Assembly (NCBI GenBank): GCA_023145835.1
Contig: JAGLDH010000063.1
Span: 1-64,000, forward strand
DNA from: Methylococcales bacterium
GTDB taxonomy: Bacteria > Pseudomonadota > Gammaproteobacteria > Methylococcales > Methylomonadaceae
DNA: 64,000 nt
Direction of reading: 5' to 3'
Part shown: piece after piece, positions 1-64,000 of the stretch
How positions within the stretch are numbered: position 1 is the first letter of the stretch
Layout: every line of letters begins with the position of its first letter
Notes under the pieces: model-generated
Database searches by the model: none
Seen by the model: only the letters and a program-made list of their open reading frames with translations
Told to the model about the DNA's origin: nothing
Made by a program: the position numbers and the translations under genes

Positions 1-85
1 GCTTTGGCTCTGGCTTTGGCTCTGGACCTGGACCTGGACCTGGACCTGGACCTGGACCTGGACCTGGACCTGGACCTGGACCTGG
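1..85 (-). repeat. Hexanucleotide tandem repeats coding the Pro-Gly and Pro-Glu/Pro-Lys linker
   Basis: Ten perfect GGACCT units occupy 24-83. Positions 1-23 continue with alternating GGCTCT/GGCTTT units and run off the window. Each unit is exactly two codons on the minus strand, so gain or loss of units changes linker length without a frameshift. Confidence 0.9.
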
Positions 86-616
86 ATCTATATTATTACT
101 GATATCATCCGGCTCTAAAATAAACTCTTCAAGAGATTCAAAAACATTGCTCTCTATTCCTTCTGTCTCAAATCCACTTTCAACAACTATAGTTGGGTTT
201 AGATAGTCAATATTGACGGTATGAATCTGACTAGATCCATCATTCTCGGTTTCCTTACCTGGGTCTTCCTGTTCACCTGCTGCTGTTGCTTCTAATTGAG
301 ATGGGTCAAAATCTTTATTTTTGGCTAATGCTTGTTGAATAGCAGCAATTTCCTGCTTTACACCCTCATCGGTTTGACTTGCTACCGAAGTTACCTTACC
401 CAAATCAAAAAGATCATCATTAAGAATCACAACTGAGCTGCGACCTAAATCCATATGAGTACCATCAGAAAACTCAATAAAAACAGAACCATTTTCATCT
501 GTTATTATTTTTTCATTTTGTGAGACTTTATCGCCTACTTTCAAAATTCGTTCTGAATCGTCGAGGACTGCTTTTACAACTCCTGTTAATGCTTTTATAA
601 TTCCTAGATTTGCCAT
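1..616 (-). CDS. LapA-like giant type I secreted adhesin, N-terminal part (runs off left edge)
   Basis: The frame is open from an ATG at 616 to the window edge, giving about 205 residues. The N-terminus (starting MANLGIIKALTG) looks like the retention module of LapA/BapA-type adhesins, a folded plug that holds the protein in its outer-membrane exporter. An exact TAAG motif at residues 111-114 matches the site that LapG protease cuts in LapA. After an acidic stretch comes a linker of ten Pro-Gly pairs, then alternating Pro-Glu/Pro-Lys, before the window ends. A GAGGG Shine-Dalgarno lies 5 nt before the ATG. The lapBCE exporter and the lapD/lapG regulators lie next to it, which fits a c-di-GMP-controlled surface adhesin. 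The repeat region and C-terminal secretion signal are outside the window, so size and ligand are unknown. The retention module and cleavage site are seen; adhesin function is inferred. Confidence 0.88.
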   Translation of the reverse strand, partial: MANLGIIKALTGVVKAVLDDSERILKVGDKVSQNEKIITDENGSVFIEFSDGTHMDLGRSSVVILNDDLFDLGKVTSVASQTDEGVKQEIAAIQQALAKNKDFDPSQLEATAAGEQEDPGKETENDGSSQIHTVNIDYLNPTIVVESGFETEGIESNVFESLEEFILEPDDISNNIDPGPGPGPGPGPGPGPGPGPGPEPKPEPK

Positions 617-670
617 AATGACCCTCACTCTCCTTCAAGAGTATATTGTTACCTAATTTTCTATCGTATT

Positions 671-707
671 TATCAAACTATTTTGATGATACTCATTTAG
701 TTTGATA
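671..707. promoter_or_regulatory. Inverted repeat upstream of the adhesin gene
   Basis: A perfect 10-bp inverted repeat (TATCAAACTA and its complement) with a 17-nt loop lies about 55-90 bp before the adhesin start, between that gene and the small ORF upstream. It has no adjoining T-run on either strand, so it looks more like an operator or mRNA structure than an intrinsic terminator. Function is not known. Confidence 0.4.
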
Positions 708-738
708 TGCTTTATTTATTACATCCAATCTTTATCAA

Positions 739-760
739 ATACAAATACAAATACAAATAC
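739..760. repeat. Short ACAAAT hexamer repeat
   Basis: Three to four near-perfect hexamer units (ATACAA/ACAAAT register) lie between the small secretion-tail ORF and the adhesin gene. It is too short to be more than a simple-sequence tract, but it could vary the spacing in this leader region. Confidence 0.5.
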
Positions 761-762
761 AC

Positions 763-1008
763 TTATATCGTTGAATCTATCTCCGTATCCACCATATATT
801 GCAAATTGGAAATTGATACACCACTGATAGTCGAAGAATATATTATTGGAGTGCTTTCTACTGTTGTGACTGTCACCAAGGTATCATCACCTAAACTTTC
901 AATTGAAAGTGAAAGGTATTCACTTAGCTCGTCTGCTTTTTCATCTACAAGCAAGTCATGTAAATTAAGTGATTCTTCCTGATTATTTTCTTTTAGTAAT
1001 TCTGACAT
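763..1008 (-). CDS. Small protein resembling a type I secretion C-terminal target domain
   Basis: An 81-aa ORF begins at the third of three clustered in-frame ATGs (1020, 1014, 1008); the last has a GGAA Shine-Dalgarno 8 nt upstream. The protein (SELLKENNQEESLNLHDLL onward) follows the pattern of the VCA0849-type C-terminal target domain of RTX adhesins: an LxLxDLL segment, acidic residues, a YLSLS strand, an alternating Thr/Val strand and an ISGVSI strand. Normally this domain ends a protein of thousands of residues and directs it to the LapBCE-type exporter. Here it stands alone, 146 bp upstream of the adhesin gene on the same strand and divergent from lapB. It could be the leftover 3' end of a deleted adhesin copy or a genuine small exported peptide. 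The usual Asp-rich spacer is reduced. Similarity was judged by eye. Confidence 0.55.
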   Translation of the reverse strand: MSELLKENNQEESLNLHDLLVDEKADELSEYLSLSIESLGDDTLVTVTTVESTPIIYSSTISGVSISNLQYMVDTEIDSTI

Positions 1009-1416
1009 AATCATTTCCATTATATTTTAAGTTTGGCTATAAACGTCGTATAGATCCACATATAATTTGCTATCTCTACATTGTTAAAAAACTTGAATCA
1101 ATAGAGATTATTTTAATACTTGGTTCAGGTTTTATTCACTTTTATGCACTGCTGATTAATATTCTAAGGTGATTTTAACAAATTGCCAACTGTACCAAGG
1201 TACTAATCGTCTATTTATCTTCTATTCCAATAACCTAGAAACCAGAATTATCTAACATATTCCCATCATAACAACTAATATATAAAATATCCCATTAATA
1301 ACTTAAAAGACCCTAGCTCTACATTTTCAGTGCATTATGTAATAATTTATAGAAATTACATTACTTATCATTCTTCATTTAGAAAAGAAAAACTTTGATC
1401 CGATATAGGAAATTGC
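1009..1416. promoter_or_regulatory. Divergent control region of the adhesin side and lapB
   Basis: This is 408 bp of AT-rich DNA with no ORF. It contains a perfect 12-bp palindrome, GTACCAAGGTAC, at 1192-1203. A 7-bp inverted repeat (ATGTAAT...ATTACAT) lies at 1337-1361, about 55 bp before the lapB start. Both are plausible operators for a shared regulator, but no convincing -35/-10 pair could be fixed. Confidence 0.35.
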
Positions 1417-3582
1417 ATGACAGAACCAGATTCAAATTCAACGCCACTCAATCAAAATTTTTCTGCACACCATAACAATGACCCTTTACTTCTGGCTCTA
1501 CTTTCAATCTGCAAAATTCTACACACGCCTCATTCTGCTGAATCATTAACAGCAGGGTTACCCCTAGTTGATAATAAATTAACGCCTGCATTATTCACTA
1601 GAGCGGCTGAACGCGCAGGTCTTTCCACTGGCCTTATTAAACGATCTTTAGAGGATATATCAGGCCTTGTTTTACCTACTGTATTACTTTTAAAAGACAA
1701 TAAAACCTGTGTTTTAATTAAAAAAAACAATAAAAAATATACTATCATTCTCCCAGAAACTATGTCTGGTGAAAAAACAGTTCATTTGGATAAATTAAAT
1801 TCTCTATACACGGGTACCGCTTTTTTTATCCAAAAAAAACATACCTTTGATAATCGCACAGCCAACTCAGCAACACCAAAGGCAAAACATTGGTTTTGGG
1901 ATGTTATTTTTAAATCATGGCCTATTTATACCGAAGTATTAGTCGCATCATTTCTTATTAATCTTTTTGCCTTAGCATCGCCACTATTTATTATGAATGT
2001 ATATGACAGAGTTGTTCCCAATCATGCATTGGAAACGCTTTGGGTGCTGGCTATTGGTGTAAGTATTGTTTATATTTTTGATTTTATAATGAAGTCATTA
2101 CGAAGCTATTTTATTGACGTTGCCGGTAAACGTTCTGACATTATTTTGTCATCAACTATTTTTGAGAGAGTGATGGGCATTAAAATGGAACATAAACCTG
2201 CATCAGTGGGTGCTTTTTCAAATGATTTTCATGAGTTTGAATCTTTCAGAGACTTTTTAACATCGGCGACTCTAACAACATTAATAGACCTTCCTTTTCT
2301 CTTCCTTTTTCTGTCTGTTATTTATATGTTGGGAGGGAACCTTGCCCTCATCCCTCTTTTTGTTTTGCCTCTAGCCGTTTTAGCGGGCATCATGGTACAA
2401 AAACCATTAAAAAACACAATTCAAGAGTTATTTAAATATTCAGCCCAAAAAAATGCTTCGTTAATTGAAGTGCTTACTAATCTTGACTTTATAAAATGTA
2501 ACGGTGCTGAAGGACAAATGCAACGTCAATGGGAAGAAAATGTGGGTCAAATGGCACGCCTTGGTCTTAAAGCTCGATTTTTTTCTTCTCTCGCTGTTAG
2601 CTTTTCATCTTTTTTACAGCAAATGGCTTCTGTTTCTGTTGTTATTTTGGGGGTTTATAAAATATCAGAAGGAGAATTAACAACAGGCGGGCTTATTGCT
2701 TGTACTATTTTAACGGGCCGCGCATTAGCTCCAGTTGCTCAAGTCGCGTCTTTATTAACTCGCTACCACCAATCTAGAACCTCATTATCTTCATTAACTC
2801 GAATGATGTCTTTACCTGTTGAACGTGAACCCGGTAAAAAATTCCTGCATCGTCCTTCTTTTAAAGGCTCCGTCGAGTTTAAGAATATTTCTTTTAGTTA
2901 TCCTAACCAACCCATTAAAGCGTTAGACAACGTCTCTTTTAAAATTAGAGCAGGTGAACGTGTTGGCATTATTGGTCGCATAGGGTCTGGAAAAAGTACC
3001 ATTGAAAAATTGATAATGGGATTATATGAAGCCCAAGAAGGGTCTATTCTTATTGATGGTACCGATATTCGACAAATTGACCCTTCTGATTTACGCCGGC
3101 AAATTGGCTATATTCCTCAAGATATTTCCCTTATGTTTGGTAGTGCCAAAGATAATATTACTTTGGGCGCTCGCTTTGCTGACGACAATGCAATTTTACA
3201 TGCGGCCGAAATAGCGGGGGTTACTCATTTTGTTAATCATCACCCAGCAGGATTTGATCTACCAGTGGGTGAACGTGGTTCAGCACTTTCTGGGGGACAA
3301 AGGCAAAGTATTGCGGTAGCAAGAGCTTTACTGTTATCACCTCCTATCTATATTTTTGATGAACCCAGTAATTCAATGGATAACAGTACTGAAGAAGGAT
3401 TTAAGCAACGCTTTTTAAACCAATTAGAAAACCAAACCTTAATTCTTGTGACTCACAGAGCTTCTTTGTTAACTCTAGTTAATAGGCTTATCGTTATGGA
3501 TGGCTCTAAATTGATGGCTGATGGTGATAAAAAAAGTGTACTTGATGCATTAAAACAAGGAAAAATTAAAGTCTCGAGCTAA
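1417..3582 (+). CDS. lapB: Type I secretion ABC transporter, LapB/LssB type
   Basis: This 721-aa protein is the inner-membrane ATPase that should export the adjacent giant adhesin. It has an N-terminal C39-peptidase-like domain (about residues 20-140) without a convincing catalytic Cys/His pair, as is usual for exporters whose substrate keeps its N-terminus. Membrane segments fill about 165-440, including the typical SPLFIMNVYDRVVPN stretch. The nucleotide-binding domain has Walker A GRIGSGKST (520-528), signature LSGGQ (624-628), Walker B IYIFDEP (644-650) and a switch His in LVTHRAS. An AGGAAA Shine-Dalgarno precedes the ATG. lapC starts 3 nt after its stop, so the two are co-transcribed. 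Confidence 0.95.
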   Translation: MTEPDSNSTPLNQNFSAHHNNDPLLLALLSICKILHTPHSAESLTAGLPLVDNKLTPALFTRAAERAGLSTGLIKRSLEDISGLVLPTVLLLKDNKTCVLIKKNNKKYTIILPETMSGEKTVHLDKLNSLYTGTAFFIQKKHTFDNRTANSATPKAKHWFWDVIFKSWPIYTEVLVASFLINLFALASPLFIMNVYDRVVPNHALETLWVLAIGVSIVYIFDFIMKSLRSYFIDVAGKRSDIILSSTIFERVMGIKMEHKPASVGAFSNDFHEFESFRDFLTSATLTTLIDLPFLFLFLSVIYMLGGNLALIPLFVLPLAVLAGIMVQKPLKNTIQELFKYSAQKNASLIEVLTNLDFIKCNGAEGQMQRQWEENVGQMARLGLKARFFSSLAVSFSSFLQQMASVSVVILGVYKISEGELTTGGLIACTILTGRALAPVAQVASLLTRYHQSRTSLSSLTRMMSLPVEREPGKKFLHRPSFKGSVEFKNISFSYPNQPIKALDNVSFKIRAGERVGIIGRIGSGKSTIEKLIMGLYEAQEGSILIDGTDIRQIDPSDLRRQIGYIPQDISLMFGSAKDNITLGARFADDNAILHAAEIAGVTHFVNHHPAGFDLPVGERGSALSGGQRQSIAVARALLLSPPIYIFDEPSNSMDNSTEEGFKQRFLNQLENQTLILVTHRASLLTLVNRLIVMDGSKLMADGDKKSVLDALKQGKIKVSS

Positions 3583-3584
3583 TA

Positions 3585-4940
3585 ATGTTAAATAATCTTA
3601 TTAAATTAAAAACAGAATATAAACAACAAGCAGAGGATCAAGCTTTTTTATCCGATGTTAATTCAGCCAACCTTTATGGCTCCTCTCTTTCCAGCCATAT
3701 CATTCTCTGGCTAACATTCAGTTTTGTTGTTATTGCATTCATTTGGGCAAGCTTTGCTATGCTAGATGAAATAACCCAAGGGACTGGCAAAATAATTCCG
3801 TCAAGCCACATTCAAGTTGTTCAAAACCTAGAAGGTGGAATTTTATCTGAAATATTAATTACAGAAGGCGAACTTGTCGAGAAAGGACAGCCTTTGCTTA
3901 AGCTAGATGCGTTACAGTTTTCCTCTTCTTTTAATGAAACAAAGCTCAAATATTATGAACTGTTAGCAACTGTGGCTCGCTTAAGAGCAGAAGTCACGAA
4001 AAAAGAAATGGTCATTCCTGAAGAAGTATTACTCAATACTCCTCACATAGCAGATGATGAAAAAGAATTATTAGCGTCTAATCAAAATAAGTTACAAGCT
4101 AACAAAAGAATTTTAAAAGCTCAAATCATACAAAAAAAACAAGATTTAGTTGAGCTAAAATCTAAAGCTCGCCAAATTTATAGAAGCCACAAACTTTTGC
4201 AAGAAGAATTGAAAATGTCTAGACCACTTGTTGCTGAAGGAGCAATGTCTAGAGTTGAGTTATTACGTTTAGAACGAAGTGCTAATGATTTACACGGTAA
4301 TTTATCATCGGCACAATTATCAATTCCCAGAATTAAGTCATCAATTACTGAAGCAGAAGATAAATTATCTGAACTAGAAATTCGCTTTCATACTGATTCT
4401 CTTAAAGAACTAAATCAAGCAAAAGCAGAATTGGGCAGAACAACAGAATCTGTTATGGCACTTGAAGATAGAGTGACACGGACAAAAATTGTATCCCCAG
4501 TAAAAGGAACCATAAAACGATTAAAAGTCACGACAATTGGTGGTGTTGTCCAGCCAGGGATGGATTTAGTCGAAATCGTTCCTATCAAAGATCAGCTTTT
4601 AATTGAAGCAGAAATCAGACCTGCTGATATTGCTTTTTTACATCCAGGGCAAAAAGCAATGATAAAACTGACCGCTTATGATTTTTCTATTTACGGTGGA
4701 TTAGAAGCAGAGCTTGAACACATCAGTGCTGACACGATCACTAATACCGAGGACGGAGACAGTTATTATTTAATTCGTTTGAGAACCAATCAAAACTATT
4801 TAGAAAAACATGGGGATAAGTTAAATATTATTGCGGGCATGACTGCTGATGTTAATATTTTAACGGGAAAAAAGACAGTACTTACTTACCTTTTAAAACC
4901 TATCTTAAAAGCTAAGGGGCGGGCATTAAGGGAACGTTAA
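3585..4940 (+). CDS. lapC: Type I secretion membrane fusion protein, HlyD/LapC family
   Basis: This 451-aa periplasmic adaptor should link LapB to the outer-membrane TolC-like channel. A short cytoplasmic N-terminus is followed by one transmembrane helix (about residues 36-60). Next comes a first half-lipoyl segment (HIQVVQNLEGGILSEI), a long alpha-helical coiled hairpin (about 110-300), the second lipoyl half (VKGTIKRL) and the beta-barrel region ending near TADVNILTG. Length and order match HlyD-family adaptors. The gene begins immediately after lapB with no separate promoter, indicating translational coupling. No odd residues were noticed. Confidence 0.95.
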   Translation: MLNNLIKLKTEYKQQAEDQAFLSDVNSANLYGSSLSSHIILWLTFSFVVIAFIWASFAMLDEITQGTGKIIPSSHIQVVQNLEGGILSEILITEGELVEKGQPLLKLDALQFSSSFNETKLKYYELLATVARLRAEVTKKEMVIPEEVLLNTPHIADDEKELLASNQNKLQANKRILKAQIIQKKQDLVELKSKARQIYRSHKLLQEELKMSRPLVAEGAMSRVELLRLERSANDLHGNLSSAQLSIPRIKSSITEAEDKLSELEIRFHTDSLKELNQAKAELGRTTESVMALEDRVTRTKIVSPVKGTIKRLKVTTIGGVVQPGMDLVEIVPIKDQLLIEAEIRPADIAFLHPGQKAMIKLTAYDFSIYGGLEAELEHISADTITNTEDGDSYYLIRLRTNQNYLEKHGDKLNIIAGMTADVNILTGKKTVLTYLLKPILKAKGRALRER

Positions 4941-5175
4941 GTTTTGAATCGTAGAATTCCTTCACCCGATTATATATTAATTAGTTGCTTTCTAATAACA
5001 ATCCACTGAAACAAACACATAGCAATCAATAACTATTTCAACCCCCTACATTATTAATTATCTTAATCATTAAAGAAGCTAAAAACTTGACTGTGTAATA
5101 CATATAAACTAGCTTTTCTTAAATGGGGCCAGTAAAAGCACCTAAAATTTAAAAACATCAATTAAGGATGTTATT

Positions 5176-5805
5176 GTGAAACAAGTTTTAATTTTTTCAA
5201 AAAACAAACCATTAATAAACTTATGGTACAGTACCCTATCATCAATATATAAAGTTTCTGTATTGGATGATATTTATACAGATCTTAATGCCGATGCAAT
5301 TATTATAGATGCTCAACAAATTGATAGTGATGATAATTTATTGTCCATTTTCCAAGAAAGCACTATTCAGTTTCTTGTGGTCGGCTCTAACTGGTCTGCA
5401 AACAGTCAAATTGAGGCTTTAACCCATGGAGCATCAGGCTATTGTGATGCGTCAGAGTCACCAAAACTAATACTTGAAGCGCTAAAACAAATTTTAAAAG
5501 GAGAAATTTGGATTCAACGTAGCCTTATTCCTAAAGTAATTGGTTCTCTGATAAAGGTAAAAGCGTCTAAAACTGAAGATATAAATCATTCTTCTTCAAA
5601 AAAATCTAAAGAAATTTTAGATTCTTTATCGAGCAGAGAAATGGATGTTGTAAAAATGATACAAACTGGAGGAAATAATAAATCCATTGCATCTACGCTT
5701 CATATCTCTGAAAGGACTGTAAAGGCTCACTTAACATCTATCTTTAAAAAATTAAATGTACCAAGCCGCCTCCATCTTGCGGTCTTAATTAAAGAATTAA
5801 GTTGA
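5176..5805 (+). CDS. LuxR-type response regulator inside the lapBCE locus
   Basis: This 209-aa protein has a receiver-like domain (about residues 1-120) and a C-terminal LuxR/FixJ helix-turn-helix (about 148-207, with SSREMDVVKMI and SERTVKAHLTSIFKKL). The receiver is divergent: a phosphoacceptor Asp can be placed in IIIDAQQ, but the acidic pocket and the conserved Lys are not obvious. It may therefore not be phosphorylated in the usual way. The start is GTG with an AAGGA Shine-Dalgarno. It lies between lapC and lapE on the same strand, with a 235-bp gap before it and 70 bp after. No partner histidine kinase is in the window. A role in regulating the adhesin or exporter is inferred from position only. 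Confidence 0.85.
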   Translation: MKQVLIFSKNKPLINLWYSTLSSIYKVSVLDDIYTDLNADAIIIDAQQIDSDDNLLSIFQESTIQFLVVGSNWSANSQIEALTHGASGYCDASESPKLILEALKQILKGEIWIQRSLIPKVIGSLIKVKASKTEDINHSSSKKSKEILDSLSSREMDVVKMIQTGGNNKSIASTLHISERTVKAHLTSIFKKLNVPSRLHLAVLIKELS

Positions 5806-5875
5806 CCTACTGTTACCAATAAGATACATTTTCAACTATAATTAATCAATCACATAATAGAAAACATTCGGGATA

Positions 5876-7201
5876 ATGATGAAAATAACATCCATATTAA
5901 GTATAAGCAGTCTCGTCACTAGTTTCGCTTTTTCATCAGTACTCTCTGCTCAAACATTACAAGAAGCAATACAAAAAACCGTCAATGAAAACCCTGAAAT
6001 TCAATCAGAAAAAAATGAACGGTTAGCGGTTGAGCAAGAAATAAATCAAGCAAAAGCAGGTTACTTTCCAACTGTTGATGTAGCTGCGGGAATTGGTTGG
6101 GAGCAATCTACCAATCCAACAACTAGAGCAAGAGGTGATGGAACTGTCTCGTTTGGCAGAGAAGAAGCGTCTATCCAGTTAAAACAAATGCTTTTTGATG
6201 GTTTAGCGACATCTAGTGAAATAAAACGGCATGAAGCAAGAACAAATGCAAAAGCTTACAATGTTTTTGGAAAATCAGAAATCACTGCTTTAAATGCTGT
6301 TGAGTCCTATATTAATGTGTTACGTCGTCAAGAATTACTCTCATTAGCTAAAGAAAATTTATTAATCCATTTAAAAACACACGATCAAATTTCTTTGCGT
6401 AGTGAGCGAGGGATTGGGAAAAAAGCTGATTCTGATCAATCAAATGGCAGATTAGCTCTTGCTGAGAAAAATACATTATCTGAAATAGGTAACTTAAAAG
6501 ACGCTGAAACATCTTTTTTACGAGTTGTTGGAGAATTACCGACGAACCTAGACCAGATACAATCTATCAACCAAGAATTACCATCGAACCTTGAAGAAGC
6601 AACTGAGTTAGCTATTGCTAATCACCCTATTCTAAAGTCAGCCAATGCAGATATTGATTCAGCTTTTGCTCAGCATAAAACAGCAAGAGCGCCCTATATG
6701 CCAAGATTAGATATTGAGGCAGGTGCTTCACATAATGTTGATCTTGATGGTATTAAAGGTAAAAACGAAGATACGTATGCTATGCTACGCCTTAATTACA
6801 ACCTATTTAATGGCGGAAAAGATATTGCTCGTCGTAAAGAGACTTCTGCACTGATTTATCAAGCTAAAGAAATTAGAGATAATACCTACAGACAAGTTGT
6901 AGAAAGCATGCGCCTATCATGGGTCGCTCGCGAAACGCTTAAAAGCCAAATGGATTTCTTTAAAATGCATAAACTTTCTAGCATCAGAAGTAATACTGCG
7001 TATCAAAAACAATTTAATATTGGCCAACGCACTCTGCTAGATTTGCTTGATTCAGCTAACGAAATGTTTGTCGCTAAAAGTGACTTCATTAATGCTAAAT
7101 ATGATGAGATTTTTGCTCAATACCGTATTTTAGCAAGCAAAGGGTCATTAAACAGTTACTTAGGTGTCAGCCTTCCAAAAGAAGCTCAAATATTAGATTA
7201 A
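5876..7201 (+). CDS. lapE: TolC-family outer membrane channel of the Lap exporter
   Basis: A signal peptide (cleavage probably after VLSAQ, near residue 26) is followed by two repeated outer membrane efflux domains of long helices, starting TLQEAIQKTVNENPEIQ. This matches the TolC/LapE family in length (441 aa) and layout. It should form the outer-membrane tunnel through which the adhesin leaves the cell and in which its retention module lodges. Two adjacent ATGs (5876 and 5879) are possible starts. The gene is followed by a strong hairpin at 7232-7275 that also ends the convergent operon. Confidence 0.94.
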   Translation: MMKITSILSISSLVTSFAFSSVLSAQTLQEAIQKTVNENPEIQSEKNERLAVEQEINQAKAGYFPTVDVAAGIGWEQSTNPTTRARGDGTVSFGREEASIQLKQMLFDGLATSSEIKRHEARTNAKAYNVFGKSEITALNAVESYINVLRRQELLSLAKENLLIHLKTHDQISLRSERGIGKKADSDQSNGRLALAEKNTLSEIGNLKDAETSFLRVVGELPTNLDQIQSINQELPSNLEEATELAIANHPILKSANADIDSAFAQHKTARAPYMPRLDIEAGASHNVDLDGIKGKNEDTYAMLRLNYNLFNGGKDIARRKETSALIYQAKEIRDNTYRQVVESMRLSWVARETLKSQMDFFKMHKLSSIRSNTAYQKQFNIGQRTLLDLLDSANEMFVAKSDFINAKYDEIFAQYRILASKGSLNSYLGVSLPKEAQILD

Positions 7202-7231
7202 TCTGCTACCCTACTAACAACCAAGCTCTAA

Positions 7232-7275
7232 AATAATATAGGCATTATAAAAACATTATAATTGCCTATATTATT
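7232..7275. terminator. Bidirectional intrinsic terminator between lapE and the metallopeptidase gene
   Basis: An inverted repeat (ATAATATAGGCA...TGCCTATATTAT) with inner TTATAA/TTATAAT arms is flanked by A-rich and T-rich sequence. It sits exactly between two convergent genes and fits a shared terminator. Confidence 0.8.
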
Positions 7276-7293
7276 TCTTCCCCTCAAGGCCGT

Positions 7294-8016
7294 TTATAAC
7301 GCTAAACTACTTCCATTTTTTTTAAGCCAATTTCTTTGTTCTTGGTATGATGGAAAATGTTTTTCTACTAATGTCCAAAACCTCATCGAATGATTTCTTT
7401 CTTTTATATGACATAGCTCATGAACGACCACATATGCCATAACATCAGAAGGAGCCAAAATTAAAAGCCAGTTTAAATTAATGTCGTTATGTATTCCACA
7501 ACTCCCCCACCGGCTTTTCTGAGCTTTTATCTTTACATAACGTGGATATAAATTATATTTTTTAGTATATAAATTCACGTAGCTTTCTACATCTATAGAC
7601 GCTTGTTTTTTCATCCACTCGATTAAAGCTGTTCTGATAAGCTCGCTATTATCACCCTTTGGCTTTAGTAGAGACACGCAAAACTCATTTCCATCAAACG
7701 CTACTTGTATCGTAGTAGATAAAGACTGTTCCAGCCTGATTCTTACTTGATTCCCCCTAAATGGCACAAAAACACCATGACTATAGGTATCAGGAGCTAA
7801 TTTTTTTATATTATTCTTTATCTTTTTGACCTTATTACTAGCCACTTCTACCCAATCTTGGTTCTGACTAATAAAATCATGAATCATTCTTTCTGATACT
7901 CTTAAAGGTGCAACAACCTCAATTTTTTCAGAAGTAACAATAATACGTATTTTTTTTGCCCGTTGGCTACGCCGAATAGTGTAATTAAATGTTATTGTTT
8001 TTATCTTTCGTGTCAT
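7294..8016 (-). CDS. YgjP-like zinc metallopeptidase (DUF45, M48-related)
   Basis: About 240 aa. The zinc site is VVHELCHIKERNH, an HExxH helix with a third His downstream, preceded by the KSRWGSCG motif typical of YgjP/DUF45 proteins. The family is predicted to be cytosolic zinc proteases of largely unknown substrate. The frame can be extended to a TTG at 8040, but the ATG at 8016 (MTRKIKTITF) has an AGAAGA sequence upstream and is preferred. It is the last gene of the globin-lapD-lapG operon. Whether it takes part in adhesin control is unknown. Confidence 0.85.
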   Translation of the reverse strand: MTRKIKTITFNYTIRRSQRAKKIRIIVTSEKIEVVAPLRVSERMIHDFISQNQDWVEVASNKVKKIKNNIKKLAPDTYSHGVFVPFRGNQVRIRLEQSLSTTIQVAFDGNEFCVSLLKPKGDNSELIRTALIEWMKKQASIDVESYVNLYTKKYNLYPRYVKIKAQKSRWGSCGIHNDINLNWLLILAPSDVMAYVVVHELCHIKERNHSMRFWTLVEKHFPSYQEQRNWLKKNGSSLAL

Positions 8017-8042
8017 TTTATGTCTATCTTCTAAAAGCAATC

Positions 8043-8759
8043 TTAAAATTCATTATTTATCATTCGCTGCTTTAATTCTTTCCATAAATTTAAACGACTT
8101 GCTTCCCCTACTCTTTTACCACTTCCCTTAGATTTTGCAAGCCATAAACCTGATCCATTAAAACTATATACTGGCAATAAATCTTTCCGCTTATTCGCTG
8201 GTTTTATTTCTGGAATCAAATTATCCAAAACAACGGGCACTGCTCGTGGTGATGAATAATAAGTTAATACCATATGAGCCTGATTTATTCTTATCGCTTT
8301 AACATAAGTTATTCGCATTTTCTTCTCAGAAACGCCCATTTCTATTAAAGTAAAATATTTAGCAATTGAATAGTCTTCACAATCCCCTTGTCCTCTGGAC
8401 AAAAATTCTAGCGGAGTTGCCCAATAATCTCTAACATTCCACAAATTAACATCATCAACAAATTTTATTCCATTATTAAAAAAATCATTTACCTTTTTCA
8501 ATTTTTCTTCATCTGATAACCCTTCTGCTGACTGCATTAGTTTTTGCCATTGTGTTATTCTTGATGAAGCTTTTTTTCCGTACTTATTAACTATTTTCAA
8601 TAATAAATCATCGCTAATCTCAAGCGATGCAGACACAGAAAATACTGTTAACATGCCGAAAAGGAATGCCTGAACCTGGGCTACTCTAACCCTGCGTAAC
8701 AATAAAAACATTCTTTTCAGTAGCATGTTTCTATTTTTGTAGTAATCAAGGCTTTTCAC
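8043..8759 (-). CDS. lapG: LapG-type periplasmic cysteine protease
   Basis: This 238-aa bacterial transglutaminase-like cysteine proteinase has the catalytic triad C127 (in GQGDCEDYS), H162 (in QAHMVL) and D179 (in VVLDNL). A hydrophobic segment near residues 28-45 should export it to the periplasm. LapG cuts LapA-type adhesins at the double alanine of TAAG, and exactly that motif is present in the adhesin at 1-616. The track start is GTG at 8759; an ATG 11 codons later is an alternative, and neither has a strong Shine-Dalgarno. The stop of lapD is 9 nt upstream, so the two genes are coupled. Confidence 0.93.
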   Translation of the reverse strand: MKSLDYYKNRNMLLKRMFLLLRRVRVAQVQAFLFGMLTVFSVSASLEISDDLLLKIVNKYGKKASSRITQWQKLMQSAEGLSDEEKLKKVNDFFNNGIKFVDDVNLWNVRDYWATPLEFLSRGQGDCEDYSIAKYFTLIEMGVSEKKMRITYVKAIRINQAHMVLTYYSSPRAVPVVLDNLIPEIKPANKRKDLLPVYSFNGSGLWLAKSKGSGKRVGEASRLNLWKELKQRMINNEF

Positions 8760-8768
8760 TCACAAGTC

Positions 8769-10673
8769 TTACTGACTTGCTCCTGAAATTCCAATCCGTT
8801 TAAGACACTCATAATCAATTTCTGATTTAACATTTTCAGCTAAAATAATTATATCCAGCAGTTCTCCCATTTCTTGCATCATTTCTATAAATATCTTTTT
8901 CTCTTGTTCAGTTGAAACGTCGTTCCCTAACTCTCTTGCCAAGCGAATATAATCTGGTTTTAGATATTTTGTATTTTCTGGAGATAAAGACCTTGTTTCA
9001 AATCTTTTAATCATTACCTTCGAATTTAATTGATGTATAAAGTCTATAAATTCTTTATAAACAGAGACTTCTTTCGCTACTGCATAAGCAGATAAACTAA
9101 AAACAAGTTGCTTAGATAATTGTTTATTTTTATTAATCAAATCCTCCAACCAAGATCGAAAGCTACTGTTTTTAATCGTTCTGGTCGATAAATTAATAGC
9201 CAAAGCATACTGAATATTTTCAACTTTTATATACTCAATAACCTTCAAGGTAACACTCTTGTCTAGCTCTACAATTTGAGAAAATTTCTCAGCAATTGAT
9301 ACAAAAGTACCTACTGAAATACTGTCTCCCTTTTTATCAAATACTTTTAAAAAGGCTTCTTTCATTAATTTCTTTCCCGAGCGAAAATCCTCCACAGGGT
9401 CAAGATACGTTAATTCATAGTCCTTATTATTGACAACACTAAAAACGAGTGTTTTCCACTCAGCCATATCTTTAGCTTGATCATCATTTGTTCTAATGAA
9501 ATAACTATTCTCACCAATGATCTGAGCTTGCTCATAAGCTTCATTAGCAGCAAGTAAAATACCATCAATAGTCTCAACAGGATTAAAAGGAACCACCCCT
9601 ATATGGGCAATATCAGGCTTTTGATATCGTGCTCCCACCTTTGCAAAAGATTTACTTAATTTTTTTGCTATCTCTTCAACTTTTTCTACATTTCCATTCT
9701 TTATTAACAGAGCAAACTCTGAGCCGAAAAATCGATAAGCAAAAATATCCCCATTTTTATAGTCCTTAGATACATCTGTTAAAACTTGAGCAAAATATTT
9801 TAAAAACTGATCTACAGAATCGTTATCTAATTCTTTGACTAAGCTATTTAATCCATCAATTTTTATCATAAATACAAATGCTTCAATATCTGTTGTAAAC
9901 AATTGTTTCAAGTCTGTTTCAAAACTGCTTTTCTTATAAAGACCTGTCAAATCATCTTGTTGCAGTTTTTTTCCTATTCCTGAAAGTTTTAAATTTAAAT
10001 TCTTAATCACTCTCTCTATTTTCATGGACATTATATTCATAGAGTTAGCAACATTTTTGACCTCTGTCGTCCATGGTAAAGGCTCAATTGTTTCAAATTT
10101 CCCAGAAGCAATCGTCAATGCCATCTGGTCTATTTTTTTTAAAGAATGTAAAGTTATACTCAAGACTAAATGCAATAAAACCATAGATAAAATGAAAGCC
10201 CCAAGCGAATAATAAAAACTACTTTTCACCTGCTCAAATAATTTAAGATAAGCATAGCCAGAATTAATCGCAACATAGATCACTCCACTTATATTCCAAC
10301 CTGAACTTATTTCACTTTCAGCTATGGCAGCTTTCATAGGTACAAAATTAACAAACCATTCAGGTACTCCTTCAATCACTTTGTCATTAGTTAGCTCCAC
10401 CAAAACCTGATCTTCTACATTAACTAATTTTATGTCCTGATAATAACCTCTATCAAAAATAGCCTTCATCGTAGTTTCTATAATAGGATCCGTTTCTTCA
10501 ACTAGATAAGGACTCAGAGATAATCCTAACGATGTGGCAGTATCCTGCGCATGTACTTCTGCCTCACCTTCTAAATAACTTCTAATATTATTGACACTTA
10601 AAACAAAGTTGAGAGTAAAAATCATTAAAAATAATACTGAAATAAGTATTAATAATTGCTTCGATAATGACAT
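8769..10673 (-). CDS. lapD: LapD-type transmembrane c-di-GMP receptor
   Basis: This 634-aa protein has one TM helix (about 8-27), a periplasmic LapD/MoxY domain (about 28-150) with the conserved GW in SSGWNISG, and a second TM (about 153-176). A HAMP segment leads into degenerate GGDEF and EAL domains. The GGDEF signature reads FFGSEF (315-320) and the EAL signature is replaced by KEAFLKV (438-444), so the protein should bind c-di-GMP rather than make or break it. In the known system, c-di-GMP-bound LapD sequesters LapG and so protects the adhesin. It is 9 nt upstream of lapG and 34 nt downstream of the globin gene. Confidence 0.94.
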   Translation of the reverse strand: MSLSKQLLILISVLFLMIFTLNFVLSVNNIRSYLEGEAEVHAQDTATSLGLSLSPYLVEETDPIIETTMKAIFDRGYYQDIKLVNVEDQVLVELTNDKVIEGVPEWFVNFVPMKAAIAESEISSGWNISGVIYVAINSGYAYLKLFEQVKSSFYYSLGAFILSMVLLHLVLSITLHSLKKIDQMALTIASGKFETIEPLPWTTEVKNVANSMNIMSMKIERVIKNLNLKLSGIGKKLQQDDLTGLYKKSSFETDLKQLFTTDIEAFVFMIKIDGLNSLVKELDNDSVDQFLKYFAQVLTDVSKDYKNGDIFAYRFFGSEFALLIKNGNVEKVEEIAKKLSKSFAKVGARYQKPDIAHIGVVPFNPVETIDGILLAANEAYEQAQIIGENSYFIRTNDDQAKDMAEWKTLVFSVVNNKDYELTYLDPVEDFRSGKKLMKEAFLKVFDKKGDSISVGTFVSIAEKFSQIVELDKSVTLKVIEYIKVENIQYALAINLSTRTIKNSSFRSWLEDLINKNKQLSKQLVFSLSAYAVAKEVSVYKEFIDFIHQLNSKVMIKRFETRSLSPENTKYLKPDYIRLARELGNDVSTEQEKKIFIEMMQEMGELLDIIILAENVKSEIDYECLKRIGISGASQ

Positions 10674-10707
10674 GCTGTTGTATCCTGTTTGTTTACCAAA
10701 AGTTTTA

Positions 10708-11097
10708 TTATTGATTGATCATATGGGTTGCCAGTTGATCTAATGACTCTAATAAATTTGCTTTTAACTCCAAATTCATCGATAGTTCACCCATTGCTTT
10801 ATTCATACAAAGCATCCATTGATCTCTTTCTAACTGCCCTATTGCAAAAGGAAAATGTCGCTGTCTAAGCCGAGGATGGCCATACTCTTGTACAAATAAA
10901 TCAGGCCCCCCTAACCAGCCAGATAAAAACTTAAAAAGTTTACTTTTTGCACCAGCCAAGCTTTCCGCATGAACCTTTCTTACATTTTTTGCTTCCGGCA
11001 AGGTATCCATATATAAATAGAATTTATCGACCAATAGCAAGACTGTAGCCTCTCCCCCCATTAATTCATAAGGTGTTCTGTTCAAATTCTCTGTCAT
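10708..11097 (-). CDS. Group 2 truncated haemoglobin
   Basis: 129 aa, the usual length for a trHb2 globin. The sequence TPYELMGGEATV matches the family N-terminus. The block GWLGGPDLFVQEYGHPRLRQRH carries the proximal-side pattern with the haem-ligand His in YGHPRLR, followed by FPFAIG. These proteins bind O2 or NO. It is the first gene of the operon that continues into lapD and lapG with a 34-nt gap, which hints at a link between gas sensing or detoxification and biofilm control. That link is inference from gene order only. Confidence 0.92.
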   Translation of the reverse strand: MTENLNRTPYELMGGEATVLLLVDKFYLYMDTLPEAKNVRKVHAESLAGAKSKLFKFLSGWLGGPDLFVQEYGHPRLRQRHFPFAIGQLERDQWMLCMNKAMGELSMNLELKANLLESLDQLATHMINQ

Positions 11098-11317
11098 CTC
11101 TCTCTTTTGAAAAGTAGTTTAAAAAAACTGCGTGTTATAGTTATTATTACTTAGTTTTACAACACTATAGTAAACTCACTCTATTCATACCTAACTTTAA
11201 TATTCATTTCAGTGATTTCATTCACATTCCGCACTAAAAAATACTTACAAATACGCTGAAACTCTTGTAGTATTATATTGTCTTAATTCAGTGTTATCTT
11301 TATATAGGAAACAAACA

Positions 11318-11986
11318 ATGCGATTACATACGGCTACTTCATCTTCTGAAGCAAGTATTTTATCTAGTAACAAAGTACTAAAAAACACGTACTTATTATT
11401 GTCTATGACATTGCTTTTCAGTGCGGCTACAGCTGGCATTGCAATGCATTTAAACCTTCCTCCCCTAGGCATGATTATGACTATGGTGGGTTATTTTGGG
11501 TTACTTTTTCTAACGAGCAGGTTTAAAAATAGCTCTATCGGTATCATCTGTGTGTTTGCCTTAACTGGCTTTATGGGACTGACACTAGGCCCAATTATCA
11601 GCATGTACATGAATAATTTTAGTAATGGTCATGAATTAGTGATGACTGCATTAGGAGGTACAGGTGTTATTTTTCTTGGTCTTTCTGGTTATGCACTCAC
11701 CACACGAAAAGACTTTAGTTTTCTCGGTGGTTTTTTAATGGTTGGAATTCTAGTTGCCTTTTTAGCCGGTATTGGTGCTGTTATCTTTTCAATTCCTGCC
11801 TTATCACTTGCAGTTTCAGCCATGTTTATTCTGCTCATGTCAGCAATGATCCTGTACGAAACAAGTGCAATCATTCATGGCGGTGAAACTAACTATATAA
11901 TGGCTACCGTTTCTTTATATATCTCAATTTACAATTTATTCTTAAGTTTATTGCAAATTTTAGGTATATTTGGTGGTGATGATTAA
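11318..11986 (+). CDS. Bax inhibitor-1/YccA family membrane protein
   Basis: About 222 aa, with seven hydrophobic segments filling residues 30-220 and the family features of BI-1/YccA proteins (GFMGLTLGPI in the third segment, and the C-terminal SLYISIYNLFLSLLQILG). YccA-type members interact with the FtsH protease in E. coli; the role here is not known. The frame opens earlier at a GTG (11291), but the ATG at 11318 has a clear TAGGAAA Shine-Dalgarno and gives the usual family N-terminus. It stands alone, divergent from the globin operon. Confidence 0.92.
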   Translation: MRLHTATSSSEASILSSNKVLKNTYLLLSMTLLFSAATAGIAMHLNLPPLGMIMTMVGYFGLLFLTSRFKNSSIGIICVFALTGFMGLTLGPIISMYMNNFSNGHELVMTALGGTGVIFLGLSGYALTTRKDFSFLGGFLMVGILVAFLAGIGAVIFSIPALSLAVSAMFILLMSAMILYETSAIIHGGETNYIMATVSLYISIYNLFLSLLQILGIFGGDD

Positions 11987-12037
11987 TAATAGACTATTTC
12001 CTCTCATAATCAATATCACCATTTTACGTATATATTT

Positions 12038-12628
12038 ATGACAAGAGGCCACTCTATATCTTTTAAAAAACCGATAGCTTTTACTGTCGGTTTTTTATTT
12101 TTATTCTCACTCTCAGCGTGCGAATCTAAAAAAACACCAACGGAAACAGCTCAAGCATTTTGGTCTGCAATGGCTAAAAACAATGTGGATGTTGCCAAAA
12201 CATATTGTAGTTCCCAGTCCCAAATACCACCGTCAACCAGTAATACTCTATTTAAAGAATCCACATTTTCCTACGGTAAAATCATCATTGATGGTAACGA
12301 AGCGACTGTTGAAGCCCAAATCAAGCCGCCCTTTAATAATAGATCCTCTTTTACTACTTTTTTAATCAAAGAAAATGAAACTTGGAAAGTTGACTGCAAA
12401 CGCTCTGCTTCTAATTTAGCGGGGAATCATTTAGTTGAAGACTTCTTTAAAAGTCTGAATGAACTTGGTGAAAATCTAAATAAACAATTAGAAAAACAAC
12501 TCCCCTTAATTGAAAAAGAAGTTGAATCCTTTGGCCAAGAGCTGGAGAAGCAAATTAATAATTTTGAAAACGAACTTAAGAAATCACACCCTAAAGAACA
12601 AAAAAAAACTTATAAAGATACAATCTAG
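12038..12628 (+). CDS. Lipoprotein with DUF4878-like (NTF2-like) domain
   Basis: 196 aa. A lipoprotein signal peptide ends in the lipobox LSAC with the lipidated Cys at residue 28. Residues 32-125 fit a small NTF2-like/DUF4878 fold (TPTETAQAFWSAMAKNN at the start, ENETWKVDC near the end). The C-terminal 65 residues are highly charged and probably helical (LNKQLEKQLPLIEKEVE). Function is unknown; it should be anchored to a membrane on the periplasmic side. No good Shine-Dalgarno is seen. A 165-bp palindromic element follows it. Confidence 0.75.
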   Translation: MTRGHSISFKKPIAFTVGFLFLFSLSACESKKTPTETAQAFWSAMAKNNVDVAKTYCSSQSQIPPSTSNTLFKESTFSYGKIIIDGNEATVEAQIKPPFNNRSSFTTFLIKENETWKVDCKRSASNLAGNHLVEDFFKSLNELGENLNKQLEKQLPLIEKEVESFGQELEKQINNFENELKKSHPKEQKKTYKDTI

Positions 12629-12645
12629 CATTTATCCCGACAACA

Positions 12646-12810
12646 AATAAGTACCTAAGTAAAATTAATTTGGCAATTTTACGCAGGATTTTTTTTATTT
12701 TAGACATCGAATAAATAGGCGAATAGCAAGCTACGGAACTATTTGTTCGATGTCTAAAATGGTAAAAAAGACAAATAAAAAGTTAAATTAATTTTACTTG
12801 GGTACTTATT
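12646..12810. mobile_element. 165-bp palindromic element (MITE- or REP-like)
   Basis: The left end AATAAGTACCTAAGTAAAAT (12646-12665) is repeated inverted at the right end up to 12810 with one mismatch; the arm continues through TTAATTT. A second inner inverted block, TTTTAGACATCGAA, flanks a central loop of about 20 nt. The whole element can fold into one long hairpin. It codes for no protein. It sits between convergent genes and its last base forms part of the stop codon of the minus-strand DUF2802 gene. CAAC occurs beside both ends but with a one-base offset, so a target duplication is not proven. Confidence 0.7.
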
Positions 12811-13187
12811 CAACTATGCAAACGAATAAGTAATTCAGCCTCATCTCGACTCAAACCACAATGAAGAATTAGCTCTTCTATACTTTCACCATTACGAACT
12901 CTCTGTATAGCGCTATCATAGGGTTGATTATACTGATGACCATTTTGATCAACCTCATCCGCTTTCTGAAAAATAGTTTTCAATTGCTCATTATTTTCTG
13001 AAATTCGATTGTCAACAGAGATTGCAGCAGAGCAAAGCCCTATAATATCCTTATTTATTCGATCAACACTATGTGTAAGCTGTTCATAATCTTGTCTGAG
13101 TTTTTTTTGCTCTAAAACCACCCACGCGAGTACTGCAACTATAATAAAAGTAATAACAATAAGACTAATTAATAAAAAATCAATCAT
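12810..13187 (-). CDS. DUF2802 membrane-anchored protein of the chemotaxis operon
   Basis: 125 aa. One N-terminal transmembrane helix (about 4-25) is followed by a coiled-coil-like stretch (about 28-75) and a short C-terminal helical motif (GESIEELILHCGLSRDEAEL) characteristic of DUF2802. Members commonly sit after cheW in polar flagellar clusters, as here. Function is not established. Its ATG overlaps the stop of the small ORF upstream (TAATG), so the two are translationally coupled. Its TGA stop uses the terminal base of the palindromic element. Confidence 0.85.
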   Translation of the reverse strand: MIDFLLISLIVITFIIVAVLAWVVLEQKKLRQDYEQLTHSVDRINKDIIGLCSAAISVDNRISENNEQLKTIFQKADEVDQNGHQYNQPYDSAIQRVRNGESIEELILHCGLSRDEAELLIRLHS

Positions 13188-13360
13188 TACACAATTTCAT
13201 CAATATGTAGATCTGCTGATTCATTTGATTGTTTTTTATCTCCATGATTATTGTTCTCTTGCTTATGTTGTTTTTTCTCCGGTTGCTTCTTTCGATCCCC
13301 TTTAAATTTACTTGGCATATTGACCGGATAAACCGGAGGAATTATGTGTATTTCATTCAT
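13187..13360 (-). CDS. Small hydrophilic protein (57 aa) between cheW and DUF2802
   Basis: An ATG at 13360 with a good Shine-Dalgarno (GAGGTG, 6 nt before it) opens a 57-codon frame ending in TAA, which overlaps the next ATG as TAATG. The protein begins MNEIHIIPPVYPVNMPSKFK, is then rich in Lys, Gln, Asn and Glu, and ends LHIDEIV; it looks disordered. Spacing, Shine-Dalgarno and start-stop overlap make it a likely real gene of the chemotaxis operon. The function is unknown. Confidence 0.65.
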   Translation of the reverse strand: MNEIHIIPPVYPVNMPSKFKGDRKKQPEKKQHKQENNNHGDKKQSNESADLHIDEIV

Positions 13361-13433
13361 ATTCACACCTCATTTCTATCATGATGAAAGTGTTCCAAAC
13401 AAAATAAACCATATTTCCAGTAAGGTAGTGCTA

Positions 13434-13907
13434 CTAGAGCATATCTAAATCTTGTTTTTCTTCATCACTTAGAAATTTATTTAAATCGACTAAAATTAGA
13501 AGTTCATTTTCTCTACTCGTAACACCTTGAATATATTTTGAGGACTCTTCATTTCCTACATTAGGTGCTGTTTCTATTTCAGAAGCTCTTAATTCAACGA
13601 CTTCAGCAACACTATCAACTAAAATCCCAATAATGTGGTCTTCTGTTTCAATAATAACAACTCGCGACGCATCATCGGTTTCTTTAGACATCAATCCAAA
13701 TCGATTACGCGTATCAATAACCGTAACAACATTACCCCTTAAATTAATGATACCTAATACATAAGAAGGAGCCCCAGGTACTGGAGCAATTTCAGTTATC
13801 CTAAGTACTTCCTGCACCTGCATAACATTGATACCGTACTTTTCATCACCTAAACGAAAAGTGACCCATTGCATAATCGGGTCATTGTTTTCATTATCTT
13901 CGCTCAT
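13434..13907 (-). CDS. cheW: Chemotaxis coupling protein CheW
   Basis: 157 aa, nearly all one CheW domain: QWVTFRLGDEKYGINVMQVQ, then GIINLRGNVVTVIDTR and the C-terminal ILVDLNKFL. CheW bridges chemoreceptors to the kinase CheA in polar arrays. It follows the ParP-like gene on the same strand with an 88-bp gap. No unusual residues were noticed. Confidence 0.96.
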   Translation of the reverse strand: MSEDNENNDPIMQWVTFRLGDEKYGINVMQVQEVLRITEIAPVPGAPSYVLGIINLRGNVVTVIDTRNRFGLMSKETDDASRVVIIETEDHIIGILVDSVAEVVELRASEIETAPNVGNEESSKYIQGVTSRENELLILVDLNKFLSDEEKQDLDML

Positions 13908-13995
13908 TCTTATTTACCAACCTCATATAATAATTACTATTAATTCTAGTTGAAAGTTAAATCATTGCTTAAATTTATCCTTATTAGGGGTTTAC

Positions 13996-14682
13996 TTACA
14001 CCTTGCATTTCCCATAAGGTAACAAATGATTAACATCTAGCACTGCTGTTAGTTCTTCTATCAACATTCCGATTAACCAGGGTCTATTTTTTCGTACTAC
14101 ACGCCAACGTACTTTTTCTGGCTTCAGTGTTTCAATTGACAACACTTCATTACAGGCCAAGCCCCATTTCCCATCAAGTGTAATTAATAAATTATCAAAT
14201 TGCTGTCTTTCATCTTTTTTCTGTTGTCCTTTGTTTTCTCCTAAAATCAATTGTTTTGTATCAATAACTCCCACTCGTTGCTCATTTGTATCAAGTAATC
14301 CGATAAACCAGGAAGGTTGCCCAGAAACTATTGTTGGTTTCTTATCATATTTTATAACTTTTAATAGTTGTATTGCAGGAGTAGCAAATATCAGCTTATC
14401 TATTTTAAAAAATATTGCCTGAAACTCTTTTTGTGTCCACTCTGGCATTACAAATAATGGCTTAACTATTGTTTCATTATGATTTTTAGTTTTTATCTGA
14501 AGATCATCAACAGACTTTTGTTTAGCTTCAGCTATTTCTTTTTTCTGAAGTTGCTTTATTCTCTCTTTTCTTTGTTCACAAAAAACATCATCTACGGGAA
14601 TCTCCTCCAGTAACATGCTTAAATAAGTATCTAAAGCGAACTCCTGATGAACAATAGGCTGATCAGCATTTTTTAAATTCAT
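13996..14682 (-). CDS. parP: ParP-like protein with C-terminal CheW-like domain
   Basis: 228 aa. The N-terminal 90 residues are charged and helical (QRKERIKQLQKKEIAEAKQK) without a known fold; residues 95-225 form a CheW-like domain (IFFKIDKLIFATPAIQLL, WFIGLLDTN, RPWLIGMLIEELTAVLDV). In Vibrio and Pseudomonas the gene between parC and cheW is parP, whose CheW-like domain ties chemoreceptor arrays to the pole by binding CheA and ParC. Its ATG overlaps the parC-like stop by one base. The ParP name rests on position and layout. Confidence 0.82.
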   Translation of the reverse strand: MNLKNADQPIVHQEFALDTYLSMLLEEIPVDDVFCEQRKERIKQLQKKEIAEAKQKSVDDLQIKTKNHNETIVKPLFVMPEWTQKEFQAIFFKIDKLIFATPAIQLLKVIKYDKKPTIVSGQPSWFIGLLDTNEQRVGVIDTKQLILGENKGQQKKDERQQFDNLLITLDGKWGLACNEVLSIETLKPEKVRWRVVRKNRPWLIGMLIEELTAVLDVNHLLPYGKCKV

Positions 14683-15491
14683 TATATGACAGCCAAATCC
14701 TTTTTAGTTTCTACTTCCCTCTGCAATAACAAATCTAATAACGCGGTATAAGCGATAACCGATTTTGAATCTGGATTAATTATTGAGGCAGGTATTCCTT
14801 GGTGACTGGCATCCCTTATTTTTGTATCAACAGGAATAACTAAGTCCCAGAGATTTTTCGGATACCTCTGTTTTAACAAAACCAGGCTATCCCGAGCAGC
14901 TCTTGTACGCTTGTCAAACATAGTGGGCACAATCGTATAATCAGGTGGAGTTTTACGAGATTTAAATACCATTTGTAGGCTATGTATCATTCTTTCCAAA
15001 CCTTTCAATGCCAAATGTTCAGATAAAGTGGGAACAATAATATGCTGGCATGCTGCTAACGCATTGATCATTAGAACCCCTAACATAGGAGGGCTATCAA
15101 TAATGACATAATCATAGTCATCCGATACTTTTTTAAGCGCTGTAGATATTACTAAGCCCATTCCTCCTAACACAGCGACTTGTCTATCCAATGTGGCAAT
15201 AGCAATAGAAGCAGGTAAAATAGACAGTCCATCAAATTTAGTTTTCTTTATATAAGGAACAGGACTAATATTTGTTTTTTTCTGCCCTGTATCATGAAAT
15301 AAGTTATAAACACTTAACTCAATTTCATCAGGATTCATTTTAAAATAACTGGTTAATGAACAATGTGGATCCAAATCCACAACTAATGTTCTAAACCCTC
15401 TCGAAGACAATAAACCTGCTAAAGAAACAACTGTTGTTGTTTTCCCCACCCCTCCTTTTTGATTTGATACTGCCCATATTTTCATACTCAC
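14682..15491 (-). CDS. parC: ParA/Soj-family ATPase of the chemotaxis cluster (ParC-like)
   Basis: 269 aa with a deviant Walker A KGGVGKTTT (residues 11-19), a Walker A' in VDLDPHCSLTSYF and a Walker B-like DYVIIDSPP. It is a MinD/ParA ATPase rather than a plasmid partition protein, because it lies between motD and the CheW-like genes. In Vibrio the equivalent ParC recruits chemotaxis arrays to the cell pole. Its start is one base from the motD stop, so it is tightly coupled. This parC is unrelated to topoisomerase IV. Confidence 0.88.
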   Translation of the reverse strand: MSMKIWAVSNQKGGVGKTTTVVSLAGLLSSRGFRTLVVDLDPHCSLTSYFKMNPDEIELSVYNLFHDTGQKKTNISPVPYIKKTKFDGLSILPASIAIATLDRQVAVLGGMGLVISTALKKVSDDYDYVIIDSPPMLGVLMINALAACQHIIVPTLSEHLALKGLERMIHSLQMVFKSRKTPPDYTIVPTMFDKRTRAARDSLVLLKQRYPKNLWDLVIPVDTKIRDASHQGIPASIINPDSKSVIAYTALLDLLLQREVETKKDLAVI

Positions 15492-16346
15492 CTACTTTTC
15501 AGAGGTTTTTAAATTTAAAAATTTAGCCCTTTCTTTATCACTCATTCCATATCGTGAAAATGCTTGAGACATTAACACTAACGATACACGACGATTTTTA
15601 ATTCTTCCTTTGTTACTATTGTTATCGGCAACAGGATGAAATTCTCCATAACCAATCGCAGATAATCGCTTAGGTGCAATGCCATTGCTTATAAATTCTC
15701 TAACAACTGCCGTTGCTCTTGCTGACGATAGCTCCCAATTTGATGGAAATTCAAATGTTTTAATCGGCATATTATCCGTATGCCCTTCAATATTAATTAC
15801 ATTTGGCATACGTCGTACGACATCTGATATTTTTTTAAGAACAGGGTTTGCTTTACTTGATAATTCAGCTTCACCACTTAAAAAAAGCAGCTCACTATTC
15901 ATTTCTAATTCAATCCAAAAATCATTTCGCTTAACCTTAACTAAATCATTGTCGACATAAGGCTGTAAAACATCCTCAAATTGCTCGGCAACCATTTGTA
16001 GCATACGTCTTTCTTTCAAGATCTCTTCGCTCAAGGCTCTTTGTATATTGCCTTCTTCTACAGAAACAAGAGGATTGTCTAATATGATGGGTTTAATTGT
16101 TGTAGGCTCTGCTCCAATAGGTATTGGGTCAACAACCTTGATAGGTGTAGACTGGTGTTCTCCTGAAAAAGCATCACTCAATGCATCAGCCAATGTCTCA
16201 TACTTAGCCTCATTCTTTGAAGAGATAGCATATAGAACAACAAATAGAGCAAACAACAAGGTAATAAAGTCTGCATAAGAAACTAACCAGCGTTCATGGT
16301 TATCTTGTTCATCAAAATAGTTTTTTTTGCGTCGATCTCTAGCCAT
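15492..16346 (-). CDS. motD: Flagellar motor stator protein MotD (MotB family)
   Basis: 284 aa. One TM helix (about 27-44) follows the stator motif SYADFITLLFALFVVLYA, in which D26 should be the proton-binding Asp. The C-terminal OmpA-like peptidoglycan-binding domain covers about 155-265 (INIEGHTDNMPI, SSARATAVVREF, NKGRIKNRRVSLVL). It pairs with the MotA-like protein encoded just upstream, whose stop it overlaps by 8 bp. The MotD name follows Pseudomonas clusters where the pair lies between cheB and parC. Confidence 0.93.
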   Translation of the reverse strand: MARDRRKKNYFDEQDNHERWLVSYADFITLLFALFVVLYAISSKNEAKYETLADALSDAFSGEHQSTPIKVVDPIPIGAEPTTIKPIILDNPLVSVEEGNIQRALSEEILKERRMLQMVAEQFEDVLQPYVDNDLVKVKRNDFWIELEMNSELLFLSGEAELSSKANPVLKKISDVVRRMPNVINIEGHTDNMPIKTFEFPSNWELSSARATAVVREFISNGIAPKRLSAIGYGEFHPVADNNSNKGRIKNRRVSLVLMSQAFSRYGMSDKERAKFLNLKTSEK

Positions 16347-17097
16347 CTGATTTATTATGGGTAATATATCCAGACAGCTTTAATTCTATATTTCTTGGAT
16401 TATCACCTTCTGCAATGGCAATAATCCCTTCTTGTAACATTTCTTTAGCCTGTAATAACCCATAAGCCTGTGCTTTCAATTTATTTGCAATGGGTAAGAA
16501 GAGTAAATTAGCAAACCCTACCCCATAAATAGTCGCAACAAAAGCTGTTGCAATACCCGCACCCAATGACCCAGGGTCTGTTAAATTTTGCATCACATGA
16601 ATTAACCCAACAACTGCACCAATAATGCCAATAGTAGGGGAATACCCTCCCATTGCCTCATAAACTTTAGCAGCTTGAACTTCCTCATGCTCTATTGTAT
16701 TAAGCTCCACATCTAAATACCCCCTAATAAGTTCTGGTTCTCCACCATCAACTAAAAGTAGTAATCCTTTTTTTGCGAAAGGATCTTGTTCATTATTTGC
16801 AGCATTTTCTAAACCTAATAATCCATCTTTGCGAGCCACATGACTCCAACCCACAACTTTTTTGAGTTGTTTTTCAAGCAAAAACTGTCTCGGTTTTATA
16901 ATAAGTAACAATACTTTAATACTATGAAAAATAACTCTTGTCGGAAAATGTAATAACGTTGCCCCTAATGTTCCTCCTAATACAATCAGTAAAGCAGGAA
17001 AATTAACTAACGATGCAAGACTTCCTCCTTCCAAAAAGTTTCCACCCAAAATGGCTGCAAAACCTAATAAAACACCAAGAACGCTTAAAATATCCAT
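16339..17097 (-). CDS. motC: Flagellar motor stator protein MotC (MotA family)
   Basis: 252 aa with four membrane segments (about 2-20, 30-50, 147-170 and 182-202), the MotA/ExbB proton-channel domain (GGYSPTIGIIGAVVGLIHVM) and a cytoplasmic loop at about 65-145. It forms the ion-driven stator with MotD. It overlaps the cheB stop by one base and motD by 8 bp, so cheB-motC-motD-parC-parP are one translational block. Confidence 0.94.
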   Translation of the reverse strand: MDILSVLGVLLGFAAILGGNFLEGGSLASLVNFPALLIVLGGTLGATLLHFPTRVIFHSIKVLLLIIKPRQFLLEKQLKKVVGWSHVARKDGLLGLENAANNEQDPFAKKGLLLLVDGGEPELIRGYLDVELNTIEHEEVQAAKVYEAMGGYSPTIGIIGAVVGLIHVMQNLTDPGSLGAGIATAFVATIYGVGFANLLFLPIANKLKAQAYGLLQAKEMLQEGIIAIAEGDNPRNIELKLSGYITHNKSDG

Positions 17098-18182
17098 TAG
17101 CCTAGTTTAGTTAATTCAGCTGCAATTTCGTCTAGACTTAAAATCTTTTCAGCTAGATTTGCATCAGCAATGGCTTTGGGCATTCCGTATATAGTTGAAC
17201 TTTCTTCATCCTGCACCCAAATTGACAATCCCTTCTGTTTTAACTCAGTAGCCCCTTGTTTTCCATCTGCCCCCATTCCAGTTAAAACTACCGTTAACAC
17301 ATTTTCTGAATATTGCTCTGAAACTGAGCATAGGGTTATATCCGCACAAGGGCTGTAAATTTCATCTGTTTGTTTTTCCCTAATAGAAACTATTTTCTTT
17401 TCTACACATGTTTTGACTATCATTTGCATGCCTCCCGGAGCTAATAAAGCTTCTCCAGGAATCAAGCAATCTCCATCAATTGCTTCTTTCACCTTGACGT
17501 TACAAACTTGATTTAGCCTATCTGCAAAACTTTTTGTAAAATCATGAGGCATATGTTGAACAATTAATATCGGAAATGGGCAATTGGAAGATAGTTGTTT
17601 TAATACCTTTTGTATTGCTACAGGCCCTCCTGTCGATGCAACTATCACTAACAATTCAATTTTCGTATTTATTTTTGATCTAACTGGATAATCAGATTTT
17701 TTTTGAATAGACTCAATCTCAGTAGATTGTAGCTGTGGACTAACATCTATTTTAACATCCTCCAGATTTGATCTGATTTTTGTTGCTTGCAAAGCAACCT
17801 GACGTACTCTACGTCTAAGTATGCGTTTAGCAAGCTCCTTATTACCATCAATTTGATCTAATTGTTTGGGCAAAAAATCAATAGCTCCAGCATAAAGTGC
17901 ATCAAGTGTTGCTTGCGCTCCTACCTGAGTTGCAACAGAAAACATTAATATAGGAGTAGGACAATCTGACATTATTATTCTTACCGCAGTAATACCATCC
18001 ATAACGGGCATTTCAACATCCATAGTAATAACATCAGGCTCTAATTGAGCTGCTAATGCTATGGCCTCTTTTCCATTTGATGCGACACCAACAACTTTAA
18101 GGTCTGACTCTTCCTCTAAAATTCCTCGAATGTTATTACACATGAAGTTTGAGTCATCAACAATGAGTACCCGAATAGTCAT
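17097..18182 (-). CDS. cheB: Chemotaxis methylesterase/glutamine deamidase CheB
   Basis: 361 aa. The receiver domain (1-120) carries the phospho-Asp in DVITMDVEMPVMDG. A linker leads to the CheB catalytic domain (about 175-360) with the Ser in VASTGGPVAI, the His in VQHMPHDF and the Asp in LTGMGADGKQG. It resets chemoreceptors by removing methyl groups. No cheR is in the window. It follows cheA by 15 bp. Confidence 0.97.
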   Translation of the reverse strand: MTIRVLIVDDSNFMCNNIRGILEEESDLKVVGVASNGKEAIALAAQLEPDVITMDVEMPVMDGITAVRIIMSDCPTPILMFSVATQVGAQATLDALYAGAIDFLPKQLDQIDGNKELAKRILRRRVRQVALQATKIRSNLEDVKIDVSPQLQSTEIESIQKKSDYPVRSKINTKIELLVIVASTGGPVAIQKVLKQLSSNCPFPILIVQHMPHDFTKSFADRLNQVCNVKVKEAIDGDCLIPGEALLAPGGMQMIVKTCVEKKIVSIREKQTDEIYSPCADITLCSVSEQYSENVLTVVLTGMGADGKQGATELKQKGLSIWVQDEESSTIYGMPKAIADANLAEKILSLDEIAAELTKLG

Positions 18183-18197
18183 AGGAAAATATAAAAA

Positions 18198-20510
18198 CTA
18201 TCCCACATATCGTTGCATCAACCCAGGAACGTCCAAAATCAATGCAATTTTTCCATCACCCGTAATGGTGGCTCCAGCCAGACCACCCAGTCCTTGTAAT
18301 TTAGCACCTAAAGGTTTGATAACAACTTCTTCCTGCCCTATCAATTGATCAACAACAAAACCAACCTGTCGTCCACCAGCATTAACTACAACAACATGTC
18401 CTGTTGTTTTTTTATCCGTACTATAATTAGGGTCATTAACCAACCAGTCGCTTAGAAAAAATAAAGGCAGCGCCCTTTCTCTAACCATAATAACAAGCTG
18501 CCCATCAACAATATTGGTTGTTTTTAAATCTAAATCTAATATTTCAAGGACACTTGCTAATGGCAGAGCAAATGCTTGGCCACCCAGTACAACCATCAGC
18601 GTTGGCATAATGGCAAGTGTTAAAGGTACTTTAATAAGAATAGTACTTCCTTTACCCTCTACAGAGTCAATTTCAACCACACCATTCATTTGAGTAATAC
18701 GAGTTTTTACGACATCCATCCCAACCCCCCGCCCTGATACATCTGAAACTTCTAATTTAGTTGAAAACCCAGGCATAAAAATCAGGTTATAGCACTCTTT
18801 ATCCTCTAATCTTGCTGCTGTTTCTTCATCCATTAAACCTTTATTAACAACCACTTTTCTAAGTACATCTGCATTCATCCCCTTACCATCATCCTTAATT
18901 GACAGTTGAATATGATCTCCTTCCTGCGAAGCTGTTAATACAACAGTACCTTCTCTCGGTTTATCAACAGCTTCTCTATCCTCTGGCAACTCTATTCCAT
19001 GATCAACTGCATTTCTAACCAAATGAACTAACGGATCAGCTAATGCTTCCACTAAATTTTTATCTAAATCGGTCTCTTCCCCGACTAATTCTAATTTAAT
19101 TTCCTTTTTAAGACTTCTTGATAAATCTCTCACAACCCGAGGAAAACGACCAAAAACTTTTTTGATAGGCTGCATTCGCGTTTTCATCACCGCTAGCTGT
19201 AAATCTGCTGTAACAACATCTAAATTAGATACAGCCTTTGTCAACGGCTCGTTTGCTTCAGCATCAGATGATGCCTTAAGTGTTTGAAATCTGTTTCTAA
19301 CTAATACCAGTTCTCCCACCATATTCATAATATCATCAAGAATATGAGTATCCACTCTTACTGTTGTTTCTGCCGTTGGAGCTGTTACAGCTGATTTCGG
19401 CTTAGCAACTTTCTTTTTAATTTTTGGTGATTTTATCGGCTTCTTTTCTATTTCTTTTGCTACACCTATTTTTTCAGGTTCTTTGTTAATTAAGTTTTTT
19501 TGTGTATTTTCAACTTGTCCAGATGATACCTCTTTAGCCTTCGATGTAATCGCCTCTTTTTCTGAGTTACTCTTTGTTATTTTTCCCTTAAACTTACCCT
19601 TTCCGTGTAACTCATCTAATACCGTATCAAACTCGTCTTCTGTTATGTCTCCTTCTGAAACAACAGGCTCAAATTTCTTATCATCCAACATTTTTTTTGC
19701 TGAAAAAGATCCTTTCCCATGAATGTCATCTAATAAATTATCAAACTCTTCTTCAGTTATATCACCTGGATTGACCTCGAGTTTAGTTATTTCCTTTTCC
19801 TTCCCCTCTGTCTCAGACTCGCTCTTCATTTCGCTTGCTGAAAACTGCCCTTTTCCATGCAAATCATCTAATAAACTATCAAATTCCTCTTCCGTAATTT
19901 CATCACTGCTAGAAGATACTGATCCAGTATCAACAGATGTCTCAGAGACATCATCAAACATTGACCCAAACTCTTGTTCAACAATATCAGTAGCAGCAGA
20001 ACCCAACTGTTCAGAAACAGGTGCATCAACAGTATCTACTTCATTATTTATTTCAACAACCGGTGTTTCATCAACAAATGGATCAGAAGGAGAAACCTCA
20101 GCAGCTTTTTTTTTGGCAGCCCCGGCACGCGTATACCCTTGCAGTCTTGATAATAAATCGTCATCAGCCTCATCAGGATCAACTCCCTCCCGAACCTGCT
20201 CAAACATCTCATTGACAACATCAACAACTTCTAGAATGACATCCATTAATTCTGCAGAAACTTTACGCTCCCCCTGTCTTAATATGTCAAAAACATCTTC
20301 AGCCTTATGACATACGGTCACTAAAGAATCTAAAGCTAAAAAACCAGCACCGCCTTTAATGGTATGAAAGCCTCGAAAGATTGAATTTAATAACTCAAAA
20401 TCTTCCGGTGATTTTTCAAGTTCAACTAGCTGTTCACCTAGTGATTCAAGAATTTCACCCGCTTCAACTAAAAAATCCTGTAATATTTCGTCGTTAAGAT
20501 CAATTGCCAT
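18198..20510 (-). CDS. cheA: Chemotaxis sensor histidine kinase CheA with three internal repeats
   Basis: 770 aa. The Hpt domain has the phosphorylated H49 in FHTIKGGAGFL. A long linker (about 125-385) replaces a clear P2 domain. The dimerisation domain begins at about 390. The ATPase domain has the N box HLVRNAVDHG, G1 DDGKGM and G2 GRGVGMDV; the CheW-like regulatory domain covers about 630-770. The linker carries three copies of ITEEEFDxLLDDLHGKG at about residues 205-221, 251-267 and 289-305, separated by charged, disordered stretches. It phosphorylates CheY and CheB. It follows cheZ by 10 bp. Confidence 0.97.
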   Translation of the reverse strand: MAIDLNDEILQDFLVEAGEILESLGEQLVELEKSPEDFELLNSIFRGFHTIKGGAGFLALDSLVTVCHKAEDVFDILRQGERKVSAELMDVILEVVDVVNEMFEQVREGVDPDEADDDLLSRLQGYTRAGAAKKKAAEVSPSDPFVDETPVVEINNEVDTVDAPVSEQLGSAATDIVEQEFGSMFDDVSETSVDTGSVSSSSDEITEEEFDSLLDDLHGKGQFSASEMKSESETEGKEKEITKLEVNPGDITEEEFDNLLDDIHGKGSFSAKKMLDDKKFEPVVSEGDITEDEFDTVLDELHGKGKFKGKITKSNSEKEAITSKAKEVSSGQVENTQKNLINKEPEKIGVAKEIEKKPIKSPKIKKKVAKPKSAVTAPTAETTVRVDTHILDDIMNMVGELVLVRNRFQTLKASSDAEANEPLTKAVSNLDVVTADLQLAVMKTRMQPIKKVFGRFPRVVRDLSRSLKKEIKLELVGEETDLDKNLVEALADPLVHLVRNAVDHGIELPEDREAVDKPREGTVVLTASQEGDHIQLSIKDDGKGMNADVLRKVVVNKGLMDEETAARLEDKECYNLIFMPGFSTKLEVSDVSGRGVGMDVVKTRITQMNGVVEIDSVEGKGSTILIKVPLTLAIMPTLMVVLGGQAFALPLASVLEILDLDLKTTNIVDGQLVIMVRERALPLFFLSDWLVNDPNYSTDKKTTGHVVVVNAGGRQVGFVVDQLIGQEEVVIKPLGAKLQGLGGLAGATITGDGKIALILDVPGLMQRYVG

Positions 20511-20520
20511 GCTTTTTCCC

Positions 20521-21246
20521 TCAAAATCCTAAACTTGATAGAAGGTCATCTACATCATCTTGACTATTTGCCACATCCCCAGCCTTATCATCAACACCAG
20601 GAACTACCGGCCCTGGTAATACAGTATTAATTTCAGGTTTAGATACACTCCCTTTAGCGCCAGTAATCCGGACTAATTCAACCATATTGGTTTCTACATC
20701 CTGTACTAAATTAATGACTTTTTTGATAATTTGCCCAGTAATATCCTGAAACCCTTGCGCCATCAAAATATCATTCAGCCCTTCTTGAACTTGCTTTAAA
20801 GAGCCTTTTGAGTTTTGAAAATGCTTAGTCAACTCTGCAGCCATCCCTTTAAACTCCTCAAACGGCATTTCTTTATCTAAAAAACGTTCCCATTTTTCTG
20901 ATAAATTATCTGATTGATCATTAAGCTCTTTGGAAATAGGCAATAGTTCCTCTACTACATTTAAAGTCTGGTTTGCTGCCTGTTCAGTCATTGACATAAC
21001 ATATTGCAAACGCTCTTTTGCATCAGGAATATCATTTTTGGTCATATCAGAAAGTCGTTCTTCATCAAGCCCCATTTTATTCATAGTGTCATGCAATTGA
21101 CGAGTAATTCTTCCAACCTCATGAAATATTTCAGTTTCTCGATGACTTGAAATTTCATCTAATATACTATTGGCATCTGACTCATTATTTTTTTCTAACG
21201 CTAAAACCAATTTCTTTGCCAAATCTAAACGACTATCATTACTCAT
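20521..21246 (-). CDS. cheZ: CheY-P phosphatase CheZ
   Basis: 241 aa, mostly long helices. The motif DILMAQGFQDITGQIIKKVI contains the catalytic Gln of the CheZ family. The C-terminus ends DDVDDLLSSLGF, the amphipathic CheY-binding tail. It dephosphorylates CheY-P near the motor or array. It lies 110 bp downstream of cheY and 10 bp upstream of cheA. Confidence 0.96.
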   Translation of the reverse strand: MSNDSRLDLAKKLVLALEKNNESDANSILDEISSHRETEIFHEVGRITRQLHDTMNKMGLDEERLSDMTKNDIPDAKERLQYVMSMTEQAANQTLNVVEELLPISKELNDQSDNLSEKWERFLDKEMPFEEFKGMAAELTKHFQNSKGSLKQVQEGLNDILMAQGFQDITGQIIKKVINLVQDVETNMVELVRITGAKGSVSKPEINTVLPGPVVPGVDDKAGDVANSQDDVDDLLSSLGF

Positions 21247-21356
21247 TAGTTATTCTCCTGAAAATATGCTTCAAGAACTTATATTAAATAATTTAAAAAT
21301 ATAGCGTAAATAGAAACTAAGCTCTATGCCACTTTGTCAATTATTAACTCCAGCTC

Positions 21357-21743
21357 TTACCCGTCTATACGCTCAAAGATTTTTTCTATCTTTTCTTTTA
21401 ACGTCCCTGCTGTAAACGGTTTAATAACATATCCATTCACACCGGCCTGAGCTGCCATAATAATTTGTTCTTTCTTTGCCTCTGCTGTAACCATTAATAC
21501 AGGCAAGTCGACTAAATCAGGATTAGCTCGAACGGCTTTTAATAAATCAATTCCTGTCATACCTGGCATATTCCAGTCAGTTACCAAAAAATCTATTCCA
21601 CCTGCTTCTAAAATAGGTAGAGCTGTTTTTCCATCATCTGCTTCCACAGTATTGGTAAACCCAAGATCTCTTAGTAGGTTTTTTACTATTCGTCTCATGG
21701 TTGAAAAATCATCAACAACAAGAATTTTCATTTTTTTATCCAA
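21357..21743 (-). CDS. cheY: Chemotaxis response regulator CheY
   Basis: 128-aa single-domain receiver. The acidic pocket is in [11 protein letters not shown], the phospho-Asp in [16 protein letters not shown], the Thr in [11 protein letters not shown] and the Lys in [12 protein letters not shown]. Phosphorylated CheY binds FliM and FliN to switch flagellar rotation. A 172-bp gap to fliA suggests its own promoter, but no sigma-28 site could be picked with confidence. Confidence 0.98.
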
Positions 21744-21915
21744 GGAAAATCTCCACCCTATTTATGTTAATCATTGTTATATAGACCCAAAATAATTAAA
21801 CCTGAAACTAAATTAGGAGTGTGTCTGGAATAAGTTCAACAACAAGTATTTACTATCCTTATGCTTAAATACCAATATATTGTCGATCTAATTTTTCACA
21901 TTCAGCTGCCTCTCT

Positions 21916-22656
21916 TCAAGAGATGCTCCCTTCATCTAGCCATTCAGTAAGTCTTGATCGTAACCTTAATGTTGCCTGGCTACTAATTTGACTCACTCTG
22001 GATTCGCTTACATTTAATACTTTGCCTATTTCACGTAAGTTTAGCTCTTCCTCATAATAAAGTGAGATAACTAATTGTTCTCTTTCTGGCAGCTGTTTAA
22101 TTGCTTGAACTAATGCCTGCTGAAACTTTTCTTTTCCAAGTATATTAGAAGGTTCTATAGCATCTTTTTCACCTTCTTCTAACACATCCCCACCAGACTC
22201 AACTAACTGTTCAACACTAAATATTTTACACCCTACTGAGTCTTGAAGAATTTGGTTATATTCTTCAATCGTGATACCTAAGTGCTCTGCAATATCACTG
22301 TCCTTAGCATCACGACCCTTTTTATTTTCAACTTCCTTTATTGCCTCAGACACCATTCTTGATTTTTTATGTACCGATCTTGGTGTCCAATCTGAACGCC
22401 TGACTTCATCAAGCATAGCGCCTCTAATTCTGATTCCAGCATAAGTATCAAAACTAGCCCCTTGAGAAGCATCATATTTTTTAACTGCTTCCAACAGCCC
22501 TAACATACCCGCCTGAATTAAATCATCAACAAGTACAGAATCAGGCAATCGCCCCATCAAATGATAAGCAATTCGCTTGACTAAAGGCATATGCTGAATC
22601 ACTAAATCATTGGTATTTCCTGCCTGCATCGTTGCATAGATTGCAACTCCACTCAT
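21916..22656 (-). CDS. fliA: Flagellar sigma factor FliA (sigma-28)
   Basis: 246 aa. Sigma region 2 contains the core-binding part DDLIQAGMLGLLEAVKKYD and the -10 recognition part GIRIRGAMLDEVR; region 3 covers about 90-145; the region 4 helix-turn-helix is LREIGKVLNVSESRVSQI. It directs transcription of late flagellar and chemotaxis genes. Its ATG overlaps the fleN stop by 4 bp (ATGA). An FlgM anti-sigma factor is not in the window. Confidence 0.97.
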   Translation of the reverse strand: MSGVAIYATMQAGNTNDLVIQHMPLVKRIAYHLMGRLPDSVLVDDLIQAGMLGLLEAVKKYDASQGASFDTYAGIRIRGAMLDEVRRSDWTPRSVHKKSRMVSEAIKEVENKKGRDAKDSDIAEHLGITIEEYNQILQDSVGCKIFSVEQLVESGGDVLEEGEKDAIEPSNILGKEKFQQALVQAIKQLPEREQLVISLYYEEELNLREIGKVLNVSESRVSQISSQATLRLRSRLTEWLDEGSIS

Positions 22657-23555
22657 GCAGCATCTCCATGTGTACTGTATTCAATCATTCTTTCTATAAA
22701 AAATTCTAAGTAGCCACCCGCTTGTTTTTTTATCGGCCAATTATCTATTTCTCTTGCAAGGTCTTTAATTGCTAGCGAAGCTTTACTTCCAGGGAAAGCC
22801 GATACAACAGGCTTTTGCTTTTGTACTGCTTTCCTTAATGACTCATCAAAAGGAACAGAACCGACATAACCTAACGAAACATCTAAATATCTATCCGTTA
22901 CTTTTGTAAGTTTAGTAAACAATTGCTGGCCTTGCTGAGTAGATTGAACCATATTGGCAATAATTTTAAATTTTCCTATGCCATAATCTCTATTAAGCAA
23001 TTTAATATAGGCATACGCATCTGTTAATGAGGTGGGTTCATCGCAAATAACGACCATAATTTCTTGACTCGCTCTAGCAAAATTAACCACACTTGACGAA
23101 ATGCCAGCAGCTGTATCAACAATTAATACATCCAGATCTTGATCTATATCACTAAATGCTCGAATTATTCCGGCTTGCTCTGCTGTTGCTAATTCAGACA
23201 TATACTGTATACCTGAGGAAGCAGGTATAACCAATAAACCCTCAGGGCCCGTCAACATAATGTCTTGTATCGTTTTTTCACCTTGTAAAACGTGTGATAA
23301 ATTATATTCGGGTGAAAGCCCTAGTAATATATCTACATTTGCCAAACTCATATCAGCATCAAGTAAAGCAACTCGCTTTCCTGATTGAGATAACGCCACG
23401 CCTATATTGACTGATAAATTAGTTTTCCCAACCCCGCCTTTACCACTGGTTACAGCAATAACTCGAACTGGTTTTATTTTTTTTTGTATCATTTTTCTTA
23501 TCCCAGATGCTTGGTCCGATGCTTTATGCATAACCCTCTGCCACCCACTGGTCAT
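22653..23555 (-). CDS. fleN: Flagellar number regulator FleN/FlhG (MinD-like ATPase)
   Basis: 300 aa from the first ATG. An N-terminal DQASGIRKM motif, the FlhF-activating helix of FlhG, precedes a deviant Walker A SGKGGVGKTN and a Walker B-like DVLIVDTAAGIS. It limits flagellar number and antagonises the regulator FleQ in polar flagellates. The first ATG (23555) overlaps flhF by 32 bp. An ATG 8 codons later (23531, MHKASDQASG) would overlap by 8 bp and fits homologues better; both have only partial Shine-Dalgarno sequences. Confidence 0.95.
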   Translation of the reverse strand: MTSGWQRVMHKASDQASGIRKMIQKKIKPVRVIAVTSGKGGVGKTNLSVNIGVALSQSGKRVALLDADMSLANVDILLGLSPEYNLSHVLQGEKTIQDIMLTGPEGLLVIPASSGIQYMSELATAEQAGIIRAFSDIDQDLDVLIVDTAAGISSSVVNFARASQEIMVVICDEPTSLTDAYAYIKLLNRDYGIGKFKIIANMVQSTQQGQQLFTKLTKVTDRYLDVSLGYVGSVPFDESLRKAVQKQKPVVSAFPGSKASLAIKDLAREIDNWPIKKQAGGYLEFFIERMIEYSTHGDAA

Positions 23556-24933
23556 GTCCTAATTCATAAGCAGAGTCATTTTCTCCATCAATATCCTCCA
23601 CACATTGATTAATCAAAGTAATAGAATCAGGAAAATATATATCCTCAGGAACTTGCTGCCCATTTGTCATAAAAGCAATGGGTAATTGATGCTCTATGAT
23701 TGATGATAGTGTTGAACCCAACGTGACCGTCTCATCAAGTTTAGTCAGAATACTGGCTGCTGGTTCAAATACACTAAAAACATTAATAATCTCATTCATT
23801 GCTTTGTGCTGAGTTGAACCTGACATCACCAAATATGTCTTAATTGGAATATCATTTTGTTGTAAAGTTTGAATTTGATCTGCCAAACGCATATCACGCT
23901 GACTCATTCCCGCTGTATCTATTAAAATCAATCGTTTATCTTGAAAACTATTAATATGCATGCTAAGTTCTTCTGCATTAGTAGCAATTTTAACGGGCAC
24001 ATCAAGCAATTTCCCATAGGTGCTTAATTGTTCATGCGCACCAATTCTGTAGTTATCAGTTGTGATTAATGCAACCTGATTAGCCCCATGTTTTAGTATG
24101 TATTTTGCAGCCAACTTTGCTATTGTTGTTGTTTTCCCTACTCCCGTAGGACCAACTAAAGCAACAATTCCTCCTTCGTCTAATAAATCATCATTTGAAA
24201 TAGGTAAAACTTTAACTAACATGTCCTGAGCTTTTTCAAAAGCCTGTGTAAAATCTTGATGGCTATCTAATCGATTAGCTAGTTTTATAGATAATTTTTT
24301 TGAAATACCCATTTCAGCTAAATGATGCAGTAATTCAACCCGCACAGGATTATTTTGAACATCTTTAGCCCAAGACATTTCCGATAACTTGGTATTAAAA
24401 ACTACTTTTAATGATTTAATCTCATCTCTCATTTCTTGCATAAACTGCTGAGACATTGCCGATTCAGACTTTTTTTCTTTCATCGTATCGATGTTAAACT
24501 GCTTAGCAGAAGCAGTGGGTCTTTGGACTGCTAATTTAGGCTTTTTTTCTACTACTCTATTACTTGAATTTGTTAAATTTAGTTTTTTTGCATATCCAAC
24601 ATATTGGTCAACATTCCGACGCGAAGGTTTTTTTGGGATTAATCCATCACCCCCTATTTTTCTTGCACTGCTCACAATATGTAAGCTATCTTTCTCTAGG
24701 TCAAAATCAGCTAATTTAATGTTTTTCTTTGCTTTATAAGGAATATTTGGCTTCGAAGGTTGTGATTTTAATTGTTTTTGAATAGCTTCTTCATCAAAGT
24801 CTCTTGCCGCAACAATTTCAACGCCCTCTTCAACAGATTTATTAGACATAATCACTGCATCAGCACCCAGCTCTTCCTTAACCATCTTCATAGCTTGACG
24901 AATATCTTTTGCAACAAATCGTTTAATTTTCAT
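23524..24933 (-). CDS. flhF: Flagellar SRP-like GTPase FlhF
   Basis: 469 aa. The N-terminal B domain (MKIKRFVAKDIRQAMKMVKE) is followed by a variable basic linker (about 75-165). The NG domain carries G1 VGPTGVGKTTT, an ITTDNYRIGAHEQL segment, DTAGMSQRD and the guanine motif TKLDE. It marks the pole for flagellum assembly. It overlaps fleN and lies 48 bp after flhA. Confidence 0.97.
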   Translation of the reverse strand: MKIKRFVAKDIRQAMKMVKEELGADAVIMSNKSVEEGVEIVAARDFDEEAIQKQLKSQPSKPNIPYKAKKNIKLADFDLEKDSLHIVSSARKIGGDGLIPKKPSRRNVDQYVGYAKKLNLTNSSNRVVEKKPKLAVQRPTASAKQFNIDTMKEKKSESAMSQQFMQEMRDEIKSLKVVFNTKLSEMSWAKDVQNNPVRVELLHHLAEMGISKKLSIKLANRLDSHQDFTQAFEKAQDMLVKVLPISNDDLLDEGGIVALVGPTGVGKTTTIAKLAAKYILKHGANQVALITTDNYRIGAHEQLSTYGKLLDVPVKIATNAEELSMHINSFQDKRLILIDTAGMSQRDMRLADQIQTLQQNDIPIKTYLVMSGSTQHKAMNEIINVFSVFEPAASILTKLDETVTLGSTLSSIIEHQLPIAFMTNGQQVPEDIYFPDSITLINQCVEDIDGENDSAYELGHDQWVAEGYA

Positions 24934-24981
24934 TTACTTCCCCATGTGCTTATTAAGCTAAGGATTAATAAACCCTAGCTA

Positions 24982-27084
24982 CTATGCATTTTGCCCGACT
25001 GTTGAAATCACTTTAATCTGACGATCTTCAGGAATTTCATTGAATGCCAAAACATGCAATCCAGAAATAGAATGTCGGACGAATCTAGCTAACCAGGGTC
25101 GGATAAAAGAAGAGACTAATAGCACTGCTGCTTGTCCATCCATTTCCATTTTTTGAGCACTTTCATCTAATGATTTAAGCATTTGCTCTGCTAACCCCGG
25201 CTCTATACCAGCACCATTTTCGCCCGCCGTTTGCAAAGACTGATGCAACAACCGTTCCAACTCTGGCTCTAAGGTAATAACAGGGAGGTCTACTTGCACC
25301 CCATTGATTTCATAGACAATTGATCGACCTAATGCAGCACGTGAAGCTGAGGTTAAAATGTCGGGATCTTGACTTTTAGCACCATAGTCCGCCAATGTTT
25401 CGGCAATAGTTCGAATATCCCGAATAGAAACACCTTCTCGTAACAAGTTTTGTAATACTTTAACAACGATACCTAAAGCTAATGTTTTAGGTACTAAATC
25501 CTCGACGAGTTTAGGTGCTGATTTTGATAAATTATCTAATATATTCTGTGCTTCTTCATAGCCAAATAACTCATGCGCATTCGTTTGTAAAATATGACTT
25601 AAATGAGTGGCAGCCACTGTCCCTGGATCCACAACTGTATACCCTAACGTTTGTGCCTGATCTTTTTGATTATTTTCTATCCAAACAGCCTCTAAACCAA
25701 ATGCCGGATCTTGAGTTGCCTCCCCTTGCAAATCTCCAAACACTTGTCCGGGATTAATCGCCATTTCTTTATCGGGCATTATCTCTGCTTCACCGACCGT
25801 AACACCCATTAGAGATATTCTGTAAGCTGTGGGGGATAAATCCAGATTATCTCGAATATGTACAGAAGGGATTAGAAACCCAAGTTCTTGTGATAATTTT
25901 TTACGCACACCTTTAATTCGTGTCATCAGTTGTCCGCCCTGGTTTTTGTCTACCAAAGGAATCAATCGATAACCAACTTCTAAGCCGATAATATCAACAG
26001 GCATAACATCATCCCACCCTAGCTCTTTTGTCTCATTCTTAGTCATGTGTTGTTGAGGAATTTCTGCTGCTTGAGCTAAGACTTCTTCTTGTATTTTTTT
26101 CTCTCGGTGGTCAATTAAATAAGCACCTCCAAGTAAAGCTAAGGCTAGCAAAATAAAAACAAAATTAGGCATACCAGGGATGATACCTAGCAACCCCATA
26201 ATCGTTGCTGTAACTATTAATGATTTAGGGTCATTAAATAATTGACTTCCTACTTGCTGCCCAACGGTTTCATTACTTCCTCGTACTCTTGTTACGACAA
26301 TGGCTGAGGCGGTTGATAATAAGAGAGAGGGGATTTGGGCAACGAGTCCATCACCAATGGTTAACAACACATAAATTTCACCGGCTTCGGCAAAACTCAG
26401 TCCATGTTGACCAACACCAATAGCTAACCCACCAATCACATTGATAAATAGAATAATAATCCCCGCAATAGCATCCCCTCTTACAAACTTACTCGCACCA
26501 TCCATTGATCCATAAAAGTCTGCTTCAGCTGCGACTTCTGTACGGCGATCTCTAGCTTGATCTTGATCTATCAATCCGGAATTTAAATCTGCATCAATCG
26601 CCATTTGTTTTCCAGGCATGGCATCCAATGTAAACCTTGCGCCAACCTCGGCAACTCGCCCAGCACCCTTAGTAACCACAACAAAGTTAATAATGACCAA
26701 AATTGCAAACACAACCAAACCTACAGCAAAGTTCCCCCCAATAACAAAGGATCCAAATGCTTCAATCACTTTACCAACAGCATCCCCCCCTTCATGCCCT
26801 TCTAATAGAACTATTCGTGTGGATGCTACATTCAGAGCTAATCTTAATAAGGTCGCAATTAAAATAACAGATGGAAAAACTGAAAATTCTAATGGTTTAA
26901 GGCTATAAATAACCACAAGTAAAATAATCAGTGAAAAAGCGATATTAAAAGTAAAAAATAAATCCAATAAAAAGGGAGGGAGTGGCAGTACGATCATCGA
27001 TAAAATCATAATGATAACGACAGGCGCTCCCAGCCCCATACTTGTAACTGATTTAATTTTTTCGACTATATTGGAAAAATCCAT
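24982..27084 (-). CDS. flhA: Flagellar export gate protein FlhA
   Basis: 700 aa, the standard length. About eight membrane helices occupy residues 17-330, with the conserved cytosolic FHIPEP loop (TKGAGRVAEVGARFTLDAMPGKQMA). The large C-terminal cytosolic domain starts at about 350 and includes LLREGVSIRDIRTI. FlhA is the main gate component of the flagellar type III export machine. It lies 77 bp downstream of flhB. Confidence 0.98.
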   Translation of the reverse strand: MDFSNIVEKIKSVTSMGLGAPVVIIMILSMIVLPLPPFLLDLFFTFNIAFSLIILLVVIYSLKPLEFSVFPSVILIATLLRLALNVASTRIVLLEGHEGGDAVGKVIEAFGSFVIGGNFAVGLVVFAILVIINFVVVTKGAGRVAEVGARFTLDAMPGKQMAIDADLNSGLIDQDQARDRRTEVAAEADFYGSMDGASKFVRGDAIAGIIILFINVIGGLAIGVGQHGLSFAEAGEIYVLLTIGDGLVAQIPSLLLSTASAIVVTRVRGSNETVGQQVGSQLFNDPKSLIVTATIMGLLGIIPGMPNFVFILLALALLGGAYLIDHREKKIQEEVLAQAAEIPQQHMTKNETKELGWDDVMPVDIIGLEVGYRLIPLVDKNQGGQLMTRIKGVRKKLSQELGFLIPSVHIRDNLDLSPTAYRISLMGVTVGEAEIMPDKEMAINPGQVFGDLQGEATQDPAFGLEAVWIENNQKDQAQTLGYTVVDPGTVAATHLSHILQTNAHELFGYEEAQNILDNLSKSAPKLVEDLVPKTLALGIVVKVLQNLLREGVSIRDIRTIAETLADYGAKSQDPDILTSASRAALGRSIVYEINGVQVDLPVITLEPELERLLHQSLQTAGENGAGIEPGLAEQMLKSLDESAQKMEMDGQAAVLLVSSFIRPWLARFVRHSISGLHVLAFNEIPEDRQIKVISTVGQNA

Positions 27085-27160
27085 GGTGTTTTTTATTCTA
27101 TCTATTTATAAATAAAGTGAGCTTTGCTCTACAATATTGCTTGTTACGTCTAATTAATGA

Positions 27161-28288
27161 TTACTCTTGCCTAAACTCATCAGGTACGTTTAAATCACGC
27201 GGTGGTAATGGTTTTTCCCCATGATTTTCTGTGGCTGCTTTTAGTTGAAAAACATAGGCCAAAATCTGCGCAACCGCTAAAAAAAGCCCTTTTGGTATTT
27301 CTTCACCCAATTCTGTTGAATAAAACAATGCTCTTGCTAAAGGTGGTGCAGCAACCAAGGGAACATCAGCCCCCATCGCGCTGTTTCTTATTTGAGCAGC
27401 AACTAAATCAACACCTTTTGCAACTAAAGTAGGTGCTCCATTTCCATGTTGCTCATACTTTAAAGCGATTGCAAAGTGTGTTGGATTGGTTACTATGACG
27501 TCTGCTTTTGGTACTTCATTCATCATTCTTTGCTGTGCCATTTCCATTTGTTTTCTGCGTATTTGTCCCTTAATCTCTGGATTACCCTCTTGTTGTTTAG
27601 ACTCATCCTTAACTTCCTGTTTAGTCATTTTTAGTTGTTTATTGTTATTCCATAGCTGATATGGCACATCAATTGCCACGATCAAAATTAAGGTAGAACT
27701 TAATATCAAAAAACCAAATAAAATAATATCTCCAGCTTGAACCACAGCAGTACTTAATGACAAAGAATTTAATGTCATAAACTGATCTAAATATCCCTTA
27801 AATAAACTTCCTGCAACCGTAAAAATTAAGACTACTTTTACAATTGACTTCAATAATTCAACCCACCCTTGAAGTCCAAACATCCTTTTTAATCCAGAAG
27901 CAGGGTTCATTTTAGAAAACTTAGGACTCATTGATTCAGCACTAAAATTCCACCCGCCCATCATAATCGGTGTTAATAATGCAACAACTCCTAGGCATAA
28001 AACCATGGGAACAATGAGCAAGATTCCATCCAATAAAACTTTATCAAAATATATCACTAAGCTAGCATCGTCAAAGAACACGTCTCGACTTAACTTAAAT
28101 TGTTGCCGCATGATGTTGATAAGTCCTTTACCCATAGAATCACCTGTAGCTAACAACATGACAGCCCCTGTCACTAAGGCAACAAACGTGTTAAGTTCTT
28201 TTGATCGAGGAATTTGACCTTTTTTTCTGGCATCGGCAATCCGTTTTGCCGTGGGTTCTTCGGTTTTATCTCCTGAGTCATCAGCCAT
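27161..28288 (-). CDS. flhB: Flagellar export switch protein FlhB
   Basis: 375 aa with four membrane segments and a C-terminal cytosolic domain containing the self-cleaving NPTH motif at residues 268-271 (VTNPTHFAIAL). FlhB switches export from rod/hook to filament substrates. The N-terminus GDKTEEPTAKRI is typical. It follows fliR by 10 bp. Confidence 0.98.
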   Translation of the reverse strand: MADDSGDKTEEPTAKRIADARKKGQIPRSKELNTFVALVTGAVMLLATGDSMGKGLINIMRQQFKLSRDVFFDDASLVIYFDKVLLDGILLIVPMVLCLGVVALLTPIMMGGWNFSAESMSPKFSKMNPASGLKRMFGLQGWVELLKSIVKVVLIFTVAGSLFKGYLDQFMTLNSLSLSTAVVQAGDIILFGFLILSSTLILIVAIDVPYQLWNNNKQLKMTKQEVKDESKQQEGNPEIKGQIRRKQMEMAQQRMMNEVPKADVIVTNPTHFAIALKYEQHGNGAPTLVAKGVDLVAAQIRNSAMGADVPLVAAPPLARALFYSTELGEEIPKGLFLAVAQILAYVFQLKAATENHGEKPLPPRDLNVPDEFRQE

Positions 28289-28297
28289 TGTGTTGCC

Positions 28298-29071
28298 CTA
28301 TAACTTTAATAACTCTTCTATTAACCGATATCCATCGGTTAATACATTTGAAAAAACATCTAATGAATTGGATATAGAAACCCAAATTAATACCATGCCA
28401 AGCATAATAGTAATCGGAATACCGATGGCAAAAATTTGTATTTGTGGAGCAGCTCTTGCAGCAACACCAAAGCTTATATTAACGAATAACAACGCGGCCA
28501 TAATAGGTAACGCTAATAACACGCCTCCTATAAAAATTTGACTACTCCATTTGATAATCAACCATAACTCATCCAGACCAATACCAATAAGCCCTACAGG
28601 TAATGTATTAAAGCTTCCCACAAGCATTTCTATTAGCAATAGATGACCATTGACACTCAAAAAAATTAAATTTGAAGTGACAATAAAGACCTGCGACACG
28701 ACTGGTACTTGTATTCCAGAGGCAGGATCAACCATCGATGCGAACCCAAGTCCCATGCTAAAAGCAATACTTTGTCCTCCCAGTAACATCACAGAAAATA
28801 CCATTTGTAAAACAAAGCCAGTGGATACTCCAATAAACAATTGTTGAAGAGTCACCATAAAACCCTGATAACTGAATAACGCAATCTTAGGTGAGTCTGG
28901 TAATAAAGGGATAACGACAAGTGTAATTAAGAATGCAGCAATAACTCTGATTTTTACAGGAAGTGCTCTTATACTAAAAACAGGAATAGATATAAACATT
29001 GAACTGATTCGAATAAATGGCCAGATAAATGATGCCAAAGCAGTTAATATCTGTGCCTCCGTAATGTTCAC
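28298..29071 (-). CDS. fliR: Flagellar export protein FliR
   Basis: 257 aa, strongly hydrophobic with about six membrane helices. FliR-typical stretches are RISSMFISIPVFS, LPVKIRVIAAFLITL and GFASMVDPASGIQVP. It forms the export gate core with FliP and FliQ. It lies 5 bp from fliQ and 10 bp from flhB. Confidence 0.97.
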   Translation of the reverse strand: MNITEAQILTALASFIWPFIRISSMFISIPVFSIRALPVKIRVIAAFLITLVVIPLLPDSPKIALFSYQGFMVTLQQLFIGVSTGFVLQMVFSVMLLGGQSIAFSMGLGFASMVDPASGIQVPVVSQVFIVTSNLIFLSVNGHLLLIEMLVGSFNTLPVGLIGIGLDELWLIIKWSSQIFIGGVLLALPIMAALLFVNISFGVAARAAPQIQIFAIGIPITIMLGMVLIWVSISNSLDVFSNVLTDGYRLIEELLKL

Positions 29072-29075
29072 GTGT

Positions 29076-29345
29076 TCAGCCTATAAGAATGGGAATTTGA
29101 TGCATCAAGTTCTGAAAATAATCGATAATAACTTGCAGCATCCACGGCCCTGCAAATGTTAAAACGATAATGACCATCGCTAATTTTGGTATGAAAGTTA
29201 ATGTTTGTTCATTAATTTGTGTTGCTGCTTGAAACATAGCAACAAGCAAACCGATAGCTAAAGAAGATAAAAGGATGGGGGCTATTAATTTTACTGCTAC
29301 TAATACCGTATCTTCAGCAATTGAAGAAATAACATCAGGAGTCAT
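29076..29345 (-). CDS. fliQ: Flagellar export protein FliQ
   Basis: 89 aa with two membrane helices and the FliQ pattern LLVAMFQAATQINEQTLTFI followed by KLAMVIIVL. It is a small subunit of the FliPQR export gate. The order fliP-fliQ-fliR is conserved here. Confidence 0.97.
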   Translation of the reverse strand: MTPDVISSIAEDTVLVAVKLIAPILLSSLAIGLLVAMFQAATQINEQTLTFIPKLAMVIIVLTFAGPWMLQVIIDYFQNLMHQIPILIG

Positions 29346-29372
29346 AACTCACTCTTTTTACATAAGAAAGCA

Positions 29373-30113
29373 TCACACATAAAAGCTAGCTGCTAACATT
29401 TCCATCACTAAGGACCACCCATCAGCTAAAACAAATAACATAATCTTAAATGGCAAAGAAATAATCATGGGTGATAACATCATCATCCCCATTGCCATTA
29501 AGACGCTTGCCACAACTAGGTCGATCACTAAAAAAGGTAAAAAAATTAAAAAACCAATTTGAAACGCTGTTTTAAGTTCACTCGTTACAAAAGCAGGTAA
29601 TAATAAAGAAAAAGGGACATCATCAACTGTTTCAAAATCTTCTCTTCCCGATATTTTCATAAACAACTCTAAATCTGTTTCTCGGGTTTGCTTTAACATA
29701 AAGGCTCGAAAAGGTGCGGAGGCTTTCTCAATCGCAGTTGTCAGCTGAATTTTTTCTTCCATATAAGGCTGAACAGCTTGAGAATTTACCTTGTCTAAAA
29801 CAGGCATCATAATAAAAATAGTTAAAAACAATGACAACCCAAGTAAAACTTGGTTACTAGGCGCTTGCCCTGTACCGATTGCTTGGCGCAACAAACCTAA
29901 AACAATCATAATACGAGTAAATGACGTCATGGTTAGTAACATTGAAGGTAATACCGTTAATATTGTCATTAACGCTAAAATTTGAATCGTTACTGTATAG
30001 GTTTCACCTCCGTTTGGGTTTGTTGTGACAGTTAACGCATCAATTCCAGGTGCTGCTAAAGTTGATGCAACAGGTATTACACTCAACAATAAACAAACAG
30101 CAAGCTTATTCAT
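29373..30113 (-). CDS. fliP: Flagellar export protein FliP
   Basis: 246 aa with a cleavable signal peptide (about residues 1-20) and four membrane helices. Conserved FliP blocks are [38 protein letters not shown] and [18 protein letters not shown]. It builds the ring of the export gate. Its start overlaps the fliO stop by 8 bp. Confidence 0.97.
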
Positions 30114-30567
30114 TTAATGAACCGGCCATTATCTGTTTTAGGTTTTTAGCAAACTCACCTTCTGCTTTCTTATCACTACTTTCCTGTAACATACAATCTT
30201 CTCCCTCAAGTACTAATAAATTATTGACTCTTCCTGGAGAAACACCTAATACCATTTGCTTTTCACCAATTTGAACCAATACAAGCTTCTCTCGTCCTCC
30301 TAGCGATATACCTGCCACTACTTTCATTTTTTCTCTTGAGTTTATCGGCAGTTTTCCCATTTTTTGCATAAACCAAATACAGGCAATAAATAATCCTAAA
30401 ACAAAGACCAAACCTAAAGACCAATTAAGTACATGATCATAAGTCACAGAGCTAATAGGTTTTTTACCTTCACCCCCTACCCCTGCATAAACAATTGAAG
30501 TAGAAAAAATAAAAACAACAATACTCGTGTTTAAAGCTTGTAGGTATAAACCAATAATTTTATTCAC
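30106..30567 (-). CDS. fliO: Flagellar export assembly protein FliO
   Basis: 153 aa. An N-terminal hydrophobic segment (about 12-28) and a second TM (about 50-68) are followed by the FliO cytoplasmic domain ([23 protein letters not shown]). It helps FliP assemble. Position between fliN and fliP and the small size fit the family. Confidence 0.93.
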
Positions 30568-30583
30568 CTTAAGTGGTATTTCA

Positions 30584-31069
30584 TTACCCTAATTTTTTAA
30601 CTCGTTCAGATGGACTGATCACATCAGTTAACCGAATACCAAACTTATCATTAACGACAACAACCTCGCCATGTGCTATCAGAGTACCATTGACTAAAAC
30701 ATCCATAGGCTCACCAGCAAACCTGTCTAGTTCAATAACTGACCCTTGGTTAAGTTGTAATAAGTTTCTAATGTTTATTTTTGTTCTTCCTATCTCCATT
30801 GAAACTGTAACAGGCACATCAAGAATGACATCCAGTTTAATTTCATCTGTTGAAGTTTCTGTTAATTCTTGGGAATCGTCATCTTGAGCTTCTAATTCAT
30901 TAAACTGAGCAGCTTCAAGGTTTTCAGAATCCTCTTGTTCTTTTAGTGCATCACCCCAATCAGCTTCTGCACTATCATCAGGACTGGTTTCAGAATTGGT
31001 CTCAGAATTAGCTTGCTCTTCCATAGCATCTCCCCAATCGTCTCCTATTTCTTCTTCGTTTTCACTCAT
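30584..31069 (-). CDS. fliN: Flagellar switch protein FliN
   Basis: 161 aa. The C-terminal SpoA/FliN domain (about 80-160) carries VTVSMEIGRTKINIRNLL and VIELDRFAGEPMDVLVNG. The N-terminal 75 residues are acidic and contain two copies of a WGDA[ML]xEQ motif (DDWGDAMEEQ at about 10-19 and ADWGDALKEQ at about 37-46). FliN forms the C-ring with FliM and takes part in CheY binding and export. It follows fliM by 32 bp. Confidence 0.96.
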   Translation of the reverse strand: MSENEEEIGDDWGDAMEEQANSETNSETSPDDSAEADWGDALKEQEDSENLEAAQFNELEAQDDDSQELTETSTDEIKLDVILDVPVTVSMEIGRTKINIRNLLQLNQGSVIELDRFAGEPMDVLVNGTLIAHGEVVVVNDKFGIRLTDVISPSERVKKLG

Positions 31070-31101
31070 TCTTTTACCTTACTGTTCAGACTAGCAATTG
31101 C

Positions 31102-32085
31102 TTAGCCTAATGAATCCTGTGTTAACTTTTCAGTTATCTGAATAGCATAATTACCATCTGACAACCCAACCTTTCCTTTAAAAATATTAACTTCTTCTGC
31201 TTGAACAAGGACTTTTTCTGGCATATCAATAGGGATAACATCCCCCTTCTGAAAATTAATGACATCTTTAATTGTCATTTCTTTTTCGATTAACATACTA
31301 TTGACAGACACTTCACTACGGAGTACTTCTCTCCTTAAGTTTTCTTGCCAAGTCCCATCAACCTCTCCTCTATCGCTTGAAACGGCATCTAGCAAATCTC
31401 GAATAGGCTCAACCATTGAATAAGGCATAGCAATATCGATTTTTCCTCCACCCCCTTCTAGCTCTACCAAAATAGTCGAAATAACAACAATTTCTGATGG
31501 GCTCACAATATTGGCAAATTGTGGATTAACTTCAGAATTCATATATTCCATTTCAAGTTCCATCACCGGCCTCCATGCTTCTTGTAAATCCTTAAACAAC
31601 ATATCAATAATTAAACGAATAACTCGCATTTCAGTTGGCGTAAATTCTCGTCCTTCTACTTTGTTATAAAAATGTCCATTACCACCAAAAAAATTATCAA
31701 CTGCAGTAAAAATAAGCCGTGGTTCCATAACAATTAAAGCCCTACCTCTTAATGGTGCAAACCGCACTATATTAAGGTTTGTTGGAACAAATAAACTTTG
31801 GATATATTCAGAGAATTTCTTAACCTCTATTCCCTCAATAGAAATTTCAGCGGATCGTCTTAAAAAGTTAAAGAGCGATATTCGAAAGTAACGAGTAAAC
31901 CTCTCATTAATCATTTCTAATGTTGGCATCCTGCCTCTAACGATTCTTTCTTGGTTATTAAAATCGTATCCTTTAGCTACGCCGAAATCGCTCTCTTCAC
32001 TTGCATCTATTTCTACATCACCATCATCTACACCATGTAGAAGTGCATCAATTTCATCTTGTGAAAGAAGATCTGCTGTAGACAT
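31102..32085 (-). CDS. fliM: Flagellar switch protein FliM
   Basis: 327 aa. The N-terminal CheY-binding peptide is LLSQDEIDALLHGV. The middle CheC-like domain and the C-terminal SpoA domain (KGDVIPIDMPEKVLVQAEEV) are both present. FliM connects CheY-P to the rotor. It lies 131 bp after fliL. Confidence 0.98.
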   Translation of the reverse strand: MSTADLLSQDEIDALLHGVDDGDVEIDASEESDFGVAKGYDFNNQERIVRGRMPTLEMINERFTRYFRISLFNFLRRSAEISIEGIEVKKFSEYIQSLFVPTNLNIVRFAPLRGRALIVMEPRLIFTAVDNFFGGNGHFYNKVEGREFTPTEMRVIRLIIDMLFKDLQEAWRPVMELEMEYMNSEVNPQFANIVSPSEIVVISTILVELEGGGGKIDIAMPYSMVEPIRDLLDAVSSDRGEVDGTWQENLRREVLRSEVSVNSMLIEKEMTIKDVINFQKGDVIPIDMPEKVLVQAEEVNIFKGKVGLSDGNYAIQITEKLTQDSLG

Positions 32086-32216
32086 AAACTAAAAACCTTA
32101 TTAGAAAAATGATCTAGTAGTAAATATATAATTCACACCAAACAAATATTGTATGAATTTTCTTGTTAGACATAACATTGCCTCACTATTTTTAATGAGG
32201 CTGACCATAATTGAGT

Positions 32217-32738
32217 TTATTGCATTACGAAAGTAGTAAAAAACACATTCATTACCTTATTTGTCTTTGTCATTTTTTCCATAACATGACTAACTTCCTT
32301 TAACATTTCATCTCGAAGAGCTTCTTTTCCTTCTACAGTTTTTAAGTTTTTTGCACCTTTAGCACTAATTGCCATCAATAAATTATTACGTATCATAGGT
32401 TCATGCTTTTTTAATGCCTCTACTGTCTCCTCACCCTTAACTAATAATGAAATGGAAACTTGAATTAAGTTTGCTCCAGAACCTTTTGGAAAATTGACAA
32501 CTAATGGTTGTTGCATATCATAATAAATTTCTTCATCTACCCCGTCTTCGACCTCCTCTTCCTCGTCAATAATTTCTTCTGTCTGATCACCTTCTGACTC
32601 TTCAGGATTACCCATAAAAAAATAATACCCTCCACCAGCACCTGCTAATAACAAAACAACCAAACCGATAATAATTATTTTTTTTGAAGATTTTTTCTCC
32701 TCGCCTTCCTCACTGTCTTCTACTTCATTTTCTGCCAT
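32217..32738 (-). CDS. fliL: Flagellar basal-body protein FliL
   Basis: 173 aa. A short cytoplasmic lysine-rich N-terminus is followed by one TM helix (about 20-42), an acidic linker rich in Glu and Asp (about 46-72) and a periplasmic stomatin-like FliL domain (about 73-173). FliL associates with stators and aids torque. It is the first gene of the fliLMNOPQR-flhB run; fliK is not next to it. A possible sigma-54 promoter lies about 215 bp upstream. Confidence 0.95.
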   Translation of the reverse strand: MAENEVEDSEEGEEKKSSKKIIIIGLVVLLLAGAGGGYYFFMGNPEESEGDQTEEIIDEEEEVEDGVDEEIYYDMQQPLVVNFPKGSGANLIQVSISLLVKGEETVEALKKHEPMIRNNLLMAISAKGAKNLKTVEGKEALRDEMLKEVSHVMEKMTKTNKVMNVFFTTFVMQ

Positions 32739-32950
32739 TTTTCCTCCTATACTTCCTCTAACTGTAGACCATATTTAGGTTAATTTCTTACCATACTGTT
32801 ATTCTTAGGAAAATTCACTTTTTCTATTTCATTACGTATCAAGCATAAATTTATATACTCTCTATAAATCTTCATTCATCTATTACAAATGAGAAAAATT
32901 TGTATTTTTTTCTATAATTTTAAATTAATTATGCTTTAGTCAGGTTAAAA

Positions 32951-32966
32951 GCAAAAAAAACACCAA
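32951..32966 (-). promoter_or_regulatory. Possible sigma-54 (-24/-12) promoter of the fliL operon
   Basis: On the minus strand TTGGTG is followed by eight T and GC. The key GG and GC are exactly 10 nt apart, as required for sigma-54, but the -12 element is T-rich rather than TTGC in full. Polar flagellar operons of this type are commonly FleQ/RpoN dependent. Confidence 0.4.
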
Positions 32967-33032
32967 CCATAAATTATTCGTTTAATTCAATTACTTACAA
33001 CAATTCCGGCAAATAATTGACTTTTCTTCAGA

Positions 33033-33069
33033 CAAAAAAAAGGAGATAATCATTTGGATTACCTCCTTT
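33033..33069 (-). terminator. Intrinsic terminator after the DUF2892 gene
   Basis: Read on the minus strand, AAAGGAGGTAATC pairs with GATTATCTCCTTT (one mismatch) around a 5-nt loop and is followed by a run of eight T. Confidence 0.9.
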
Positions 33070-33115
33070 GTTAAATTATTTTTAAATAAGATATAGTTCA
33101 AAATATCAACATTTC

Positions 33116-33316
33116 TTAAAATACATTTCCTGACTTCACCCCAAATCGCTTTAATATTACTGCTAGTGGGCAAAATCTTGTAAATGCGGCCTGAAATAAA
33201 TTAAGTCCAACAAAACCAGTGAACCATAACCAATTCATTGAATGAATAAATGCCAGCCCCACACTAATTAGTATAAAACCCCCAGCAAAAGCCATTACCC
33301 ATCGATCTATAGTCAT
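33116..33316 (-). CDS. Small DUF2892/YgaP-like membrane protein
   Basis: 66 aa with two membrane helices (about 5-24 and 27-45) and the DUF2892 signature [16 protein letters not shown]. The family resembles the membrane part of YgaP rhodanese proteins; stand-alone members have no known function. A GAGGT Shine-Dalgarno precedes the ATG and a strong terminator follows, so it is a single-gene unit. Confidence 0.88.
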
Positions 33317-33687
33317 AATTACCTCTCATTAGATTTCAACATCAAATACATTAGAATATTATTGTTTTATAATAATTATAACGACCTATCCTCTTTTCAA
33401 CAACTCTTCCTTTCTAAACAGTAGAAATGAAAAAAGCCCAATAAAGGACTTTTAATAATCTAAATAAAACAGAAAGAATATACTTCGGTTGCTTCACAAA
33501 TAGGAAATATATCTCCCCTTAATTTTACGACTGAATATCCCTCAAAGTAAAATTAACTAAGTCAACTGAAATAGCTGCCTATACAACTGTTTCAGTATCG
33601 CAATCTATTGGTAAAAAACAACCTATAGAAATATTTTATGAGATACAAAATATAATATCTATCAGCTTTTGTTATTCGTGTAAAAGC
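33317..33687. other. Intergenic region between fimV and the DUF2892 gene
   Basis: The gap has no ORF of note. It contains the likely fimV terminator (33431-33453), and the promoter of the DUF2892 gene must lie on its left side. Nothing else is seen. Confidence 0.6.
33431..33453 (-). terminator. Likely intrinsic terminator of fimV
   Basis: On the minus strand AAAAGTCC, a TTTATT loop and GGGCTTTTTT form a short stem (with one G-T pair) followed by T residues, about 235 bp after the fimV stop. Confidence 0.6.
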
Positions 33688-36216
33688 CTAGTCTAACAAA
33701 TCTAATATATCTTTTGCAGCGATTTTTTGTTCATCATTTCCTTTCTCTAGAGCTTCTTGAGCAATAGTTTTAGCTGCATCGTAGTCTCCCATATCAATAT
33801 AAGCTTTTGCTAAATCAATTTTGGTTTCCATTTCATCCATGTCAGATAAACCTGAAAGACTAAACTCATTCTCTTTATCTGGAGGAGTTGTGTCAAAATC
33901 AAAATCAAATGATTCTACCCCTTCGTTCTTATTATTTGAATCCTTAAATATTGGAGCATCTAAATTTAAAGAGTCTAAATCAAAACTAGCTGTGCCCTCA
34001 TTTGACATTTTTTTAGATGTATCAGCCTTACCAGAATCAAATTGACTTAAATCGAAATCAATACCATCATCATTCTTTTTTGCCGTATCTGGAGTTTTCT
34101 TGTTACTATTATCATCTTCATCAAAAATAGATAAATCAAATTCCATTTCATGATTATCACTAACAGAATCCGATTCTGAGGCTTTTTTCTCAACATTTTC
34201 TTGATCTTTTTCTTGATCTTTTTCTTCAGCATCAAAAAAGTTTTTAGCTATATCTTTATCGTCCGAATCATCAATTGAATAACTAGCTTTATCTCCTGAG
34301 TCATCTTCTTTTGATGCTTCATCTGGAGATTTTATATCTAGCTCATCATTCATTTCAACAACTTTTGACCAAAACTTTTGATCCTTATTTTTTCCAGTTT
34401 TTTCTAATTCTTCAACATAAGTATCAAATGCATTTTTATCTTTATTTGCATGAAATATTTCTAACAGCTTTAGTTTTGCCTCATCTCTTTCTGGCTGATC
34501 GATAATCGCCTGACGCATTAACTCTTCAGCTTGTTGATATCGACCATAGGCTAAATAAACATCTGCTTCTAAAACAGGATCTACATCATCACTAATTTCT
34601 TTATCAAATGTATGAAAGTCACTAGATGCAAACTCACTTAAAAAGGAACTATCTCCCAAATCATCTGACAAGGAATTTGCTTTACTTAAAGAAGAACTAG
34701 TTTTTTCATCGGCTAAAGAACCTGTTGGAATAATTTCAGTTGCTGAGTCAAACATACTATCAGACTCATTCTCATTATCTTTTCTTCCTTTACGCCATAA
34801 CACCCAACCAAGCAAACCCAAAAGAGGGAAAGCAATTGTACTCATCATTGCTGTAGACATACCACCATCAGACTCACTTTCTTCATCTGGCTCTACTATT
34901 ATATCTTCATCTTTAGGTTCAATCTCTTCATTGATAATAGGTTTAGTATCATCTTTTTGATCTGCCGATTGAGTTTCATCTTCTTTAGGCTGCTCCTTTT
35001 CTAATTCAGAAGTAACTTCACCCTCTGTTTGTTTTGCTATTTCTAGTGACCCTTGTTCAAATTTTTTCTGGTTTTGTAATGCAGCAATTTCCTCGTCCTT
35101 CAATATGAGCATTTTTTGCATCATTTCTAATTGCTCTTCCAGTTTCTCCATTTTGGCCTGCAAAACAAAACTGTCTTCATTAATTGATACTCCAGATCCA
35201 TCTGTTTTTGATTTACTATTCTTATCACTTGCAGACTCTTTATCAGAGACAACCATTGCCATTTCAGCTATTTCAGCTTCTGTTGGTGCTTCTAATTTTA
35301 GTTTTGCAAGGCTACTTTGAGAAGGCTTATCTTTATTTGATTTAGCGGTAGCTGTACCAGACCATGTATCAGCCTGTGTTTGAAAGGCCAGCTGAGCTTC
35401 TTTTCTTGATAATTTAAGTGCAGTTTCTTTATCGGGTATGTCAAGAACCGCACCAAACTTTAAAGCATTAACATTTTGTTTGTAGAAAGCATTTGGGTTA
35501 GTCTCATATATAGCCATCATCATTTGGGCTCGAGTAACACCACCATAGGAATTAGTTCTATCAGCAACTTTCCATAATGAGTCATTCCTCTTTGTTGGTC
35601 CATACTCTCCATTAGAGAATTCACTAACTATTTTTTTCGTTTTATTAGGCTTATCAAGCTTTGGTTTTTTAGGCTTATTATCCTTGGTTTTTTCTGCAAG
35701 TGATTTTTTTGATGGAACTGGCTTAACATCAGCTAATTGACTTGTTTTCTCAACAACTGGATCAGCCTCAGCGCTAATAGGTTGACTAGGTTTTTCTACA
35801 ACAGGAATAACTGATTGAGCATAAGCAACAGGAGGATCAACTAAAACTGTAAACTCCCTATAAAGGTTTCCTTTATCCCAGCTCACTTCTACCAAAAAAT
35901 CCAAAAATGGCTCTCTTAATGCCTCATTTGAACTGACCTTAATAATGGTTGCTCCATTTGCAGCCTTAACTGTTTCAAATTCTATTTTTGAAAGAAAGTA
36001 ATTCCAAGGAACACCTGCTTCATCAAATTTTTCTGGGGGAGCTAATTTTACACGGAGATTCGAAATATTTTCTCCTGCAGAAACATGCAATGCAATCTCA
36101 GCCTCAAGGTTTTGATTAAGCGCTGAGTGCAACCTAATATCACCAATTCCTAACGGAAATGCACTTACTGGTGCTAATAATGATATTGCAGTTATAGCCT
36201 TAGTTAAATTGCGCAC
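33688..36216 (-). CDS. fimV: FimV-type polar landmark/peptidoglycan-binding protein
   Basis: 842 aa. A signal peptide (about 1-20) is followed by the FimV N-terminal domain (GIGDIRLHSALNQNLEAEI) and a LysM-like region (about 205-262, YGPTKRNDSLWKVADRT). Then come a Leu-zipper-like coiled coil (about 345-385), one TM helix (about 447-468) and an acidic Asp/Ser-rich cytoplasmic part with a TPR-like segment. The C-terminal FimV domain has KIDLAKAYIDMGDYDAAKTI. FimV organises the cell pole for type IV pili and, in Vibrio (HubP), for flagella and chemotaxis arrays. Here it sits beside a flhF/fleN/parC/parP cluster, which would use such a landmark. Its own operon is single-gene. Confidence 0.94.
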   Translation of the reverse strand: MRNLTKAITAISLLAPVSAFPLGIGDIRLHSALNQNLEAEIALHVSAGENISNLRVKLAPPEKFDEAGVPWNYFLSKIEFETVKAANGATIIKVSSNEALREPFLDFLVEVSWDKGNLYREFTVLVDPPVAYAQSVIPVVEKPSQPISAEADPVVEKTSQLADVKPVPSKKSLAEKTKDNKPKKPKLDKPNKTKKIVSEFSNGEYGPTKRNDSLWKVADRTNSYGGVTRAQMMMAIYETNPNAFYKQNVNALKFGAVLDIPDKETALKLSRKEAQLAFQTQADTWSGTATAKSNKDKPSQSSLAKLKLEAPTEAEIAEMAMVVSDKESASDKNSKSKTDGSGVSINEDSFVLQAKMEKLEEQLEMMQKMLILKDEEIAALQNQKKFEQGSLEIAKQTEGEVTSELEKEQPKEDETQSADQKDDTKPIINEEIEPKDEDIIVEPDEESESDGGMSTAMMSTIAFPLLGLLGWVLWRKGRKDNENESDSMFDSATEIIPTGSLADEKTSSSLSKANSLSDDLGDSSFLSEFASSDFHTFDKEISDDVDPVLEADVYLAYGRYQQAEELMRQAIIDQPERDEAKLKLLEIFHANKDKNAFDTYVEELEKTGKNKDQKFWSKVVEMNDELDIKSPDEASKEDDSGDKASYSIDDSDDKDIAKNFFDAEEKDQEKDQENVEKKASESDSVSDNHEMEFDLSIFDEDDNSNKKTPDTAKKNDDGIDFDLSQFDSGKADTSKKMSNEGTASFDLDSLNLDAPIFKDSNNKNEGVESFDFDFDTTPPDKENEFSLSGLSDMDEMETKIDLAKAYIDMGDYDAAKTIAQEALEKGNDEQKIAAKDILDLLD

Positions 36217-36286
36217 AACTCTCTCCTTTACAAATATTTACCACAGTGTTATACCAAGTCAGATGTGAATTACATTTAATCTTAGA

Positions 36287-37309
36287 CTAGATGTACTTTT
36301 TTACTAGCTCTTCAGCGATTTGCACGCTATTTAGCGCAGCCCCTTTCCGAACATTATCACCAACCACCCATAAATTAATGCCTTTAGGATATGAAATATC
36401 CTCTCTAACCCTACCTACAAAAACATCATCATTTCCAGAGGATTCAGTTACTGCCGTTGGGTATCCCCCATCGACATGCTCATCTAAAACTGTGACACCC
36501 GGTGCATTTTCTAATAATTCACGAACAGCGTTTACATTAATCTTTTCTTTTGTTTCTATATGTACCGCTTCAGAATGCCCATAAAAAACAGGGACACGTA
36601 CTGCAGTTGGGTTAACTTTAATAGATTCATCAGAAAATATTTTTTGTGTTTCCCACACCATTTTCATTTCTTCTTTGGTGTATCCATTGTCCATAAAAAC
36701 ATCAATTTGAGGTAGTACATTAAATGCAATTTGCTTAGGGTATACCTCTGGTGTAATAGGTTTACCGTTCAACAATTTTGCTGTTTGAGAAACGACTTCT
36801 TCTATAGCTTGTTTACCCGTTCCAGAAACAGCCTGATAAGTACAAACATTAATACGCTCAATACCCACAGCATCATAAATAGGCTTTAAAGCAACCAGCA
36901 TTTGAATCGTAGAACAATTAGGGTTGGCAATAATACCCCTTGTTTTATAGTCTGCAATTTTCTCAGGATTAACCTCAGGGATAACTAAAGGAATATCATC
37001 GTCATATCTAAATTCTGATGTATTATCAATAACAACACATCCTAGCTTAGCCGCTTTAGGAGCAAACTCTTTCGATATACTTCCCCCAGCAGAAAACAAT
37101 CCAATTTGTACTTTAGAAAAATCAAATTCAGCTAAGTCAGTAACAACTAAATTTTTTCCTTTAAATGAAATCCGTTTACCCACTGAACGACTACTTGCCA
37201 AGGCATAGACCTCACCTACTGGAAAATCACGTTCCTCCAAAATTGACAACATTGCTTCGCCAACTGCACCGGTTGCTCCTACAACAGCCACATCATACGT
37301 TTTTGACAC
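36287..37309 (-). CDS. asd: Aspartate-semialdehyde dehydrogenase
   Basis: 340 aa from the preferred GTG at 37309, which has a GGGG Shine-Dalgarno 5 nt upstream; an in-frame TTG at 37324 would add five residues. The NADP-binding motif is VVGATGAVGEAML, the catalytic Cys lies in IANPNCSTIQM, and the substrate region includes YQAVSGTGKQA. It reduces aspartyl phosphate on the way to lysine, threonine and methionine. It lies 70 bp upstream of fimV, the same order as in many gammaproteobacteria. Confidence 0.97.
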   Translation of the reverse strand: MSKTYDVAVVGATGAVGEAMLSILEERDFPVGEVYALASSRSVGKRISFKGKNLVVTDLAEFDFSKVQIGLFSAGGSISKEFAPKAAKLGCVVIDNTSEFRYDDDIPLVIPEVNPEKIADYKTRGIIANPNCSTIQMLVALKPIYDAVGIERINVCTYQAVSGTGKQAIEEVVSQTAKLLNGKPITPEVYPKQIAFNVLPQIDVFMDNGYTKEEMKMVWETQKIFSDESIKVNPTAVRVPVFYGHSEAVHIETKEKINVNAVRELLENAPGVTVLDEHVDGGYPTAVTESSGNDDVFVGRVREDISYPKGINLWVVGDNVRKGAALNSVQIAEELVKKYI

Positions 37310-37383
37310 ATACACCCCTAACAAGTTTCCAATCTAATATAAAAAACAATCTCTTTGGGTTATCCATTACAAACAAGCTCATC

Positions 37384-38441
<1,058 letters not shown>

Positions 38442-38909
38442 ATGCGCGTTAAAGAATTAATGACATCAAAAGTATTCACTGTTAACGAACACGATATGAT
38501 CGATAGAGTCTTCTTCTTAATTAACTATGAAAAAATTCGTCATATCCCTGTGGTAGAAAAAGGTAAGGTTATTGGTATCGTTTCTGACCGAGATATGTAT
38601 AAAACTTTAGGACCAAAAAGCAATTCAAACGTTCTTGAAAATAACAAAACTGGTACGGAACTACATGTTATTCCTAAAAAGGTAAAAAACATCATGCGTA
38701 GAGGTATTATCTCCATTTCCCCAGATGCATATGCTTCACAAGCTGCGGCACTCATGGCTGACCATAAAATAGGAGCATTACCGGTTGTTAAAGAAGGAAA
38801 ATTAGTCGGGATTATTTCTGCTACAGATATTTTAATTGTTTTTTCAAAGCTAGAACATGCTAAAGAGGCACGAGAAAGACGAATTACAGAAGGGACAAGC
38901 CACTCATAA
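38442..38909 (+). CDS. Tandem CBS-domain protein
   Basis: 155 aa from the ATG at 38442 with an AAGGAAA Shine-Dalgarno; a GTG upstream at 38400 lacks one. Two CBS domains cover about 5-62 (VKELMTSKVFTVNE, IVSDRDMYKTL) and 85-143 (VKNIMRRGIISISPDAYA, LVGIISATDILI). Such proteins bind adenosine nucleotides and act as energy or redox sensors; the partner is unknown. Confidence 0.92.
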   Translation: MRVKELMTSKVFTVNEHDMIDRVFFLINYEKIRHIPVVEKGKVIGIVSDRDMYKTLGPKSNSNVLENNKTGTELHVIPKKVKNIMRRGIISISPDAYASQAAALMADHKIGALPVVKEGKLVGIISATDILIVFSKLEHAKEARERRITEGTSHS

Positions 38910-38980
38910 TTGAGTAAATTAATAAAAACAAGATAAAACCCCATTAGTAGATTCTCCATTTTCGTTTCATAAAGCATACC

Positions 38981-39517
38981 ATGACTTCAGAACAAGTAGT
39001 TGAGCGAACTAAAAAATGGCTAACCTCATTTATTATCCATTACAATATTTGCCCTTTTGCTAAACGTGAGTATGAGCGAGAAAGTATCTATTATTCTGTG
39101 ATCAAGCCAGAACAACTAGAACTATGTTTAGAAGCCCTTTTTTCTGAATGCCAACGTTTAGATACTCATTCAGAAATTGAAACAATATTGATTATTTTCC
39201 CGACCCAATTTACTAATTTTAATGATTACCTTGATTTTCTTAATTTAGCTGAATCACTCTTAATCGAACAAAATTATGAAGGGGTATATCAATTAGCAAG
39301 TTTTCACCCTCATTATTGCTTTGAAGGTGAAAATATTATGGATCCTGCCAATTATACCAATCGATCTCCTTACCCTATGCTTCACTTGATAAGAGAGGCT
39401 AGTTTAGAGCGAGCCTTACAATCATATCCAAACCCCGAACAAATACCTGAAAGAAACATCATATTGACACGAGAAATTGGGCTTGCAAAAATTCAAGCTA
39501 TTTTAAATAAAAAATAA
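38981..39517 (+). CDS. DUF1415 family protein
   Basis: 178 aa. The opening KKWLTSFIIHYNICPFAKRE and the later ASFHPHYCFEGENIMDPANYTNRSPYPM block are the hallmarks of DUF1415. Conserved Cys, His and Asn residues suggest an enzyme or metal site, but no function is established. It follows the CBS gene on the same strand by 71 bp and converges on the TPR-like gene, whose stop is 3 bp away. Confidence 0.9.
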   Translation: MTSEQVVERTKKWLTSFIIHYNICPFAKREYERESIYYSVIKPEQLELCLEALFSECQRLDTHSEIETILIIFPTQFTNFNDYLDFLNLAESLLIEQNYEGVYQLASFHPHYCFEGENIMDPANYTNRSPYPMLHLIREASLERALQSYPNPEQIPERNIILTREIGLAKIQAILNKK

Positions 39518-39520
39518 AGG

Positions 39521-40360
39521 TTATTTACCTTTTAACGTAGTTGCAGTCACCTTTGAATCTTTATTATTATCATTTACATCTACCTTTGTTTTTAATGACC
39601 CTTTAGGTTCTATTTTTCTAATAATATTACCTTCTGCGTCATAAACCACCCCATCCACTTCATTTTCATATTGTTTTTTCTTCTTCTTTTTACCAATAAC
39701 ATTCCCTTCTGCATCATATTTCACCACGTTTTTGTCAACGACCTCGGGCTCTGGTGCAGCTGTCATTTTTTCCATAAAATCAGTAAACCATTTAGCTTTT
39801 TTTACCTTTGCCAGATCTACATCATTAAGAATATCTTCAGCTTTAGGTAAACTGCCATATTCCTTTGATAACTCTAGGGCATCTAAACAAGCATCATCTT
39901 TCCTCCGTAATGCATAAATACAAGCTAAGTTATAAGCAGCACTGCCTTTCTGAATTCGCTCTGCATTCAAAAAAAACTCTTCTGCTAAAACATACAGCTC
40001 GTCATCAGGGTTAACATTCATAATACGCGCTAAATCCATATAAGCTACACCGCCATCTATAGCGGCCCCTAAATGGTTTGGTTCTACTAATAAGCAAAAG
40101 TTAAATCTAGAGATAGCATCTAAATAAAGCTTAACACTTTCATTTTCATCTTTAGTTTGTGCTTGGTGCAATAAAGCAAACCCCCAATTAAAAAGTGCTT
40201 CACCCATAGCCAAATCACCTTTCACTACATCAGCAAAACCTTGATACGCACTAATAAATAGCTGATCTGCTTTAGCACCCTCATTCTTTCGAGCCTTTGT
40301 CGTTTGTTCAATCGATGCTTTTAAAGTTGATTTTTTATTGATTCCGCCAAACAATGCCAT
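39521..40360 (-). CDS. TPR-like protein with YDAEGN repeats at the C-terminus
   Basis: 279 aa. Residues 1-190 are helical and TPR-like (GEALFNWGFALLHQA, KLYLDAISRFNFCLLVEP, AEEFFLNAERIQKGSAAYNLA). The C-terminus has two copies of a YDAEGN[VI]I motif separated by a run of Lys, then a charged tail. No signal peptide is seen, so it is probably cytoplasmic. A GAGG Shine-Dalgarno precedes the ATG. The function is not recognised. Confidence 0.8.
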   Translation of the reverse strand: MALFGGINKKSTLKASIEQTTKARKNEGAKADQLFISAYQGFADVVKGDLAMGEALFNWGFALLHQAQTKDENESVKLYLDAISRFNFCLLVEPNHLGAAIDGGVAYMDLARIMNVNPDDELYVLAEEFFLNAERIQKGSAAYNLACIYALRRKDDACLDALELSKEYGSLPKAEDILNDVDLAKVKKAKWFTDFMEKMTAAPEPEVVDKNVVKYDAEGNVIGKKKKKKQYENEVDGVVYDAEGNIIRKIEPKGSLKTKVDVNDNNKDSKVTATTLKGK

Positions 40361-40436
40361 TAATTTTTTCCTCTTTGTAATTTTTTCAGGGTTATTACTA
40401 TAGAATAACAGCTCAACTTTACAAGATCACCATCCA

Positions 40437-40718
40437 ATGAGTAAAAAAGACATAAACTTAGAAACATCTCAAATACCATGGCATGAATTACAACGGTTTT
40501 TTGCTAGTGGACTCGCTATTACTGTATCCAAAGACATTGATCTAGTTGATGTTGCCTATCAATTTTCAAAAGATAATAAAGCGCAGGTTGAACAATGGTT
40601 AAAAGAACTGAAAGTAGCCCCCGTTTCTGATCAACAAGCTTTAAAATGGTATGAAGAGAATATAGACATGTGGGCAGTCGTGGTAAAGCCATGGGTATTA
40701 GTTCAGGAAAAGACTTAA
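40437..40718 (+). CDS. DUF2288 family protein
   Basis: 93 aa matching the DUF2288 pattern: IPWHELQRFFASGLAITV near the start and WAVVVKPWVLVQE at the end. The family is small, cytosolic and uncharacterised. It is divergent from the TPR-like gene. Its TAA stop overlaps the ATG of the protease gene (TAATG), so the two are coupled. Confidence 0.88.
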   Translation: MSKKDINLETSQIPWHELQRFFASGLAITVSKDIDLVDVAYQFSKDNKAQVEQWLKELKVAPVSDQQALKWYEENIDMWAVVVKPWVLVQEKT

Positions 40719-41230
40719 TGAACAAAACAAACGATAGCTCAAAAATAGGACAAGGAATGATTTATCTTGCTTGGCTTTTATTTTTAGCTCTACTTACCTT
40801 TGGTTTTAATAATTACCTAGAGCAGCAAAATAATCCAAACCAAGACATTTCTGTCTCCTGGGATAAAAATAGCGCGGTCGTTAAGCTAAAACAAAATCGT
40901 TATGGACATTACTTGGCTAATGGTCAAATTAATCATCTTCCTGTTACTTTTTTACTTGATACAGGTGCAACTCTTATTAGCATTCCTGAGCCAGTCGCCC
41001 AAAAACTACAACTAAAAAGAGGTCTTTCAGCTAAAAGCATAACAGCAAATGGGACTATTACTGTCTACAATACTCGCTTAAATTCCGTAAGCATTGGATC
41101 TATAGAGCTTAACAACATACGCGCCACAATCAACCCTCATATGAAAGGGGAAGAAATATTACTAGGCATGAGTTTTATGAAACATCTAGAAATGGTTCAA
41201 AAAGGCCAGGAACTTATTCTTAGGTATTAA
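40718..41230 (+). CDS. Membrane-anchored retropepsin-like aspartic protease
   Basis: 170 aa from the ATG at 40718, which has an AGGAA Shine-Dalgarno and overlaps the upstream stop. A longer frame from a GTG at 40670 would overlap DUF2288 by 49 bp and is less likely. One TM helix (about 15-33) is followed by a single aspartic-protease domain with the active-site motif FLLDTGATLISIP and later ILLGMSFMKHLEM. It belongs to the TIGR02281-type clan AA proteases, which act as dimers on the periplasmic side; the substrate is unknown. Confidence 0.9.
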   Translation: MNKTNDSSKIGQGMIYLAWLLFLALLTFGFNNYLEQQNNPNQDISVSWDKNSAVVKLKQNRYGHYLANGQINHLPVTFLLDTGATLISIPEPVAQKLQLKRGLSAKSITANGTITVYNTRLNSVSIGSIELNNIRATINPHMKGEEILLGMSFMKHLEMVQKGQELILRY

Positions 41231-41233
41231 ATC

Positions 41234-41788
41234 ATGTTGAAATTATTGTTAATTCTTTGTTTTACCACTGTCTTTTCAGATACTCTATATGCTCATGCTG
41301 GCTCACATGGTAATGACGAATGTATTGTTAACGTCGGAAAGTTTGAAATCCGCTTGAATGGTTATCAATTTCAAGGAAAATTTCCAGACAAACATTACTG
41401 TCGCCACTTCCCTTACCTAGGTCAAACGATAATAAAGGTAGATTCTGTCACTACTGATTTAAGTGAACTATCTGTAGAGTTACAATTATTAAAACGTAAC
41501 TCATGGCTTGGATTAGTCTTTCAAAAAGCAAACGCTTTTTCTGTGATTAAGCAACGTTCATTACAATCTTTTTCTAATCAAGTAATCTCTATAAGCGGTG
41601 ATTTACAAAGCTTAGATATTTATGCCGTACACTTAAAGCTACATGCCAAAAATGGCACAATAACTGAACAAAAATTCATGTTTATTGCCGGCTTACCCTT
41701 CACTAAAATTATGGTGGGTATTGCAACAATACTCCTATTATTTATTGTTTTTATTTTTATTAAGCAACCCAAACGGCAACAACAATAA
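41234..41788 (+). CDS. Secreted or membrane protein of unknown function
   Basis: 184 aa. A signal peptide (about 1-20, ending near TLYAHAGSHG) precedes a His/Cys-containing periplasmic domain (DECIVNVGKFEIRLNGYQFQ, HYCRHFPYLGQT). A C-terminal TM helix (about 154-174) is followed by a basic tail. I do not recognise the family. It follows the protease gene by 3 bp, so it is co-expressed with it. Its last 51 bp overlap the 3' end of the convergent hydroxylase gene. Confidence 0.72.
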   Translation: MLKLLLILCFTTVFSDTLYAHAGSHGNDECIVNVGKFEIRLNGYQFQGKFPDKHYCRHFPYLGQTIIKVDSVTTDLSELSVELQLLKRNSWLGLVFQKANAFSVIKQRSLQSFSNQVISISGDLQSLDIYAVHLKLHAKNGTITEQKFMFIAGLPFTKIMVGIATILLLFIVFIFIKQPKRQQQ

Positions 41789-42541
41789 TTGAACAAACCC
41801 CAGTTCTTCCTGTTTTCTGTATTGAGGTAGCCCTATATCTAACGTTGTTTGAGTTTTTTCTGGAGTATCAACATAGGTTTTAAATAACCTGTCCCAAAGA
41901 GAAATTGAAAAACCATAGTTGCTGTCAGTTTCTGATTGAACTGTAGAATGATGAATACGATGAATGTCTGGAGTAATCACTATCCAACGTAAAGTTCTAT
42001 CAATTTTGGTAGGTAAATTGATATTACTGTGATTAAACGTTGCAGTCGCATTTAAAATTATTTCAAATGCTATGACAGCAATAGGATCAGCCCCTATCAA
42101 ATAAATACAGCCTATTTTATAACCCATTGAAATTACAATTTCTAATGGATGAAACCGAACCGCTGTTGTTGCATCAATCTCAATATCGGTATGATGAATT
42201 TGATGTAATTGCCATAAAAGTTTCCATTTATGAGAGATAACATGTTGAACATAAATAGCCAAATCAAGTAACAATATTGAGAGCCCTACCTTCAGCCAAC
42301 CCGTAATTATAAATTGATTTAACAATCCCCACGACTGATTTGAGGCATTAATTGCACCAAGATAAGCCAATCCGCCTATTGTAAAACGCATTAAAACCAT
42401 ATTAAAAACAGCTAATCCTATATTAATCGGCCAGCGTTGTTCTCGTGGTGTCATTTGCTGGCGCCTAGGATTATAATATTCCCAGCAAATCATCACCGTA
42501 AAAATACCTATTGCAACTGATAGTCTAATTATTGTTTCCAA
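41738..42541 (-). CDS. Sterol desaturase/fatty acid hydroxylase family protein
   Basis: 267 aa with several membrane helices and the di-iron histidine boxes HVISH, HQIHH and HRIHH in order, plus a further His in AVRFHPLEI. The family hydroxylates or desaturates lipids in the membrane; the substrate here is not known. It overlaps the glycosyltransferase gene upstream by 13 bp, which suggests co-expression. Confidence 0.92.
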   Translation of the reverse strand: METIIRLSVAIGIFTVMICWEYYNPRRQQMTPREQRWPINIGLAVFNMVLMRFTIGGLAYLGAINASNQSWGLLNQFIITGWLKVGLSILLLDLAIYVQHVISHKWKLLWQLHQIHHTDIEIDATTAVRFHPLEIVISMGYKIGCIYLIGADPIAVIAFEIILNATATFNHSNINLPTKIDRTLRWIVITPDIHRIHHSTVQSETDSNYGFSISLWDRLFKTYVDTPEKTQTTLDIGLPQYRKQEELGFVQLLLLPFGLLNKNKNNK

Positions 42542-43206
42542 AACAAACCTCTTGAATAAAGTTCAGAAAGTACGTCAGGGTTTTCACCAAAGAAGTAACG
42601 AAGCCGTATACTCCACATTAATAAAATTGTTTTAAATACACCAAATTGCTCCCAACGACGACCAGAACTCACAACCTCAGCATTCAGGCAACTTGGTGAA
42701 TGTATCTTTTTTAGTTTTATACAAAGATCAATATCTTCCATTAAAGCCATATCAGAATATCCACCCACAAGATCAAACATTTTTTTACTGACAAAAATCA
42801 CTTGATCTCCTGTCGCTATTCCCGTTAACCGAGAACGCCAATTCATAAAGGTAGAAACAACTTTCAACATAACGAGGCTACTTTTAAGCTGAATATCAAA
42901 CCACCCCCAATCTTGACCTGTCTGGTTTATGAGTGCTAATGCATTTTCTGGTAAAAAAGTATCTGCATGTAAAAAAACCATTATGTCGCCCGTTGCTTGC
43001 CTTGCCCCGGCATTCATTTGTTTGGCTCGACCTTGCATTGAAACTATTATTTTATCAACCAATGGTTTGGATATTTCAATCGTATCATCAAAACTCCCTC
43101 CATCAACAAGAATAATTTCAGTTTGATTTCTAGTTGATTGTAAGGCCAGCAAACATGTTTGAATATTATTCCCTTCATTAAATGTAGGAATAATTATAGA
43201 AATCAT
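42529..43206 (-). CDS. Family 2 glycosyltransferase (TIGR04283-like)
   Basis: 225 aa. The N-terminus ISIIIPTFNEGNNIQTCL and the DGGSFDDT block are a GT-A fold nucleotide-sugar site. The metal-binding DxD-like segment is VFLHADTFLP. The later GDQVIFVSKKMFDLVGGY and MEDIDLCIKLKK are typical of the TIGR04283 group. Substrate is unknown. Its start overlaps the helicase gene stop by 4 bp. Confidence 0.9.
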   Translation of the reverse strand: MISIIIPTFNEGNNIQTCLLALQSTRNQTEIILVDGGSFDDTIEISKPLVDKIIVSMQGRAKQMNAGARQATGDIMVFLHADTFLPENALALINQTGQDWGWFDIQLKSSLVMLKVVSTFMNWRSRLTGIATGDQVIFVSKKMFDLVGGYSDMALMEDIDLCIKLKKIHSPSCLNAEVVSSGRRWEQFGVFKTILLMWSIRLRYFFGENPDVLSELYSRGLFWKQ

Positions 43207-46200
43207 GATAAAGGTTTAAATAGTTCACTAAGGTCATCAGATGTAAGCTGCAGTGATTCTTCTTTCTTCCTTCCATTATAAATACTGTCAGCAAGTGCAC
43301 GTTTTTTCTCTTGCATCGCTAAAATTTTTTCTTCAACCGTATTTTCTGTCATTAGTTTATACACAAATACAGGTTTATCTTGTCCGATACGGTGTGCCCT
43401 GTCCGCAGCTTGAGTTTCTACTGCAGGATTCCACCAAGGATCATAAATAATCACTGTGTCAGCTTCTGTTAAGTTTAATCCCACTCCGCCTGCTTTTAAG
43501 CTAATTAAAAAAACATCGACTTCCCCACTTTTAAAACGTTCTATCGCTTCATCTCGCTTTCTTGTTTGTCCTGTTAATTTACTATATTCAATATTATGAG
43601 CTTTGAGTTCTTTTTCCATCAAAGCAATCATTTTAGTAAACTGAGAAAAAACAAGAATGCGCCGCCCTTCTTCTAATTGTTCAGGTAGCATTTCCATCAG
43701 TAAATCCAGCTTTGCCGATTCATCAATTTTTTGAGCTTCTTTTAAAGATAACGTTCGTGGGTCACAACAAGTTTGGCGTAGCTTTAAAAGCGCATCTAAA
43801 ATGGTAATATGGCTACGCGCCAACCCTTTATCTGCAATTGCATCCCGTACTTTTTTCTCCATAGTAATACGAATACTTTCATATAATGCGGCTTGTTTAT
43901 CGTACAAAGGAACTGAGCGGATAATTTCTGTTTTAGCAGGTAGTTCAGTGGCAACTTCTTGTTTTGTTCTACGCAGCATAAAAGGTTGAAGTCGTTTGGA
44001 TAATCGTTCTCTCTGCTGTTGATCACCATGTACTTCTATAGGCGTACGGTAAGTTTTTTTAAAAAAAGTACTGTCACCTAAAAAACCAGGCATAAGAAAA
44101 TCAAATTGCGCCCATAACTCGCCAAGATGATTTTCCATCGGCGTTCCTGTCAAACATAAACGATAGCTAGTTTTTAACTCTCTCACTACCCTTGCAGCCT
44201 GTGAGCGAGGGTTTTTTATCATTTGTGCTTCATCAAGTACCAAATAATGGTAGTTTGTTTTTTCTAATACTTCCTGGTCTCTGGTTAACAATGGGTAAGT
44301 CGTTAAAATCAAATCATAATCTTTAATTTTGTCAAAATATTGTTTTCGATCTGCACCTTGTAGAATTAATACTTTTAAATTTGGTGTAAATCGCTCTGCT
44401 TCTCTACGCCAATTACCCATTAAACTGGTAGGCGCAATAATCAAACAAGGTTTATCCATCCGCCCGGCTTTTTTTTCTACTAATAAATGGCAGAGAGTTT
44501 GGATTGTTTTCCCTAACCCCATATCATCAGCTAAAATACCAGCGAAATTATATTCTCGTAAAAATTGTAACCAATTCAACCCTTGTTGCTGATATTCTCT
44601 TAATGTCGCATTAAGCTCTGTTGGTACAGGCACATCCTCAATACCCTCAAAGTTTTTTAATTTTTTACCTGTTTCAATTAATTCTTTTCCACCGTTAATA
44701 CTAAAAATACCATAACTATGTAGATCTAATTCAGCAAGGCTAGCTGCATTAAAGCGAGACAGCATAAGTCCACCATCCTCATTGACTGACGCACTATCAA
44801 ATAACTCAAAGACAATTTCAAGAAAAGGCTTAAGTTGACTGGATGGCATATTGACATATGTATGACCCTCAACAGGGATAGTCAGCATCTCAGGAAGCTC
44901 ATTCAATGAATATTCTTCCAGTACAGGCATAATTAATGGTAATAAGGGCATCAGTTGTCCATTAATATTAATCTGAAAATTCATTTCAAACCAATCATTA
45001 GTTGATTCTTCTATATCTGCGTGCCATTCTTCAGCTTGTTGAAAGTTCAGTTTAAAATTATCATCTTTTTCTACAATCCATCCCTGTTCAGTTAATTGAG
45101 GTAGATTATTTTGAAGAAACTCAGACCAGCGATTAGCACTTTCAATAACAGAGGTCTCAGCAGGACTCAGGAATATTAACTCTTTATCTTTGATCAGGTC
45201 AGTTGGGTGGAACCCTAGCTCAATAACTTGTTTAACAGCAGCCATCTCTAATTTAATATCTCTTTGAACTCTAAAAATTCCTTGATTGGTTTTAACTGTA
45301 CAAAAAGGTTCTGAGGTATAAGCAGATATAACGACCTCGTCATAAAAAAAATTCAACTGGATAAAGTGATTGTATTGTGCTGAATTTACTTGCCCACCAA
45401 ATAATGTTATTTTTGGAATAGGTTTGGCTCCAGAGAGCTCAATCAACTCAATTTTTTTAGGTGCAGGCAAAGGAATGGAAGGGTATTCAATGGTTAACCG
45501 TTGGCTAAACTCTTCAACATGCTGCTTTGGAACTAACGGAGCAGATAATATTTTTTGTAGTTGATTATGGGATAGATTCAACTCTTTAATTGTTCCTAAT
45601 GTATTTTGATGGGAATCAATATATAAAGGTGGGGCGGTAAGTACTAAGGTTGCTTCAGGCTCTATTTCAACCTTAAATTTATAATTTCCTTGTTCTGGTT
45701 GCCATAAAAACTGGAGTTCTCGTTCGTCTCCCTTACGCAAAGAAGCAGCTTGATGTGCTTTCCAAAAAAAACGATTTGTTTCTACTATTTTTGATAAGAC
45801 AATAAATCCAAGACTCCCTGCTAATAGTGGAGCGCCCGTGTAATCAATCTCTAGGCTATAAAGAAGCCGAGCAATTTCTTGGTCTATCTCATCTATATAA
45901 CTAGCATAACTATAACTATACCGCAGGTTATTTAGTGTTGTTTTTCTTCCTTTATTTAACCCTCCCTTTTTATTCACTTTTGTAATAACAAATTCCAAAG
46001 TAAAAATATACTTTGTTTTACTGGGCTGCAACACATAGACTATAAACTCTTTTTCTAGATCAACTGTGCTAGGTAAATCATCAAAATTATTAAGCCAATC
46101 TAAACATAAAGGAATATTATTTTTAGGTTGGAGGGCTTGTGGTGAAACATGCATGTATTCTAAACAAACAGCAGCAACATGCTTACAGTTATACATAATA

Positions 46201-46490
46201 GGACAAGTACAATCACCATCAATAATGACTGTAGTGAAGTCATCTTTCCAGTCAACTCTTACTTGTTGCTGATAATGTTTTCTACCACTCCCTTTAATAG
46301 TTGAATTAAAAATCACAAAAACATCTTCATCCTTTGTAATATCAAATTCTATAATACGCTCTTCTTCAAAATATACCTTTCCACGCCCAAAGTAGGTATC
46401 ACCACAGCCATGACGAATATCTGATTGAATAATTCTTTTTTTATTGTTCATTATGGACATAAAAGGGTTGCAAAAATCTAGTAAGTTCAC
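43203..46490 (-). CDS. SNF2-family helicase-like ATPase with SWIM zinc finger
   Basis: Up to 1095 aa. A SWIM zinc finger (CTCPIMYNCKH, near residue 97) is followed by a long uncharacterised middle part. The SNF2 ATPase has motif I DDMGLGKTIQ, motif II DEAQ, motif III LTGTPMENHLGELW and the C-terminal helicase block SLKAGGVGLNLTEADTV ... RAHRIGQ. These proteins translocate on DNA and are linked to repair or transcription. The start is uncertain: a GTG at 46490 and ATGs at 46460 and 46451 are all in frame and none has a good Shine-Dalgarno. It is the first gene of a run with the glycosyltransferase and the hydroxylase. Confidence 0.93.
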   Translation of the reverse strand: MNLLDFCNPFMSIMNNKKRIIQSDIRHGCGDTYFGRGKVYFEEERIIEFDITKDEDVFVIFNSTIKGSGRKHYQQQVRVDWKDDFTTVIIDGDCTCPIMYNCKHVAAVCLEYMHVSPQALQPKNNIPLCLDWLNNFDDLPSTVDLEKEFIVYVLQPSKTKYIFTLEFVITKVNKKGGLNKGRKTTLNNLRYSYSYASYIDEIDQEIARLLYSLEIDYTGAPLLAGSLGFIVLSKIVETNRFFWKAHQAASLRKGDERELQFLWQPEQGNYKFKVEIEPEATLVLTAPPLYIDSHQNTLGTIKELNLSHNQLQKILSAPLVPKQHVEEFSQRLTIEYPSIPLPAPKKIELIELSGAKPIPKITLFGGQVNSAQYNHFIQLNFFYDEVVISAYTSEPFCTVKTNQGIFRVQRDIKLEMAAVKQVIELGFHPTDLIKDKELIFLSPAETSVIESANRWSEFLQNNLPQLTEQGWIVEKDDNFKLNFQQAEEWHADIEESTNDWFEMNFQININGQLMPLLPLIMPVLEEYSLNELPEMLTIPVEGHTYVNMPSSQLKPFLEIVFELFDSASVNEDGGLMLSRFNAASLAELDLHSYGIFSINGGKELIETGKKLKNFEGIEDVPVPTELNATLREYQQQGLNWLQFLREYNFAGILADDMGLGKTIQTLCHLLVEKKAGRMDKPCLIIAPTSLMGNWRREAERFTPNLKVLILQGADRKQYFDKIKDYDLILTTYPLLTRDQEVLEKTNYHYLVLDEAQMIKNPRSQAARVVRELKTSYRLCLTGTPMENHLGELWAQFDFLMPGFLGDSTFFKKTYRTPIEVHGDQQQRERLSKRLQPFMLRRTKQEVATELPAKTEIIRSVPLYDKQAALYESIRITMEKKVRDAIADKGLARSHITILDALLKLRQTCCDPRTLSLKEAQKIDESAKLDLLMEMLPEQLEEGRRILVFSQFTKMIALMEKELKAHNIEYSKLTGQTRKRDEAIERFKSGEVDVFLISLKAGGVGLNLTEADTVIIYDPWWNPAVETQAADRAHRIGQDKPVFVYKLMTENTVEEKILAMQEKKRALADSIYNGRKKEESLQLTSDDLSELFKPLS

Positions 46491-46915
46491 TGGTGGATAA
46501 TTTTATTTAACCGTCAAAGTATAAAGAACATACCTATTAGATACAATTCAAAATACAGATGTAAATACTAGAGTTAAATTCTTAATGAGATATGAATGCT
46601 ACCCCGCGCCATTAGACTGATTACTATTAGGACATCCATCAATTAAAAATAATGTTATTTTCATCACCCAATCAGGTGGTTCCAATTTCAATCCTCCCTT
46701 TTTTTAGTATAGAATACCGTCAAACTAGCTATTAAAAAAAAGTGCTATTACCACACATCCATTTTTTTTGAAATAAAGTCACGACTTTGAGTATTGCAAT
46801 CGCCCTCTAACTAGCGGTAAAATTTGAAGTGATTTATTATTCTTAACTTTTTTCAGAAAATACAAGCTTTTATTTCTTGCCAAGTACGCTAGAAATAACC
46901 AAAAAAATTATTACT
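46491..46915. other. Divergent intergenic region, helicase / GTPase genes
   Basis: About 425 bp without a supportable gene. A 22-codon frame on the minus strand near 46605-46671 has no family match and is not called. Nothing else stands out. Confidence 0.5.
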
Positions 46916-47914
46916 ATGAATTACAAAGTCATTATTACAGGATCAGTAGGCTCTGGTAAATCTACCGCTGTAAATACCCTAACAAATAGAAATGCAATAC
47001 TCACGGATGCCACCGTATCAGAATCAGATAAACTTACTCTTCAACGCAAAGATACCACAACTGTGGCAATGGATTACGATGTCATAAAATTAAATACTGG
47101 TGACATGGTACACGTGTACGGAACACCTGGACAAGATCGTTTTGATTTTATGTGGGATATTCTGTCCAAAGGCGCAAGTGGAGTCATTATATTTTTAGAT
47201 ATGACCCGAAACTATCCTCTTCTGGATTTAAAGCATTACACATCTCGTTTCTCAGACTTAATTCATTCTTCTCGCCTAGTTGTTGGTTTGACTCATTCCG
47301 ATACACAAAAAAACCTCTCCATTGATGTTTATAAAGAATCCTTAAAAAGGATAAATATTGACGCAGATGTTATTCCTATTGATGCAAGAAAAAAGGGAGA
47401 TGTGACCCGGTTATTTCATGCTTTACTCAAGATACCTTATAAAAAAACGACAGGAACTGTAGCTCCTTTATTTAAAGCTAAGCAAGAAACAAAAAAAGAG
47501 GAATTATCCCCATCAACTCAAGTAAAATCAACGCTCAGTTTTCTAGATACTACAACAAACAAAACACTTAAACCAGAAAAGACTATCCACTTTTCTGACC
47601 ACATCTTGCAAGAAGTCACAAAGATAGAACATGTAACAGGTACTTCATTGACCACCTCAATGGGTGAATTATTACACTCTACAACCAATGATGAAGGGCT
47701 AGATGACTTTATTGCATTTTTATCAGGCCTAACACCTGAAATTGAAAAAAATTTAAACAAAGGAAAAATCAACCGAATAATGCTTCGTTCTCCAAAAGAA
47801 GATAATTTAACTGTTTTTGTAGAAAAAAAAGAAACATTAGGAGTGTCCTCTAACAGAACAAAATCAATTCAAGTTTTAAGTCAACAGATTGAAGATATAT
47901 TGCAATGGCTATAA
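46916..47914 (+). CDS. Ras-like small GTPase with C-terminal extension
   Basis: 332 aa from the ATG at 46916; an upstream TTG (46877) is unlikely. The G domain has a P-loop GSVGSGKST (residues 9-17), a switch-II region YGTPGQDRFDFMW and a THSD (126-129) in place of NKxD. This is the MglA/Rup-like bacterial GTPase pattern. After a linker, residues 265-330 (LDDFIAFLSGL, GKINRIMLRS, NLTVFVE) resemble the strand-rich part of a roadblock/LC7 fold. The next gene codes for a roadblock-like protein, the usual regulator of such GTPases. No Shine-Dalgarno is visible. A role in cell polarity or motility is inferred. Confidence 0.82.
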   Translation: MNYKVIITGSVGSGKSTAVNTLTNRNAILTDATVSESDKLTLQRKDTTTVAMDYDVIKLNTGDMVHVYGTPGQDRFDFMWDILSKGASGVIIFLDMTRNYPLLDLKHYTSRFSDLIHSSRLVVGLTHSDTQKNLSIDVYKESLKRINIDADVIPIDARKKGDVTRLFHALLKIPYKKTTGTVAPLFKAKQETKKEELSPSTQVKSTLSFLDTTTNKTLKPEKTIHFSDHILQEVTKIEHVTGTSLTTSMGELLHSTTNDEGLDDFIAFLSGLTPEIEKNLNKGKINRIMLRSPKEDNLTVFVEKKETLGVSSNRTKSIQVLSQQIEDILQWL

Positions 47915-47985
47915 TTTATCCACTTTTTGCCATAAATAATATCTACAATGCCCAAAAAACAATACCCAAAATATAAATTAAACAC

Positions 47986-48639
47986 ATGGTAGAAAATATT
48001 CTAGCAACGCTTGTCAGTCTAAAAGGAGTACAGCATGCCTGTCTTTATCGCGAAGACAAAGGCCTAATATCAAGCTTTCCAAAGAACAACCAAAAAACTG
48101 AAGCATTAGCACAAAAAATCGATCAAATATTTGCTGCATTACAAGCTACTGGTAAGTCCCATAATGAGTTATATTTTTCTGTTGAAAGCAATCTTCTTGC
48201 AGCCTACTTAATGTATGATTCCTATATTGCCATTTTATTAACTGATAAAAACATCAACTTTCCATTAGTTCGCATGGGAATTCGTTCAGCTTCATTAAAA
48301 ATAGCACACCATCTAGAATTAATTTCGGAAAAAGGCAATCCTTTAGCTGAAAAAAACAACATCAGCTCCTTTATAAAAGATAAAAAAATATTACGTAATG
48401 GATCAGCATCAGCTAATAAAGAATTAGAATCAATATTGAAAAAAATATTTGAGGAGCTTAATAATTACTTTGGCTCTGCAACAAAATTTATTTTTGAAGA
48501 TGCCCTGGTTCAATGGGAAGTTCATTACGTAATAAGCTGCGATAATATTCCTGAGCTCTGTAAAATATTAATAAAAGAAATGCGTACTATTAAGGAAAAA
48601 GAGGCTTTTTCTCAATTTGTAAACCGAATACTGCGGTAG
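47986..48639 (+). CDS. Roadblock/LC7-like protein, likely GTPase partner
   Basis: 217 aa. Residues 1-115 follow the roadblock/LC7 pattern (NILATLVSLKGVQHACLY, NELYFSVESNLLAAYLMYDSYIAILL). The C-terminal half (about 145-215) is a separate mainly helical segment (LESILKKIFEELNNYF). Roadblock proteins act as GAPs or effectors of MglA-like GTPases, and the gene lies 71 bp after the GTPase on the same strand. Similarity is judged by pattern only; the C-terminal half is not recognised. Confidence 0.7.
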   Translation: MVENILATLVSLKGVQHACLYREDKGLISSFPKNNQKTEALAQKIDQIFAALQATGKSHNELYFSVESNLLAAYLMYDSYIAILLTDKNINFPLVRMGIRSASLKIAHHLELISEKGNPLAEKNNISSFIKDKKILRNGSASANKELESILKKIFEELNNYFGSATKFIFEDALVQWEVHYVISCDNIPELCKILIKEMRTIKEKEAFSQFVNRILR

Positions 48640-49033
48640 CTTAAATTTTCTGTACGAATACAATATTATTAAGAAGATTCAGGATAAAGAACAGCAAACT
48701 TTTAGATCTAATCAATAACTCATCTAACTGCTTGCTAAATAACTCTATTACATCTCATTGCCCTTACTCCCCCTCTTTGTATCTTTCCAACCCAACATAC
48801 TCTATAGCATAGAATCAGTTGAAGAACTGGATCTAAGCATTTGTTAAGAACTAAAAACAATCACGTTATTAAGCCCAAGAGATGATAAATGAGCCATAAA
48901 ATCATATCAGAGTCTATAATTAATATTTTTATATCATCACTTAAAGAGAAGCTATTCTGGTATTGTGGTGGTATGTAAGCGTAGCAATTAATAGGGCTTA
49001 CAATATTCGCTTAATAATAGAAAAGGAAACCTT
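48640..49033. other. Intergenic region before the LysM gene
   Basis: About 390 bp, AT-rich. A 29-codon frame at 48889-48978 is noted but not called. A TATAAT box lies at 48915-48920 without a clear -35. GTAAGC/GCTTAC arms flank 48975-49001. No terminator was seen for the roadblock gene. Confidence 0.45.
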
Positions 49034-49849
49034 ATGAAGCAGCTACCAATAATTATAATCATCGGCTCAGTACTTTCTCATAATATTCAATTATCTCAAG
49101 CTAACCCTTTTGATTTATATATAGATACAATCAGAATGGAGAGCCATCAAAAAAGTATGAAATCAAATTTTTCAGATACTATCACTAACGAAGAGCCAAA
49201 ATCAGTAGAAGCACCAAAAATTTCTAAGGATAAAAACACCCTATCTAAAGTTATTACTTATCGCTTAGAACAAATACTGACTGGATCTTCAAGCAAAAAA
49301 ATAAAACAGAAAGAAATTACTCAGCTCATTTCCGCTGCTATTCATAAAGACCATAAAATCACAAATATTCAGAGAGCTTTTAAAAATGCATTAGTAGAGT
49401 TAAACAAGCAAACTAAACCCTTTATTAAGTCAGAATCACTAGCTTTTGCAAAAAAAACGATACATAGAGTAATTGAAACTAATAGGATTATTGCTCAAGA
49501 TAATCTAATTGCCCCTTACATAAAATCCCTTAATTCCGATGCTGATAATACATCACCTATTACTCAGGAAGAAACAATCATAGCTCCAATAACTAAAATG
49601 GTAATTACAAAAAAAAATAGCTCTCCAAGAGTAAGAACAATCGAGACAAATTTATCACAACCAACAGTTGAGTCTATTATTGTAAAAAAAGGTGACACTT
49701 TATACAACATTGCAAAAAGACTCTATGGATCTAAAGACTTATACCGACTATTATATAAAGCAAACCGAAGCACATTAAACACGCCTAATCAACTTAAGTT
49801 AGGCCAAGTTCTGATTGTTCCCCCTTTACCTTTTAAGGGTATTTTCTAA
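49034..49849 (+). CDS. Exported LysM-domain protein
   Basis: 271 aa. A signal peptide (about 1-23, ending IQLSQA) is followed by a low-complexity Lys/Thr-rich region to about residue 210 and a C-terminal LysM domain (about 217-264: VKKGDTLYNIAKRLYGSKDL ... GQVLIVPP). LysM binds peptidoglycan, so the protein is probably periplasmic or wall-bound. An AAAAGGAAA Shine-Dalgarno supports the ATG. No enzyme domain is seen. Its stop is 2 bp from the stop of the convergent gene. Confidence 0.87.
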   Translation: MKQLPIIIIIGSVLSHNIQLSQANPFDLYIDTIRMESHQKSMKSNFSDTITNEEPKSVEAPKISKDKNTLSKVITYRLEQILTGSSSKKIKQKEITQLISAAIHKDHKITNIQRAFKNALVELNKQTKPFIKSESLAFAKKTIHRVIETNRIIAQDNLIAPYIKSLNSDADNTSPITQEETIIAPITKMVITKKNSSPRVRTIETNLSQPTVESIIVKKGDTLYNIAKRLYGSKDLYRLLYKANRSTLNTPNQLKLGQVLIVPPLPFKGIF

Positions 49850-49851
49850 TT

Positions 49852-50328
49852 TCAATGGCAGAAGCTTAAAGAATTATTAATTCCTGGCTCCAAAACTCCA
49901 AAAAATCGACAACACTCAATATCCATTAGTTGAGCAAATAAATGATAGGCAGAATTGCTATTAGTAATAGGAAAACCAAGTACCCCAAAAGGAGAATAAT
50001 TTATATCTCTCTGATTTAAAAAAACAATCTGGCTTACTGCTTTATTCCAGCGATCCAATACGTCATCTTTATCACCCTCGTAAACAGTCATAAATTGCTG
50101 AGTCTTAGAAATAAAGGTTGGGTCATTTTCTACTGTTTTAAACTCATAAAAACCAAGCCGGTCTGAGAAAAAACCTATTGGCTTAAAACAGTTATTTTCC
50201 CTATCCGTTGCAAGACCATGTAATTGAGCAACAACATCCCTTCTATCATTACGCAATACCCAGAAATTATGAGATGCAACACTCATTAGATCGTAACTTC
50301 TTGCTTCTATAGAATATTTTTTTTTCAT
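49852..50328 (-). CDS. Conserved-looking protein of unknown function
   Basis: 158 aa, without signal peptide or TM. It has an early SHNFWVLRND ... AQLHGLATD block and a late FPITNSNSAYHLFAQLMDI block with a following CC pair. An early His and a late NSNS motif recall circularly permuted papain-like (NlpC/P60-type) hydrolases, but the nucleophile is not clear, so this is only a suggestion. The first ATG has no Shine-Dalgarno; M15 (50286) is an alternative. Single gene, convergent with the LysM gene. Confidence 0.65.
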   Translation of the reverse strand: MKKKYSIEARSYDLMSVASHNFWVLRNDRRDVVAQLHGLATDRENNCFKPIGFFSDRLGFYEFKTVENDPTFISKTQQFMTVYEGDKDDVLDRWNKAVSQIVFLNQRDINYSPFGVLGFPITNSNSAYHLFAQLMDIECCRFFGVLEPGINNSLSFCH

Positions 50329-50779
50329 ATAAGGGCGATTTAAAATTTCATTTATTAATGAATACCATTTTACCTAGAAAAACAACCTATTTAAAACAGT
50401 ACAAGTACTAATTAGAGCCTGCTCAGGAAGTATATTTAAGATGCTTCAAAAACAGATAAAATCATAAGTAGTTGTTTTGTTTGCATAATATTTATTATAA
50501 CGGGTGGTTTATAATAAATTACCAGTTATTCATAACACTAAAATTTAAAAAAGGTGCACGGGTTTTTGCATAACTCCTTCAAAAACCGTGCACTTAAAAC
50601 GCATTATTTTATTTTAAATATTTTTAAATCAATAAGATAGAGTTTCTGAGCAGACCCTAATTACTTTGGGATCTTATCTAAAGTAAAAAAATCACAATGT
50701 GTGGCATATCAGGAAATCTATCAATTCAAATATCTACAGCAAGTAGAGGTTAGCTGGCTTTGATATTTAGGTTTGTTAA
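50329..50779. other. Intergenic region between the orphan gene and the PqiA-like gene
   Basis: About 450 bp with no gene-sized ORF. It contains a strong hairpin at 50554-50593 (listed separately) and weak ATAAGAT/ATCTTAT arms near 50632-50674. Nothing else is seen. Confidence 0.5.
50554..50593 (-). terminator. Strong hairpin, probable terminator of the PqiA-like gene
   Basis: GTGCACGG(G)TTTTTG and CAAAAACCGTGCAC form a 14-bp stem with one bulged base. On the minus strand it is followed by CCTTTTTTAAATTTT, which fits an intrinsic terminator about 185 bp after the gene. Confidence 0.65.
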
Positions 50780-51391
50780 TTAAGGTTTGTTTGCTTGCTG
50801 TCTTTCCAGTAGTTGACTTGCAGCTATAGCCAGTAAACAATAACCTAAGAAAAAATAAAATCCGCTCTCTAGCGTGGCATGTAATTGGACGGCTCCAATA
50901 GATTGTTCATTTGCATTTACCATCAAAAAAGCAACCATAATAGCCATAACAAATACATCAGACATAGACCATTTACTTAGAAGGCTATTAATGTTCAACA
51001 AGCACTCTTTATCTTTTTCAGAAGTAAGTACTAGCGATAATAAAGAGAGAACTATCTTAACTAAGGGGATAACTACTCCAAATAAACCAATTATCACCCC
51101 TATAACAGGATGATCATGAGAAATTAATTCACTCATTGTGCTTAATAAACTACGAGTAGATTCAAAAACTTGAACAGAGCCTTCAAGACTAAGTTGCTGC
51201 ATAATAGTTTGCAACATACTTTGTACAAATCCATTACCCTGTTCCGTAGAAGGAACTAGAACCGAAGTTGCTAAGTTAAGCATTTCTTGTTTGTTGATCG
51301 TTGCCTTAACAGACATTAACGGTTGAGTTATCCCTGGAATTAAGGCAATAACAGATAAAATAAATAAAGCTATTGGAATATGTTTTTTCAT
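50780..51391 (-). CDS. PqiA-like (paraquat-inducible protein A) membrane protein
   Basis: 203 aa from the ATG at 51391 (MKKHIPIALF); an upstream GTG (51424) adds 11 residues and is less likely. Four membrane helices (about 5-24, 91-115, 136-155 and 166-183) and the PqiA motif KWSMSDVFVMAIMVAFL are present. It lacks the N-terminal Cys zinc motif and second half of full PqiA. PqiA proteins work with MCE proteins in membrane lipid transport; no MCE gene is nearby. Poor Shine-Dalgarno. Confidence 0.82.
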   Translation of the reverse strand: MKKHIPIALFILSVIALIPGITQPLMSVKATINKQEMLNLATSVLVPSTEQGNGFVQSMLQTIMQQLSLEGSVQVFESTRSLLSTMSELISHDHPVIGVIIGLFGVVIPLVKIVLSLLSLVLTSEKDKECLLNINSLLSKWSMSDVFVMAIMVAFLMVNANEQSIGAVQLHATLESGFYFFLGYCLLAIAASQLLERQQANKP

Positions 51392-51524
51392 ACAACTAAG
51401 TCTAACATTTATTAAAAGCGACACTCAGTACAAAATAATTAACATGCTTCTTTCTTGCTTTAGTTAGATTGAGATGCTATATATTGGATTCACAATTTAT
51501 TTTTTAATTAGTCCGGAGAGAATA

Positions 51525-51728
51525 ATGTCTATCGCAAGAGTCACAGAAATCATTGCTAGTTCAACAAAAAGTTTCGATGATGCAATGGAAAAAGGAATTA
51601 AAAGAGCCTCAAAAACGATTAGAAATATTGAAGGTGCTTGGATACAGGATCAAAAAGTTATCGTCAAAAAAGGTAAAATTTCAGAATACCGAGTCAGTAT
51701 GAAATTAAGTTTTATTCTCGATGATTAA
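51525..51728 (+). CDS. Dodecin
   Basis: 67 aa from the ATG at 51525 with a GGAGAG Shine-Dalgarno. It matches dodecin throughout: VTEIIASSTKSFDDAMEKGI, then the central GAWIQDQKVIVKKGKI and EYRVSMKLSFIL strands. The family assembles into dodecamers that bind flavin or coenzyme A. It is a single-gene unit with a shared terminator after it. Confidence 0.93.
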   Translation: MSIARVTEIIASSTKSFDDAMEKGIKRASKTIRNIEGAWIQDQKVIVKKGKISEYRVSMKLSFILDD

Positions 51729-51743
51729 AAGATTTTAAAATCA

Positions 51744-51775
51744 CTAGGCAAGAAATTCTATATTTGATTGCCTAG
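51744..51775. terminator. Bidirectional terminator between dodecin and mscL
   Basis: CTAGGCAA and TTGCCTAG form a perfect 8-bp stem around a 16-nt loop, followed by GTCTTTATATTT on the plus strand. It sits between convergent genes. Confidence 0.6.
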
Positions 51776-51890
51776 AGTCTTTATATTTATTTTGTGTAAT
51801 CACGGATGAAGATTTAAAACGAGTTGGTTATTATCGGAAATAACCTACCAAATAGAAATCTGGATCCGAGATCACGAAAAATATATTTAC

Positions 51891-52289
51891 TTATTTTTTT
51901 AGTAAGTCTCTAATTTCAGTCAATAACACTTCTTCATTTGATGGTGCTGGATCTTCCTCTGGTGCAGCCTCTTCCTCTTTTTTCATATTATTCATCACTT
52001 TTACCGCCATAAAAATAGCCATAGCGACAATGATAAAATCAACGATAGTTTGAACGAAGGCTCCATATTTAATGGCAACGGCAGGAATTTCTCCAGCAGC
52101 TTCCTGTATCGTGACGGAAAGATCAGTAAAATCAACACCTCCCATCATGACACCAATTGGAGGCATAATAATATCCTTAACAAAGGATGAAACTATTTTT
52201 CCAAAAGCAGCTCCAACAATAATACCAACTGCCATATCGACAACATTGCCTTGAACTGCAAACTCTTTAAACTCAGACATCATTCCCAT
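51891..52289 (-). CDS. mscL: Large-conductance mechanosensitive channel MscL
   Basis: 132 aa with two TM helices (about 15-45 and 70-95). The signature [20 protein letters not shown] and the acidic C-terminal helix ending [11 protein letters not shown] are typical. It opens under hypo-osmotic shock. Single gene, convergent with dodecin. Confidence 0.97.
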
Positions 52290-52397
52290 TCTTTATTTCC
52301 TCATATTAATGTAATTAAATAAAACTCTAAGCTACGTGAAGTATAGAGAATACTGCATAAACCACAATATTTAAAGTTATTTCCGTATTCATTATTG

Positions 52398-54071
52398 TTA
52401 GAACAACCCAGTAATTACGCCATCATCTGTAATATCAATTCGTTCAGCTGCTGGTTTTTTAGGCAAACCAGGCATTGTCATCATATTTCCAGCAATGGCA
52501 ACGATAAAACCGGCTCCATTAGCTAGCCTTACCTCACTAATTTCAACAGTATGTCCAGAAGGAGCTCCTTTAATTGTAGGGTCAGTCGAGAAAGACATTT
52601 GAGTTTTTGCCATACAAACAGGAAATTTCCCATATTTTTCTTGAAGTACTTCAATTTCTCCCCGTACTTTTGGACTAGCTGTTATGTTAGCAGCACCATA
52701 TAACTTAGTTGAAATCGTTTCCATCTTTTCCCAAAGAGGTAAGTTTTCATCATAAACATAACTAAATCCTGGCTCACGATTATCCACTACATTAAGGACT
52801 TCTTTAGCCAATTCTTCCGCTCCAGCACCACCTTCTGCCCAATGTTTTGATACTACACACGTTACACCTAGTGCTTCACATTTTTCTTTTAATAATGAGA
52901 TTTCTGCATCACTATCAAAAGTAAAATGATTGATACAAACGACACAAGGAAGACCATAGTTATTATTAATATTATTCAAATGGCGCTCTAAATTTACAAA
53001 ACCTTTTTCTAAAGCAGCGATGTTTTCATTATTTAAATCATCCTTTGCAACTCCACCATGGAATTTCAATGCTCTGACTGTTGCCACCAAAACAACGGCT
53101 GATGGTTTTAACCCAGACATACGACACTTGATATCAATAAATTTTTCAGCACCTAAATCCGCACCAAAACCAGCTTCTGTTACTGCATAATCAGCTAACT
53201 TTAATGCTGTTTTTGTTGCTGTCACTGTATTGCAACCATGAGCAATATTGGCAAAAGGTCCTCCATGAATAATAGCAATATTATTTTCCAACGTTTGTAC
53301 AAAATTAGGTTTAATAGCATCTTTTAATAACGCGGCCATTGATCCCTGCGCGCTTAAGTCACTCGCATAAACGGGGGTTACTCTGTCAGTTTTATAGGCT
53401 ACAACAATTCGACCTAAACGTTCTTTTAAGTCAGCACGATTAGTTGCTAAACATAATATTGCCATAATTTCTGACGCAACCACTATATCGTAGCCTTCTT
53501 CACGCAGATATCCATTAGCTGGCCCACCCTGTCCAACAGTGATTTTACGTAATGCACGATCATTCATATCCACCACACGTTTCCATTGGATCCGTCTGGA
53601 ATCTATTTCTAATTCATTACCATGGTTAATATGATTATCAATCATGGCAGCAAGCAAATTATGTGCAACGCCAATAGCATGAAAGTCCCCTGTAAAATGC
53701 AGGTTTATGTCTTCCATCGGAACAACCTGAGAGTATCCACCTCCTGCAGCGCCTCCTTTCATTCCAAAACAAGGGCCTAATGAAGGCTCACGCAAGCACA
53801 TCATCGTTTTTTTACCCAAGCGGTTCATTGCATCACCCAGCCCAACAGTGGTCGTTGTCTTTCCTTCTCCTGCTGGAGTGGGACTTATAGCTGTCACCAA
53901 AATTAATTTACCATCTTGTTGTTTTGTTAAGCTATTAATATATTCTAATGAAACTTTGGCTTTGTAATGTCCATATGGATCCATATGTTCAGCTGGGATA
54001 CCAAATTTTTCTTCAACTAACCCAATAATAGGTTTCATTTCCGCTTTTTGGGCGATTTCAATATCAGACAT
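52398..54071 (-). CDS. fhs: Formate-tetrahydrofolate ligase
   Basis: 557 aa. The ATP site is [18 protein letters not shown], with the family blocks [19 protein letters not shown] and [11 protein letters not shown]. It makes 10-formyl-THF from formate and ATP. With glyA, gckA and mtdA just upstream on the same strand it forms a C1/serine-cycle group. An AGGAGG Shine-Dalgarno is seen. A terminator and a REP-like hairpin separate it from glyA, so it probably has its own promoter. Confidence 0.97.
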
Positions 54072-54101
54072 TAAAGCCTCCTGTGAGAATCAATTAAACG
54101 C

Positions 54102-54138
54102 AAAAAGCCTGATCCATTATGCTAATGAAACAGGCTTT
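54102..54138 (-). terminator. Intrinsic terminator between glyA and fhs
   Basis: On the minus strand AAAGCCTG and CAGGCTTTTT flank a 19-nt loop and end in a T-run, about 100 bp after the glyA stop. Confidence 0.75.
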
Positions 54139-54171
54139 GTAGGGTGGAAATGCGAAAGCACATCCGCCTTA
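54139..54171. repeat. REP-like extragenic palindrome
   Basis: GTAGGGTGGAAATGCGAAAG continues to ACATCCGCC; GGTGGA pairs with TCCGCC and TGC with GCA around a GAAA loop. This resembles the GTAGGGTGGAT-type dispersed palindromes common in gammaproteobacterial genomes. Confidence 0.6.
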
Positions 54172-54241
54172 TAAATAGGATAATAGGTAAAGATTTAAAT
54201 ACAATGATGTAAAATAATACTCCTTTTATCCTACCTATACT

Positions 54242-55501
54242 TTATTCGTCGCTATAAACAGGAAAACGAGAACAAAGTAAACTAACCTTTTCACGAACTG
54301 AATCGATGACTCGATGATCATTCATGTTTTCCATAACGTCGCACATAAGATGAGCAATTTCAGACATCTGTGCTTCTTTAAACCCACGTGAAGTCGGTGC
54401 CGGTGTACCCACTCGAATACCACTTGTCACAAAGGGTGATTCAGGATCATTAGGTACCGCATTTTTATTAACTGTAATATTTGCTTTACTCAATGCGGCA
54501 TCAGCTGCTTTCCCAGTAATTCCTTTAGGGATTAATGAAACTAACATCAAGTGATTATCCGTACCACCCGAAACAACATCAAATCCTCGGTTAATAAAAA
54601 CCTCTGCCATTGCTTTAGCATTATTAAGTACTTGTTGTTGGTAAATAGCAAATTCTGGTTGCATCGCTTCTTTAAAGGCAACCGCTTTGGCAGCAATCAC
54701 GTGCATTAATGGTCCACCCTGAATACCTGGAAATATATTAGAGTTAAATTTTTTCTCTAATTCAGGATTACTTTTACAAATAATGAAACCACCCCTGGGT
54801 CCACGTAATGATTTATGTGTGGTACTAGTCACTACATCAGCAAAAGGGACAGGATTAGGGTATAAACCCGCAGCGACTAAACCAGCGACATGCGCCATAT
54901 CAACAAATAGATAAGCACCCACTTTATCAGCAATATCTCTAAATCTTTCCCAGTCCCAAATTCTAGAATAAGCAGAAAAACCTGCAACAATCATTTTAGG
55001 TTTATGTTCAAGAGCTAATGCTTCAACTTGATCATAATCAATTTCACCTGTTTTTGGATGCAACCCATATTGGATTGAATTATAGATTTTTCCAGAAAAG
55101 TTTGGCTTAGCGCCATGCGTCAAATGCCCTCCATCAGCAAGACTTAAACCCAAAATAGTATCACCTGGTTGAACTAATGCCATATAGACAGCCATATTAG
55201 CTTGCGACCCTGAATGGGGTTGCACATTAGCATACTCAGCTCCGTATAAGTCTTTTAGTCGATCAATCGCCAACTGTTCAGCTTTATCAACATATTCACA
55301 TCCACCATAATAGCGTTTAGCCGGATAGCCTTCTGCATACTTATTCGTTAGACAAGAACCTTGTGCTTCCATAACTCGAGGGCTGGTGTAATTTTCTGAT
55401 GCAATCAGCTCAATATGATCCTCTTGACGATGACGTTCTTCCTCCATTGCTTTAAAGAGCTCATCATCAAAACCTGCTATGGTCATGGATTTTTTAAACA
55501 T
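54242..55501 (-). CDS. glyA: Serine hydroxymethyltransferase
   Basis: 419 aa. The PLP lysine lies in [29 protein letters not shown] and the [18 protein letters not shown] block are diagnostic. It joins glycine and methylene-THF to make serine, the entry step of the serine cycle. A GGAGA Shine-Dalgarno precedes the ATG. It follows gckA by 21 bp. Confidence 0.98.
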
Positions 55502-55522
55502 GGTATCTCCTGTAAATAATTA

Positions 55523-56890
55523 TTATTCCGGTTGAATAAGTAGTATTTGTAAATCGGCAACGTTAGTACCGGTTGCCCCAGTCATTACCAAACCTTGTGC
55601 TTCTTTTAGTGCTGTATATGAATCGTTATCTTTTAAGCTATTTTCTGGGTTTATACCTGCAACCATCATTCGAGAGTAAGTTCCTGAATCGACAATCCCT
55701 CCCGCAGCATCTGTCGGCCCATCTCGACCATCAGTTCCACCACTCAAAAACATCCATTTTCCTTTTAAATCGTATTGTTTGGCTACAATAGAAAAAGCAA
55801 GAGCCATCTCCTGGCTTCGACCACCTTGTCCAGTACCTTTAAGAGTCACTGTTGTTTCTCCACCCGCCAATATAGCAATAGGATGAAGTAAACCATCTCC
55901 AATTCGATTCTTAGTATATAGTACTAATTGTTCTGCGATTTCTCTTGCTTCACCACATAACTGCCGACTAAATACATCAACTTCAAAGCCATTTTTTTTA
56001 GCTATTTCTATCAATACATTAAGACTAATCGTGTTACTACCCACTAAAGTATAATTTGTTTTCTTAAAACAAACATCATTCTGTTTGGGTGTTTCTCTTC
56101 GACATCCTTGCTCTCCTTCTTCGAGAAATTGCTTAACATTTTGAGGTATATCATCCCAAATGTTTTTTTTCTTAAGTATAAGTATAGCGTCTGAAAAAGA
56201 GGTATTATCCGGTACCGTAGGACCACTTGCAATAGCACTTAAATCGTCACCTAAGACATCAGAGAGAATCAATCCATGCAATTCAGCTGGTAACGCCTGC
56301 CTCGCCAACTGACCGCCTTTTATTTGTGAAAGATGTTTTCTAACACAATTAATTTGATTAATATTCGCGCCACTTGCTAGCAACAAATCAGTTGTAGCAA
56401 TTTTATCATCAAGTGTAATTCCCCTGACTGGAAAAGGAATTAAGGCTGATCCACCACCAGAAACTAAAACTAGAACCACTTCGTTTTCTTTAGTTTTTTT
56501 AAGCTTTTCAGCAATTGCTTCCGCCGATTTTTGACCTGCTAAATCAGGCAAAGGGTGTCCTGCACCGATCACTTCACAATCTTTTAAGACGGTTACATTT
56601 TCATAGTTTGTTACCACAATTGGCTTGCTTGCTAAATAACCCTGTGGAATAATTTCTATCGCTGCTTCCGTCATATGGCAAGCCGCTTTTCCAAAAGCAA
56701 TTAAGTGTATCTTTGGCCAACATACAATTCGTTTTTCTTTATTACCCAGAAAGCCCAAGGTGATTTTTAATTTATTATCAGTTATTTCCAGACTGTTTTT
56801 TACAGCAAAATATGGATCAGCAGCATTAATTCCAGCTTGAAAAAGTTGAAGAGCATTTTGTCGCAATAAATCAATTGATCCAGTATCCAT
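55523..56890 (-). CDS. gckA: Glycerate 2-kinase (MOFRL family)
   Basis: 455 aa. The N-terminal DUF4147 half includes AFGKAACHMTEAA, GAGHPLPDLAGQKSAEA and LVSGGGSALIPFP. The C-terminal MOFRL half ends with GQGGRSQEMALAF, FLSGGTDGRDGPTDAAGGIV and NDSYTAL. It phosphorylates glycerate to 2-phosphoglycerate, the serine-cycle step feeding PEP. It lies 17 bp after mtdA. Confidence 0.94.
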   Translation of the reverse strand: MDTGSIDLLRQNALQLFQAGINAADPYFAVKNSLEITDNKLKITLGFLGNKEKRIVCWPKIHLIAFGKAACHMTEAAIEIIPQGYLASKPIVVTNYENVTVLKDCEVIGAGHPLPDLAGQKSAEAIAEKLKKTKENEVVLVLVSGGGSALIPFPVRGITLDDKIATTDLLLASGANINQINCVRKHLSQIKGGQLARQALPAELHGLILSDVLGDDLSAIASGPTVPDNTSFSDAILILKKKNIWDDIPQNVKQFLEEGEQGCRRETPKQNDVCFKKTNYTLVGSNTISLNVLIEIAKKNGFEVDVFSRQLCGEAREIAEQLVLYTKNRIGDGLLHPIAILAGGETTVTLKGTGQGGRSQEMALAFSIVAKQYDLKGKWMFLSGGTDGRDGPTDAAGGIVDSGTYSRMMVAGINPENSLKDNDSYTALKEAQGLVMTGATGTNVADLQILLIQPE

Positions 56891-56907
56891 GCGGGTAAAA
56901 TAACTGT

Positions 56908-57765
56908 TTACGCCATTTCCTTAGCTAAACTAAAAATATGTTCTGCATCAAAAACCTGCTTATTGTCTTCAAATAATTTGGCAATACAAGCTCGATGTAA
57001 AGCCAGTTTGAGCGCACCAAATCCAATAGCTCCCCAGATTATTTTGCCATGTCTCTCTTCTCCTTTATCGAGAACTTTTGTCCCCCCTATTCCGAGTGGT
57101 GGAGTGGCATTAGCATCAGCTATAACCTCAATATTCGAATTATCTCGCCAATGCTCTGATTTTAGTAATTCAATTCCAGCCGCCCCTGTTGCAAAAATAA
57201 TATTTGCATCTTTAACAACATCCCCTCTAGCATCACAATCTTTAGCTTCTAGCGGTGTAATTTCTACTCCAAAGCGATTTTTCATAGCAAAACAAGCTTC
57301 TTCTGCGCCAAAAATATGCCTAGATGTTATTGAAACATTTGCGCCTTCTAATGCAAACATAGCCGCCGCACGTTGCCCAACAGGCCCAGTCCCCCCCAAT
57401 ACAACCACTTTTTTTCCCGCTAATGAACAGCTAGTCGCTACTTTTGAAACTGCAGCTGCGGACGTTGTATTACTGCCATTAGAATCCAACATAACTGAAA
57501 CCTGAAAACCAGGAAAAAAATGCTTTTGAATGGCAAGGAAGAGCTCCTGGCCTGCAACCATGTTACTACCGCCAACAAAAATAGCCGTATTCTTTTTTTC
57601 TTTAGGAGCACGTGTAAAAATGGTGCCATCAACCAAAGATGAAATGTTTTCTGGTGTTAATCCACCATGCGGAATCACATGATCAGCACCACCATCATAC
57701 CCTACAACTGTATCAAATGATGAAGGATGATAATCTGTATCAAACTGAAATAACAATTTTTTCAT
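56908..57765 (-). CDS. mtdA: NADP-dependent methylene-tetrahydromethanopterin/methylene-THF dehydrogenase
   Basis: 285 aa, the MtdA length. The N-terminal FDTDYHPSSFDTVVGYDGGADHV region binds the pterin. The Rossmann motif is VVLGGTGPVGQRAAAMFALE, followed by SRHIFGAEEA, which is close to known MtdA. It oxidises methylene-H4MPT or methylene-THF with NADP+ and is specific to methylotrophs. First gene of mtdA-gckA-glyA with a good promoter about 120 bp upstream. Confidence 0.95.
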   Translation of the reverse strand: MKKLLFQFDTDYHPSSFDTVVGYDGGADHVIPHGGLTPENISSLVDGTIFTRAPKEKKNTAIFVGGSNMVAGQELFLAIQKHFFPGFQVSVMLDSNGSNTTSAAAVSKVATSCSLAGKKVVVLGGTGPVGQRAAAMFALEGANVSITSRHIFGAEEACFAMKNRFGVEITPLEAKDCDARGDVVKDANIIFATGAAGIELLKSEHWRDNSNIEVIADANATPPLGIGGTKVLDKGEERHGKIIWGAIGFGALKLALHRACIAKLFEDNKQVFDAEHIFSLAKEMA

Positions 57766-57887
57766 TCAAGAGCCTTACTACTATTTTTTTAGAAAAGAAG
57801 CCATCAAGCTAGCTATCCAAAATACATAAGATAGTTTAATAGAATAAAGAAACTAACCTTGTTTACCTTTTTATTCCGTTAAACCAC

Positions 57888-57916
57888 ATAATACGTATTA
57901 GAGAAACTACATTCAA
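57888..57916 (-). promoter_or_regulatory. Likely sigma-70 promoter of mtdA-gckA-glyA
   Basis: On the minus strand TTGAAT and TATTAT are separated by exactly 17 bp, about 120 bp upstream of the mtdA ATG. No other gene could use it. Confidence 0.5.
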
Positions 57917-58016
57917 AAGACTTATACAATATTACAAAAATTATACTTTATAATTATCGATCTTATAATCAACAAAATCGAGGTTATAAAAGAGAAAATA
58001 TAAATGCTTTTATCAA

Positions 58017-58517
58017 TTATTCATAAAGCCTTTCTGTTTTCCACATCTTGTATTTTTCTGAAGGAAATAGCTCAACTCTTTCTTTCTCTTTATACATTTC
58101 ATATTCTTTTCGAAACGTCACTGCAGTTCTAAATGCATGAAATTCTTCATCTGCACTTACACTATCGGCTCGTCCCACATGAAAAGTTTTCGTATGTCCT
58201 TTTCCGCCCCTTCGCCAATGACAGCTATAGATCAAATAATACACACCTCTTCTTTTATCAAACTGAATAGATTTAGATACCCCAAGAACTCCTGTTGAAG
58301 ATTTATGTGCAGGTAATTCCATGTCTTGACGATATTTTTTACTTTCCTTAAATAAAACCAGCATTTGGTCTCGCCAACTGATTGCACTTTTCAAGGACTT
58401 AGCTTTACTCCCCCACATTTTATGTGCAAAATAACGACTATATTCTTTCTTATTTCTTACAATTCTAACTTGGAACCCTCTTTCATCTGGCTCCGTAATT
58501 TGTTTATGTATTGCCAT
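58017..58517 (-). CDS. AP2-like domain protein
   Basis: 166 aa, basic, no signal peptide. Two AP2-like units are suggested: residues about 14-55 (FQVRIVRNKKEYSRYFAH) and about 76-140 (GVLGVSKSIQFDKRRGVYY followed by a His/Lys-rich strand and a helix with AVTFRKEYEM). Each has the three-strand-plus-helix order of AP2 DNA-binding domains. There is no HNH nuclease or integrase part. It is 12 bp downstream of cysH, so probably in that operon. Assignment is by pattern; DNA binding is inferred. Confidence 0.65.
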   Translation of the reverse strand: MAIHKQITEPDERGFQVRIVRNKKEYSRYFAHKMWGSKAKSLKSAISWRDQMLVLFKESKKYRQDMELPAHKSSTGVLGVSKSIQFDKRRGVYYLIYSCHWRRGGKGHTKTFHVGRADSVSADEEFHAFRTAVTFRKEYEMYKEKERVELFPSEKYKMWKTERLYE

Positions 58518-58529
58518 ATATTTTTATAA

Positions 58530-59249
58530 TTATTTAACATTATTCACATGCAAACCGCATTCTTTTTTAGTTGCTTCTTCCCACCACCATCGTCCAGCTC
58601 GTTCATGCTGATTGGGTATTACCGCACGAGTACAAGGCTCACAACCTATACTAATAAATCCTTTTTGATGTAACTCATTAAAAGGCACTTGATAAGCCTC
58701 GATATGATCCCATACTTGACCTGAACTCCAGTTTAATAAAGGATTAAATTTAATCAACTTTTTCCCTTCTGATGAAAAAGCTGCATCAATTTGCACTTCA
58801 GGAATATCTTGTCGAGTATCTAAACTTTGATCTTTTCGTTGCCCTGTTATCCATGCATCAAGCGTAGAAAGTTTTCGCCTAAGGGAGTCTACTTTACGTA
58901 TTCCACAACACTGCTGATGCCCCTCTTCATAAAAACTAAACAAACCTTTTTCTTTTACAAAAGGATCTAATAATCCTCTATCTGGCGTAAGAATTTCAAT
59001 ATCAATTTGATAATGTTGCCTTATTTTTTCGATAAACTGATAAGTTTCTGGATGTAATCTTCCCGTATCTAATGAAAAAACCTGAATATCTTTTCGAATA
59101 TTCAATGCCATATCTATCAATACAACATCTTCTGCACCACTAAAAGAAATAGCAATATTATCAAAATTTTCTAATGCTGTTTTTAAAATACTGCGTGGGT
59201 TTTTACTTTTCAGTTCAGCTTGAACCGTTTGGATATCGAATAAGGTCAT
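58530..59249 (-). CDS. cysH: Assimilatory (phospho)adenylyl-sulfate reductase
   Basis: 239 aa. The PAPS-reductase fold has SFSGAEDVVLIDMAL and the active-site tail ECGLH. Two Cys pairs, CC at 114-115 and CxxC at 203-206 (GCEPCTR), would hold a [4Fe-4S] cluster, which is typical of APS rather than PAPS reductases. It reduces activated sulfate to sulfite. It lies 17 bp after gshA. Confidence 0.95.
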   Translation of the reverse strand: MTLFDIQTVQAELKSKNPRSILKTALENFDNIAISFSGAEDVVLIDMALNIRKDIQVFSLDTGRLHPETYQFIEKIRQHYQIDIEILTPDRGLLDPFVKEKGLFSFYEEGHQQCCGIRKVDSLRRKLSTLDAWITGQRKDQSLDTRQDIPEVQIDAAFSSEGKKLIKFNPLLNWSSGQVWDHIEAYQVPFNELHQKGFISIGCEPCTRAVIPNQHERAGRWWWEEATKKECGLHVNNVK

Positions 59250-59266
59250 TGTTATGTTATTTATTA

Positions 59267-60850
59267 CTACTGGGAAAAATAATTAGTTAAAAACTCATCA
59301 AAAGAAACGCTATCATTAGCTTCAATTTCTTGTTGTTTTTTACGAGAGGCAACTGACATATCATCAAACTGTTGCGTTGTAATCTTATCCAGCTTTTGTT
59401 GTTCAAAATAGTGTTTATATTGCTCTGAAATATTTAATCCAAAACTCCCAAAAGGTTGCTTATTGTTACGCATACCTTTAAGAATTTTTGCAGATGGAGT
59501 TAACTCTGCATCGCATACTACTGCTAACTGTTGCTCTACGGCCTTACCATACGGTTTATCAATATTGCCTTCATCCAAAATATCGCATATAGGCTGCATC
59601 GACTTTACTATTTCAGCCGACCAGTCTTTTAATAAAACTTGCTTGCTATTTCTATTAAGCTCCAAACCAGGTTTTCGCCCCATATGCGCAACAGCTAATT
59701 GATTTATATTGTTGATATGATTTTCCTGCCCTCGGTACTTTGGGCTTTCTTGTAACAAGCAATTTAATAAAAAAACTTCTATAAAACGTGACTTTCCTTC
59801 ATCAATTCCAATAGGATTAAATAAATCCAAGTCTAAAGAGCGCAGCTCTATATACTCAACCCCTCGACGTTTTAATGCAAGCGTTGGTTTTTCGCACGAT
59901 TCTGCAATTTGTTTTGGTCGCATCGTACTATAAAATTCATTTTCAATTTGTAGTGCGTTACTATTTAACTGCTTGTACTGGCCATCAACTTTAACGCCTA
60001 TTTTTTCATATTCAGGATAGGGTGTTTCAATCGCCTTGCCCAAACTGTCAACATATCCAGTTAAAGTATTGTAATCAATTTTAAGGTTTGCCTGGTTTTT
60101 GCTTTTATATCCAATATCGCTCATTCGCAACGACGTTGCATAGGGATGGTAAAGCGTATATTTGTCAAACTCATCAAATTCTGCCATTAAATGAGGACGG
60201 CTTTTAAAAAAGTTTTTACAAATTGCAGGAGAAGCTCCAAATAAATAAAGAATTAACCAGCCCTGGCGCTGAAAATTTCTAATCAAACCAAAATAAGATT
60301 CAGAAATAAAATCATTTAACTCAAGGTTACTTTTACTTTGCTCATGCAATACTGGCCACAAAGCAACCGGAACAGAATAATTAAAGTGAATGCCTGCGAT
60401 TGCTTGCATTGTTCTACCATATCGATGCCATAGCCCATGCCTATATACATGTTTCATTTTACCAATATTCGAATTTCCATATTCAGCGATTGGTACACTT
60501 TTATCACCATTTATGCCACAAGGCATACTGGCAGATAAAAGCATTTCATCACCCAGGTGGTTATAAACATACTGATGAATTCGATGCATAAAACCTAGAG
60601 TTTCAGTAATATCTGCAAACGGTGGCGTAATAAACTCAAGCAATGCTTCTGAATAATCAGTGGTGATGTGTGGATGCGTCAATGCAGAACCAAGCGCCTG
60701 CGGATGAGATAATTGTGAGACACACCCCTCTCGACAAATACGCAGACTTTCTTTTTCTATGCCTTTAAGTCCACCAACAAGGAGTTGTTGTTTGTTATGT
60801 TCTAGCAAATAGCTAAGTTTAGGGGAATATTGTGTAGTCAAAATAGTCAT
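59267..60850 (-). CDS. gshA: Glutamate-cysteine ligase (class GshA)
   Basis: 527 aa. The N-terminal LLVGGLKGIEKESLRI and the ITTDYSEALLEFITPP block are diagnostic of gammaproteobacterial GshA, as is RGVEYIELRSLDLDLFNPIG. It makes gamma-glutamylcysteine for glutathione. It is co-transcribed with cysH, which supplies the sulfur for cysteine. It is divergent from recQ with a 119-bp gap (to the recQ GTG). Confidence 0.97.
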   Translation of the reverse strand: MTILTTQYSPKLSYLLEHNKQQLLVGGLKGIEKESLRICREGCVSQLSHPQALGSALTHPHITTDYSEALLEFITPPFADITETLGFMHRIHQYVYNHLGDEMLLSASMPCGINGDKSVPIAEYGNSNIGKMKHVYRHGLWHRYGRTMQAIAGIHFNYSVPVALWPVLHEQSKSNLELNDFISESYFGLIRNFQRQGWLILYLFGASPAICKNFFKSRPHLMAEFDEFDKYTLYHPYATSLRMSDIGYKSKNQANLKIDYNTLTGYVDSLGKAIETPYPEYEKIGVKVDGQYKQLNSNALQIENEFYSTMRPKQIAESCEKPTLALKRRGVEYIELRSLDLDLFNPIGIDEGKSRFIEVFLLNCLLQESPKYRGQENHINNINQLAVAHMGRKPGLELNRNSKQVLLKDWSAEIVKSMQPICDILDEGNIDKPYGKAVEQQLAVVCDAELTPSAKILKGMRNNKQPFGSFGLNISEQYKHYFEQQKLDKITTQQFDDMSVASRKKQQEIEANDSVSFDEFLTNYFSQ

Positions 60851-60969
60851 AAAGGGGCATTTTACCCAGTTGATCTTGATATAATCTGGCTATTATAAAA
60901 GGTTATGCCTCTTTGGAGTAGTTTATCAACTTAGAACAACACACAAATACCAAGCTTCAGTCTGAAGAA

Positions 60970-63069
60970 GTGCTTAAAACAGTTTTTGGTTACGATAATT
61001 TCAGGGGACAGCAAAAAGATATTATTGAACAACTGATATCCGGTCAAGATGCATTAGTCTTAATGCCTACAGGCGGAGGAAAATCTTTATGCTATCAAAT
61101 TCCTGCTATCGTTAGATCAGGGGTTGGTATTGTTATTTCCCCTTTAATTGCATTAATGCAAGACCAAGTCAGCGCTTTACATTTATTAGGTGTAAAAGCT
61201 GCCTTTCTTAACTCCACCTTATCTATGGATGAAGCAAGGCTAGTAGAAAACCAATTAAAAAAGGGGGAACTTGATCTTCTGTATATTGCCCCAGAAAGAT
61301 TAACATCAGAATGGACTCAATCTCTATTCCAACGAATTAATATTTCTTTATTTGCCATTGATGAAGCACATTGTGTATCGCAATGGGGGCATGATTTTCG
61401 CGTGGATTATCTTCAACTTTCTTTATTGCACGAGAAATTCCCAGCTATCCCCAGAATTGCTTTAACCGCCACGGCGGATGAAAAGACTAGAGAAGAAATT
61501 ATTAAGCGACTTGCCCTGGAGCAAGCAAAATCTTTTATTAGTGGATTTGATCGTCCTAATATTCGTTATCGAATTGTTCAAAAGCAAAATGCTAAACAGC
61601 AGTTACTTCACTTTATCAGAGCTGAGCATTCAGGTGACGCAGGTATAATTTATTGTTTATCTCGAAAAAAAGTAGAAGCAACAGCTGAATGGTTAGCAGG
61701 AAAAGGGATCAATGCTCTACCCTATCACGCACGTTTAGCCAATAAAGTAAAACAACAAAACCAACATCGTTTTTTAATGGAAGAAGGTATTGTTATTGTT
61801 GCCACTATCGCGTTTGGAATGGGAATCGACAAACCTAATGTACGTTTTGTTGCTCACTTGGATTTACCTAAAAGTATCGAAGGTTATTACCAAGAAACAG
61901 GGCGTGCTGGACGTGATGGAGAACCGGCTAACGCTTGGATGGCTTATGGCTTACAGGATGTTATTACATTACGCAAAATGTTGGGTGACTCCAATGCTGA
62001 TGAAACACATAAGCGAGTAGAATTTCATAAACTTGAATCTATGCTAGCCTTATGTGAGCTTGTAAGCTGCCGTAGGCAAGCTTTACTCGCCTATTTTGGG
62101 GATGAACTCAAGGAAAATTGTGGCAATTGCGATACCTGTTTAGAGCCGGTACAAACGTGGGATGGAACTACCCCAGCTCAACAAGCCCTCTCCTGCATCT
62201 ACCGAACAGAACAACGTTTTGGCGTTAATTATCTAATTGAAGTCTTACTAGGTAAACCATCTGAAAGAATGATTAGCTTTGGACATGATAAACAATCAAC
62301 TTTCGGGATTGGTAAAGATATTGACGAAAAACAATGGCGTTCGGTCTTCAGACAATTAGTAGCCAAAGGTTATGTAGAAATTGATTTTGATGGCTACGGT
62401 GCATTTAAACTAACCGAACAATGTCGCCCTATCTTACGTGGAGAACAAACTCTCATGTTACGTAAAGATATTGCTCCAGAAAAAGGGCGGCGTAAAAAAG
62501 GTGATAAGCGGGTTATTCAACAAAATGAAAACAATTTATTGTGGGATGCTTTGCGAGCAAAACGTCGAGAGCTGGCTGATAAGCAAGATGTTCCACCTTT
62601 TGTTATTTTTCACGATGCGACCTTAATGACTATGATGGATGAAAAACCTAGTAATTTACAACAAATGAATGCTATTTCAGGTGTCGGTGAAAAGAAACTC
62701 GAACTCTATGGTGATGAGTTTTTACAAGTTCTTCAGCAATTTGAAAACGATGACTTAACCGACACAGTTGCTGAATCAATCTCATTATTTAGATTGGGCT
62801 ATACCGTAGAAAAAGTATCAAAGCAGCGTCAATTAAAAGAAGACACTATATACAACCATTTGTCACAAGCCATAGAAGATGGAGGGATAGAATTAACTGA
62901 AGTGATTGATTTAGGTCAAAAAGAAATTGATCAAATAGAAGAAGCTATCATCAACCTACCAGACGATCAGAAAAATGCCCTAAAACCACTATTTGAGTTT
63001 TTTGATGAAACGTATAGTTATGGTGTATTACGCTGCGTAAGAGCAGGATTCCAGCTTAAAACAGAATAA
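60970..63069 (+). CDS. recQ: ATP-dependent DNA helicase RecQ
   Basis: 699 aa from the GTG at 60970. Motif I is [15 protein letters not shown], motif [17 protein letters not shown] and motif [15 protein letters not shown]. The zinc site is [11 protein letters not shown] followed by CGNCDTC, then the RQC winged helix, an HRDC domain (about 520-595) and a C-terminal helix-turn-helix ([20 protein letters not shown]). The true start is probably upstream: the frame is open to 60922 and would read [14 protein letters not shown] before the GTG. A GGAG lies 6 nt before an ATC at 60925. A target duplication of a MITE-like element starts right after the TAA. Confidence 0.96.
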
Positions 63070-63317
63070 AACTATTCCTGATTACCCATAACCTTCCGCC
63101 AATTTAGAGTTCATTGCTCGCATGAACTTTAGAGTCTATCTTGCATCAATATTTTTCGGGTTGAAAGAATGAATTAAAAAAGGGAAAAAACAGTTTTTTC
63201 CATCCGTTTAAAATTTTCTTTGTATTCTTGTTTTTTAAAAGCAATATTAATTCAATTGGTTATAAGGTATTACTCTTCATGGATTTGGCGGAAGCAAGTA
63301 AGTAATCAGGAAACTAT
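63070..63317. mobile_element. MITE-like insertion with 6-bp target duplication
   Basis: AACTAT occurs directly at 63070-63075 and 63312-63317. Between them a 236-bp element begins TCCTGATTAC and ends GTAATCAGGA. The terminal inverted repeats continue as a second block, TTCCGCCAA, after an 8-nt variable spacer, giving 27-bp bipartite ends. It codes for no transposase. It inserted just after the recQ stop codon. The short length and target duplication fit a miniature inverted-repeat transposable element. Confidence 0.8.
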
Positions 63318-63491
63318 TTACGATAATGAATCGTTGCTTAGACATACACATAATTACAGGAAAACTACAAAATTGCTTGTACGTGATACATAAAAATCAG
63401 CCATTGTTTATCCGTAGAAACTCAAACTAATAGTGACCCGTTTTTTCAGGGTGTCTGCTAGATTAGATTTGAGTTACTACAAATAAGAATC
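63318..63491. other. Remaining gap between the MITE-like element and DUF1249
   Basis: A short AT-rich stretch without ORF or clear terminator. Nothing else is seen; recQ and the DUF1249 gene converge here. Confidence 0.4.
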
Positions 63492-63932
63492 CTATTTATA
63501 CCCTATACTTCGAAACTCATAATTAGTTTGCAGACAGTGATCTAACCATTTTTGTAAAAAATAATTTAATCGCCATTTATAATTCATTATTTCGACACTT
63601 TTACTTGGGTCTTTATAAACCATTGATACAGTAGGTCTAACATAATCCTTTAAAACTTCTGCAAGATTAGCATCTAAATAAATTCTTATTTTGACAGCAG
63701 GTTCCATAAAGCCATCTAGGTTTTTATCAAACTGGTGGCTAAGTTCAACCGTTAATGTATGCTTTGTACGGTCAATTATTTTCAAATATAAGGAAGGTTT
63801 GTTATTGGTTTTTCCTGTAGCCTGACTTTGGAAAGAACATAAATCTGGAATAAGACTAAATAGCTTTTTATAGTTAGATTCACACAGCTTCTCTAAACAT
63901 AAGGATGTATTGACAGGGTGAACCAGACTCAT
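63492..63932 (-). CDS. DUF1249 (YqiB-like) family protein
   Basis: 146 aa. The block LCESNYKKLFSLIPDL near the start and the acidic/aromatic LNYFLQKWLDHCLQTNYEF at the end fit DUF1249/YqiB, a small cytosolic family of unknown function often found near nudF and cpdA. Those genes would lie beyond the right edge of the window. The start ATG at 63932 has no strong Shine-Dalgarno. Confidence 0.85.
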   Translation of the reverse strand: MSLVHPVNTSLCLEKLCESNYKKLFSLIPDLCSFQSQATGKTNNKPSLYLKIIDRTKHTLTVELSHQFDKNLDGFMEPAVKIRIYLDANLAEVLKDYVRPTVSMVYKDPSKSVEIMNYKWRLNYFLQKWLDHCLQTNYEFRSIGYK

Positions 63933-64000
63933 AATATGGCTCTGTTAGCTTTCCTGATAGCAAGCATTAGCACTTGCAGTTTCCCAAAGCACAACTTTAT

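Follow-up and report, generated by a model that had tools for sequence, protein, structure and literature searches.

A short repeated element downstream of recQ in a Methylococcales bacterium as a probable IS1595-derived MITE

Introduction

The closest described counterparts of the element reported here are insertion sequences (ISs) of the IS1595 family and MITEs of bacteria and archaea, and their features are summarised below. Target-site duplications (TSDs) in the IS1595 family are usually 8 bp long, and an N-terminal zinc finger is found outside the IS1016 group (PMC8101967); TSDs of 8 bp are usual in the IS1016 group as well (PMC10045372), and A/T-rich 8-bp repeats are given for ISApl4 (PMC12561309). 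An IS1595-derived MITE is listed with ISHwa6 for Haloquadratum walsbyi, with a length of 165 bp, 7 copies, IR 25 and DR 8 (PMC3852290). In addition, QMITE2 of Coxiella carries terminal inverted repeats (TIRs) of 23-29 bp and direct repeats of 7-9 bp (PMC10969869).

In this study, we analysed a window of 64,000 nucleotides (positions 1 to 64,000 of contig JAGLDH010000063.1, assembly GCA_023145835.1) from a Methylococcales bacterium, in which a short repeated element follows recQ. Going by its published description, the H. walsbyi MITE resembles this element in being short and in having IS1595-type ends and 8-bp duplications, but it differs in its archaeal host and in its size (PMC3852290). QMITE2, likewise compared by description and with no kinship implied, is also AT-rich and intergenic, with TIRs, duplications and a hairpin-forming transcript (PMC10969869). 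A search of the open-licence literature on IS1595 MITEs, on IS1595 in Methylomonas and on methanotroph MITEs brought up no paper that deals with this MITE. The MITE is thus newly noticed, and its kind, the IS1595-derived MITEs, is already in print.

Results

The gene recQ (60970..63069, + strand, stop codon TAA at 63067-63069) is intact and encodes 699 aa. Comparison of the copies in the genome fixed the ends of the element at CCTGATTAC, and the mobile unit therefore extends over 63077-63310, a MITE of 234 bp with the ends CCTGATTAC...CTTCCGCCAA. Two copies of the 8-bp TSD AAACTATT flank it, the left at 63069..63076, overlapping the recQ stop codon by one base, and the right at 63311..63318. 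One TIR (63077..63104, + strand) corresponds to the right end of the IS described below, and the other (63283..63310, - strand) corresponds to its left end, the spacer between CCTGATTAC and CTTCCGCCAA having diverged in the latter. An inverted repeat 3' of recQ has 28-bp arms that are 79% complementary and 182 bp apart. There is no ORF of at least 60 aa within the 234 bp, hence no transposase ORF.

A first-pass annotation of this DNA had described a MITE-like element after recQ, with matching ends, a second block TTCCGCCAA and a flanking duplication, all of which are present in the sequence. The duplication had been given as the 6-bp AACTAT, which proved to be the inner part of the 8-bp AAACTATT; a 6-bp duplication was rejected, since 8 bp is the length that gives a near-perfect match across copies. 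The ends, given as TCCTGATTAC, do match each other, but their boundaries had to be moved, because the first T and the last A fall in the duplications.

The insertion left recQ undamaged, as had been proposed. The first base of the MITE lies 8 bp past the last base of the stop codon, no recQ codon is touched, and the reading frame closes at about the same point as in orthologues: those of six congeneric genomes are 79-83% identical and align with it as far as residue 695-699. The next gene downstream, a DUF1249 gene (63492-63932), is convergent to recQ. In none of the six relatives with a recQ orthologue did the flank after recQ, which covered only about 640 bases in one of them, contain a match to DUF1249. 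Two further genomes in the genus yielded matches only to helicase paralogues, not to a recQ orthologue. Nothing corresponding to the window's sequence past recQ was seen in the six relatives, so the search for an empty site found none.

Searching the window's own genome with the element gave 26 matches, comprising 8 full-length copies, 2 copies cut short (on contig C59, at the contig end, and on C234), 2 old relatives (C57, 68% identity; C209, 67%), 13 end-only matches and 1 interior match inside the IS gene. The first-pass annotation had staked its case on further copies and on an IS with the same ends, and both were found in this genome. The seven full-length copies besides the one in the window show 92-98% identity. 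All eight carry an 8-bp duplication (six perfect, two with one mismatch), and no ORF of at least 80 aa runs across any of their sites when these are rebuilt as empty by joining the flanks. Since the eight copies share the same length of 233-235 bp and the same interior and have separate duplications, the short unit itself must have moved. Among the old relatives, the flanks of C209 match at 6/8, and the ends of C57 are degenerate and could not be called by the flank script.

The ends and the duplication exceed chance. Over 15 elements (this MITE with 8 copies, a sibling MITE with 6, and 1 IS), the two flanks match at 8/8 in 13 and at 7/8 in 2, compared with 8/8 in only 2/210 pairs in which left and right flanks were taken from different elements. 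Genome-wide, the end motif with up to 2 mismatches occurs 72 times.

The IS lies at G000:C85:10521-11550 of the window's genome; it is intact, 1030 bp long, has the same ends as the MITE and is flanked on both sides by the 8-bp duplication AAGCATTT. Its 315-aa protein has an ISXO2-like DDE domain (Pfam DDE_Tnp_IS1595 PF12762, 1.6e-35, 122.8 bits, cut-off 27) and an N-terminal zinc ribbon (Zn_ribbon_IS1595 PF12760, 1.9e-16, 60.2 bits, cut-off 25.4), and matches NCBIfam transpos_IS1595 NF033547 (3.1e-66, 223.3 bits, cut-off 75). Together with the 8-bp duplication, the DDE domain and the zinc ribbon place it in the IS1595 family. All 7 sequences in an alignment of this protein and six homologues conserve DD in QLDDVYWGG, D in SDG, and N and K in WVNTMIGNVK. 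We take these residues to be the catalytic set, of DDNK type. An IS481 origin, suspected from a gene fragment beside the solo end C22:9041-9065, was rejected, the intact IS being of IS1595 type and the C22 end a fragment.

At its left end, the MITE shares 28/29 bp with the right end of that IS, and positions 63-86 of the MITE consensus (63225..63248 of the window, - strand) are identical to positions 223-246 of the IS in 23/24. These 24 bp, a leftover of the transposase gene, are collinear with the IS, order kept, in reverse orientation, and they are the only clear sharing apart from the ends. None of 60 dinucleotide-shuffled MITE cores matched as well (observed score 21, best shuffled score 12). 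Taken together, the end, the collinear interior match and the shuffles make derivation by deletion from a sister of this IS the best reading of the MITE. The exact parent is not this IS, the only intact one found in the genome: the CTTACTT spacer at the other end of the MITE is missing from the left end of the IS and was seen on none of the five intact ISs examined. Four of the features expected of a MITE were thus observed, namely a short gene-free unit, TIRs matching those of an autonomous element, the TSD length of that element and several copies at different sites, which bears out the first-pass annotation.

The same type of end is found in annotated ISs. Among 370 plasmid records matching the transposase, four were opened, with ISs from Marinobacter, Aeromonas (ISAeca5-like), Shewanella and E. 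coli (ISEc70-like), and in all four the ends start with CCTGATTACC, the duplications are perfect over 8 bp and the lengths are 1018-1033 bp. The transposases of these four ISs are 58-73% identical to that of the IS on C85. Like the MITE in the window, the ISEc70-like and ISAeca5-like elements have bipartite ends (second block mostly TCAGCCA) and 8-bp duplications; unlike it, they are autonomous and carry a transposase. As the four ISs share the end type, such ends are what IS1595 elements of this kind normally carry as terminal repeats. What the first-pass annotation termed a bipartite end is thus nothing more than the terminal repeat usual in this group.

Two sibling MITE families with the same end type were found in the genome. 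The second family, of 182-183 bp, has 8/8 duplications in 6/6 copies examined (G000:C22:14116-14298, C219, C109, C241, C224 and C85; L021-L024, L026, L028), and its consensus has perfect 25-bp inverted ends. The third, of 206-207 bp, has the ends CCTGATTAGCAAGAATCTTCCGCCA and was examined in four copies (G000:C36, C37, C199 and C233; L100, L102-L104), of which three show 8/8 duplications and one has 4 mismatches. The third MITE also has a match in the end of a second IS of IS1595 type, which extends beyond the edge of contig C85, and several single ends of this MITE lie near contig ends, suggesting that the repeat breaks the assembly. From 15 sites of the first two MITEs and the IS, a symmetric target, TA-AANNNNTT-TA, was obtained. 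Before the duplication there is T or C in 14/15 sites and then A in 14/15, the seventh base of the duplication is T in 15/15, and directly after the duplication come T in 14/15 and A in 13/15. The site in the window, TA-AAACTATT-TA, conforms to this pattern.

In other genomes, the element including its ends gave matches in 14/61 genomes, mostly via the ends, and transposase matches (E up to 1e-20) were obtained in 48/151 genomes of the family, the window's own genome being counted in both. Scanning 27 loci for ends in pairs identified, in four related genomes (L081, overlapping L042; L082; L084; L086), intact ISs that are 1028-1033 bp long, share this end type, have 8/8 duplications and match the transposase. 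Furthermore, a gammaproteobacterial MAG (JAFLJY010000222.1, L067:5062-5296) contains a full-length relative of 235 bp, 68.75% identical to the MITE consensus and flanked by a perfect 8-bp duplication, so the length is constant despite high divergence. No transposase relatives were confirmed in viral contigs. Another MITE, of 186-187 bp with the same end type, perfect 8-bp duplications and an internal CGTCATTCCCG-type palindrome, was observed in G003:C298 (L031:1344-1530) and G004:C272 (L035:1504-1689). Both assemblies are fragmented and gave no transposase match at E up to 1e-20, so these MITEs look like orphans.

Discussion

Our analyses argue with high confidence for a non-autonomous, IS1595-derived MITE that was probably moved in trans and inserted after recQ with an 8-bp duplication. 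The further copies and the intact parent-type IS with matching ends in the same genome make it an ordinary MITE, and the interpretation of the first-pass annotation is upheld with its boundaries corrected. The MITE would have arisen by internal deletion of an IS1595-family IS. An IS1595 transposase, encoded by an IS at another place in this genome or in an earlier one, would bind both bipartite ends (CCTGATTAC, spacer, CTTCCGCCAA), and the 234-bp unit would then be inserted at 8-bp staggered cuts in AT-rich targets such as TA-AANNNNTT-TA, giving rise to the 8-bp duplication. At this locus, the insertion would have occurred directly past the recQ stop codon, between recQ and the convergent DUF1249 gene, with neither harmed. 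A related transposase would have mobilised the MITE in trans, and the IS on C85 itself, rather than a lost sister, may have been the source of that transposase.

Three other explanations were weighed. First, the element could be a functional repeat kept by the host, REP/ERIC-like and acting as an RNA 3' end or regulator, rather than a selfish element. The RNA of the whole element folds far better than shuffles (-64.9 kcal/mol, z -5.1), and relatives of 233-235 bp with about 67-69% identity occur both in this genome and in a further gammaproteobacterium, both of which would suit such a role. However, inverted ends by themselves favour a hairpin, and a covarying RNA structure was rejected on an alignment of 11 copies and relatives, in which the RNAalifold covariation term was slightly unfavourable (+0.29) and only 6/52 pairs showed a double change. 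An intrinsic terminator or promoter inside the MITE was rejected as well, no terminator-like site having been found, and an Rfam search of the element gave no match at E up to 1. We therefore consider a host-kept repeat very unlikely. The MITE would be included in the recQ transcript; its serving as the 3' end of recQ mRNA is possible but unsupported.

Second, the locus could hold the remnant that random deletion left of a full IS decaying in place, not a moving unit of 234 bp. The MITE does retain 24 bp of the transposase gene, and decayed IS pieces exist in the genome. Yet eight copies of 233-235 bp with a common interior each have their own duplication, and these separate duplications refute decay in place, to which we give hardly any credence. 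Third, the duplication and the matching ends could have arisen by chance in DNA that looks AT-rich by eye and in which short repeats are common. This is refuted to the point of being negligible by the eight copies, by the 72 end motifs against 0 in the reversed control and by duplications of at least 7/8 in 15/15 elements against 8/210 mispaired flanks.

Beyond the IS1595-derived MITE itself, a broader proposal joins several of these observations: a lineage of MITEs that keep a length of 233-235 bp might have persisted, mobile in its own right, across gammaproteobacterial lineages down to about 67% identity, its ends tracking successive IS1595 transposases and its copies, such as the one after recQ, serving as hairpins at mRNA 3' ends. 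We regard this as an improbable, speculative combination.

These results settle the type of mobiliser for a repeat on which annotation would be silent. In addition, the genome offers a compact test bed for non-autonomous elements driven by IS1595, with one intact IS, three MITE families and a clear 8-bp target rule (TA-AANNNNTT-TA). The test bed is otherwise ordinary and belongs to a GTDB genus with a Methylomonas-labelled MAG among its members; G008, another member of this genus, shares exact 500-base stretches with JALSLW010000012.1 (Methylomonas sp.).

A minor observation concerns the protein end of the IS. The stop codon of the transposase and its last residues, KLAEAYG, are encoded within the right terminal repeat of the IS (L028:2099-3046), and a KLAEAYG-like ending recurs among the aligned transposase homologues, so that the terminal sequence and the C-terminus of the protein may constrain each other.
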